Assembly (NCBI GenBank): GCA_020436785.1
Contig: JAGQXC010000184.1
Location: forward strand, 1-40,070
Length of the DNA: 40,070 bases
Direction of reading: 5' to 3'
From: Saprospiraceae bacterium
GTDB lineage: Bacteria > Bacteroidota > Bacteroidia > Chitinophagales > Saprospiraceae
The notes below the pieces were generated by a model. It saw only the letters and a list, made by a program, of their open reading frames with translations. It was not told where the DNA came from and made no database searches. Shown in pieces: positions 1-40,070 of this stretch. The position numbers and the translations under genes were made by a program. Within the stretch, counting starts at the first letter, position 1; each line of letters begins with the position of its first letter.

Positions 1-3000
1 AATTGATTAAAACCCAACGACAAAACCTCAAGGTCGGAAAGATTACCAATGGAAACAGGAATGGGTCCACTCAATTGGTTGGAATCCAAAACGAGCCATT
101 TTAAGTTTAATATTTCCCCAATTTCAGATGGTATGGATCCCATTAGTCCATTATTGTCTAAATCAACGCGCTCTACACATCCATCTCCACTAAATGCAAG
201 TCCATACCAGAACGTTATTGGCTGGTTCAAGTCCCAGGAGTGGATCCAGTTTGATCCACTTGTGGCATTATACAAAGACACCAAAGCCAATGAATCCCTT
301 TCCCGACAATCGTCAGAAATAACATTAATAGTAATCGTATAACTCTCCAGTGTTAAATCAGGCGCACGAGGATTAGAAATATGAACATCATATTGACCCG
401 CATCACTGAATGAAACAGTGGTAAAATCCAGATTATTATTCCCCAAAATTACGCGGTAGGCCTTACCATCTTTATTCCATTGGTATACATTATCCGCAAT
501 ATTTTCATCCACGAGTAAATCAATCTGTAAGTTCGATCCAAATACTGCATAAATCACAGTGTCTCTAAATATCTTTTGTTGCGGGCTATAACCTACATTC
601 CCACCATTTCCTTCGGTCAAATTTGTATTTGAAGTAAGGCTGCTTAGAATATCTTCAAATGTCAGTTGGTTATTTTCTACAAAATAAAGCTTCAACTGAG
701 GGCATGGAGTTGCCAGATCAGGGAGTTCCTGATATAAATAATTGTATCCTGTGACCAATTGCTGCAAATTTGGCAAATTGGAAAAATTGGGAATTCCCCC
801 TGTTAAATTATTATGAGTGCATTGTAGAGAAATAAGCTTCGGACAATTGGTAAAATCGGGTATGGATCCGGATAAATTATTATACCAGCAATTCAAATTC
901 TCCAGATTTGGCAAATTGGAAAAATTGGGAATTTCTCCACCGAGAGGGTTGTTGGCACAAAACAGTGTGACCAGGTTTGGTAAATTTGAAAAATCAGGAA
1001 TTCCTCCGGTAAGAGTATTCATTTCAGCATTGAATGTCTCCAGGTAGGGCAAATTTGAGAAATCAGGTATCGATCCAGATAATGCATTATTGCGGCAGTA
1101 CAAATGTATTAACTCTGGCAGCCCGGTAAAGTCAGGTATTGTACCCGTAAAATGATTGTAACTTAGATTTAAAATCTCCAATCTCGGCAACTGCAAATCA
1201 GGGATAGTGCCGGTTAAATTATTGCCATGCTGGCCAGTGATATCCAATTCACATAAATTATCTCCACCATCAAGGTCAACACACCTTACACATCCTTCTT
1301 CATTCAATTCCACTCCATACCAGGTATCCATCGGCTGATTCAAATCCCAGGTTACTGTCCAGTTTGGTCCATCTGTCGCATTGTACAAGGCTACCAGAGC
1401 CAATGAGTCTCGCTCACGACAATCAATTGCAATAAGCTCTCCCTGGCACCCACAGTCACCTTGTATTCTGTCATTGCTCGTATTGGGATCTCCATCATCA
1501 CAGGGTGCACCAGTTTGTGGCTCACCAGCACAGAAGCGCGAGAAATCGCCCTGCCAGGGTAGCTTTGGGTTGTTAGAAAAACCATAACTGATCGAACAAA
1601 ATGCGCTAAACGAGCTATCAAAACATCCTTCAAGATTGTTATTGTCAAGACCTATGGTACCGAGGTTTTCCAATTGACTTAATTCAGCTGGTATCTCACC
1701 ACTTAATTGATTAAAATTTAGCCACAAGATATCAAGGTTGGATAACTTTGATAATTCAGGAGGAATGCTTCCTGATACTTCATTGAAACTAAGTCTAAAA
1801 GACTTGAGCATAGTTAAATTACCAAATTCCCTAGGTATTTGACCTCTGAATCCATTATTCCCCAGCCCTAATTCCTCTAAATATGATAATTGCCCTATTT
1901 CAGGTGGTAAGCTGCCTGTTAAAGCATTTACATCTAAATGAAGTTCTACCAATGATGTCAAATTTCCCAAGTCATTTGGCAATTCACCTGTCAATTGATT
2001 ATAACCAAGGTCCAGGTTGTTTAATTTTACCAGGCTCCCTAATTCAAAAGGGATGGAACCAGTTAAATCATTTTTACTGAGGTCTAGTTCTTCCAGTTGA
2101 ATCAAATTACCCAAGTCTTTGGGAATGCTTCCAATTAATTTATTAAAGCCTATTGATAGAACTTTTAAATGCCGTATTTCGCCAATTTGTATAGGTATAC
2201 TTCCTGTCAGATTATTCCCAGAATTGTTGTCATTCTTTACAATACCGCAATCTGGCACTCCATCCAAATCCAAACAGGTTACACAGCCATTACCATTCAA
2301 CTCCACTCCGAACCAGGTATCCATCGGCTGATTCAAGTCCCAGGTCACCGTCCAGTTTGGTCCATCTGTTGCATTATACAAGGCTACCAATGCTAGAGAA
2401 TCCTGGCCTCGACAGGATACGGTATCTCCTGCGCAAGAGCAATCTGTCCGTATGCGGTCATTTAACGTGTAGGGATTGGAGTCATCGCAAGTGGCACCGG
2501 TTTGTGATTCCCCGGCACAGAAACGGGAGAAATCGCCTTGCCAGGGAAGCAACGAGTTATTGGTAAAATCATAATCGATGAAACAACTGGAAGTCAGTGA
2601 TTGAGGAAAACAACCACTAAACTGATTATCGTTCAGTTTTAAAATGGAAAGATTACTTAATGTTCCCAGGTAATCAGGCAACTCATCATTCAATTGATTT
2701 TGATAGGCGATGAATTCAGCCAGACTGTCTGCATTACTTAAACTTTTAGGCAATGCTCCAGACAAATTATTCTGATACAACCAAAGCGCTTTTAGCTTGG
2801 ACATTGAACCAAAAATTTCTGGAATATCTCCTACTAGCTGATTGTTATCCAGCCATAATAATTGAAGATCTTTCAATTGGGATAACTCCAAAGGTATTAA
2901 TCCCGATAGTTCATTATTTGCAAGCAGCAGCCAGGACAATTGAGTTAGATTACCTAACTCTTTTGGAATCTCACCCGTCAAGGCGTTTAATCGCAAGTCC

Positions 3001-4301
3001 AACTGGTTTAGTTGGCTTAAATTACCTATCGAACCTGGTATGGTTCCGGATAGATCATTATCCGCTAGCAATAACAAACGCAATGCTCCAAGTTGTCCCA
3101 ACTCGACGGGTATTTCTCCATGTAAAGCATTGGCTCCTAACTTAATTTCCGTTACACAACCTTCATCATTCATCTCAACCCCATACCAGGTATCCATCGG
3201 TTGATTCAAATCCCAGGTTACGGTCCAGTTTGGTCCACCTGTAGCCTTATAAAATACTACAAGTGCAAGTGAGTCATTCTTATGACACAATAAATCCTGA
3301 CCAATACAAACACAATCATTATTTATATTATCATCTATGGTATTAGGATTACCATCATTACATGGTGAACCGATTTGTTGTTCACCATTGCAATAAAAGG
3401 ATAAATCACCCTCCCAAGGCAATCTTGGATTATCAATAAATTTCCACGGTTGATCACAAAATCGTTTATATGATTCAGGAAAACATCCTTCAAAGTCATT
3501 TGACCAGAAATCGATTATCTTTAATTCAGGCAATCGCCCAAGCACCTCTGGAAGCTGTCCAAATAAGTTATTTTGGCTAAGTCTAAAAGATTCTAATTTT
3601 GTCAAATTTTCCAAGTTGGCTGGCACTTTCCCTGATAGATTATTCCCTTGCAACCATAATTTTTTAACATTAATTAAATTACCTAATTCATTCGGAATCG
3701 TATCTTTAAAATTATTCTCATGTAAAAAAAGGACTTCAAGTTTATTTAAATTACTTAAACTAGTAGGGATTTCTCCCTCCATATTATTCCATTGTAACTT
3801 AAGTTCTTTTAAAGACTGCAAATCACCTAATTCCTGAGGGATAATCCCTGTAAGTTTATTTTCATGTAACCAAAGCAATTCCAATGATTTTAATTTTCCA
3901 ATTGCTTTCGGTAACGGCCCAGTCAATCCATCATTCCACGAAATATTTAATATTTTTATTTGACTAAAATTCCCAATTTCTTCAGGTAAGTAACCCATTA
4001 AATTAACACCTTGAGTGCTTCTATCTCCACAATCATCCCAGCCATCTAGATCTAAACATTCAACACATCCTTCCGAATTTAAATGGACCCCAAACCAACT
4101 ATCTATATTTTTTTTAAAGTTCCACCTATAATTCCAATTTGGCCCATCCATTGCATTGTACAATGCAACCAATGCCAATGAATCCCGCTGCCGGTCACAG
4201 GTCTGGCCGGTAAGGGTTTGGGGCAAGAAGGCGGCTATAAGGATAATAAGGATCAGTTTGTTAATGCCATTATGGATCCAACGTGTATATCTCGCATTCA
4301 T
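1..4301 (-). CDS. Giant modular leucine-rich-repeat surface protein (partial, C-terminus beyond left edge)
   Basis: The reading frame is open from the ATG at 4301 to the left edge, at least 1433 residues, with no stop in the window. Residues 1-33 form a signal peptide (hydrophobic ILIILIAAFL, cleavage near GQ). Five modules start with a RDSLALVALYNATDGPNW-like motif whose Asp lies at residues 40, 343, 634, 965 and 1336. Each continues with a Trp-rich stretch (WDLNQPMDTWYGV), a Cys-containing VDLDG segment and an array of plant-type LRRs (GxIPxxIGxLxxLxxLxLxxNxL). Linkers before modules 2-4 carry a DDGxPNTxxDxI..C.C.G motif typical of Saprospiraceae secreted proteins. Residues about 1253-1322 look Ig-like. 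An in-frame TAG lies 30 bases upstream of the chosen ATG, with no other ATG between. Export to the surface by T9SS is likely but the sorting domain would lie outside the window. Probable role: adhesion or ligand binding. The gene is visibly more AT-rich than the caspase-like gene before it. Confidence 0.9.
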   Translation of the reverse strand, partial: MNARYTRWIHNGINKLILIILIAAFLPQTLTGQTCDRQRDSLALVALYNAMDGPNWNYRWNFKKNIDSWFGVHLNSEGCVECLDLDGWDDCGDRSTQGVNLMGYLPEEIGNFSQIKILNISWNDGLTGPLPKAIGKLKSLELLWLHENKLTGIIPQELGDLQSLKELKLQWNNMEGEIPTSLSNLNKLEVLFLHENNFKDTIPNELGNLINVKKLWLQGNNLSGKVPANLENLTKLESFRLSQNNLFGQLPEVLGRLPELKIIDFWSNDFEGCFPESYKRFCDQPWKFIDNPRLPWEGDLSFYCNGEQQIGSPCNDGNPNTIDDNINNDCVCIGQDLLCHKNDSLALVVFYKATGGPNWTVTWDLNQPMDTWYGVEMNDEGCVTEIKLGANALHGEIPVELGQLGALRLLLLADNDLSGTIPGSIGNLSQLNQLDLRLNALTGEIPKELGNLTQLSWLLLANNELSGLIPLELSQLKDLQLLWLDNNQLVGDIPEIFGSMSKLKALWLYQNNLSGALPKSLSNADSLAEFIAYQNQLNDELPDYLGTLSNLSILKLNDNQFSGCFPQSLTSSCFIDYDFTNNSLLPWQGDFSRFCAGESQTGATCDDSNPYTLNDRIRTDCSCAGDTVSCRGQDSLALVALYNATDGPNWTVTWDLNQPMDTWFGVELNGNGCVTCLDLDGVPDCGIVKNDNNSGNNLTGSIPIQIGEIRHLKVLSIGFNKLIGSIPKDLGNLIQLEELDLSKNDLTGSIPFELGSLVKLNNLDLGYNQLTGELPNDLGNLTSLVELHLDVNALTGSLPPEIGQLSYLEELGLGNNGFRGQIPREFGNLTMLKSFRLSFNEVSGSIPPELSKLSNLDILWLNFNQLSGEIPAELSQLENLGTIGLDNNNLEGCFDSSFSAFCSISYGFSNNPKLPWQGDFSRFCAGEPQTGAPCDDGDPNTSNDRIQGDCGCQGELIAIDCRERDSLALVALYNATDGPNWTVTWDLNQPMDTWYGVELNEEGCVRCVDLDGGDNLCELDITGQHGNNLTGTIPDLQLPRLEILNLSYNHFTGTIPDFTGLPELIHLYCRNNALSGSIPDFSNLPYLETFNAEMNTLTGGIPDFSNLPNLVTLFCANNPLGGEIPNFSNLPNLENLNCWYNNLSGSIPDFTNCPKLISLQCTHNNLTGGIPNFSNLPNLQQLVTGYNYLYQELPDLATPCPQLKLYFVENNQLTFEDILSSLTSNTNLTEGNGGNVGYSPQQKIFRDTVIYAVFGSNLQIDLLVDENIADNVYQWNKDGKAYRVILGNNNLDFTTVSFSDAGQYDVHISNPRAPDLTLESYTITINVISDDCRERDSLALVSLYNATSGSNWIHSWDLNQPITFWYGLAFSGDGCVERVDLDNNGLMGSIPSEIGEILNLKWLVLDSNQLSGPIPVSIGNLSDLEVLSLGFNQ
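1315..1396 (-). repeat. LRR-gene module repeat, copy 1 of 3
   Basis: This 82-base stretch encodes the NATDGPNWTVTWDLNQPMDTWYG part of module 4. It differs from the copy at 2308-2389 at only about 7 positions by eye, including silent sites. The flanking LRRs are much more diverged, which suggests recent duplication or gene conversion. Confidence 0.75.
2308..2389 (-). repeat. LRR-gene module repeat, copy 2 of 3
   Basis: Same 82-base unit as at 1315-1396, encoding the conserved Trp-rich part of module 3. A second near-identical stretch links these two modules: about 35 bases from 1529 and from 2516, coding for the linker with PWQGDFSRFCAGE. Confidence 0.75.
3181..3262 (-). repeat. LRR-gene module repeat, copy 3 of 3
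   Basis: The 82-base unit of module 2, colinear with 1315-1396 and 2308-2389 but more diverged at its downstream end. The corresponding parts of module 5 (from 202) and module 1 (near 4090-4180) are recognisable only more weakly. Confidence 0.65.
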
Positions 4302-4316
4302 GCTACTGGTTTTGGG

Positions 4317-4346
4317 TGTATTGCGTTCCGTCCTCTAATGTTAACA
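4317..4346 (-). promoter_or_regulatory. Putative ECF-type promoter of the LRR gene (site D)
   Basis: Read on the minus strand, TGTTAACA (4346-4339) is followed after 14 bases by GCAATACA (4324-4317). The LRR start codon is 15 bases further on. The same two boxes with 13 or 14 bases between them occur at three other gene starts (9929-9957, 10026-10055, 13005-13033). The site lies in the 63-base gap after the caspase-like gene, so the LRR gene may have its own promoter. Confidence 0.6.
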
Positions 4347-4364
4347 CATCCCCTCATTATGATT

Positions 4365-7300
4365 TTATTCATCACGAATAAATATCGGTAACCGCCCTGC
4401 TACCGGTTCCTGCAGCAGGACCGGGCGTTGGGAGGTAATGATGTCTTTCTTCTCGGCAACCAGCTCAGGCACACGGTCACGGGCATATTCGTACCACTCG
4501 CCCAGGGTTATGATGCGGTTGTCATCCTGGTCAATACCGGCGGTAGCGAGACCTTCCTTTAAGGCCAGGGTGAACGCGCTGTTGTCCCAGCGGTCATCGG
4601 CATAGGACAACTCGCCGGGTCCACAGGACAGCACGAAGTAAAAATCATTGGCACTGGCAGCCAGGGCATGTAGTGCCTCCGACAACGCGATCTCATCGGG
4701 TATGGGTTCCGACTTTACCCCTTCCGGCACATCCAGGTTGGCGATGGACCCGCTGTAGCAGGCGTCAATGAAGAGGATCTTTTTACAAGGTAATAGCTTC
4801 AGCTTATCAAGTACCTCGGTCTGAAAATCCAGTGATGTTTCCTCTTCATACAAAAAATCAAAATCGGAAGCCGCCAGCCGATAGCGATCATCAAGGACAA
4901 AGCCATGCGAAGACCAATAGAAAATAAGCACATCGTTGGGCTTGATGCGCCCGAACTCCAGGTAGTCCAGCTGGATATCACGGATGCTCTTCCGGATGGC
5001 TTGGGTTGTCGTACTACTGGCCGAATTGTAAACTGTGGTGTTGACACGATCGAACAGCAGGTCTTCCTGTCCACTGAAAAGCTGACTGAAGTCCTGCGCA
5101 TCCTTGCTGACCCAGGGCAGATCCTCAAAAGGCACTCCGTAAGCGTACACATGCAGATTGACTCGCGGCGGTTCGTAATAAACAAAGACATCGGGAACCG
5201 GACACTGGTGCTCAGCATTGGACAGCAGAACTTCTATCCGGTTTTCCCCTTCATGCAATACGGCAGAGGCTTGAAGGTTGTACTGATAGCCAACAACATA
5301 CGGCCCACCCTGCCAGGTTGATGACACGGTGTCGACCCCACCTTGATAATGGACCAGGGTCTGGACTTTCCAGAAAGAATCCACCGGCTGATTGGACACA
5401 TAACGGAGCAACAAAGGAAAGCGATCCAGCTGGGTATGCACCACATCCGCTTTCTGGATCGGATCCGGCTGGATCCAGAACAGTTGACCTTGCCACATTT
5501 CGTCTACGGATGGCTTCACCACCTCTTTTTCTTCAGTCAAAGTGGGTTGAAAGTCAGGCAGGGTCACTTTTTGCAGAAAGGAATCCAGGGGCAAAGCCTC
5601 CACCTGGCTGGAGGTAATTTGACCCAACGACCTGTTTTTCAAAGCATCCAGGGCCAATATGGCGATGCGCTGCTGCCGGGCATCCTGGTAAGCCATTTTT
5701 ACCGGGTTAAGGTCCAGGCGATAATGTCTCATAAATACAATCGAATCGTTGTGATGTGAAACCAGCACCTCCAGATGGAGACTATCTTCGGCATCCTGCC
5801 CCAGATGGAAAGGCACCTGGATTTCCCTGGTCTCACCAGGAGCAATCTTAACGGGTGCCAAATCATTATCCAATTCAAGCCAACCCGGAGCGATGAGTTT
5901 TAATTGTACCGGTTGAGTTGAGCTGTTACCGGAATTTTTGATTTGCAAAGGTAGGAATGCAAAATGATCTTCCTGATGATCACCCAGGCGAATGGAATCC
6001 AGTGTCACCTCATAGTGTTCTTCCGGAGCAACACCGGCGAAGAATTGAGCATCAGCCAAGGGCCGGCCCCCAGCCTCCAGTTGAATGGAGGCATTACCGG
6101 GGCTTTGGGATGCAAAAGGGAATGCAAAATATTGGCTTATTTTTTCACCAGGTGCAATCCACACCGAAGTCTGGGTAGCCCCGACCGTGGTCTGGCCATC
6201 CACCTGAATGGTGACTTTCGGAGCCCGGATTGGCGTAGATCCGCTATTTGTCAATTCCAGCCAGGATATCAATGTTTCGCCGCTCCGGACCGTATCTTCC
6301 GGAGGGTGCCAACGCCATGGATTTTCTGAAAAGTCAAAGTTTTTCAATTGCGGTGATGCTTGCAGATTCACCATCCAGCCATCGGCGCCATTGGCATCAC
6401 CGGAGGCACTTTGTCCAAGTACCTGGATCCTGCCCGAAGCTAACTCTCTTGCAGAAGCAAACCATTCGTCCTGGCTACCACCCAGAAATCGCTCCCGGAT
6501 AGCATTTCCAGCCGAGTCGATAACCTGGATCCACCCTTGCGAACGATGGGCACCCTGGCGCAGGTGGGAGTAACTCAATCCAAACAAAATCAGGGTATCG
6601 ATATCACTCCGAACGATGACTCGTCCTTCATCCCTGAACCGGCCACCGTATAATTGCGATGCCAGGATCTTACCGGAAGCAGCATCCAGTTTGAGTATCC
6701 CGGCCTGATCCCTGAACCGGGGATCCCATGCATTGGCCAACACGATCAATTCCTGGGAAGTAAAAGGAAAGATGTCCACTCCCTTCCTGAATGGCTCTTG
6801 ATTGCGCTTTTGCCAGTGGATAGCACCGGCCTGATTCATCGAGAACGTGATCAACCGGTTATTACCCGCTGTACCGGTCCCGTACAAATTGCCATTCAGC
6901 AGGATCAATTTCTGCACCGCACCGGGGTCCGCATCCAGGCTCGTCTTCCACTTCACACCATGGTCGCGATAGGCAATTACACCGGGCTTATTCTCCATCG
7001 AACCGCCCAGGAAATACTGGCCGGGGTCCGCCTCCGTAATCGTATTCCAATAGGCATTTGGGGTAGGATCGTAATAAATAAACCGATCCAGTAGCCTTCC
7101 TTCTTTTGAGAAGGTCAGCATAATGGGCTTAACTTCAGTTGTATTAATCGATCCGGCCAGGGATATGGCTCCAACCACTACAATATCACCTTGTTTATTT
7201 ATGAGTACACCTCTACCCTCATCATCGTGGGTATATCCGATGTTTTTACGCCACAGGATTTCGCCGGCAGAATCGGATAACTGGATCAGGATGTCTTTAC

Positions 7301-7499
7301 CTTTACCTTGCTTACCCTGAGTGAATCCGACCGCAACGATTTCCCCTCCAGGAAATACATCCATTGCCATAAATGCATCGTCTCCCGGCAACAATGAAAG
7401 ACGCTCTGAGACCGGTTCAGTGATTTGTGCCGATAGCTGCCGGATGGGTATGGTACAACACATCAGTAAAAACAAAAGGAAGATGGGTTGATGTCTCAT
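4365..7499 (-). CDS. Secreted caspase-like (peptidase C14) protein with N-terminal propeller-like repeats
   Basis: 1044 residues. Residues 1-25 form a signal peptide ending in LSAQ. Residues about 30-390 hold repeated GEILW.../DIVVVGA-like segments that resemble a beta-propeller of the kind found in Bacteroidota secreted proteins. Residues about 400-620 look like CARDB/Ig-type folds (ISWLELTNSGS, LQIKNSGNSST). The C-terminal part from about residue 790 is a caspase fold: SSHGF gives catalytic His865 and DACYSG gives catalytic Cys914. Both dyad residues are present, so an active cysteine peptidase is likely. No T9SS sorting domain ends the protein, so it may act in the periplasm or be released. 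It sits directly upstream of the LRR gene on the same strand. A perfect hairpin terminator at 7573-7607 separates it from the gene before it. No copy of the TGTTAACA/GCAAT motif was found before its start. Confidence 0.88.
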   Translation of the reverse strand: MRHQPIFLLFLLMCCTIPIRQLSAQITEPVSERLSLLPGDDAFMAMDVFPGGEIVAVGFTQGKQGKGKDILIQLSDSAGEILWRKNIGYTHDDEGRGVLINKQGDIVVVGAISLAGSINTTEVKPIMLTFSKEGRLLDRFIYYDPTPNAYWNTITEADPGQYFLGGSMENKPGVIAYRDHGVKWKTSLDADPGAVQKLILLNGNLYGTGTAGNNRLITFSMNQAGAIHWQKRNQEPFRKGVDIFPFTSQELIVLANAWDPRFRDQAGILKLDAASGKILASQLYGGRFRDEGRVIVRSDIDTLILFGLSYSHLRQGAHRSQGWIQVIDSAGNAIRERFLGGSQDEWFASARELASGRIQVLGQSASGDANGADGWMVNLQASPQLKNFDFSENPWRWHPPEDTVRSGETLISWLELTNSGSTPIRAPKVTIQVDGQTTVGATQTSVWIAPGEKISQYFAFPFASQSPGNASIQLEAGGRPLADAQFFAGVAPEEHYEVTLDSIRLGDHQEDHFAFLPLQIKNSGNSSTQPVQLKLIAPGWLELDNDLAPVKIAPGETREIQVPFHLGQDAEDSLHLEVLVSHHNDSIVFMRHYRLDLNPVKMAYQDARQQRIAILALDALKNRSLGQITSSQVEALPLDSFLQKVTLPDFQPTLTEEKEVVKPSVDEMWQGQLFWIQPDPIQKADVVHTQLDRFPLLLRYVSNQPVDSFWKVQTLVHYQGGVDTVSSTWQGGPYVVGYQYNLQASAVLHEGENRIEVLLSNAEHQCPVPDVFVYYEPPRVNLHVYAYGVPFEDLPWVSKDAQDFSQLFSGQEDLLFDRVNTTVYNSASSTTTQAIRKSIRDIQLDYLEFGRIKPNDVLIFYWSSHGFVLDDRYRLAASDFDFLYEEETSLDFQTEVLDKLKLLPCKKILFIDACYSGSIANLDVPEGVKSEPIPDEIALSEALHALAASANDFYFVLSCGPGELSYADDRWDNSAFTLALKEGLATAGIDQDDNRIITLGEWYEYARDRVPELVAEKKDIITSQRPVLLQEPVAGRLPIFIRDE

Positions 7500-7572
7500 A
7501 TTGGATCTTGCATCTACAAATTGGCTCCTCTAAATTACGATCATTGAATTTAATACTTGACGGTATAATCTT

Positions 7573-7607
7573 AAAAAACCATGACCGGTTTAACTCGGTC
7601 ATGGTTT
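7573..7607 (-). terminator. Rho-independent terminator after the cohesin/dockerin gene
   Basis: On the minus strand a perfect 12-bp stem (arms 7607-7596 and 7587-7576, AAACCATGACCG with its complement) encloses an 8-base loop and runs directly into six T residues (7578-7573, three shared with the stem). It lies about 160 bases after the stop of the cohesin/dockerin gene and before the caspase-like gene. The stem is AT-flanked and could also work weakly in the other direction. Confidence 0.85.
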
Positions 7608-7765
7608 ATGTTTAGGATGTTATGCCATTAAATCAATCCGGGAAATTAAAACCTGGTGCTATCAAATCCCTGACCAATCTGTTTTCGACGGTGTCGACCA
7701 AGGTGTCAAAAAGTGGAACTTTGATTTTGGACCATCTATCACAAATGATCAAACCTTGAATACCG

Positions 7766-9901
7766 TTAATTGAGCACCTGATAGGATACCTTGATAAACT
7801 TTTCCGAAAGATAGGTGGTTCCCATCCGGCATTGAGCAATGTATCCACCCGCACTCCAAGAAGCCAGGGGTACCCGTATGCGTTGAACGCCCGCCTCTTC
7901 CACCTGACGGTAAGCCCAGATGAAACGGCCTTGCATATCGTAAATCTTTATCTCCACTTCCCCGGGCTTTGGAACGGTAAGCGCTATATCCGTAAAACTA
8001 TTGGCGGGATTGGGTGAGATGGAATTGATCTCAAAGTTATTTTTTGGTGCGGAAGCACGCGTTTCGATCCGGATGGCATAGGGGTCATTGTTACTATCCT
8101 CGACCATGTTCATCATCCGGCCTTTCGTGGTGGTAAACAAATCAGGCGTGGACAAATTGTTATCAGTACGAATCCTTAAGCGTAATACAGGGTCCCCGGC
8201 ATTTATCGTACGTATTGCAGTAGATTCATTCACCCAAACAATATTCAGCTCCTCACCGGATTTCGACTTTCGAACGTAATAATCCTGATCGTCAAAGCCA
8301 TTGAGGACATCCGATTCAACATCCAGGATCTCAATTCCGGATAAGAGGGGCAGGCTTAATTGCAGCCCTTCCAGTTTTTGGTCGTTCTTTGCCAAAATGT
8401 TGATGGTCTTATAAGGTCCATTTAATGTGGCTGCATCCCAACTGGCTTCCCAGGTGATGGCTTCCCGAATTTCGACCGGCTGTTCCTGCAGATTGCGGCG
8501 GGCATCGAGGGTCACGTCACCGATCTTAACCCCAATAAAATTGACCCCCTGTTCGGCTTTTGCCGGATTGGTCAATTCCGCGACCACGGGAAATTCCTCC
8601 GTCAATGGCGCCTCAGGATGGTTGAAAACATAAGACTCAGGGATGAATTTCCAGACGTACGGATTGGGCAAGGTATCGATAACACCCAGCATCAGTCGTT
8701 TGATCAGGACCAGATCGATCACACTTAAATGCCGGTCGTCGGAAACATCGGCGGCGATGTATTTGTAGGGTGAGTCAAAAGGAAGGATCTCTAAGAGATG
8801 TTGTTTGATGGCAATGATGTCTGCGATACTGATCCCATTCAGATAATCGCCTCCTTTACTGACGTGGATGGCATAATCCACCCCATTGGGTATCTGATCA
8901 AAATGATAATGACCGGTCGCATCGGTATAGGTTGAAAATTCATTCAATTGAACCAACGCGTTGGCAATCGGTTTGCCATTTTCGATGTGTACCAGTCCGG
9001 AACAATCATTGAAAACCCGCAAGCACATCGTTCCCGATTCCAGTCCGTAAGGGATCGCCTGAAGGCCGTTCAGTTGAGCGCGATAAAACTCGATAGGCAG
9101 AAACTCTCCGTCAAAGTGTACCGATACGCAGGTGTCTACGGCCTGTACCGGGGTAAAAAAAAGGTAAAAGAGGGGCTGATCCCCCGGCCATGCAGTTCCA
9201 TTGGCCTCGGTACTCAACCAAATCATTCCCAGATGATCATTCCGAAGGGCTATATCCTGGCCTGACAATCCAGGCAAATGAATGGATCCGACTGAATCAA
9301 AATGAAAAAGGGAGGATTCGGGAAGTTGGATGCTAAACTGCATGCCCAACATATTGGTGAATCCACTGGCAAATACCGGCAATGCCACTTGGCCATTAGG
9401 ATCTGCTTCAATGGAAGGCATCGAAAGACGGACATAGGGAATATCAAAGGGTGTAACCTTCACATTATTTAATTTGGAACATTCTGTAAGGTAGTCTGCA
9501 TTGGCAACCGCAATTAAAAAATGATATTCATTGAAATTCAGTGTCAAGGGGTTGGAACTAATGATCGTAAAGGTTTCTCCTGCCGCAATGGGGTTCAAAG
9601 GAAATTCACCCAAAGTAACCTTACTGTGGAGGATGTCGGATTGATCAAGGATAGAATCCCTGGAAAAATAGATGGATACGGTTGCATTATCCTCCAGATT
9701 CAGTGATGGACCCTGCAGATCGGTGGCCTGGTTTCCTATATTTTTCAAATGAAAAGAAATGGTCTGATCGGTTGGGGTAAATTCAAGGACATTCAGCTGA
9801 ATGAGGGCAAGATCTGCACAGGAATCCGGGCTTTGCGCAGAAATGGTTTTCACCGAAATCAGTAGAATCGCCCAGAGGAGTTGGTACATGTTCTTTTTCA
9901 T
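7766..9901 (-). CDS. T9SS-exported protein with cohesin-like and dockerin-like domains
   Basis: 711 residues from the ATG at 9901, which starts MKKNMYQLLWAILL; an ATG two codons upstream (9907) is equally possible. Order: signal peptide 1-23; CARDB-like 28-152; cohesin-like beta-sandwich 156-295 (MLGMQFSIQLPES); carboxypeptidase-regulatory-like 297-345 (GKPIANALVQLNE...TDATGHYHF); a paired dockerin-like EF-hand region about 349-410 (SIADIIAIKQHLL and SVIDLVLIKRLML); second cohesin-like domain about 483-612; Por-type sorting domain 624-711 (ISPNPANSF, IKIYDMQGR). Cohesin-dockerin pairs are known from cellulosomes, where they bind each other across polypeptides. In Bacteroidota such modules are common but the partners are mostly unknown. 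The gene is divergent from the ECF sigma operon and both starts carry the same motif. Confidence 0.85.
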   Translation of the reverse strand: MKKNMYQLLWAILLISVKTISAQSPDSCADLALIQLNVLEFTPTDQTISFHLKNIGNQATDLQGPSLNLEDNATVSIYFSRDSILDQSDILHSKVTLGEFPLNPIAAGETFTIISSNPLTLNFNEYHFLIAVANADYLTECSKLNNVKVTPFDIPYVRLSMPSIEADPNGQVALPVFASGFTNMLGMQFSIQLPESSLFHFDSVGSIHLPGLSGQDIALRNDHLGMIWLSTEANGTAWPGDQPLFYLFFTPVQAVDTCVSVHFDGEFLPIEFYRAQLNGLQAIPYGLESGTMCLRVFNDCSGLVHIENGKPIANALVQLNEFSTYTDATGHYHFDQIPNGVDYAIHVSKGGDYLNGISIADIIAIKQHLLEILPFDSPYKYIAADVSDDRHLSVIDLVLIKRLMLGVIDTLPNPYVWKFIPESYVFNHPEAPLTEEFPVVAELTNPAKAEQGVNFIGVKIGDVTLDARRNLQEQPVEIREAITWEASWDAATLNGPYKTINILAKNDQKLEGLQLSLPLLSGIEILDVESDVLNGFDDQDYYVRKSKSGEELNIVWVNESTAIRTINAGDPVLRLRIRTDNNLSTPDLFTTTKGRMMNMVEDSNNDPYAIRIETRASAPKNNFEINSISPNPANSFTDIALTVPKPGEVEIKIYDMQGRFIWAYRQVEEAGVQRIRVPLASWSAGGYIAQCRMGTTYLSEKFIKVSYQVLN

Positions 9902-9928
9902 AATCATGGATTTTTTTCGATTTGTCCA

Positions 9929-9957
9929 TAGATTGCAGCACAAACCAAATGTTAACA
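9929..9957 (-). promoter_or_regulatory. Putative ECF-type promoter of the cohesin/dockerin gene (site A)
   Basis: On the minus strand TGTTAACA (9957-9950), 13 bases, then GCAATCTA (9936-9929). The start codon lies 27 bases further. A T6 tract precedes it (minus strand TTTTTTGTTGGC), as at the divergent sigma-factor site. The CTGTTAACATTT core is identical to that of site B. Confidence 0.65.
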
Positions 9958-10025
9958 GCCAACAAAAAATGGCTCGGTGAATCTCAGTTCATATTGGCTA
10001 CAGGCAGAAGGTTTTTTTGGATTAC

Positions 10026-10055
10026 TGTTAACATTTATAGAAATGGAGCAATCTA
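10026..10055 (+). promoter_or_regulatory. Putative autoregulatory promoter of the ECF sigma operon (site B)
   Basis: TGTTAACA (10026-10033), 14 bases, then GCAATCTA (10048-10055). It is preceded by a seven-T run (10012-10018). The sigma-factor ATG follows 12 bases after the second box, so the mRNA would be nearly leaderless if the second box is the -10 element. Shared boxes with site A make a divergent, co-regulated intergenic region. Confidence 0.65.
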
Positions 10056-10067
10056 AATAGGCAAGAC

Positions 10068-10622
10068 ATGACCGATGAGGAGATCATCCAACTGATCCAG
10101 GATGAAAAACAAGAAGGTATGGTAGCGCTTTACGATGACGCTTTCAACCTTGTCCGAACCTTGGTTATCCGAAACAGTGGTTCTTCAGAGGATGCTGAAG
10201 ACCTATTTCAGGAAGTGCTGGTCGTCCTGGTCAAACAGATCCGCAAGGGTTCTTTTGAGTTAAAAGGGAAACTGACCACCTACATTTATGCGGTGGCTAG
10301 CAAGCAATGGCTGTATATACTGCGTCAACGCAAAGGGAAGGAAGCTGTAAGCCTGGATGATGGGAAAACAGTGGCACTCGAAGGATGGGCGGAAGAAGAC
10401 CTGGCGGAAAAAACTGAATATGAAGAAAAACACACCTTGATCGCTGAAAAATTAAAACAGCTCAATGAAGAATGCCAGAAGATCATTCAATGGTTTTATT
10501 ACAATAAGATTCCGTTGCTGGAAATCGGAAAGAAATTGAAATACACGGAAGGGTCGATCCGCGTGAAAAAGAATCGCTGCATGAATTATCTTAAAAAATT
10601 AGTACTAGGTGAATCCAAATGA
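10068..10622 (+). CDS. ECF-type RNA polymerase sigma factor
   Basis: 184 residues, the normal length for an ECF sigma factor. Region 2 spans about 20-88 (EDAEDLFQEVLVVL and the -10 reading helix TTYIYAVASKQWL). Region 4 spans about 128-178 (QKIIQWFYYNKIPLLEIGKK followed by the helix-turn-helix GSIRVKKNRCMNYLKKL). No region 3 and no C-terminal extension. It is the first gene of an operon: the next gene starts inside its last codons (GTG at 10609). The matching promoter-like motif in front of it suggests that it transcribes its own operon. I infer that it serves envelope-related functions because the neighbours are exported proteins. Confidence 0.93.
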   Translation: MTDEEIIQLIQDEKQEGMVALYDDAFNLVRTLVIRNSGSSEDAEDLFQEVLVVLVKQIRKGSFELKGKLTTYIYAVASKQWLYILRQRKGKEAVSLDDGKTVALEGWAEEDLAEKTEYEEKHTLIAEKLKQLNEECQKIIQWFYYNKIPLLEIGKKLKYTEGSIRVKKNRCMNYLKKLVLGESK

Positions 10623-11490
10623 TAAAAACGATAAAACCCCGCTGGAACAATGTGAAGAACATTTCCAGCTTACAGCCGGTCAACCAGACCCGGGATTCGA
10701 TGCATTGATCCAAAAGGACCCGGAAGTGCGTTTTTGGTATGATCAACTCCCGCAAATCATTAAAGCGGTGGAAAAAGTTACAGAAGATCAAATAAGGGAA
10801 GAAATTCGGGCGGCTCATGCTTTTTGGCAAACTGGTGCTGATGACCCTGATGAAGCCTGGGAAGATGATGTCATGAAAGCTCTGGATCTGAATGAATCCA
10901 ATAAAATCAGGACCGAGATCCATAACATCAATCCGTCTACGACACAAAAAGAGCCAGTGATTCGGAACCTCTATTACCAGCGAATCATCCAGATTGCAGC
11001 CATCGTCTTACTGGCTATTTTGAGCTTTTGGGGCTATCAAAATTGGAATTCAGCCCAGCATTTAAAACAAGGTTTACTCGCCTACGGACAATTCATCCAG
11101 GACGATATCGATCAACTGGAGTTGCAAGGCATTGGAATAGAAAACCCGGACGCCCGTGAACAATTGTCTGAGGTACTTAAAAATTTTGGCAGCAACCCGG
11201 CTCTTGACCTGGAGAAGCTGGACGCCGTCCTCAACACGACACCTGATCTGGAAGAAGCCTACCTTTATAAAGCCATTTCATTGGCCCGGTTAAAACGCTA
11301 TGAAGAGGCCTTGGCTACCTTGGAAAATATTAATGAAACGAGCTTCGGTTGTGAATTACCTTATTATAAAGCCTTGATCCGTCGTATGAATGGCGATAAG
11401 AGTGCACTCCGAGAGATACGCGAATTGCCACAACGTTATCCGGATTGCCAATTAACCGAAGAAATAAACCAATTACTCAAGGAATTGTGA
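10609..11490 (+). CDS. Single-pass membrane protein with TPR-like tail, putative anti-sigma factor
   Basis: 293 residues. The GTG start at 10609 overlaps the sigma gene by 14 bases, which implies translational coupling. Residues 1-122 are charged and would be cytoplasmic, with helical stretches such as VEKVTEDQIREEIRAAHAFW. One transmembrane helix spans about 125-143 (IIQIAAIVLLAILSFWGY). The outer part (150-293) has helical TPR-like repeats (EEAYLYKAISLARLKRYEEAL). No zinc-type anti-sigma HxxxCxxC motif and no FecR domain are visible. Position, coupling and topology fit a transmembrane anti-sigma factor whose outer part senses a signal. That role is inference; only the gene position and topology are seen. 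Confidence 0.7.
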   Translation: MNPNDKNDKTPLEQCEEHFQLTAGQPDPGFDALIQKDPEVRFWYDQLPQIIKAVEKVTEDQIREEIRAAHAFWQTGADDPDEAWEDDVMKALDLNESNKIRTEIHNINPSTTQKEPVIRNLYYQRIIQIAAIVLLAILSFWGYQNWNSAQHLKQGLLAYGQFIQDDIDQLELQGIGIENPDAREQLSEVLKNFGSNPALDLEKLDAVLNTTPDLEEAYLYKAISLARLKRYEEALATLENINETSFGCELPYYKALIRRMNGDKSALREIRELPQRYPDCQLTEEINQLLKEL

Positions 11491-12941
11491 AAAGGACCTG
11501 TACATATGGCTTATTGTTAATCTTCACCTTAATGACACAATTCGTCCTGGGTCAATCCATGATTGATACCATCTATCAGCATATTTTACAGGCCAACGCC
11601 ATTGATCCAGCCATCGCCCCAGCGCTAGAAATTGCACCTTCCAAAAGTTTTGGCGCTGCCTATCAACCGTCTTCAAATACGATCCTGGTGGAAAAACATC
11701 TTCTGTTTGCGCTTGATGAAATGGGCGAATCAAAAAAAGATGCATTGGCTTTTCTAATCGGCCATGAACTGACGCACGCCCTTCAACATCTGGATCATTT
11801 TGAACATTTCATCGCCTACGACAAATCCCCAAACCACGATCGGAATAAGGAAGAAAGTGCTGATATTCAAGGTGCATTTATGGCCCACCTGGCTGGTTTT
11901 GAATGCGGCCCGGTACTACCCCACTTAATAGACGCTTTGTATCAAATCTATCAGCTGCAGGATGATTTGGCAGGTTATCCTACCAAATCGGAAAGGCAGT
12001 ACACCATTTGGAAAGTAGTTGATCAGGTGAACAAACTGCAATACATGTATGAACTGGCCAATCTATTAACGCTTGGGGGTGAAGAAGCATTGGGGAGCAA
12101 TTTGTACACCGAAATCATGACGTATGTACCTAGCCCGATCCTGGAATACAACATCGGGATCGGATTTGTTCGAACTGCACTTAAAAGTTGCAGTTATCAG
12201 GTGGATCAGTTTGTCTTACCGATCGAGTTGGATTGGTCGTTGCGATTAGACCTTCCAAAATTACCGGGCGGAACCAAAGAATTGCCGATCGGCGAGCGGT
12301 ACAAGCGGGATATAAATTTGAAAAAAGCGAGCATTCACTTTATGAAGAGCCTTGAGCTGAATCCGGAGTACACCAATGCCATTGCCGGTTGGGCCATGGT
12401 CAAGCTATTGGAAGAAAATTACAATGAAAGTCAGGATATTCTGGGCAAAGCGCTGAATTCGGTCAGCCTTACCCAAAAAGGCAAAGACCTCTTTCAACTT
12501 ATCCTGGGTATCAGTCACCTGGCAACCGGTGCTGTTTCTAGCGCAAATCAAATCTTCAGGCACATCAATGATCCATCGTATGCTTTCTATGCAAAACTCA
12601 ATGAGCGCCTAGCCAGTAATCAAAAGGTGGAACCACCAAATGGTTCCATCCCTAAGATTGTCGATTTTCCTGAATTTGCTAGCTCGCCCACAGAACTGAG
12701 GTTTAAAGTCCAGAACGCTTTGGTTGAGGTATCGGGTCACAATTACCGGCTAACCACCGTATCCGGATGTCAATATGATTTTATCCATGTGGATTCGGCA
12801 AAGGATCAAGGGGTTCCATTCCATGAAATCAAAAATCAGATCAGCGACAACCTGCAGTATTTGAGTCATTACGATCCATTTACACACCAGTGGATTGCTT
12901 ATTACTTCACCACCCTGCCCTGCTCCTCCCCGTCAAAATGA
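11487..12941 (+). CDS. Secreted M48-like zinc metallopeptidase with TPR-like C-terminus
   Basis: 484 residues from the GTG at 11487, which overlaps the previous stop as GTGA. This start gives a clean signal peptide (KRTCTYGLLLIFTLMTQFVL, cleavage after GQ); an upstream in-frame TTG at 11445 lies inside the previous gene and is less likely. The catalytic motif is HELTH (93-97), followed by EESAD (122-126), which matches the ExxAD third-ligand motif of M48 peptidases. Residues about 195-400 are helical and resemble tetratricopeptide repeats (YKRDINLKKASIHFMKSLELNPEYTNAIAG). The protein should act in the periplasm. As third gene of the sigma operon it might process a surface or anti-sigma protein, but this is inference. 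Confidence 0.82.
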   Translation: MKRTCTYGLLLIFTLMTQFVLGQSMIDTIYQHILQANAIDPAIAPALEIAPSKSFGAAYQPSSNTILVEKHLLFALDEMGESKKDALAFLIGHELTHALQHLDHFEHFIAYDKSPNHDRNKEESADIQGAFMAHLAGFECGPVLPHLIDALYQIYQLQDDLAGYPTKSERQYTIWKVVDQVNKLQYMYELANLLTLGGEEALGSNLYTEIMTYVPSPILEYNIGIGFVRTALKSCSYQVDQFVLPIELDWSLRLDLPKLPGGTKELPIGERYKRDINLKKASIHFMKSLELNPEYTNAIAGWAMVKLLEENYNESQDILGKALNSVSLTQKGKDLFQLILGISHLATGAVSSANQIFRHINDPSYAFYAKLNERLASNQKVEPPNGSIPKIVDFPEFASSPTELRFKVQNALVEVSGHNYRLTTVSGCQYDFIHVDSAKDQGVPFHEIKNQISDNLQYLSHYDPFTHQWIAYYFTTLPCSSPSK

Positions 12942-13004
12942 CGACAGCCTTCACCTGATGTTCAGTCTTACTACCCATTATTTTATGAAATAATTTAGGA
13001 ATGC

Positions 13005-13033
13005 TGTTAACAATGTGCAGATCCTGCAATACA
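13005..13033 (+). promoter_or_regulatory. Putative ECF-type promoter of the small basic protein gene (site C)
   Basis: TGTTAACA (13005-13012), 13 bases, then GCAATACA (13026-13033). The ATG at 13073 is 39 bases further on. The second box is identical to that of site D in front of the LRR gene. Confidence 0.6.
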
Positions 13034-13072
13034 TGTACGTGAACAGATTAGAAACAACAAAAATCACGTACC

Positions 13073-13360
13073 ATGAAAACCATCGTTACCTTATCCATCC
13101 TGACACTTTTCATCGCTTCACTACCAACAACCTCGCAGGCACAGCCGTCCACCGTTCAGTCAGAATTAGCCAGTATTCTACAAAAACGTCACAATGGCGG
13201 CAAATCAAAAACACTGATGGTAAAATCCCGCTATGGCAAACGCAAAAGCCGGGTGACTAAAAAATACGTAGCAAAACCAAAATGCGTGCGTAAACGGGCA
13301 AAATCCCAACGTCAGGCTGCCAGGCGCCGCTCGCATCAATCGGTGAGAATGCCTTTCTAA
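13073..13360 (+). CDS. Small exported, very basic protein of unknown function
   Basis: 95 residues. Residues 1-23 are a signal peptide (IVTLSILTLFIASLPTTSQAQ). The mature part is strongly basic: it is packed with Lys and Arg from about residue 38 to 90 (KSRYGKRKSRVTKKYVAKPK) and has a single Cys. I do not recognise a family. A mature protein this basic could bind DNA, LPS or another anionic surface polymer, which is speculation. It lies behind promoter-like site C and 46 bases before the beta-barrel gene on the same strand. Confidence 0.75.
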   Translation: MKTIVTLSILTLFIASLPTTSQAQPSTVQSELASILQKRHNGGKSKTLMVKSRYGKRKSRVTKKYVAKPKCVRKRAKSQRQAARRRSHQSVRMPF

Positions 13361-13406
13361 AATAACAAATTCATAATCGTTTAAAAATCCCTTAAATAAT
13401 TAACAC

Positions 13407-13988
13407 ATGAAATCAAATCACACCTTCAAAATCCTTCTCTTTTTCGGCCTACTATTCTTCTTGGGCGCATCTTATGCACAAATCAGTCAGGGCTCTATCC
13501 GGTTCGGTCCGGACATCAGTTACAGCAACAGTAAACTGAAAATCGACGGAATTAGTGCAAAATTCAAACAGTCCAACTTGAACGCTGGAATAACCGGAGG
13601 TTATTATGTCATCGATAACCTGGAGATAGGTGTCAGTTTAGGACTTTTATCCAATAAATCGAAGGTAGAATCTTACGAGGAAAAACAATCCGGATTCACT
13701 TTTGGTCCACACGTAGCCTATATGGTCCCCATCTCGGATAATTTGTATTTACCCATTTTAGGAGGCTTTGGATACAATTCATTAACGATTGATACCGATT
13801 ACGATGAACTAACCTTCGGCGGCATTTCCTTTGGAGTGGGCACTGGTTTAGAATACTTAATCGATCACAAAATTGGAGCCCGAATGAGTCTCGGCAGTGA
13901 TTTTGGCACGCTGAAGGACAATGACTCCGAAGCAGAAATTGATGTCAATGCATTTCAGTTTGGAGTTGGAGTAAGCTTCTATTTCTAA
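13407..13988 (+). CDS. Outer-membrane beta-barrel protein
   Basis: 193 residues with a signal peptide (ILLFFGLLFFLGASYAQ). The mature part shows alternating amphipathic beta strands with Gly-rich turns (GFTFGPHVAYMVPI, LYLPILGGFGYNSL, FQFGVGVSFYF) and ends in Phe, the usual C-terminal outer-membrane insertion signal. This fits the outer-membrane beta-barrel family of about 8 strands (PF13505-like). It follows the small basic gene at 46 bases and may share its transcript. Confidence 0.85.
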   Translation: MKSNHTFKILLFFGLLFFLGASYAQISQGSIRFGPDISYSNSKLKIDGISAKFKQSNLNAGITGGYYVIDNLEIGVSLGLLSNKSKVESYEEKQSGFTFGPHVAYMVPISDNLYLPILGGFGYNSLTIDTDYDELTFGGISFGVGTGLEYLIDHKIGARMSLGSDFGTLKDNDSEAEIDVNAFQFGVGVSFYF

Positions 13989-14003
13989 CTAAAAATCATG
14001 GAT

Positions 14004-14043
14004 CCGGGAGGAATGCTCCATTGAAAGATTATGGCCCTCCCGG
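14004..14043 (+). terminator. Hairpin after the beta-barrel gene
   Basis: CCGGGAGG (14004-14011) and CCTCCCGG (14036-14043) form a perfect 8-bp stem, with an additional CCAT/ATGG pairing inside the loop. No T tract follows, so it may be an mRNA-stabilising structure rather than a simple terminator. The remaining gap to 14234 shows nothing else I can support. Confidence 0.45.
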
Positions 14044-14234
14044 TTAATGATTCGGCATTAAAATGTATTTCTAAATAAGCATGGTAATGTCAATCTTTAA
14101 ATTCCAATTGTACGGCTAAGTACAGGCTGGCCACCTTCTGTGACACACAAATGGAGTCTAGAAAACCAACTTTAAACAAGGAGTTATTCCGAAAATCCAT
14201 AAGAGTAGGAACTGAATTCTAAAAACTTATTCTG

Positions 14235-14768
14235 ATGAAAAAAATTTTTAATTTATTAATCCTTCTGAGTGCAATCAACTTTTGTATAGCTCAAAATGGA
14301 TATAACGTCTATAATACCACGTACGGAATCCCAAACATCTTGCCAACACAAACTATTCAGTCAAATGTTTTCGCTGGGTATGATGTGTACAATACAACCT
14401 ATGGAATTCCAAATATCTCACCAACGCAAATCACCAAACCAAATATGTATGGCGGATACGATGTCTACAACACAACCTATGGGGTACCTAATATTACGCC
14501 ATCAAAAACCACTAAACCAAATACATATGGCGGATACGATATCTACAACACAACGTATGGAATCCCCAATAGTACAGCATCAAAATCTACTAAACCAAAC
14601 ATGTTTGGAGGATACGATATCTATAATACAACCAATGGGATACCAAACATCACTCCGGCACAAACCACCAAACCCAATATATATGGGGGATATGATGTAT
14701 ACAATACGACCAATGGGATACCAAACATCACTCCTGTAAAGGTTATCAAACCTAGGGGTTATAATTAA
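14235..14768 (+). CDS. Exported protein made of six 26-residue tandem repeats
   Basis: 177 residues. Residues 1-20 form a signal peptide (KKIFNLLILLSAINFCIAQ). The rest, residues 22-177, is exactly six units of 26 residues with consensus GYDVYNTTYGIPNITP followed by a variable stretch and TKPNxYG. Nothing follows the last unit. The repeats are rich in Asn, Thr, Tyr, Gly and Pro, have no Cys and few charges. The NTT motifs are sequons by sequence, but this does not prove glycosylation. No T9SS domain or lipobox is present. I do not recognise a family; a structural or adhesive extracellular role is a guess. It is less GC-rich than its neighbours. Confidence 0.8.
   Translation: MKKIFNLLILLSAINFCIAQNGYNVYNTTYGIPNILPTQTIQSNVFAGYDVYNTTYGIPNISPTQITKPNMYGGYDVYNTTYGVPNITPSKTTKPNTYGGYDIYNTTYGIPNSTASKSTKPNMFGGYDIYNTTNGIPNITPAQTTKPNIYGGYDVYNTTNGIPNITPVKVIKPRGYN
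14298..14765 (+). repeat. Six 78-bp in-frame tandem repeats
   Basis: Units start at 14298, 14376, 14454, 14532, 14610 and 14688, each 78 bases. Middle units are most alike and the first is most diverged. There are no spacers, so this is a coding tandem repeat and not a CRISPR array. Confidence 0.9.
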
Positions 14769-14783
14769 TCACCATTTTTAATA

Positions 14784-14842
14784 GCGGATTAACCAGATCA
14801 ATTTTCCCCCAATCATCTCGACCAAAAGCTCGGTTAATCCGC
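14784..14842. repeat. 11-bp perfect inverted repeat with 37-base spacer
   Basis: GCGGATTAACC (14784-14794) and GGTTAATCCGC (14832-14842) are exact reverse complements. They lie just after the repeat-protein stop. The structure could be a terminator stem with a long loop or a protein-binding site; no T tract follows. Confidence 0.6.
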
Positions 14843-14951
14843 AATTCTAAGGACTATTCCAATTTGATATTTTTTGACAGGAAGACTGCCCCGATGCCTT
14901 AGAACTTCCCGCATATTCACAATTCTATTTCCTCACTTTAACTAATTTATC

Positions 14952-15338
14952 ATGTCCATAAAATTAAGTCGATTAATGTACTTCGTCCTATTATTAGGAG
15001 TCCTGATTGGAAGCTCAAATAGCACGATAGCCCAAACCGTGTACATAACAAAAACAGGAGCTAAATACCATACCAAGGATTGCCGCTATTTGAAATACAG
15101 TTCTATTTCAATCGAATTGAAAAAAGCGTTAGAACTCGGAAAAACAGCATGTAGTGTTTGCAAACCAGTGCGTACACAATCGAACACAAAAAATTCTGAA
15201 AGCGTCACCACAACTTCTCATAATTTAGTCCAGTCAAAAAGATGTTCAGCGATCACTCAAGCTGGTACGCAATGCAAGCGATTCACCCAGGATTCAAGTG
15301 GGAAATGCTGGCAACATCAAGGTGAGGCTCCTTCCTGA
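14952..15338 (+). CDS. Small exported protein with two Cys/His motifs (Ada-like CxxC and DUF5763-type)
   Basis: 128 residues with a signal peptide (residues 1-28). Residues 30-71 read VYITKTGAKYHTKDCRYLKY...ACSVCKP, the Cys/His motif (His40, Cys44, Cys67, Cys70) seen next to nuclease or Ada-type zinc-binding domains. Residues 97-122 (RCSAITQAGTQCKRF...CWQH; Cys98, Cys108, Cys119, His122) match the DUF5763 pattern. Each motif supplies four possible zinc ligands. The function of either module alone is not established. A strong terminator follows. Confidence 0.75.
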   Translation: MSIKLSRLMYFVLLLGVLIGSSNSTIAQTVYITKTGAKYHTKDCRYLKYSSISIELKKALELGKTACSVCKPVRTQSNTKNSESVTTTSHNLVQSKRCSAITQAGTQCKRFTQDSSGKCWQHQGEAPS

Positions 15339-15382
15339 TTATCCAAAAATGTATTTGGTATCCAATTTATAGAATGTAAAAG

Positions 15383-15416
15383 AGCCGCCGGAAACACATT
15401 CCGGTGGCTTTTTTTT
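15383..15416 (+). terminator. Rho-independent terminator
   Basis: An 11-bp stem with one G-T pair (AGCCGCCGGAA at 15383-15393 with TTCCGGTGGCT at 15399-15409), a 5-base loop, then a run of T to 15416. It ends the plus-strand block and abuts the convergent GDPD-like gene. Confidence 0.92.
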
Positions 15417-16224
15417 AATTCCTACCTCCTAATAACCTGCTCAACCCTTCCAGATCATCCGTGTTGATCAGATCCACGCCTAAGCGCAGCATCGTCGACC
15501 AGGACAACTTGGTATCGGGTATCGCCCATAACCGTAACTTCTTTCCCTGGACATGACAGGCTTTGGCCAGTTGCTGGATGGCTTTACGCATCTTACGCGG
15601 CATCAGGGTCTGGCCATCCCAGCTGCCAATCGTTCCAAATGAAATACTGACAACGGGCATACGATCCGGACTGATGCTCCGCTGCAGATCATCCGGTCGA
15701 CCATCGAGAGCTACTATGATCTCCGGATCAGCGAGGATCTGTTCGATGGGGCGGTTACCGGAAATAAAGATGGTCACCGGACCATTGTGATGAGCGGTAT
15801 GGAGCATTTCCTGAAATGACTCCAAGGTCTTCAGCAAGACAGAGTAAGTCTCTTTGGCTGCGGATTTAAAATCGATCATCAGATAAAAGGGCCGCGTGTA
15901 TCCGGGAAATACCACACCGTCATTTTCCTTTACCCGTTCCAGTAACGGTTGGAGATACAGTTCTTCCAGGGTGGGTAATGCTTGCCGTTCTGCAGCCTGA
16001 TGCGGTAGATTGTGTGTCACCACCAACCGATCGTCCACCAGGAAAACATCCGCTTCCACACTGGTGAAGCCCTGATCCAAAGCATCCAACAGCGGCCGGT
16101 TATGCTCGTAGTCGTTGTGCGCATGGGCATTGGGCAGAGGGACAACCTGAGCCATCAGACATGAAGCCGAAATGACTGATACCAATACCATGTTCAGAAT
16201 CGTGTTTTGACTGCAGTAGTTCAT
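15415..16224 (-). CDS. Exported GDPD/PI-PLC-like phosphodiesterase family protein
   Basis: 269 residues with a signal peptide (residues 1-26, ending in LMAQ). The first motif NAHAHNDYEHNRPL (His34, His36) is followed by TSVEADVFL (Glu57, Asp59) and LVVTHN (His71). These match the active-site order of the glycerophosphodiesterase/PI-PLC TIM-barrel superfamily. A late INTDD segment fits the barrel end. It belongs to the uncharacterised PLC/GDPD-like group common in Bacteroidota; the substrate is unknown. It stands alone on the minus strand. Confidence 0.82.
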   Translation of the reverse strand: MNYCSQNTILNMVLVSVISASCLMAQVVPLPNAHAHNDYEHNRPLLDALDQGFTSVEADVFLVDDRLVVTHNLPHQAAERQALPTLEELYLQPLLERVKENDGVVFPGYTRPFYLMIDFKSAAKETYSVLLKTLESFQEMLHTAHHNGPVTIFISGNRPIEQILADPEIIVALDGRPDDLQRSISPDRMPVVSISFGTIGSWDGQTLMPRKMRKAIQQLAKACHVQGKKLRLWAIPDTKLSWSTMLRLGVDLINTDDLEGLSRLLGGRN

Positions 16225-16316
16225 ACGTGGAATGTACGATTATTCATAGTCTCCAAGCATTAAGCTTCCTGTTTCGATGGATGAATATACGGTGGGTGAT
16301 GACACAATTCCTGAAT

Positions 16317-16370
16317 AGTTATAACTTTTGAGGATCCAATTCCCGTAAAGTCATATCTTTTAAGGATTCA
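16317..16370. repeat. Imperfect 22-bp direct repeat
   Basis: Positions 16317-16338 and 16349-16370 match at 18 of 22 bases (AGTTATAACTTTTGAGGATC compared with AGTCATATCTTTTAAGGATT), offset 32. They lie between the nitrilase stop and the GDPD-like gene. Possibly a binding site or a decayed duplication. Confidence 0.4.
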
Positions 16371-16413
16371 TCTAGTCCAACTTGCCTACTGGATACCGTC
16401 TACTGATTACTGA

Positions 16414-17316
16414 CTACTTCTTCACCCTGAACTCAAACACATCCGGCCGGTTGTAATGCCCCGCCGGATCAAAATCCATCCGGGACCGGGTCACAAGATC
16501 CTGATCCACTTCCACGATCAGAATGCCCTCTTCATCCCAGAGTGGACCGGCAATCAATTGCCCCATCGGGTCGATGGCACAACTGCCTCCACGGCACAGG
16601 ATATCGGGCCAGGACTCCAGTTCTTCAATACCCGGAAGATCATCCGGATAATCGGATTTCCGCACGAACTGATTAACCCCAAATACATAGCAACGCCCTT
16701 CCGCCGCAATGTGGTGGAGCGTATGAAACCACACGTCGCGCTGATCAGCTGTCGGGGCTACATAAAGGGTAACTCCTTGTTCATACAGAGCCATACGAGC
16801 CAGGGGCATGCGGTTTTCCCAGCAGATTAAGCCGCCCAGCCGTCCGAATGGGGTAGCAAAAGACACCAGGTCCTCTCCTCCACCCTCACCCCAGATGATC
16901 CGTTCGGCTCCGGTTGGCTTTAACTTGCGGTGCTTCCCCAGATAATTGCCCTGATCATCAATGTAAACCATCGAACAATACAGACTTCCCCGGGTTCGCT
17001 CTACCAAACCGAGTACCAAATACATCCCAAATGCTTTACACCAGGTCTGGAGGCTTTCAAGTTCCGGACCAGGCAGATCCACGCTCTCATCCCAGTATTT
17101 TTGCCAAAGAGCTCTTCCTTGGGGCTTTCGGTCACCTACGGGCGATTGAAAGGAAAAACCCCGGGGGTAAGCAGGAATAAATGCCTCCGGAAAGACGGCC
17201 AAACTGGCACCCCTTTCAGCACATTTCTCCATCCAATATCGCACCTTTTGTAAGGTATCTGCCTTGTCAAACAACACCGGGGTAGCTTGCACGAGAGCAA
17301 CGCTTGAACCACTCAT
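16414..17316 (-). CDS. Nitrilase (carbon-nitrogen hydrolase family)
   Basis: 300 residues, no signal peptide, so cytoplasmic. The catalytic triad is complete: Glu44 in FPEAFIPAYPRG, Lys131 in HRKLKPTGAER and Cys165 in GGLICWENRMPLAR. The sequences around all three match true nitrilases (nitrile to acid plus ammonia) more than amidases. Its ATG overlaps the stop of the aspartic protease gene as ATGA, so it is the last gene of the GH31 operon. A nitrilase in a glycoside-degrading operon is unusual. The substrate cannot be read from sequence. Confidence 0.92.
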   Translation of the reverse strand: MSGSSVALVQATPVLFDKADTLQKVRYWMEKCAERGASLAVFPEAFIPAYPRGFSFQSPVGDRKPQGRALWQKYWDESVDLPGPELESLQTWCKAFGMYLVLGLVERTRGSLYCSMVYIDDQGNYLGKHRKLKPTGAERIIWGEGGGEDLVSFATPFGRLGGLICWENRMPLARMALYEQGVTLYVAPTADQRDVWFHTLHHIAAEGRCYVFGVNQFVRKSDYPDDLPGIEELESWPDILCRGGSCAIDPMGQLIAGPLWDEEGILIVEVDQDLVTRSRMDFDPAGHYNRPDVFEFRVKK

Positions 17317-18506
17317 TTTGGTAATAAATTTATCTTCTCCAATCGGATCCAGCCCTTCTGTTCAATTTCAATCTGTACCTGTTCGCTGTCCCTGAGATGC
17401 TTTACCAACCCAAAGAAAAAGGAACAATCCGGTGCTTTTGGAAATTCATCCATTCCGACCACCCGCAATAGCCGGTCCCCTTTTTTAATACCTGCCCTCT
17501 GCGCCGGACCACTGTCCCAAATGGAAGCCACGTACACGGATTCCCCTTTCATGATTATTTCAAAACCAAAAGTCCGCCATACCTGTTCGTGGTCTGAATC
17601 TGAAATCCGGCGGATGAAAGCTCTTTGCGCTGGGAAGTCCATGATCATGCGGTGATCGTCCAGGTATTGCACACCCAATTTATTCCGCTCGTCAGCGGCT
17701 ACATCAGCAATTACATTGAACAACGAATCCCTGCCAATGATCAATCCGGGCAGATAGACCATGTACAGGGTCGTATCGGCGGAACCATAAAGGCCTTCTG
17801 AAGTAAGCCCCAATCCTGAGCTCAACTGAAGATCCGACCCCGACAATTCCAAATCACGGCAGGTAGGAAGACTGATGTCCAGGTATTTCGAAAATCCGGT
17901 GTCAAAAAGAAAATAACGCGTCCGGTCCTGCCAGATTTGGATGGGAAAATACGGAGAACGCTGTTTCGATTGCTTAAAATTCAGGGTGTCCATTTGGGGC
18001 AACGCCAGAGGATCCATCGTAGACGAAAAACGAATCAATTCATGCTGCAGGTCGAAATCCCAGGCCCCCGCTTGCAGCAAATTGGCACCAACGATGCCGT
18101 CAAAGGCCAGGCATTGCATTAAAAAACCGACGCCCAGATCAGCCACAAAAGCCGTGACTTTCCTGAATTTTACACCACTCAATGCCATTTCGGGAATGTA
18201 ACCCCACTGCGTCGATTGGCGTTGCCCCGTGGAACTGCCGACCGATGTGGTCCCCTTACCGCGAAAACCAATTTCTTTGGCAACCCGGGGGCTGATCACC
18301 GTTGGCGCTCCGGTATCCAGCAAAAAACGGTAGGACTTCCCGTTTACCACGACCGGAACAATGATCAAATTGACCTCCCGGTTTACGCGCACCGAATCCA
18401 GAAAGTGACGCGGTTCCGTGGATAATTTTTTATACCGTTGAGCGTTGAGATTGTTTGATAGTCCGCCCAGGATTAACACCAGCAGTAATAGTGGAAAGCG
18501 CCTCAT
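17313..18506 (-). CDS. Exported retropepsin-like aspartic protease with C-terminal PDZ domain
   Basis: 397 residues from the ATG at 18506; the start overlaps the upstream stop as ATGA and gives a clean signal peptide (RRFPLLLLVLILGGLSNNLNA). A longer frame upstream encodes an unlikely leader within the DUF1080 gene. Two aspartic motifs are present, FLLDTGAPTVIS (Asp64) and FLFDTGFSKYLDI (Asp202), giving a two-lobed single-chain retropepsin. Residues about 311-397 form a PDZ domain (GPAQRAGIKKGDRLLRV). Such aspartyl-PDZ proteins are frequent in Bacteroidota and little studied. The protease is translationally coupled on both sides. Confidence 0.85.
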   Translation of the reverse strand: MRRFPLLLLVLILGGLSNNLNAQRYKKLSTEPRHFLDSVRVNREVNLIIVPVVVNGKSYRFLLDTGAPTVISPRVAKEIGFRGKGTTSVGSSTGQRQSTQWGYIPEMALSGVKFRKVTAFVADLGVGFLMQCLAFDGIVGANLLQAGAWDFDLQHELIRFSSTMDPLALPQMDTLNFKQSKQRSPYFPIQIWQDRTRYFLFDTGFSKYLDISLPTCRDLELSGSDLQLSSGLGLTSEGLYGSADTTLYMVYLPGLIIGRDSLFNVIADVAADERNKLGVQYLDDHRMIMDFPAQRAFIRRISDSDHEQVWRTFGFEIIMKGESVYVASIWDSGPAQRAGIKKGDRLLRVVGMDEFPKAPDCSFFFGLVKHLRDSEQVQIEIEQKGWIRLEKINLLPK

Positions 18507-21500
18507 AACCGGAGTATCCGTACGTTGCGGAACTTCAATGGGCTGCCGTGGCCCAGGAAGCCAATGTGTCCTTGATGCCTTTGCAGACCAGGATGATCCT
18601 TGTGATCCATGGTTCCATACCTGGTCCATTCCTGCAAGCTGCCTTCGGTGATCACCTCCCCATTGACCGTCACCCGGATGTGGTCTCCATCTATACGGAT
18701 CTCTTCTTCATTCCACTGGCCCACTGCCTTCAACTTTCCTTGCCGGGCCGGTATCACTCCATAGACACTGCCATGGTACTGATAAGGCTGAAGATGGTTA
18801 TAAATCGTATCGGTATTCTCGAGAACCTGGATTTCTTTCCCGACATAGGCTGCATCTCCAGTAAGTGGCGTGTGGATTCCTATGCCATTATTGGCACCGG
18901 CAGTTAACTGAAATTCAAAACGTAATGCAAAATTGCTGAAGGTATCCACCGTGTAGAGGTTACCCTCCCCACCTCGTGAAGGGTCTACATCGATGACCTC
19001 ATCCTTGACCTGATAATCGGTCGTATTTCCCAGCCAATTGTCCAGGTTTTTGCCATTAAACAATGGTACAAAGCCGTCTTTGATTTCTTCCCGTGATAAT
19101 CCATACGTCTCCGGAGTCAACTCCTTTACGATCAGATTACGAAAAGCGAGATCCGTACCATGGGCTTGCAATTCAATCGGCCCTTCGGCAAGTATCGGTA
19201 GATTACGATCCCAATAATTCTCAAGGCTAACATTATGAACCACCAACCGATCGTTCAGATAAACCGTCACCCGGTCTCCCACCATGCGGATATTAAAATG
19301 ATTCCAGGAACCCACTGGCCGGTCCGCCACCACCAATGGCGTTGAAAAACCCTTTTGATTGTTGTATAATCCACCCGAGCCCACCTGGGCGCCGACTTCT
19401 ACCCGGCTGGTATCCCAAATCTGTACCTGCGGGTATCCTCTTAGGTAAATCCCGCTGTCTCCATCCTTGGTGATCCGCCAATCGAGTTGGAGTTCAAAAT
19501 CCTGATAGGTCTTTTTGGTGACCAGATTGGCGCCTTCACCGGAAAATTGAATTGTTCCATCCTTTACATTCCAGTGTTGTCGCATCCGTATGTCCGCTTC
19601 CTGTTGCCTGGCTTGCTTCTCCAGGGTGGTTAGTTGCCGCAAGGTATGCGGATCGGCCACCCAGCCTTGCCATCCGGTCAAGTCCACGCCGTTGAAAATG
19701 GACTCGTAGCTTCCCGATTCGGGCATCTCCTTGACGTACATTTCTATCCTGGTTGCTAACTCGGCATCGACGGGCTCCAGGGTTGGAATGATTTTTTCAA
19801 GGATGGTAGTAACCATTGAACCAGTAAGGCCATCCTGATCTGGGGCTGGAAGGCATACCTGGGCCAGGGATCTTGCATAGACCAGCGAATGGATGTTATC
19901 GGAATTCGCATAGTCCAATAAAGTGAGTAACGTACTCCACCCTGGTAATTGCGCCAGTTGCTGAAAAACCACATCGCGTTCGTGCTGTGATTGACAGGCT
20001 TCAAGCCAATCTGCCAATGTCAACCGTTGTGACTCAGGACCATCAACACGACGTCTGATTTGGGGGACCGCTTTTTCGATGACCTGGGTGCGCATCGTTT
20101 CGTGATGACCGGCGATCCACAGCAATATTTTCATTGCCGCCTCATCCTCCCTGGAGAGCAGTTGTTCAACCAGGTTTGCCGAAGTGAATGAAGGCGTCCG
20201 TTCGAGCATTTTGATCACCTCCTCATCATATGATCCGGTGGCGTATTGGGTATACAAGGGCAGCCGGATGGAATCGTCCAGGGTTGTGTCCAGAAAGGCT
20301 CTGTTCACCCTTATTTGAGGTCGTGAATGCAGATCATTGAGCAATCCACTTGCAACCACAAATTGCAGGTCCCGGGGAGCTTCATGGATTAATGATCGGA
20401 CCAGTCCGTCATGCTGTGGCTCGGTGATCCGGGCCAGGGTTTCCCAGGCGGTCCGGGCCAGCACAGGCTGGGTTTGCTGGGTTTGATAATAAACCTGGGA
20501 GAAACAAATACCGGCTCTGCGTTCTCCGATTAAATCCAGCAACATCATCCGGAAATGAGGGGTCAGGGAGGCCATTCGATCCGCCAGGGACTTCATATTT
20601 CCTCCATCGGTGTAACGGCAAATTAAAGGCCAGACCATTTCCTGACGAGCGGAATCACGGGTGTTAAAAAACCAATCCGTCAGATAAGGCATCGACTCCG
20701 CCCCTGCCAGCCTGGACCAGGCAATCAATGCATCGGTTCGCAAGGATTCATTGGGGGTCGCGGTCATTTGCCGGAGAAATCTGGCATTGCTGAATCCGCC
20801 CCGCCTGGATAGGACCTCCAGCCAGTACTTTTGCCGTACCAGGGATGAAGAATCCCTGATCATTTGTTGTTGAATAAAGGGATCGAGATCTTTATCCGCC
20901 ACACCAATCAGGTCAGCTTGCAGATCCTTGCTACAGGGTCCCGAGACGAGTTCCTCGGTATGGGACCGGATGGCATTGCGGGGTTGATGTTGCACCAGGA
21001 GGTGCAAACCACTACATGTTGAGGAGTTGGCCTGCGCCCGGATCAGTGCATTCGTGGTCTGTAATGGGAGTACATTACCGTTACAATTTTCCAGATAGGT
21101 GCGAACAACATCCGGATGCGTGGACGAATAGTTGGACATCAGCACGCTATCCTTTGGATTTCCCTGTAAGGCCAGTACTTTTAAATAGAAAGCTTGATCT
21201 GCTCCGTCTGCCCGGTTGGCCACTTTCCAGAGCAGGCCATGCCACTTCGTTTCCGGATGGACGGCTACCCAGGTCCATAGGGCCCTATCGGCCTTTTTTA
21301 GTCCTTTTTTGATGACCTTCTGCAATTTTTTATCGGGATAATCTTTCAATGCGAGCAGGGCATCGTCGTGTAGTATATTCCGGGAAAGCCCCTCCAGGAT
21401 CACCGGTGCCAGGCGCGTATCCTCGATGAATTGCATCTCCTGTAATAAATACCGGCGAACCGGTTCAGACCTTATCGCACTCCAATGATTTACCAGTCCA

Positions 21501-21826
21501 TTGATCCACAATGAACGCTCCACTTCTTTACCCGGTTGTCCGATATAACGGTCAATGGATGTGATGGCATAGACCATCGGTGTGGTCACTTCGGTGGCTG
21601 TCACCAGATGCTTGCTGAGTAAGGCTTCTACATTTTCGGAGCCAAAGGAAAAAAACTCTTTCAGCATGCCTTCCAACTGGTGGCTATCCCCCGCAGGCAA
21701 CCGGTCCAGCCATCGCTGCACCCGATAGTCCGCCGGCCAGTGCTCCTGGGCCCTGCCTGATGACAACACTCCCGCCATTCCCAGCATGATGAATAAAACA
21801 CGTAAGATGGTCGCACTTCGTTTCAT
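18503..21826 (-). CDS. HEAT-like repeat protein with two DUF1080 (3-keto-disaccharide hydrolase) domains
   Basis: 1107 residues with a signal peptide (residues 1-26, ending in GRAQ). Residues about 30-690 are helical HEAT-like repeats (APVILEGLSRNILHDDALLALKDYP). Two DUF1080 concanavalin-like domains follow: about 706-905 (SIFNGVDLTGWQGW...LQLDWRITKDGDSGIYLRG) and about 914-1107 (PLFNGKNLDNWLGN...GSVYGVIPA). Members of this family (PF06439) hydrolyse 3-keto glycosides. The gene follows a Gfo/Idh oxidoreductase with a TAATG junction, which fits oxidation at C3 followed by cleavage. The doubled domain behind a HEAT scaffold suggests one copy may bind rather than cut. Confidence 0.87.
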   Translation of the reverse strand: MKRSATILRVLFIMLGMAGVLSSGRAQEHWPADYRVQRWLDRLPAGDSHQLEGMLKEFFSFGSENVEALLSKHLVTATEVTTPMVYAITSIDRYIGQPGKEVERSLWINGLVNHWSAIRSEPVRRYLLQEMQFIEDTRLAPVILEGLSRNILHDDALLALKDYPDKKLQKVIKKGLKKADRALWTWVAVHPETKWHGLLWKVANRADGADQAFYLKVLALQGNPKDSVLMSNYSSTHPDVVRTYLENCNGNVLPLQTTNALIRAQANSSTCSGLHLLVQHQPRNAIRSHTEELVSGPCSKDLQADLIGVADKDLDPFIQQQMIRDSSSLVRQKYWLEVLSRRGGFSNARFLRQMTATPNESLRTDALIAWSRLAGAESMPYLTDWFFNTRDSARQEMVWPLICRYTDGGNMKSLADRMASLTPHFRMMLLDLIGERRAGICFSQVYYQTQQTQPVLARTAWETLARITEPQHDGLVRSLIHEAPRDLQFVVASGLLNDLHSRPQIRVNRAFLDTTLDDSIRLPLYTQYATGSYDEEVIKMLERTPSFTSANLVEQLLSREDEAAMKILLWIAGHHETMRTQVIEKAVPQIRRRVDGPESQRLTLADWLEACQSQHERDVVFQQLAQLPGWSTLLTLLDYANSDNIHSLVYARSLAQVCLPAPDQDGLTGSMVTTILEKIIPTLEPVDAELATRIEMYVKEMPESGSYESIFNGVDLTGWQGWVADPHTLRQLTTLEKQARQQEADIRMRQHWNVKDGTIQFSGEGANLVTKKTYQDFELQLDWRITKDGDSGIYLRGYPQVQIWDTSRVEVGAQVGSGGLYNNQKGFSTPLVVADRPVGSWNHFNIRMVGDRVTVYLNDRLVVHNVSLENYWDRNLPILAEGPIELQAHGTDLAFRNLIVKELTPETYGLSREEIKDGFVPLFNGKNLDNWLGNTTDYQVKDEVIDVDPSRGGEGNLYTVDTFSNFALRFEFQLTAGANNGIGIHTPLTGDAAYVGKEIQVLENTDTIYNHLQPYQYHGSVYGVIPARQGKLKAVGQWNEEEIRIDGDHIRVTVNGEVITEGSLQEWTRYGTMDHKDHPGLQRHQGHIGFLGHGSPLKFRNVRILRL

Positions 21827-23079
21827 TACAATTCCATTTTCCAGGCTCCACGCATGGGTTGATCGATCATTTCATTAGCGCCCGGGTCATCCACAAATCG
21901 CTGGCTGGCCGAGTCAAAATTAAGGTTTCGGCCCAGACGTACAGCGATCTTACCCAGGTTGACCAGGGTACAGGAGCGGTGGCCATTGACCTCATTCAGG
22001 GCAAATTTCTGCCGGGTGAGCACCGACTCGGAAAAGGTGGTAATTACCGGTTCCGGATCAGGCAGATAAGCCAATAATTTATCGACTTCGATCCGGTCGG
22101 TCCTCAATTCCGGGTACAATTTCCCGGCGGGTCCTTCGAGGAAGGGGGCCCGGGTATCGTCGTTTGCTCCATCCAGGACGATCTGGCATCCATCGGCATA
22201 GGTGTAGGTAATCCTTCGCCAGGTGCCCACCGCATCGTAGTGTTGCTGCGGAGCATCGACTTCAATGCTAACCGGACTTTCCTGGTCTTTCTCCAGCAGA
22301 TACTGGACGGGATCCAGGTAATGTTGTCCCATATCACCCAATCCTCCACCATCGTAGTCCCAATACCCCCTAAAAGAACCATGTACCCGGTGATGGTGAT
22401 AAGGTTTAAAGGGAGCGGGGCCCAGCCAAAAATCGTAATCCAATTCGGCAGGTACCGGTTCCGGGGTCAGATCGGTAAGTCCCTGCCAGTAAAATTTCCA
22501 GTTAAATCCGGTTGCGGCATTCAGCGTCACTTTCAACGGCCAGCCGAAGACCCGGTTGGCCACCAGTTTCTTGATCGGTTTTACCGGCACACCCATTCCA
22601 TAAAAGGTCGAATCAAAGCGAAACCAGGTATTTAAACGAAACATTCGTCCATGTTCCTGGATTGCCCGGATGACTGCCTGGCCTTCACCGATGGTCCTGG
22701 TCATCGGCTTTTCACACCAAACGTCTTTACCTGCCCGGGCAGCAGCTATCGAGATCAGTCCGTGCCAATGAGGAGGCGTCGCAATGTGAACGACATCCAC
22801 CTCAGGCAAAGCAAGCAATTCGCGGAAGTCATGGAAGGTCTTCACGTTACTCCCGGCAATCTCTTTAGCTTTTGCAAGATGACCGGAATCGACATCACAT
22901 ATGGCCACCAACCGGCCTTCGTACTGGATATGTCCGGTCCCCATCCCACCGACACCAATGATGGCTTTGGTAAGCTGATCACTGGGAGCCAGCCACCCTT
23001 TGCCCAGGACATGCCTTGGCACAATGGTAAAGAGGCCACTTCCCAGGGCGGTGTTCCTTATAAATGTTCTGCGTTTCAT
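21826..23079 (-). CDS. Exported Gfo/Idh/MocA family oxidoreductase
   Basis: 417 residues. An RRTFIRNTALGSG leader (residues 3-15) looks like a twin-arginine signal, so the protein would be exported folded with its cofactor. The Rossmann motif GVGGMG is at 42-47, the acidic CDVD at 61-64, and the family EKP motif at 123-125 (VWCEKPM). Length and layout match the Bacteroidota periplasmic group often paired with DUF1080. It probably oxidises a sugar or glycoside. The ATG follows the GH31 stop by 4 bases, and its TAA overlaps the next ATG by one base. Confidence 0.9.
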   Translation of the reverse strand: MKRRTFIRNTALGSGLFTIVPRHVLGKGWLAPSDQLTKAIIGVGGMGTGHIQYEGRLVAICDVDSGHLAKAKEIAGSNVKTFHDFRELLALPEVDVVHIATPPHWHGLISIAAARAGKDVWCEKPMTRTIGEGQAVIRAIQEHGRMFRLNTWFRFDSTFYGMGVPVKPIKKLVANRVFGWPLKVTLNAATGFNWKFYWQGLTDLTPEPVPAELDYDFWLGPAPFKPYHHHRVHGSFRGYWDYDGGGLGDMGQHYLDPVQYLLEKDQESPVSIEVDAPQQHYDAVGTWRRITYTYADGCQIVLDGANDDTRAPFLEGPAGKLYPELRTDRIEVDKLLAYLPDPEPVITTFSESVLTRQKFALNEVNGHRSCTLVNLGKIAVRLGRNLNFDSASQRFVDDPGANEMIDQPMRGAWKMEL

Positions 23080-23083
23080 CGAA

Positions 23084-25930
23084 TTAGGATTTCGGTCGTT
23101 GGAAGACCATGGTTTTATCCCGGTATATTTTGGCTTTCCCTTTCGGAATTTGCATAAACCCTTGGGGTGTATCCGGAGTAATCCAGATGACTTTGACGTA
23201 TCTTTTTGTCAGGTCACCCGGAAATGTACCCTGTTTATCTCCCAGTGTCAGGGTGCCTTCATCCTCATTGTAATGCATGGGTATAACAGAATAACGGCCC
23301 TCTTCGTAGTCATAACTTTTTCCATCGTCGGCATAAAGGTTAAAGTCTGCATCCCGTCCGGTGTAGACATGAATGTAAAGGGTATCCTGAGGCCTTTCCG
23401 TGGTGTATTCCAGGGCAGGACCAGCAGGTATGATGGACCCGCCGGGAACAAGTAACGGGATTTCTTCCAAGGGCGCGCGGATGGTGGTTGACTGTCCTCC
23501 CTGGTACATGGTCCCCAGATAAAAGTCGTACCATGGTCTTCCTTCCGGGAGGTAAACCTGACGTTCGCGCGCCTGATAATCGGTTACCGGGTTGACCATG
23601 ATACCCGGTCCAAACATGTATTGATCACCAATATCGGCCACCTTCGGATCATAACCATAATCCATGATCAATCCGCGCATGATGGTGTAGTCGTCAAAGT
23701 GAACCATTGCACCAACGGAATAAAGGTAGGGCAATAACCGGTATCGCAACCGGTCAAACCGCAACATGGCCTGGTAGGTGGGATCGTCTTCCGGGGCCAG
23801 GTTGTATATTTCACGAAAAGGGAATTGACCGTGCGACCTGAACAATGGACAAAATGCGCCGAACTGATACCACCGGGCATTCATTTCCCGCCACTCTTCC
23901 AGGGCTTCCCCCTGAGCATGTTCATTGCGCCGTTCGACGGCAAATCCACCGATGTCCATGGTCCAGTACGGGATACCGGACAATGAGAAATTAATTCCGG
24001 CAGGGATCTGGTCCTTGAAGTCGTGCCAGCGGGAAGCGATATCCCCGCTCCAGGTCGCTGCCGCATACCGCTGTTGTCCGGCAAAGGCAGATCGAGTCAA
24101 AATAAAGACCCGCTGACCCGGACTATCTCTCCGCTGACCCTCATAGATTCCTCTGGCATTCATAATCGGATAAGCATTAAAATACACCGCCCCGGGGCCC
24201 ATCGCGGTCGGAGAAATCAACCGCTTTCTTTCTTCCATGGTAGCATTGCTATGAATATCCGGCTCCGTGGCATCGAGCCACCACGCATCCACCCCTTTGT
24301 CAAAAAGTTTGCTTTGTAACAACTCCCAGAATCCCTCCCGCGCTTCCGCATTGAACGCATCATAAAAAGTTGACGTGTATCCCTGGGCAATCCAGTCACG
24401 GGTCTGTTTGGCAATATTGCGCGGGTACAACCAGTGCCGCTTATTGAACGACTCATAGGCAGGGATGCCTTCGTAGAATTTTGGCCACACCGAAATCATA
24501 AAATGTGCATGATACAAACTATGTAAACTATCGATCATGCCCTCCGGATCCGGAAAACGGGAAGCATCAAATTCCTGGCTTCCCCATTCGGCTTCTTTCC
24601 AATACGACCAGTCCTGCACGATGTTGTCTAGGGGTATGTGCTTGGCCCGGAAAGTTCTTACCGTGGACATCAATTCATTTTGGGTTTTGTACCGCTCCCG
24701 GCTTTGCCAAAATCCGTAGGACCACAAAGGCATGATCGGCGCTTTGCCGGTCAATTGGCGGTATCCGTGGATGATGGCATCCGGGGTCTGTCCGGCTATA
24801 AAATAATAACTGAGAACATCCCCCGCTTCGGAGGCAATGCTATACAGACCGGGATCAGGATTGGGTGGGAGCCACCGCATGGTTAAGTAGGATTCTCCTC
24901 CATCAGGATCCCACTCGATCCGGACGGGCGTTTTTTGGCCGGCTTCCAGAGCTACCTTTAGAATTAAGGTTGCCGGGTTCCAGGCTTGCCGCCAACGATC
25001 CACCAATAATTGACCGTCAATCCAGAGTTTGACATAACCGGCATACTTGAATTGAAACAGATGGTTGCCGGAATGGGGAGAAGCCAGGGAGCCTTCCCAC
25101 ACGACCTTGGATTGACCCATTGGCGCTTCCCTTGGGAAGTCCCGCATGTCGGGTAAAAAGTCGTAGTCGATGGCCGATTCCGGTCTCTGAATAAAATTTT
25201 CTCCGGATCGTTTATTGAGGTAGGTAGCAGTCAGCCAACCTTCCTGGCCATTCTTATCAAACAGCTTCAGTGAAGTGAGTGATTGAAAATCCCGTACATC
25301 CAGAAAGCGGGTGGTCGAATAATTATCCCACAGGATACCATAATGATGGCTGGAAACCAAAAAAGGCACGGCCACTTCGGTATTGTTCTGGGCCAGTTCA
25401 ACCTGGGTGCCCTGGTAGTTGGTCCATCCGGATTGGTGCTGTCCCAAGCCATAAAAGGCTTCATCCGGGGTGGTGGCAAAATCCTGCCTAAGCGTCCAAT
25501 AGGCTTCACCTTCGATATCGGTCGCGGTGAGGTGCCGGCCGTTCTCTGGGGCCTCTGCCAGGAGGACCTGATTTTGATGGTCCAGAAATTGGATGGCATG
25601 GGTTGATGGTCGATACGCCACGCGCAATCCCGGCGTTTGGAAGAGGATTTGATCATTGGTTTCAGTAACCGTCCATTGTACTTCTTGCCAGGCCTCAGGC
25701 ACCACCGACAAGTCCGGATGGTTGGAGGCCGAATAACCTGTTTTACCGGCGGCGATTCGTACAATTGATTCATTGACCGCCTGAATTTGAATCCAATCCG
25801 GCTCCTGTGGATTGGGATGATCGATGGAGATGCGTATACCGTGATCGATCCGTGCAAAGGGCTGTTGGGCGGCGGCAAGGGTGCATCCTGCCACGAATAA
25901 CACCTGGCAGGATTTCCGAATCCATTTCAT
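23084..25930 (-). CDS. Exported GH31 glycoside hydrolase with PA14 insert (alpha-xylosidase/alpha-glucosidase type)
   Basis: 948 residues with a signal peptide (residues 1-22). An N-terminal beta-sandwich is followed by a PA14 domain inserted at about 245-352 (FPREAPMGQSKVVWEGSLAS, YAGYVKLWIDGQLLVDRW). The (beta/alpha)8 barrel carries the nucleophile Asp553 in WWLDATEPD and the acid/base Asp630 in WSGDIASRW. Known GH31 enzymes with a PA14 insert include alpha-xylosidases acting on xyloglucan oligosaccharides, so that activity is the first guess; alpha-glucosidase cannot be excluded. First gene of the five-gene operon. No SusC/SusD genes are in the window. Confidence 0.9.
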   Translation of the reverse strand: MKWIRKSCQVLFVAGCTLAAAQQPFARIDHGIRISIDHPNPQEPDWIQIQAVNESIVRIAAGKTGYSASNHPDLSVVPEAWQEVQWTVTETNDQILFQTPGLRVAYRPSTHAIQFLDHQNQVLLAEAPENGRHLTATDIEGEAYWTLRQDFATTPDEAFYGLGQHQSGWTNYQGTQVELAQNNTEVAVPFLVSSHHYGILWDNYSTTRFLDVRDFQSLTSLKLFDKNGQEGWLTATYLNKRSGENFIQRPESAIDYDFLPDMRDFPREAPMGQSKVVWEGSLASPHSGNHLFQFKYAGYVKLWIDGQLLVDRWRQAWNPATLILKVALEAGQKTPVRIEWDPDGGESYLTMRWLPPNPDPGLYSIASEAGDVLSYYFIAGQTPDAIIHGYRQLTGKAPIMPLWSYGFWQSRERYKTQNELMSTVRTFRAKHIPLDNIVQDWSYWKEAEWGSQEFDASRFPDPEGMIDSLHSLYHAHFMISVWPKFYEGIPAYESFNKRHWLYPRNIAKQTRDWIAQGYTSTFYDAFNAEAREGFWELLQSKLFDKGVDAWWLDATEPDIHSNATMEERKRLISPTAMGPGAVYFNAYPIMNARGIYEGQRRDSPGQRVFILTRSAFAGQQRYAAATWSGDIASRWHDFKDQIPAGINFSLSGIPYWTMDIGGFAVERRNEHAQGEALEEWREMNARWYQFGAFCPLFRSHGQFPFREIYNLAPEDDPTYQAMLRFDRLRYRLLPYLYSVGAMVHFDDYTIMRGLIMDYGYDPKVADIGDQYMFGPGIMVNPVTDYQARERQVYLPEGRPWYDFYLGTMYQGGQSTTIRAPLEEIPLLVPGGSIIPAGPALEYTTERPQDTLYIHVYTGRDADFNLYADDGKSYDYEEGRYSVIPMHYNEDEGTLTLGDKQGTFPGDLTKRYVKVIWITPDTPQGFMQIPKGKAKIYRDKTMVFQRPKS

Positions 25931-25957
25931 CCTTACATTGATTTAAACAAAGATTGA

Positions 25958-25972
25958 TGATTTCGGAAATCA
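25958..25972. promoter_or_regulatory. 15-bp palindrome upstream of the GH31 operon
   Basis: TGATTTCGGAAATCA is a perfect 7-1-7 inverted repeat, ending 28 bases before the GH31 start codon. On the minus strand a poor match to the Bacteroidota -7 element (AATCTTTG, 25955-25948) follows directly. The palindrome would then sit where a repressor or activator binds. Confidence 0.5.
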
Positions 25973-26086
25973 AGGTATTAAAATTCAGGGATACCTCACA
26001 CACAGCCAGGGTAGGACACGATCCTCGGCCTCATCTACCCAGCGATTTGTGCGCAAAGCAGATGGAGCCTCAACCGTTTTTGATCC

Positions 26087-28567
26087 CTATTCGGCCGACA
26101 AAATGGTCGCCGGATTGGTTGAAGCGGCGCGAAGTGCATGAAATAAAACGGTGGCCGCCCCTAGAACCAGCACCAACACTCCGGCAACCAAAAAATACCA
26201 GGCGGAGAGGTCAATTCGGGTAGCAAAACCCTGCAACCAACGGTGCATCAAATAACCGATAACCGGCCAGGCAATGAAGTTCGCAAGCAGGATGATCCGG
26301 GCGAAATCGGTCGTAAGCAACCAGACCAATTGGGTGATTCCGGCTCCCAGCACTTTGCGAACGCTCACCTCCTTAACCCGCTGCTGGGCCATAAAGGCGG
26401 ATAAACCAAATAAACCCATACAGGCCACGAGGATGGCTAAAAAGGCAAAGATCAGGAAGAGCTTTTGAAAGCGGATTTCGTTCTGATATTGCGCGTTAAA
26501 ATAATCGTCAAGGAAAAAGTACTGAAACGGGCTGCCGGGAAAGCGATCGTTCCAGGTATCTTCTACAAATGCAATGGTCTGTTTCAGGTTGCTGGTATTG
26601 GCCCGCATCAGGTAGAATTCTGCATAGTCATTCAGGAGCAGCAACGTCGGCTGCATCTCATGGACCAGTGATTCCTGGTGGTAATCATTGACCACCCCTA
26701 CAATGATGGCAGTCTGCTGAATGTCGTCCGATGTGATGACCTGGCCGATGGCCTCTTCCGGGTTCTTGAAACCCAGCAATTCTACCGCATTACGGGTAAT
26801 AATACACGCAGTATCCCGGTCGGAAGGAATGTCTTCCGAAAAATTTCGTCCCGCCTCCAGTTGCATCCCGAATCCCGGGATGAAATTGGCATCTACCAGA
26901 TTATAATTAAAAACGTGGGCTTTTTCCGGTTCATCCTGGATACGCCGGACATTGATCTTCCAGCGTATTTTACGACCCGGAATGACCAGCGTACTCATTA
27001 CATCCGAAATGGAAGCATTGCGGGCCACTTCCGTTTTAAAGTTTTTGATGTTTCGCGTCCGGCTTTCAAAGTTCTCGGCGACTCCGGGCTGTTCCACGAC
27101 AATAATCTGATGGTCATTAAAGCCAAGATCCTGATTGATCATGTAATCCATTTGCCGGTAGACGACCATCGTGCCCACAATCAGAGCAACGCAAATCGCA
27201 AACTGAAAGAGGACCAGGCCTTTTCGCAAAAGATGGCCGGCTCTGCCGGTGGGCATACTATTACCCAGAATGCGGATGGGGCGAAACCGGGATAATACAA
27301 ATGCCGGATAAAGTCCGGATAAAAGCGTCCCGCCAAACAACAGTGCAGCCAGGAACGGAAGAAACCAGGAATGATGCCACAGAGCGAAGTTCCAGAATTG
27401 CTGATCCTCCAAATTGGTGACCATCCGGCTGAATCCGCTGAAAAGAACCAGGTACAAACCGGTAGCAAACAGCAATGCACTACCATTTATCAGAAAAGAT
27501 TCCAGCAAAAACTGGATCATCAGTTGTTGGCGATCCGCTCCCAGCACCTTACGAACGCCCACTTCATTCGCACGCTCAATGGATCTTGCGGTGGCCAGAT
27601 TAATGTAATTGATGTACGCAATGATCAGGACGAAGACCGCGATCAATCCCAGGAAATAAACCGTCCGGCCATTGCCATTGATCTCCGGTTCGTTGTTCAG
27701 CGAGGAGTACAAATGGATATCCGTCACCGGTTGGAGGATCAGGTGTTCCTCCCGGTTTTGTTCTTCCAGATTGGGAACGTATTGCCTGATCAGGGCCGGG
27801 AACCGGTCGGCAACCCTCCGGGCATCCGCTCCTTCCTGCAATTTGACATAGGTATACATGTCTTTCCTTTCCCAGCTTTCGTCATAACGGGCGCGGGCGC
27901 GTGGTGAACCGTTGTATCTGCTGTACAACGTGGTGTAGGAGATCAGGACATCAAATTTCAGATGTGAATTGGCCGGGACATCGCGCACCACTCCGGTTAC
28001 TTCGCACAATTCATCGTTAAAATCATCGTCCTGCATCCGCAGGTATTTGCCGATGGGATTGGAGTCACCAAAATATTTGCTAGCGGTGCTCTGGGATATC
28101 ACCATCTTAAAAGGTTCTTCCAGTGCCCGGCTACGATCTCCGGCTACCATCTGGTACCCGAATAAATCCAGGAAGGAGTCGGTGGCGTAGAGCAGCCGTT
28201 TTTGCTTGAAGGCAATCTTTTGTCCGGGCGTCTCATAGGTCACCACAATATTGTTCTTTGCACCGAGATTGTACAATCGGGCAAAAGCATTTACTTCGGG
28301 GAAATCACGCAACAAAGCCGGGCCCAGCGCAGGGTAATTTTCAGCACTGGCCTGCACCAACTCTCCGTTTTGGTACTGCTCCAGGCCCACCCGGTAAATC
28401 AGATCGCTTTGTGGGTAATGGCGATCATAACTCAGTTCGAAACTCGCATATTGCGCAATCAGTAGAAAAATGGTTATTCCGAGCGTCAGCCCGAATAGAT
28501 TGAGGGCTGACATTCCTTTTCTCCTCCATAGGTTGCGCAAGGCAGTCAGTAAATAACTTTTCGTCAT
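26087..28567 (-). CDS. ABC transporter permease of the FtsX/MacB type
   Basis: 826 residues in the two-halved layout of Bacteroidota permeases: cytoplasmic start (SYLLTALRNLWRRKGMSALN), first TM near 20-42, a periplasmic MacB core domain (about 50-280), three TMs (about 290-440), then a second MacB core and three more TMs at the C-terminus. The ERANEVGVRKVLGA and VKEVSVRKVLGA segments are the typical conserved loops. No ATPase gene is next to it, so the partner must be encoded elsewhere. It follows the LytTR regulator by 57 bases on the same strand and is probably its regulated or sensing partner. Confidence 0.9.
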   Translation of the reverse strand: MTKSYLLTALRNLWRRKGMSALNLFGLTLGITIFLLIAQYASFELSYDRHYPQSDLIYRVGLEQYQNGELVQASAENYPALGPALLRDFPEVNAFARLYNLGAKNNIVVTYETPGQKIAFKQKRLLYATDSFLDLFGYQMVAGDRSRALEEPFKMVISQSTASKYFGDSNPIGKYLRMQDDDFNDELCEVTGVVRDVPANSHLKFDVLISYTTLYSRYNGSPRARARYDESWERKDMYTYVKLQEGADARRVADRFPALIRQYVPNLEEQNREEHLILQPVTDIHLYSSLNNEPEINGNGRTVYFLGLIAVFVLIIAYINYINLATARSIERANEVGVRKVLGADRQQLMIQFLLESFLINGSALLFATGLYLVLFSGFSRMVTNLEDQQFWNFALWHHSWFLPFLAALLFGGTLLSGLYPAFVLSRFRPIRILGNSMPTGRAGHLLRKGLVLFQFAICVALIVGTMVVYRQMDYMINQDLGFNDHQIIVVEQPGVAENFESRTRNIKNFKTEVARNASISDVMSTLVIPGRKIRWKINVRRIQDEPEKAHVFNYNLVDANFIPGFGMQLEAGRNFSEDIPSDRDTACIITRNAVELLGFKNPEEAIGQVITSDDIQQTAIIVGVVNDYHQESLVHEMQPTLLLLNDYAEFYLMRANTSNLKQTIAFVEDTWNDRFPGSPFQYFFLDDYFNAQYQNEIRFQKLFLIFAFLAILVACMGLFGLSAFMAQQRVKEVSVRKVLGAGITQLVWLLTTDFARIILLANFIAWPVIGYLMHRWLQGFATRIDLSAWYFLVAGVLVLVLGAATVLFHALRAASTNPATILSAE

Positions 28568-28624
28568 GGTTTAGTTTGGTTTGCTTAGGTATGAATCGGC
28601 GTGCAACGATCGCCTAAATGCTGC

Positions 28625-29383
28625 TCAGGTGTTCAGCCAATCTTTGAATTTTGCGGCCATTTCCTGACTTACAGACGCATCCTCGGCCGGTTTTGGTTCA
28701 AGCTCGACTTGTAATTTACCTTTTCCCCAGGCTTTTATGCGCTGAATGGCCTGGCGATGCGACAAGAATTTCCGGTTCAGGCGGAAAAAATGCTCCGGAT
28801 CCAATTCTTTTTCCAAATCACTGATCGACTGATCGACAACATACTTCTTGCCTTCCCGGGTAACCAGACAAACCAGCTTTTGTTCTGCCATAAAATAGGC
28901 GATATCCTCAACCGGTACCGGAACGTATTCATTCCCGCGTTTAATGAGCATCCGCTTCCTGAATGGGGTCTCTGTGCCGGCAGGCTTGTGCGAATGGAAA
29001 AATTGCGTCAACCGGCCCAGGAAATGCCGTTGAAACGTACGGTATTTCTGGAAAGCTTGCTCCAACTGGTCTTTTTTTACCGGTTTGAGCAGGTAATCCA
29101 AACCATGATTGGCAAAGGCTTGTTGCCAATAGTCATCGTAAGCAGTGGTAAATATGACCGGACAGGGTACCGGTATCTGACTGAATATTTCAAAGGAAAG
29201 TCCGTCCGTGAGTTCAATATCCATGAAAAGCAGTTCCGGATGGGGGTGCTCACGCAGTTGTCGAATGGAGGCATCGACCGAATGTAAAACGGCATCGATT
29301 TCTACTCTTGGTTCTATCTCCCGGATCATACCGGCCAATCGGGCTGCTGCCGGCTTTTCATCTTCAATTATCCAAATCTTCAC
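28625..29383 (-). CDS. LytTR-family response regulator
   Basis: 252 residues from a GTG at 29383, which follows the kinase stop by 5 bases and gives the natural receiver start KIWIIEDEKPAAARL; an upstream ATG at 29419 would overlap the kinase. The receiver domain has phosphoacceptor Asp55 (LLFMDIELTDG), switch residues in IFTTAYDDY and Lys in YLLKPVKK. The LytTR DNA-binding domain covers about 145-252 (VEDIAYFMAEQKLVCLVTRE, FFRLNRKFLSHRQAI). It is the cognate partner of the upstream kinase. Confidence 0.92.
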   Translation of the reverse strand: MKIWIIEDEKPAAARLAGMIREIEPRVEIDAVLHSVDASIRQLREHPHPELLFMDIELTDGLSFEIFSQIPVPCPVIFTTAYDDYWQQAFANHGLDYLLKPVKKDQLEQAFQKYRTFQRHFLGRLTQFFHSHKPAGTETPFRKRMLIKRGNEYVPVPVEDIAYFMAEQKLVCLVTREGKKYVVDQSISDLEKELDPEHFFRLNRKFLSHRQAIQRIKAWGKGKLQVELEPKPAEDASVSQEMAAKFKDWLNT

Positions 29384-29388
29384 TGCAA

Positions 29389-30465
29389 TTACATCTTTAA
29401 GACGGGCATCGATACCCAAAACTGATCACCTTGAACGGCCCAATGAAGGTGTTTGCCGGTTGTAATCAGATAACGCTCTTTCAGGTTTTGTAAACCGGTT
29501 CTGGTTGATTTACGCGGATGCTTTTTAGGGCGGAAATTGTTGGTCACTTCCAATGCATGTTGCTTTAACCGCAGAGTAACCGTGAGTGGATGCAGGTCTG
29601 AAAACTCATTGTGCTTGACGGCATTCTCAACCAGGATCTGGATGGAAATGGGAGGTAATGCAAAGTGTTCCGTTGGTTGTTCATCCAAATCAAGATGCAT
29701 TTGAATGGCGCCTTCATACCGGATTGTCAAAAGGGAAAAATAATGTCTGATAAATTCCAATTCCTCATCCAGGGGAATGAGATCCCTCTTTTTGTTTTGT
29801 AAAATATACCGGTAGACCTCCGCCAGGTGGTCGTTAAACAACTTGGCCTTCTCCGGCTGGCTCTCAATAAAATGAGACAGCGTATTCAGTGAATTGAACA
29901 TAAAGTGCGGATCGATCTGGCTTTTCAGCGCTTCCAGTTCCGCTTTCGCCCGAATGCGTTCTTCGTTGGCCCTGGCCAGTTTCTCCGACTCGGCTTCCTT
30001 AACCAGGAATACCGTCTCATAAACATGAACGACAAATACCACACAAACTAAAATGGCCAGCGCATTCACCTTGATCATTACCCAATTCACCGGTTGGTTG
30101 AAAACAAAATACCAGGATACCAGCAACAAGATACTTACCGGGAGGGTGTAAAAGGGTATGACCAAAAGCAAGGCCAGGATTTTACGCATCGGTTTCTCAA
30201 ACCAATCAAAATAGCTTCGTAGTGTAAATAATAACAAGCGATTGCCTTCATAGATGACCATAGCGATACCGATGGTAAACAAGTAGCTGAGTTTGATCTG
30301 CCATAAGGTGAACAGGGAATGCGGAACCATACCCGATATCAAAGGGATGGCAATGCCGAAAGAGGGAATGAGGATCAACCGGAAAGCAATGTCATTCACC
30401 GGCAGGGCGCTCGCTTCACCCTGCCTGGTCGGTAAAAAATCCAGTTTTATACGATCCAACTTCAA
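29389..30465 (-). CDS. LytS-type sensor histidine kinase
   Basis: 358 residues. Four transmembrane helices lie in residues 25-150, then a coiled linker (EAESEKLARANEERIRAKAE). The His_kinase motif is SQIDPHFMFNSLNTLSHFI with phosphoacceptor His187. The ATPase N-box is ISIQILVENAVKHNE (Asn281), and the late GLQNLKERY motif is present. No PAS or periplasmic sensor domain is visible, so sensing would be in or at the membrane, possibly through the permease encoded downstream. Confidence 0.92.
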   Translation of the reverse strand: MKLDRIKLDFLPTRQGEASALPVNDIAFRLILIPSFGIAIPLISGMVPHSLFTLWQIKLSYLFTIGIAMVIYEGNRLLLFTLRSYFDWFEKPMRKILALLLVIPFYTLPVSILLLVSWYFVFNQPVNWVMIKVNALAILVCVVFVVHVYETVFLVKEAESEKLARANEERIRAKAELEALKSQIDPHFMFNSLNTLSHFIESQPEKAKLFNDHLAEVYRYILQNKKRDLIPLDEELEFIRHYFSLLTIRYEGAIQMHLDLDEQPTEHFALPPISIQILVENAVKHNEFSDLHPLTVTLRLKQHALEVTNNFRPKKHPRKSTRTGLQNLKERYLITTGKHLHWAVQGDQFWVSMPVLKM

Positions 30466-30592
30466 CTTGATCCGATGCGTTTAGGCCAGAGAAAATTACC
30501 TAATTATCTTCATTTTGTGCTTGAAGCACCGCCGTTCAGTCCATACAAACTTCGAATGGCATTCAATTTTATAACCTTTAAATGTACACAAA

Positions 30593-31027
30593 ATGGATCC
30601 GAGTTCAATCAATTGGTTAGCCATCCTGGTCGCAGGAATTTCATCGTTTATTTTGGGCGGAGTGTGGTATTCTCCTGCTTTGTTTGGCAATGCCTGGATG
30701 AAAGAGAACAATCTGAGTGAGGAAGCAGTTCGTGCCGGCAACAAGTCCAAAATATTTGGTTGGTCGTTTATCCTGTCGGTATTGATGGCCGTAAACCTGG
30801 GGATGTTTCTTGCCGATTCACCGGCCTCCTGCCCGGTCGAATGTGCTCAGCACACCGACATCAGTTGGGGTGCCATTGCTGGGTTTCTAGCAGGCATTTG
30901 GGTATTTGCAGGCATTGCCATTGTCGCATTGTTTGAGCAGAAATCGTTCCGGTACATCCTGATCAATGGTGGTTACATGCTGGTGGCATTAACCCTGATG
31001 GGAGCGATTATCGGACTTTGGAGATGA
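30593..31027 (+). CDS. DUF1761 family membrane protein
   Basis: 144 residues with four hydrophobic helices (ILVAGISSFILGGVWYSPAL, FILSVLMAVNLGMFLA, GAIAGFLAGIWVFAGIAIVA, YMLVALTLMGAIIGLW). The N-terminal GGVWYSPALFGNAWMKENN is the usual DUF1761 signature. Function is unknown. It is divergent from the kinase gene, with 127 bases between them. Confidence 0.85.
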   Translation: MDPSSINWLAILVAGISSFILGGVWYSPALFGNAWMKENNLSEEAVRAGNKSKIFGWSFILSVLMAVNLGMFLADSPASCPVECAQHTDISWGAIAGFLAGIWVFAGIAIVALFEQKSFRYILINGGYMLVALTLMGAIIGLWR

Positions 31028-31100
31028 CGTGGTTAGGAAAAAATTTGTAGCTTAGAAGGAGCCTGCCCAGTGCAGGCATTAAAGGATAATAGACGGTCCC

Positions 31101-31130
31101 GGGCTGATTCACATGAATCAGCCCTTTTTT
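31101..31130 (+). terminator. Rho-independent terminator after DUF1761 gene
   Basis: Perfect 10-bp stem (GGGCTGATTC at 31101-31110 with GAATCAGCCC at 31115-31124), a 4-base loop and six T. A smaller GCCTGC/GCAGGC stem (31061-31077) precedes it. The next start codon is only 10 bases on, so the downstream gene may depend on read-through or start at 31159. Confidence 0.88.
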
Positions 31131-31140
31131 AGCCTCTTCA

Positions 31141-31665
31141 ATGAACAAAACCCTGGATATGGACTGGTCCCATTTTACTAAACGAATCCATATTGCTGCA
31201 CCGAAAAACATTGTTTTCCGGGCCTGGACAACCCCGGAAGGTCTTGAACAATGGTTTCTGCGCCTGGCTGAATTTAAGAATAAGCAAGGTATAAGCCGGC
31301 GACCGGATGAAGTCACCGAGCCCGGCGACCACTATCGCTGGAGATGGCATGGCTGGGGTGACGAGATGACTCATGAGGGTACCATCCTGCTGAATAACGA
31401 TGATGATGAACTCATCTTTACCTTTGATGCCGGTTCGGAGTCCGAAGACATGCAGGTCCAGATTCAATTGGAATCAGGGCATGGTGGCACCATGGTTACC
31501 TTGAAACAATTTAACATACCCACCGATGAGGAATCCCGAGCCCAATTCCACGTGGGGTGCCTGGAGGGATGGACTTTTTATCTTGCCAACCTGAAATCCA
31601 TACTGGAAGGAGGCATCGATTTGAGAAATAAAGACCAATCCATCCAAGAAGTAATCAATGCCTGA
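31141..31665 (+). CDS. SRPBCC/AHSA1-type domain protein
   Basis: 174 residues, no signal peptide. The fold is recognisable from FTKRIHIAAPKNIVFRAWTT and EGLEQWFL at the start, GWGDEMTHEGTILLN in the middle and HVGCLEGWTFYLANLKSILE at the end. AHSA1-like domains bind hydrophobic ligands or regulate chaperones; the ligand here is unknown. The in-frame ATG at 31159 (MDWSHFTKRI) is an alternative start. Confidence 0.85.
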   Translation: MNKTLDMDWSHFTKRIHIAAPKNIVFRAWTTPEGLEQWFLRLAEFKNKQGISRRPDEVTEPGDHYRWRWHGWGDEMTHEGTILLNNDDDELIFTFDAGSESEDMQVQIQLESGHGGTMVTLKQFNIPTDEESRAQFHVGCLEGWTFYLANLKSILEGGIDLRNKDQSIQEVINA

Positions 31666-31760
31666 CTAACACTTCGTAGCGGCAAAACTAGACCTGGGTC
31701 TAGCGTTAACGCCTCATCCATCATCGAATTTTGAGTCATTGTTAATCAAACCATTTGACT

Positions 31761-32141
31761 ATGAAAATTTTGATGATTGCATTATTCAGCTATTTGAGTA
31801 TGTCCGCCCATAACTCTACCATTGACACCTCTCCCGATGGCAGCAAAAAAATATGCATTTACGTATTTGGTCGACAGACCATCTGTGTGGTCGTCGAATC
31901 CAGTCTGGTCGATTGGCCATCAGAATTAAAACTTGAAGGCACGGTAGATTTTAAGGCCAACCGGTTGTCGATAACCGATTTCCCTAAGGATTTGAATGGC
32001 AAATCTTTCATCATAATGATCGGAGAAAACAAGATTCAGCTGAAGGAGGATGAGGAATTGAAAATGTATAATCTTAAGGCCGGTGAATACACCGTCAGAG
32101 ATGGCAAGACATTTATTCCTTTTACTGCAACCAAACGTTAA
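31761..32141 (+). CDS. Small exported protein, tandem paralogue 1
   Basis: 126 residues from the ATG at 31761; the in-frame TTG two codons earlier is less likely. The signal peptide is short (KILMIALFSYLSMSA). The mature part has CIYVFGRQTICVVVESSL, a DFKANRLSITDFPKDLNGKS stretch and a Gly-Glu-Tyr-Thr-Val end (AGEYTVRDGKTFIPF). It matches its neighbour at 32179 over its whole length, with the same Cys spacing at the start. I do not recognise a family. Confidence 0.75.
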   Translation: MKILMIALFSYLSMSAHNSTIDTSPDGSKKICIYVFGRQTICVVVESSLVDWPSELKLEGTVDFKANRLSITDFPKDLNGKSFIIMIGENKIQLKEDEELKMYNLKAGEYTVRDGKTFIPFTATKR

Positions 32142-32178
32142 TCCATTAAGAGATCCAACACCTTTAAATATACGGACC

Positions 32179-32553
32179 ATGAAAATAGTAATGATCACCT
32201 TAATCGCCGTCTCCAGTCTCTTCACCGCAAACAAGGCCTCCGTTGCTGCGCCTTTCGGGAAGTCATTGTATTGTATCATTATCAATGGCGATCAGTATTG
32301 TATTTTGATTGAGTCCAGTCTTCAGGACAATGGAGACCGGTACAATCTGGATGGCAGGATGGACTTTGACCACAATCAACTGATCCTTTCCAACCTGCCG
32401 AAGTCGCTAAACAATCAGACGGTTAACCTGCTCAAGGAAGGAAGTATCCTGAACTTAAAAATGGATGGCGGCGGCAAAACTTGCCGGTTGACAACCGGAA
32501 AATACACTGTAAAAAACAACCAGTTAATCATTCCATTTAAATTGGACAAATAA
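32179..32553 (+). CDS. Small exported protein, tandem paralogue 2
   Basis: 124 residues from the ATG at 32179, chosen because it gives the signal peptide KIVMITLIAVSSLFTANKA and aligns with the start of the first copy. Mature part: CIIINGDQYCILIESSL, DFDHNQLILSNLPKSLNNQT, TGKYTVKNNQLIIPF. Gap to the first copy is 37 bases, so the two probably share a transcript ended by the hairpin at 32580-32615. Function unknown. Confidence 0.75.
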   Translation: MKIVMITLIAVSSLFTANKASVAAPFGKSLYCIIINGDQYCILIESSLQDNGDRYNLDGRMDFDHNQLILSNLPKSLNNQTVNLLKEGSILNLKMDGGGKTCRLTTGKYTVKNNQLIIPFKLDK

Positions 32554-32579
32554 CTGAAATTGACATCCAGTGAATGAAC

Positions 32580-32615
32580 GGCCGGGGATCACAGATGCCT
32601 GGCCGGTCTATTTTT
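32580..32615 (+). terminator. Terminator between convergent genes
   Basis: A 7-bp GC-rich stem with one G-T pair (GGCCGGG at 32580-32586, CCTGGCC at 32598-32604), an 11-base loop and a T5 run (32611-32615). It overlaps the stop codon of the convergent VOC gene. Confidence 0.7.
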
Positions 32616-32934
32616 GCATCAAGGTCAATTTGTTGCCGAACGGATCGAGCGCGGTAAACTGACCAGGCACTTCATAAAGACCATGTAAAACCAGGCCGGG
32701 GTCGAACGCTTTAAATCGCGCGTAATAGTGCTCAAGTTGATCCACAACAAGCATAAATTCCTGGACGGAATGGTGGAGTTGTTTTTTCTCTGTGAGGTAG
32801 ATTTCAGCACATGGAAGCTTAAAAAGAAACCGTTTTCCTTTTTGTTTCCTTCCCTTTTTCTGGAAGATAAACCGGTAAAATTTTTCAGCATCCGCCAGGT
32901 CCTTTACCTGGATTTCAAAGGAAGAGGTATTCAT
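32608..32934 (-). CDS. VOC (glyoxalase/bleomycin-resistance fold) family protein
   Basis: 108 residues from the ATG at 32934 (MNTSSFEIQVKDLADAEKFY); an ATG six codons earlier is possible. The first strand-helix unit FEIQVKDLADAEKFYRFIF and the end LYEVPGQFTALDPFGNKLTLMQ are typical of the VOC fold. Metal ligands are not conserved clearly (CAEIYL, no standard His), so a binding role without classical glyoxalase activity is possible. Confidence 0.8.
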   Translation of the reverse strand: MNTSSFEIQVKDLADAEKFYRFIFQKKGRKQKGKRFLFKLPCAEIYLTEKKQLHHSVQEFMLVVDQLEHYYARFKAFDPGLVLHGLYEVPGQFTALDPFGNKLTLMQK

Positions 32935-33046
32935 CGGCAATCGTTTTGGCAAAAACCATTAAGCATCCCTTTCAGGATGTGACCAAAACGATGAAGAATT
33001 CAAATAGATAACGAATTAGGTTGGGAAAATGTAACCTTTTATCTTT

Positions 33047-33547
33047 TCAGGATACTTTATCAGAACGCGACAGCCAGCTGACCGTGTCGCCTAACCGGAT
33101 TTTACCACCCTTAATCACCTGACAGGTGATCCTCCCATGACCACGCATGGCCTGGTAACCACCCGGACCCAAGTTTTCCTCCATCCGTGAACAAGGATGA
33201 CACGGACCGATACCTTCCAAAATGACTTCTCCGATCTGAAAATGGCAATGAATCAGGCTTAAAACATTAATGCCGGACACCTGAATGTTCCTGCGCATCA
33301 AGCGTGGATCAAGATGATCTTGGCCCAGGATGTCGGCAATGGCCTGGGTATGTTCCCATTGCATCACTGTGACTTGACGGTTTTTGCTTTTCGCGCGGTA
33401 ATGATCCCCTTCCAGGCCGTTTTCCTCATTTGCCAGGGTCTCGGAGACAACGAGAACCGGCTCCCGGTAGCCCGGCCGGATACCCATCCACTGGACCGAT
33501 CCCACCTGAGGATAGGATTGCATCAATTCGTTCATGTCCATATCCAA
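33047..33547 (-). CDS. MOSC domain-containing protein
   Basis: 166 residues, no signal peptide. The MOSC core is seen in VGSVQWMGIRPGYREPVLVV, EGDHYRAKS, RRNIQVSGINVLSL and the GPCHPCSRMEE motif with two Cys near residue 115. MOSC proteins are linked to molybdenum cofactor sulfur chemistry or to detoxification of N-hydroxylated compounds. Start could also be one of the next two Met codons. Confidence 0.88.
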   Translation of the reverse strand: MDMDMNELMQSYPQVGSVQWMGIRPGYREPVLVVSETLANEENGLEGDHYRAKSKNRQVTVMQWEHTQAIADILGQDHLDPRLMRRNIQVSGINVLSLIHCHFQIGEVILEGIGPCHPCSRMEENLGPGGYQAMRGHGRITCQVIKGGKIRLGDTVSWLSRSDKVS

Positions 33548-33602
33548 AGTTAGTTATCCAACGGGATTTATACCTTTGTAAGCAACGGTTACTCCGAATA
33601 AT

Positions 33603-34328
33603 TTGGAACGGATCAGAGCTTATACCAGGATGGCCTTAATCCTGATCACCATGACGACCTACATGTCCGTCATTTTTATGCGGCGCTTTTGGAAAGGCAA
33701 CGACTTAAGGCATGCATTACGCATTCGCCAGAAATGGTGTTCTCTGGCAACCAGAATACTGGGAATTCGCGTGTTTGTCCAGGGATCCTGGCCTGAGATC
33801 CCCGTTATGGTCGAAAGTAACCATCGGTCCATGATGGATCCGGTGGTCATTTTATCACAATTTCATTGCATTCCGGTTGGCAAAGCGGAGATTGCCCGCT
33901 ATCCTTTGCTGGGGAAAGCTGCGGATGTTACCGGAATCATTTTCCTGCAGCGGGACAATAAAAACAGTCGCCAACAAACCCGGGATGCCATTGTCTCCTG
34001 GCACCGGCGTAGTCAATCCATCTTGATATTCCCCGAAGGAACCACTGGTGGAGAACGCACTACCCGGGAATTCAAGAAAGGATCCTTTGAGGTGGCCAAT
34101 CAAAATAACATTTCTGTGCTTCCACTGGTTATCGTTTACCAACAAGGAGAGGTGGCCTGGGAAGACGGGTCGATGGGAAATCACTTTATGACCACTTTTG
34201 GCAAAAGAAGAATTAATGTTAACTTAATCATCGGGCCAGTGATCACCCCGGTCGATGCCGTTGCCTCCATGGAACAAACAAAAACCTGGATGGATAAAAT
34301 CCTGGGAAATAATGGGTCGATGAATTAA
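33603..34328 (+). CDS. 1-acyl-glycerol-3-phosphate acyltransferase family protein, copy 1
   Basis: 241 residues with one N-terminal membrane helix. The acyltransferase motif I NHRSMMD (His74, Asp79) and motif III FPEGTTGG (Glu145, Gly146, Thr147) are present. The start is a TTG; it is preferred over the ATG at 33630 because its N-terminus (YTRMALILITM) aligns with that of the next gene (PTRAILRLITL). The family acylates lysophosphatidate in membrane lipid synthesis, but specificity among PlsC paralogues differs. Confidence 0.87.
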   Translation: MERIRAYTRMALILITMTTYMSVIFMRRFWKGNDLRHALRIRQKWCSLATRILGIRVFVQGSWPEIPVMVESNHRSMMDPVVILSQFHCIPVGKAEIARYPLLGKAADVTGIIFLQRDNKNSRQQTRDAIVSWHRRSQSILIFPEGTTGGERTTREFKKGSFEVANQNNISVLPLVIVYQQGEVAWEDGSMGNHFMTTFGKRRINVNLIIGPVITPVDAVASMEQTKTWMDKILGNNGSMN

Positions 34329-34340
34329 TGCACCGCCAGA

Positions 34341-35144
34341 ATGTTAAAGGTTGCCAATCCGACACGTGCTATCCTGCGACTAATTACATTATTCAGTCTC
34401 ACACTGGTCTATTTACTCTGGTTGTTGATTCGAAATCTCTTTTCCCGGAATCCGGAACGAAACATGCGGTTCCGCAAAAATGTATGGGCGAAACACATGA
34501 TGAAGGTCGGGGGCATCCGTGTGCACCGGGTCGGCAGTCCACCGGAGGGAGGCCACTTGTTTGTGGTGAATCATCGATCGTCCATTGACCCATTAGTAAA
34601 TCTTGCCGATGCATTGTTGTTTCCCGTTGCGAAAGTGGAATTCGGTCGCTGGCCGATCATCGGCCAAGGGGCCTGGGCAAGCGGTATTGTTTTTGTTGAT
34701 CGCTCCAATCGGGATAGCCGTGCCCGTACCCGGATTGCCATCGCCAAAGCCATCCGGGAGGGACATAACGTCCTTATTTATCCGGAAGGCAAGACCAGTG
34801 ACTGTTACCCCACCCAAACCTTTAAGAAGGGATCTTTCGAAGTGGCGGCAGCCCATGGGTTCCCGGTGCAGCCGGTAGCCATGGAATACAAAGACCGTAA
34901 GGACAATTGGGCACACAACCATAATTTCATTTCGCATTTTATCCGCCGGTTCGGCAAGCCGGTCAGCATGGTGGAGATTCGGTACGGACCGGTATTAAGA
35001 TCTGACAATGCCTGGTCCTTGCTCCATGATGCCAAACAATGGATCGATGCGGAAATTGAAGACATGCGCAGCGCCTGGGACGGTCCCCAATGGAAATCCA
35101 TTTCGTCTGAGAAGGTAACACCTAAGGGGGCTACGACTTATTAA
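34341..35144 (+). CDS. 1-acyl-glycerol-3-phosphate acyltransferase family protein, copy 2
   Basis: 267 residues, 12 bases after copy 1. N-terminal membrane helix (AILRLITLFSLTLVYLLWLL). Motif I is NHRSSID (His78, Asp83) and motif III YPEGKTSD (Glu149, Gly150), where the usual Thr is a Lys. The KKGSFEVA segment is shared with copy 1. The two are tandem paralogues and may use different acyl chains or acceptors. Confidence 0.88.
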   Translation: MLKVANPTRAILRLITLFSLTLVYLLWLLIRNLFSRNPERNMRFRKNVWAKHMMKVGGIRVHRVGSPPEGGHLFVVNHRSSIDPLVNLADALLFPVAKVEFGRWPIIGQGAWASGIVFVDRSNRDSRARTRIAIAKAIREGHNVLIYPEGKTSDCYPTQTFKKGSFEVAAAHGFPVQPVAMEYKDRKDNWAHNHNFISHFIRRFGKPVSMVEIRYGPVLRSDNAWSLLHDAKQWIDAEIEDMRSAWDGPQWKSISSEKVTPKGATTY

Positions 35145-35198
35145 ACGTACACCAGTTCGTGATTCATAACAATTCGCTAATCTACATTCAGGTATAAA

Positions 35199-37991
35199 AT
35201 GAAAATGCTTTCGTTCCTTTGGAAAAAAAACATGCGCCTTACCGGATTCCTTCTACTCGTTTTACTCGGTTGCAATCAACCGGCTTCCGTTTGGATTGCC
35301 GAGGCTCCGGCCGGGGATGCCTACTGCCATCCCGAACTGGAAGGTCAAGCCATTCTTCCCAATGGCCGCATCGTTAAACCGGCCGGTAAATGGATCGGGA
35401 CCGCCCCCCATCCCTATGGTTTGGTGATCAGTCCGGATAATCGTTACATCGTTACTGCAAACTCCGGAACCAACCCGCTTTCCATAACCATTATCCGCGA
35501 CGGACTCACGGACCAGCCTCAGGTCATCCAGATCCCGGAAGGGGCTAATACCGATCGGGGTGTTTTGGCATCCGTCTTTATGGGCCTCGCCATTGATCCG
35601 GACTCAAAAGTGGTGTATGTTTCGGGTGGACAGACCAATCACATTTTTTTGTTTGATCTTGCCACCGGGCAAAAACTCGACAGCATAAATTGTGCGACGT
35701 CTGAAGCCACCACCGATGGATACCTGGGAGACCTGACCCTATCCGCCGATGGACACTACCTCTATGTCGTCGATCAAATCGGCTTCCGTATGCTTGTCGT
35801 CGATGTCCAAAACAGACAGGTGGCCGGCGAAATTCCTGTAGGGCGTTATCCCTTTGGAATCTGCCTATCGGCGGATGGTCAAAAAGCGTATGTGGCCAAT
35901 GTAGGTATGTATCAATACAATTTATTACCAGGGGTCGATGCAGAAAATGTCGACTCCACGGCCTGGCCCTTTCCTGCCTATGAATACCTGAGTGATGAAT
36001 CCATCCAAGGCTATTATACGGAAGATAGCGTTTGGGTCCCCGGTTTAGGTGATCCCAATCAAATGGAGTCTTTCTCCGTATTCACGGTAGATGTTTCCAA
36101 CCCGGTAACGCCGGAAGTGATCAAAAAAGCTAAGACGGGTAACCTGGTTGGTGCCCTGATTGAGGACATTCCTGCGGTCGGAGGTTCCAGCCCCAATTCA
36201 TTGGTTGCGACATCAGACTATGTTTTTGTTTCCAATGGCAATAACGACAACCTGTCTGTCCTTTCAACATTCAGCGATACCGTCGTCCAGACGATCTATC
36301 TCAAACCTGACCCACGCATGGCATCCTTCCGGGGAATCATTCCGTTTGGATTGGCCCTTTCTCCCGACCAAAAAAGGTTGTACGTTGCCGAAAGCGGCAT
36401 CAACGCCGTGGCGGTCATCGATGTGGCAACTTTGCAAGTTCTGGGGCATATTCCCACGGCATGGTTTCCCGCCAAGTTAAAAGTCAGTGCGGATAACCAG
36501 CACCTGATCATCGCCAATGCGAAAGGATTTGGTGCCGGCCCGAATGGCGGCGAGAACTTTGCGCAGGGACCTGAGGGTACCTATATAGGAAATCTCATGA
36601 AAGGAAACGTTCAGATTGTTCCCATCCCTGATGAAAACACGTTAAAAAGCATGACCAATGAAGTGGTGACCAACAACTGGACCTTTACCAAATCCGATGA
36701 TACTAAATTTTCCTCCCGCCAAGACAATCCAATACCGCTTTTTCCCGGTGAGAAAGTTTCTCCGATCCGGCATATCGTGTTCATTTCCAAAGAGAATCGG
36801 ACCTATGATGAAATATTTGGCCAGGTCAAATCCGGTAACGGTGATGCTACCATTGCCCGTTACGGTGCCGGGGTCAGCTTCACCAATCGCGATAAAGAAG
36901 ATACCGTACGCCAGACGACGGTCATGCCCAACCACTTGCAGCTGGCCAGAAAATATGCCCTTGCCGATAACTTTTATGTGGATTCCGACCATTCGGCCGA
37001 TGGACACCGTTGGTTGGTCAATACCTATCCCAATGAATGGACAGAAACGTGTACATCCGCCTCATACGGCGGGAACCGTAATTTTAAATCCGGATCAAAA
37101 GCGCCAGGCATATTTGCAATGAATGGTGCCGCCGGCGCCATCTATCCGGAGGATTACAATGAAGGTGGCTCCATGTGGGACCATTTGCTGAGAAACGAGG
37201 TTCCCTTTTATAATTTTGGTTTCAGCATCATGTTTGAACCCGGGATCTACAGTCCGGATTTCAAGTACCAGGGTATCCGCCATATCATCAACTATCCATT
37301 GCCGCAAGGGCTCTATGACCGTACCTGCCGGGATTACCCTTCCTACAACATGGCGATCCCGGATCAATTCAGAGTTGATCAGTTTGCCAAAGAATTCAAC
37401 CGGATGTGGATTGATGGAACGGACACCATGCCTTCCCTGGTCACCGTCATCATTCCCAACGACCACGGCGCCGGTGAGCGCCCGGAGGCAGGATACGCTT
37501 ACCGTGAAAGCTATATGTCGGACAATGATTTGGCCGTGGGCCGGGTGGTCGAATTCCTCAGTCACACTCCCTATTGGAAAAACATGCTGATCGTTATTGT
37601 GGAGGACGACAGCCAAAACGGCGTGGACCACATAGATGCTCACCGCAGTGGTTTGCTGATGATTTCTCCCTATGTAAAACATGCCTTTGTCGGACATACC
37701 CATGTAAGTTTTGGCAGCATCTTCAAAACGTTCTGGAACATCCTGGGCCTTCCTTATTTAAATCAATACGATGCGGGATCTACGGATTTGGCTCATTTCT
37801 TTACGGCCAACCCGGACTTCACACCCTACGAAGCCCTGCCGGTCGATCCCCGTGTTTTTGATCCGCAGAAAGCGCTAGATCCCTACGACGAACGTTTTGA
37901 CTGGCGGGCAGTAAAAGAATCACCGGAGCTGGATGACATCGATGATTTCCTCGAAGAAGCCAAGGAAGATCCGGCCTGGAGGCAGCAATAA
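35199..37991 (+). CDS. Lipoprotein with YncE-like beta-propeller and C-terminal phosphoesterase domain
   Basis: 930 residues. A lipobox (LLG-Cys25) follows a hydrophobic helix, so the protein is membrane anchored. Residues about 50-510 are a seven-bladed YncE-type propeller (PYGLVISPDNRYIVTANSG, FGICLSADGQKAYVAN, FGLALSPDQKRLYVAES). From about residue 520 a phosphoesterase/alkaline-phosphatase-superfamily domain starts with HIVFISKENRTYDEIFG, with metal-ligand candidates in DNFYVDSDHSADGHRW and IVEDDSQNGVDHIDAHRSG. The substrate may be a phospholipid or organophosphate. This fusion type is common in Bacteroidota. Confidence 0.9.
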   Translation: MKMLSFLWKKNMRLTGFLLLVLLGCNQPASVWIAEAPAGDAYCHPELEGQAILPNGRIVKPAGKWIGTAPHPYGLVISPDNRYIVTANSGTNPLSITIIRDGLTDQPQVIQIPEGANTDRGVLASVFMGLAIDPDSKVVYVSGGQTNHIFLFDLATGQKLDSINCATSEATTDGYLGDLTLSADGHYLYVVDQIGFRMLVVDVQNRQVAGEIPVGRYPFGICLSADGQKAYVANVGMYQYNLLPGVDAENVDSTAWPFPAYEYLSDESIQGYYTEDSVWVPGLGDPNQMESFSVFTVDVSNPVTPEVIKKAKTGNLVGALIEDIPAVGGSSPNSLVATSDYVFVSNGNNDNLSVLSTFSDTVVQTIYLKPDPRMASFRGIIPFGLALSPDQKRLYVAESGINAVAVIDVATLQVLGHIPTAWFPAKLKVSADNQHLIIANAKGFGAGPNGGENFAQGPEGTYIGNLMKGNVQIVPIPDENTLKSMTNEVVTNNWTFTKSDDTKFSSRQDNPIPLFPGEKVSPIRHIVFISKENRTYDEIFGQVKSGNGDATIARYGAGVSFTNRDKEDTVRQTTVMPNHLQLARKYALADNFYVDSDHSADGHRWLVNTYPNEWTETCTSASYGGNRNFKSGSKAPGIFAMNGAAGAIYPEDYNEGGSMWDHLLRNEVPFYNFGFSIMFEPGIYSPDFKYQGIRHIINYPLPQGLYDRTCRDYPSYNMAIPDQFRVDQFAKEFNRMWIDGTDTMPSLVTVIIPNDHGAGERPEAGYAYRESYMSDNDLAVGRVVEFLSHTPYWKNMLIVIVEDDSQNGVDHIDAHRSGLLMISPYVKHAFVGHTHVSFGSIFKTFWNILGLPYLNQYDAGSTDLAHFFTANPDFTPYEALPVDPRVFDPQKALDPYDERFDWRAVKESPELDDIDDFLEEAKEDPAWRQQ

Positions 37992-38023
37992 AAAAAGTTT
38001 AGAGGCATTGGATATGGGGAGTT

Positions 38024-38051
38024 TGGTGTTGGTTATAGGTACACAACACCA
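38024..38051 (+). terminator. Possible terminator hairpin between convergent genes
   Basis: TGGTGTTG (38024-38031) and CAACACCA (38044-38051) form a perfect 8-bp stem with a 12-base loop. No T run follows, so the call is weak. The rest of the gap up to 38109 has loosely repeated CTTGGATGCC / CTTGATGCC segments (38069-38078 and 38099-38107). Confidence 0.4.
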
Positions 38052-38109
38052 TTTAAATCCTGGAAACTTGGATGCCTTAATACCCGGAAGCCATGAAGTC
38101 TTGATGCCA

Positions 38110-39363
38110 TCAATTCTTCTGAAACCGCACCATTTCATTGGTTTCTCCAGATTGAACTTGCACCACGTAATTACCGGATGGCAATAGGGATACAGGTAAT
38201 CGGATCTGGGTAACCCCGGTTGCCGCCACTTGTTGCAGGTGAACATGCCCGGTCATATCAAAAACCCGGATCAACGTGGTTTCCTGGTAGTTATCCCAGG
38301 TCAACGAAAGGTATTCCCGCGTCGGATTCGGATAAGCTTTGACCTGGTAGCCAGGGTTGCGATGGGCCATCTCGATGGATATGATTTTATGGTAGGTGGA
38401 AATCCCGTCGATATCGACCTGGCGCAGACGGTAATAATTGATGCCGGAAAATGGATGGAAATCGGTAAAGTGGTAATCCTGGATCTGATTGGTGGTTCCA
38501 TAACCACTTACCCGGCCGATCCCGGTAAAGTGGATGCCATCGGCACTCCGCTCGACCTCCATAAAGTCATTGTTGATCTCACTGGCCGTACTCCAGGTCA
38601 GGATGATCTGCCGGTCTTCCGAAGCAGCGGAAAATGAAAACAGTTGGATGGGGAGTAAATAATCGATCACGATGACCTGAACCAGGCCATCTCCCCCGTT
38701 ACCGGATACCAGGCCGGTTCCATTACCACTTTTGCCGCCACCGCCCCCTCCGGGCGAACTTCCATCCATGCCGGGCAGGGCTTCGTTTCCACCATCACCG
38801 CCGTCGCCACCGCTACCTTGTCCGGTTCCGCCCTGTCCTCCGGTATCGCCGGAATTATTGTTGCCAAGATCTCCGGCGCCATCGGGACCAGCCGCTTCAC
38901 CGCCGCCACCGCCGCCATAATTGGTTACCCCATTTGAGGATCCTCCATGGCCGCCGGCAAAGGTCGTGTCGCCCTCCAGGGATGCCATACCGCCCGCTCC
39001 GCCGGCATTTAAGATCCCGGCTTCTCCTCCCAAGGCAACGACCGAGGTTCCATCAAAACTGGAATTTTCTCCATTCACTCCTTCCATGCCTCCGGCACCT
39101 ACGACCACTTCGTAGTCTCCGGAACCCAGCACCAGCAGCATACTGGTGAAGGCCCCGCCGCCACCGCCGCCGGCACCATTCGTTGCCGGATTGTCCCCTC
39201 CGCCGCCGCCTGCCCCCCAGATCCGTACGCGGACGGTGGCCGTATAACCGGCTGGCACCGAAAACGTCTCCGTTCCGGGTACATCGTAGGTCATGGTGGT
39301 AGGCTGGGCTGACATCAGGGTAGTGACCAATGCGGTCAGAATGAGTAGAAATGACTTGCGCAT
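38110..39363 (-). CDS. Glycine-rich T9SS-exported surface protein
   Basis: 417 residues from the ATG at 39363 (MRKSFLLILTALVTTLMSAQ), chosen over an ATG 11 codons earlier that would add an unlikely leader. Residues about 22-235 are a glycine-rich domain (FSVPAGYTATVRVRIWGAGG then long Gly/Ser/Asn runs), a type known from Bacteroidota surface proteins. Residues about 245-335 are an FN3-like linker (LTWSTASEINNDFMEVERSA, INYYRLRQVD). The Por sorting domain is at about 340-417 (YPNPTREYLSL, IRVFDMTG, VRFQKN). The coding strand is unusually GC-rich in the glycine-rich part. Confidence 0.87.
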   Translation of the reverse strand: MRKSFLLILTALVTTLMSAQPTTMTYDVPGTETFSVPAGYTATVRVRIWGAGGGGGDNPATNGAGGGGGGAFTSMLLVLGSGDYEVVVGAGGMEGVNGENSSFDGTSVVALGGEAGILNAGGAGGMASLEGDTTFAGGHGGSSNGVTNYGGGGGGEAAGPDGAGDLGNNNSGDTGGQGGTGQGSGGDGGDGGNEALPGMDGSSPGGGGGGKSGNGTGLVSGNGGDGLVQVIVIDYLLPIQLFSFSAASEDRQIILTWSTASEINNDFMEVERSADGIHFTGIGRVSGYGTTNQIQDYHFTDFHPFSGINYYRLRQVDIDGISTYHKIISIEMAHRNPGYQVKAYPNPTREYLSLTWDNYQETTLIRVFDMTGHVHLQQVAATGVTQIRLPVSLLPSGNYVVQVQSGETNEMVRFQKN

Positions 39364-39374
39364 ATTGATAAATG

Positions 39375-39401
39375 TTTGGGTGAAACAACCAATCACCCAA
39401 A
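39375..39401 (-). promoter_or_regulatory. Hairpin in the leader of the glycine-rich gene
   Basis: TTTGGGTGA (39375-39383) and TCACCCAAA (39393-39401) are perfect 9-base complements with a 9-base loop. It ends 11 bases before the ATG at 39363, so it would be in the mRNA leader or a binding site at the promoter. The rest of the gap to 39600 is AT-rich and shows no further gene. Confidence 0.45.
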
Positions 39402-39600
39402 GCAGGGAGTCAGCGTCTCACGTATGTTTAAAAATATGCATCTTAGATTACATTAATTCAATATATGTAATAATCCACCACTCGCGCAAGCTTTGGTCAA
39501 AACTTTAACGCTTTGTTTCCTAACCATTGGTGTGAAATACCCAGGCTAAACGTTCAACAATGGCCCGGGCCGGAAGTAGCTGGTGAATTACAAACTTATC

Positions 39601-39625
39601 CCAAAAACAGAATTACTGTTTTTGG
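39601..39625 (-). terminator. Terminator hairpin overlapping the stop codon of the right-edge gene
   Basis: On the minus strand CCAAAAACAG (39625-39616) and CTGTTTTTGG (39610-39601) form a perfect 10-bp stem; the 5-base loop contains the TAA stop. The T5 run lies inside the second arm, so strength is uncertain. Confidence 0.55.
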
Positions 39626-40070
39626 AAACGCATGACGTTCGTCGTCTGGTCGTGCACCACTTGCAGGATGTACGTACCCGCAGCAAGTTCCTGCACCGGC
39701 AGATTGAATTCGGCGATTCCTGCCTCGACCTGACCGGTGATTTGCACCTTACCGGTAAGGTCATAGACCAGAATCCTGGTGGAAGTCTTCGTGACCTCCC
39801 AGCGCAGATTTAACAAATCGCGGGCCGGATTCGGATAAATGGCCACCCGGTCTCCGTTCAGGAGTTGGTTCATCTCCACGGAGATGATCTTATGACGCGT
39901 GGCAATGCCATCCACATCCACTTGGCGCAAGCGATAATAATTAACTCCGGCTACCGGAGCATGATCGATGAACTCATAGGAGTGGACGTCAAAACTGGTG
40001 CCGGCGCCGGCCACGCGGCCGATGTCGGTAAAATGAATGCCATCGGTACTGCGTTCAATGGCCATGTAAT
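39613..40070 (-). CDS. C-terminal part of a T9SS-exported protein (N-terminus beyond right edge)
   Basis: The frame is open to the right edge; the visible part is about 152 residues. It starts inside an FN3-like linker (YMAIERSTDGIHFTDIGRV, VNYYRLRQVDVDGIATRHKI) and ends with a Por sorting domain (IYPNPARDLLNLRW, ILVYDLTGKVQ, MRFQKQ). It is closely similar to the C-terminal half of the adjacent glycine-rich protein, so the two are paralogues at least in this part. The passenger domain is not visible. Confidence 0.88.
   Translation of the reverse strand, partial: YMAIERSTDGIHFTDIGRVAGAGTSFDVHSYEFIDHAPVAGVNYYRLRQVDVDGIATRHKIISVEMNQLLNGDRVAIYPNPARDLLNLRWEVTKTSTRILVYDLTGKVQITGQVEAGIAEFNLPVQELAAGTYILQVVHDQTTNVMRFQKQ

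What the first reader, a model, noticed from the sequence alone, without database searches (positions are those of the whole stretch)
4317..13033. Shared bipartite promoter-like motif at four gene starts suggests an ECF sigma regulon
Seen: the palindromic 8-mer TGTTAACA occurs four times that I found in the window (4339-4346, 9950-9957, 10026-10033, 13005-13012), all intergenic. All four are followed, in the direction of the downstream gene, by GCAAT[C/A][T/C]A after 13 or 14 bases. Genes concerned: LRR protein, cohesin/dockerin T9SS protein, ECF sigma factor, small basic exported protein. About one chance TGTTAACA is expected per 65 kb. Known: ECF sigma factors recognise two short boxes and commonly transcribe their own gene. 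Inferred: this is the promoter of the sigma factor at 10068, linking a surface protein set to an anti-sigma/protease module.
Basis: partly seen in the sequence, partly recalled or inferred. Interest (0 to 1): 0.82.

Follow-up and report, generated by a model that had tools for sequence, protein, structure and literature searches.

The report
Local promoter code of one sigma factor
Four genes lying close together in a bacterial genome carry the same two-part DNA signal just before their starts, very probably the switch read by a gene-activating protein encoded among them, and related bacteria keep a very similar signal at related genes.

Summary
Confirmed and extended. Four TGTTAACA-N13/14-GCAAT sites lie 15-42 nt before start codons (LRR protein, T9SS cargo protein, ECF sigma factor, small basic exported protein). 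In the 5.6-Mb genome TGTTAACA occurs 33 times, but only these four have GCAAT 10-17 nt downstream: a local regulon. The nearest relative (G024; sigma 44-45% identical, cargo and caspase genes syntenic) has two exact copies and one near copy, all on its 16-kb sigma contig.

The sigma gene belongs to a conserved module: ECF, single-TM TPR protein (putative anti-sigma), exported M48-like peptidase, often a caspase-like gene. The peptidase occurs in 131 of 399 family genomes. Many relatives carry TGATAAC[AC]-N13/14-GnAAT[ACT][AT]A[TC] before the ECF gene; a matrix trained without window or G024 finds exactly the four sites in the window, and sites before anti-sigma, peptidase, caspase and exported-protein genes elsewhere.

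Best reading: autoregulated, cluster-confined ECF sigma promoters. The palindrome is incidental. Open points: no start site is mapped; 26 of 55 ECF genes examined lack a match; in nine ECF genes the box overlaps the first ATG, which ordinary promoter spacing does not explain.

The parts
4320..4346 (-). Site 1: TGTTAACA-N14-GCAAT, before the LRR gene
   Evidence: GCAAT ends 18 nt before ATG
9932..9957 (-). Site 2: TGTTAACA-N13-GCAAT, before the T9SS cargo gene
   Evidence: 24 nt before ATG; the orthologous gene in G024 has an exact copy
10026..10052 (+). Site 3: TGTTAACA-N14-GCAAT, before the ECF sigma gene
   Evidence: 15 nt before ATG
13005..13030 (+). Site 4: TGTTAACA-N13-GCAAT, before the small basic exported protein
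   Evidence: 42 nt before ATG
3..4301 (-). LRR protein, hydrophobic N-terminus, cut by the contig end
4365..7499 (-). Caspase-like (peptidase C14) protein with hydrophobic N-terminus; probably in one operon with the cargo gene (inferred from strand and order)
   Evidence: PF00656 42.2 bits, cutoff 21.4; syntenic relative in G024, 36% over the C-terminal part
7766..9907 (-). T9SS cargo protein (sorting tail; carboxypeptidase-regulatory-like domain; weak dockerin match E 0.046)
   Evidence: 30% identical relative in G024
10068..10622 (+). ECF sigma factor (regions 2 and 4)
   Evidence: PF04542, PF04545 above cutoff; TIGR02937 71.2 bits, cutoff 42.9
10609..11490 (+). Putative anti-sigma: about 120 residues, one TM (121-144), TPR-like C-terminal part
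   Evidence: place behind the ECF gene kept in relatives; no anti-sigma domain found
11445..12941 (+). Exported M48-like HExxH peptidase with TPR-like part
   Evidence: no Pfam match itself, 9 of 12 aligned homologs match M48 at E 0.05 or better; HExxH invariant; TPR
13073..13360 (+). Small basic exported protein (95 aa, 24 K+R, 1 D+E)
13407..13988 (+). Outer-membrane beta-barrel protein, possibly co-transcribed from site 4 (inferred)
   Evidence: PF13505 62.7 bits, cutoff 28.7

Best explanation
The four sites are promoters read by RNA polymerase carrying the ECF sigma factor encoded at 10068-10622. Box 1 (TGTTAAC here, TGATAAC in most relatives with a site) is the -35 element; box 2 (GnAAT[ACT][AT]A[TC]) holds the -10 element. 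The sigma factor switches on its own operon (sigma, putative membrane anti-sigma, exported M48-like peptidase) and three neighbouring units: the T9SS cargo gene with the caspase-like gene behind it, the LRR gene, and the small basic protein, perhaps with the barrel protein behind it. An envelope signal would free sigma from the anti-sigma; the peptidase may take part in that release or in repair. Shown: the motif, its confinement to this cluster in this genome, and a very similar motif at related genes and modules in other genera. Inferred: that this sigma reads it, the operons, the anti-sigma role, the peptidase's part, the signal.
For: Only 4 of 33 TGTTAACA in the genome have GCAAT 10-17 nt downstream and all are in this 8.7-kb stretch; 0.13 pairs with a 13/14-nt gap are expected genome-wide. 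G024 has 2 exact copies in 5.0 Mb, both on the 16-kb contig of its sigma gene, plus one with a mismatch there. In 299 family genomes only G000 has 4 copies; of the nine with 2, only G024 has them within 8 kb of each other. Matrix from 21 ECF-upstream sites of other genomes: the only window hits of 13 bits or more are the four sites. 49 places of 20 bits or more in 39 sequences (17 are training sites) against mean 0.7, max 3, for 20 column-permuted matrices. Sites of 15 bits or more before genes not used in training: TPR protein 4 of 54, peptidase 7 of 65, caspase 7 of 22, held-out ECF 6 of 18; gene-interior controls 0 of 54, 0 of 65, 0 of 22, and 2 of 55 for ECF. Asymmetric boxes, one-base play in spacing and an AAC core in box 1 fit ECF promoters (recalled).
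Against: No start site is mapped. 26 of 55 ECF genes examined have no match of 15 bits or more. Box 2 lacks the CGT core of the one mapped flavobacterial ECF motif (passage of PMC9723704). In nine ECF genes the first ATG overlaps box 2, which the usual -35 to start distance does not explain. In 12 whole genomes a strict pattern gave 56 matches against 39 for the reversed control, 19 of the 56 in the sigma loci, and none in the locus for G405, G178, G083. The genomes of two other ECF relatives (L035, L036) have no exact TGTTAACA-type copy at the locus.
Confidence: 0.86

Rival explanations
1. The motif is an operator of a separate transcription factor, and the sigma gene is only one of its targets.
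For: TGTTAACA is a perfect palindrome in the window; in nine ECF genes the box overlaps the first ATG, as a repressor site might.
Against: The family box TGATAAC[AC] is not palindromic and the second box is unrelated to the first; half-site spacing varies by a base; the conserved module contains no other recognised DNA-binding protein.
Confidence: 0.08
2. The promoters are real but are read by another sigma factor of the cell (one of the other ECFs or the housekeeping sigma), not by the one at 10068.
For: The own genome has other ECF genes (7 matches at E 0.001 in all); TAnnTTTG occurs in 17 of 55 ECF upstream regions against a 7.6% background, so a housekeeping promoter may exist at some loci.
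Against: The full motif sits only around this ECF gene in G000 and G024 and tracks the same module in other genomes.
Confidence: 0.05
3. Chance or a recently duplicated stretch.
For: TGTTAACA alone reached 4 in 1 of 100 shuffles; sites 2 and 3 share 82.6% over 23 nt at and upstream of box 1.
Against: The two-box motif had 0 matches in 100 shuffles, the spacers differ, and it recurs at related genes in other genera.
Confidence: 0.01

Closest known systems
Autoregulated ECF sigma and membrane anti-sigma pairs (for example SigW and SigX of Bacillus subtilis; recalled)
   Same: Two-domain ECF protein, membrane protein encoded behind it, shared two-box promoter before its own operon and targets, AAC in the -35 box. 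SigW is the best solved relative (E 2.7e-07).
   Different: The second box is GnAAT.. and not CGT; the membrane partner has a TPR-like outer part and no recognised anti-sigma domain; an exported M48-like peptidase and often a caspase are linked; the regulon in the window's genome is confined to the cluster.
Das2/Dma2 (ECF21) of Bacteroides thetaiotaomicron
   Same: Bacteroidota ECF with an adjacent membrane anti-sigma; Dma2 mainly affects its own and neighbouring genes plus polysaccharide loci (passages of PMC13088901).
   Different: Dma proteins end in an outer-membrane beta-barrel after a long tether; here the outer part is TPR-like.
SigP of Porphyromonas gingivalis, with PorX/PorY
   Same: A Bacteroidota ECF sigma tied to the type IX secretion system (passages of PMC4800418).
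   Different: SigP acts on T9SS machinery genes and on another motif, C(T)AAA(G/C/T)A(T)A(C)T(A/G)A; here one T9SS cargo gene and other exported proteins.
SM6 motif of Flavobacterium psychrophilum
   Same: Mapped ECF-type promoters including an ECF/anti-sigma operon and T9SS genes (passages of PMC9723704).
   Different: CGT in the -10 region; not limited to one cluster.
Caspase systems with ECF genes (EACC2/TRADD-N neighbourhoods)
   Same: A caspase, an ECF sigma gene and a TPR protein stand near each other (passages of PMC8195603).
   Different: There the caspase proteins carry EACC2 or similar adaptor parts and the TPR protein is DUF1822; here the caspase has a hydrophobic N-terminus, and the TPR protein is single-TM without a DUF1822 match.

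Membership tests
ECF sigma factor (protein) | Sigma regions 2 and 4, about 160-200 residues, no other domain | tested here: met
   184 aa; PF04542 and PF04545 above cutoff; TIGR02937 above cutoff
ECF sigma with adjacent anti-sigma | Membrane protein encoded directly behind sigma and kept there | tested here: met
   One TM at 121-144; homolog beside the ECF gene in most ECF loci seen
ECF sigma with adjacent anti-sigma | Recognised anti-sigma domain, or proven binding to sigma | tested here: inconclusive
   No anti-sigma Pfam match in 12 members at E 0.05 (first 25 of 35 families shown); binding not testable; structure prediction not obtained
ECF promoter | Two boxes with nearly fixed spacing at gene starts, also before the sigma gene itself | tested here: met
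ECF promoter | CGT-type -10 core | tested here: not met
   Box 2 is GnAAT[ACT][AT]A[TC]; so its ECF nature rests on context and on box 1
ECF promoter | Mapped transcription start 5-10 nt after box 2 | not testable with these tools
   No transcript data
FecI/FecR (ECF10-like) | FecR-domain anti-sigma | tested here: not met
   No FecR match for the window's protein (nor in its table)
Das/Dma (ECF21) | Anti-sigma with C-terminal outer-membrane barrel | tested here: not met
   TPR-like C-terminal part
Known anti-phage defence system | Match to PADLOC models | tested here: not met
   0 matches at E 0.01 for the six window proteins given, LRR and barrel proteins not among them

The most novel reading that the evidence does not exclude
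A widespread envelope-sensing module of this family (ECF sigma, TPR-type anti-sigma, exported M48-like peptidase, exported caspase) in which, in several lineages, the sigma's self-directed promoter is laid so that its end overlaps the sigma start codon. Its transcript would then lack the sigma start but carry the full anti-sigma and peptidase genes, so that activation feeds back through the inhibitor only while the targets respond normally.
Probability: 0.13. Interest if true: 0.75.

Novelty: new variant of a known kind. Interest (0 to 1): 0.57.

Why it matters
ECF regulons are poorly mapped in Bacteroidota, and their anti-sigma partners mostly escape known domain models (6% beside a class I domain, passage of PMC7406223). 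A promoter motif that recurs across genera gives a direct way to list the targets of each copy of this module. It also ties an exported caspase-like protein and surface cargo to one switch, so that the function of exported bacterial caspases becomes testable.

Tried and rejected
Wider regulon in the own genome: one mismatch gave 24 matches against 27 control, so none can be claimed. The broader pattern TGWTAAC-N14/15-GCAAT gave 6 matches, the four sites plus two: one lies inside a gene (C417), the other has no plus-strand gene of 80 aa or more for about 980 nt (C358).

Exact pattern in the family: 52 of 299 genomes matched. By my count of its rows there are 64 matches against about 87 for the reversed control. 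Nine genomes have two; only G024's pair is close together, the other eight pairs lie on different contigs or over 300 kb apart. The exact TGTTAACA form is thus tied to this locus in G000 and G024 alone.

Module at outlying strict matches: 14 stretches fetched. Two hold a caspase-like gene, and in L207 the site stands before a gene that by eye resembles one behind a site in L197. None held a recognisable ECF, anti-sigma or peptidase gene. Most such matches are probably chance.

Housekeeping promoter: TAnnTTTG in 17 of 55 ECF upstream regions against 7.6% background; not followed. Defence system: no PADLOC match. Palindromic operator: given up because the family box is not palindromic. Structure of the putative anti-sigma: machine busy three times, no result.

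Rows dropped: L137 (3 kb, returned again) was not analysed. L174 and L192 (near copies) are listed (L192 and L174) but were left out of the counts. L173 (45 nt upstream) was left out only. L162 and L165 had no ECF match. The patterns were chosen after reading the sequences, which favours them; all 21 sites of the first 35 loci are training sites. The held-out ECF loci and the non-ECF genes do not share this bias.
Full report
OBSERVATION. The window contains exactly four TGTTAACA, at 4339, 9950, 10026 and 13005. All four are followed by GCAAT after 14, 13, 14 and 13 bases towards the neighbouring gene (100 shuffles gave none). Sites 1 and 2 read on the minus strand. The extended second box is GCAAT[AC][TC]A, as reported. 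The window is one whole contig (G000:C515) of a 5.6-Mb genome. There TGTTAACA occurs at 33 places and only these four have GCAAT 10-17 bases downstream. Given 66 oriented copies, 0.13 pairs with a gap of 13 or 14 bases are expected. With one mismatch the signal drowns (24 against 27 control). A broader pattern gives two further matches, neither in a promoter position. The motif is real and local.

GENES. Site 1 precedes an LRR protein cut by the contig end. Site 2 precedes a T9SS cargo protein (sorting tail; the dockerin match is weak, E 0.046), followed on the same strand by a caspase-like peptidase C14 protein. Site 3 precedes an ECF sigma factor, followed by a single-TM protein with TPR-like repeats (below Pfam cutoffs) and by an exported HExxH protein. 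Site 4 precedes a small basic exported protein, followed by an outer-membrane barrel. The HExxH protein has no Pfam match itself, but 9 of 12 aligned proteins match M48 at E 0.05 or better, and HExxH is invariant in the 12. The genome holds one copy of the peptidase at E 0.001.

NEAREST RELATIVE. Genome G024 (another genus, same family) has the same order: peptidase, TPR protein, sigma, divergent cargo gene, caspase, then exported proteins and an LRR gene. Identities: sigma 44-45%, peptidase 31%, cargo 30%, caspase 36% over its C-terminal part, TPR protein 31% over 134 columns. Its genome has two exact motif copies, both on this 16-kb contig: one before the related cargo gene, one before an exported protein. 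A third copy with one mismatch lies before a lipoprotein-like frame. With one mismatch allowed G024 has 10 matches in all (control 13), 3 of them on this contig. The exported protein is not detectably homologous to the window's barrel. Its sigma gene has the variant CGATAACA-N13-GTCATCTA, ending 2 nt from ATG. A quick tree of 54 ECF proteins puts the two sigma factors together (SH-aLRT 90). The genomes of two other ECF relatives found (L035, L036) have no exact TGTTAACA-type copy at the locus; L035 has the TGATAAC type (as L169), and L036 shows no clear copy by eye.

FAMILY. A profile of the two peptidases finds relatives in 131 of 399 family genomes at E <= 1e-15. One fetched locus (L169) is the same contig as a MAG titled Saprospiraceae (L035), so the family is probably Saprospiraceae. 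I fetched 80 stretches around peptidase matches. An ECF gene is found in 35 of the 37 loci analysed of the first set, and in 18 of 40 of the second, lower-scoring set (100 bits or more). In the first set TG[AT]TAAC stands upstream of the ECF gene in 21 of 34 loci (300 shuffles: mean 1.21, max 5), and the strict two-box pattern in 11 of 34 (mean 0.01, max 1) (patterns chosen). A matrix from 21 such sites reads nnnTGATAAC[AC], 13 or 14 bases, GnAAT[ACT][AT]A[TC]. In 39 sequences of 620 kb it finds 49 places of 20 bits or more (17 are training sites), against mean 0.7, max 3, for 20 column-permuted matrices. The site is clustered on the ECF tree but not in one clade (11 changes; shuffled mean 18.2, none of 500 as low).

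TARGETS. Sites of 15 bits or more within 220 nt upstream of the first ATG (or 40 nt into the gene): ECF 29 of 55 (21 are training sites; 6 of 18 held-out; window; G024), TPR protein 4 of 54, peptidase 7 of 65, caspase-like 7 of 22. Gene-interior controls: 2 of 55, 0 of 54, 0 of 65, 0 of 22. Of the frames behind the sites, 28 of 41 non-ECF frames have a hydrophobic N-terminus by a crude test, against 0 of 21 ECF frames (20 genes); the 41 include at least one site inside a gene. In several loci the anti-sigma (L169, L176, L183, L185), the peptidase (L183, L185, L197) or the caspase has its own site. A strict pattern was searched in 12 whole genomes: 56 matches against 39 for the reversed control, so there is little excess overall. 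19 of the 56 lie in the sigma loci: G000 2 of 2, G024 2 of 2, G225 3 of 6, G269 3 of 5, G380 3 of 6, G276 3 of 5, G305 1 of 4, G116 1 of 5, G369 1 of 11, and none in G405, G178, G083.

MECHANISM. Two asymmetric boxes with a one-base play in spacing, at gene starts, with an AAC core in box 1, clustered around an ECF gene in two genera and standing before the ECF gene in many more, are best read as promoters of that sigma. The palindrome of TGTTAACA is incidental. The gene behind sigma is the likely anti-sigma by place and topology only; no anti-sigma domain was found. This fits the report that in Bacteroidetes only 6% of ECFs stand beside a class I anti-sigma domain (passage of PMC7406223). The peptidase could cut the anti-sigma outside the membrane, or serve repair; this is inference.

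ANOMALY. In nine ECF genes the first ATG begins 2 nt after the GnAAT box, so that the last AT of box 2 is the AT of ATG (L102, L171, L175, L181, L185, L186, L187, L195, L223; L185 has a possible later start, L171 and L181 are near relatives). Eighteen of 29 ECF sites lie 0-15 nt from the first ATG, against 1 of 18 sites at TPR, peptidase and caspase genes. With the usual distance from -35 box to transcript start (recalled), such transcripts would begin at or inside the ECF gene. In five of the eight loci examined (L102, L171, L181, L195, L223; L185 was not examined) no other start codon follows within 20 codons. Either the start lies unusually near box 2 (leaderless mRNA), or these transcripts serve only the genes behind sigma, or the sites are operators there. 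In the window the distance is 15 nt. Leaderless mRNAs were 5.5% in F. psychrophilum (passage of PMC9723704).

LITERATURE. Searches: Saprospiraceae with ECF terms (0 papers), metacaspase with ECF, orthocaspase with sigma factor and Bacteroidetes, TGATAAC with sigma factor (78 papers, 10 listed, none on Bacteroidota by title), and broader ones (the last two list 3 and 12 of 65). In the listings I saw no title on this module or motif. I saw passages, not whole texts, of PMC4800418, PMC9723704, PMC7406223, PMC13088901, PMC8195603 and PMC3160421. The library holds only part of the literature, so novelty is provisional.

VERDICT. It is a known kind of system with an unusual partner set and, in relatives, an unusual overlap of promoter box and start codon.

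Noticed in passing
L102, L171, L175, L181, L185, L186, L187, L195, L223 (ECF starts): The second box overlaps the first ATG of the ECF gene with the same geometry (2 nt after GnAAT) in several genera.
   Followed up: partly
L008, L013, L017, L026, L030, L040, L044, L046, upstream of ECF genes: More distant ECF relatives often have GGTAACC- or ATTACCTTTT-like boxes near the start; perhaps diverged self-promoters (seen by eye).
   Followed up: no
L201 (G369:C556) 7069, 8026, 12072: Three sites of 22 bits or more around a caspase-like gene, with no ECF gene on the 20 kb fetched: perhaps a satellite target cluster.
   Followed up: partly
L197 8418 and L207 about 4416: Sites before genes whose products resemble each other by eye (GxYEIL..KVKHKF), perhaps kinase-like.
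   Followed up: no
window 14235-14768: A 177-aa exported protein made of repeats of about 26 residues (GYDVYNTTYGIPNI...), unknown family (no Pfam match).
   Followed up: no
55 ECF upstream regions: Housekeeping-type TAnnTTTG is more frequent than background (17 of 55 against 7.6%); in L171 it lies between the two boxes.
   Followed up: no
L102 13890-14261 and 15347 onward: Two similar lipoprotein-like frames; the second is short and seems broken. Described only.
   Followed up: no
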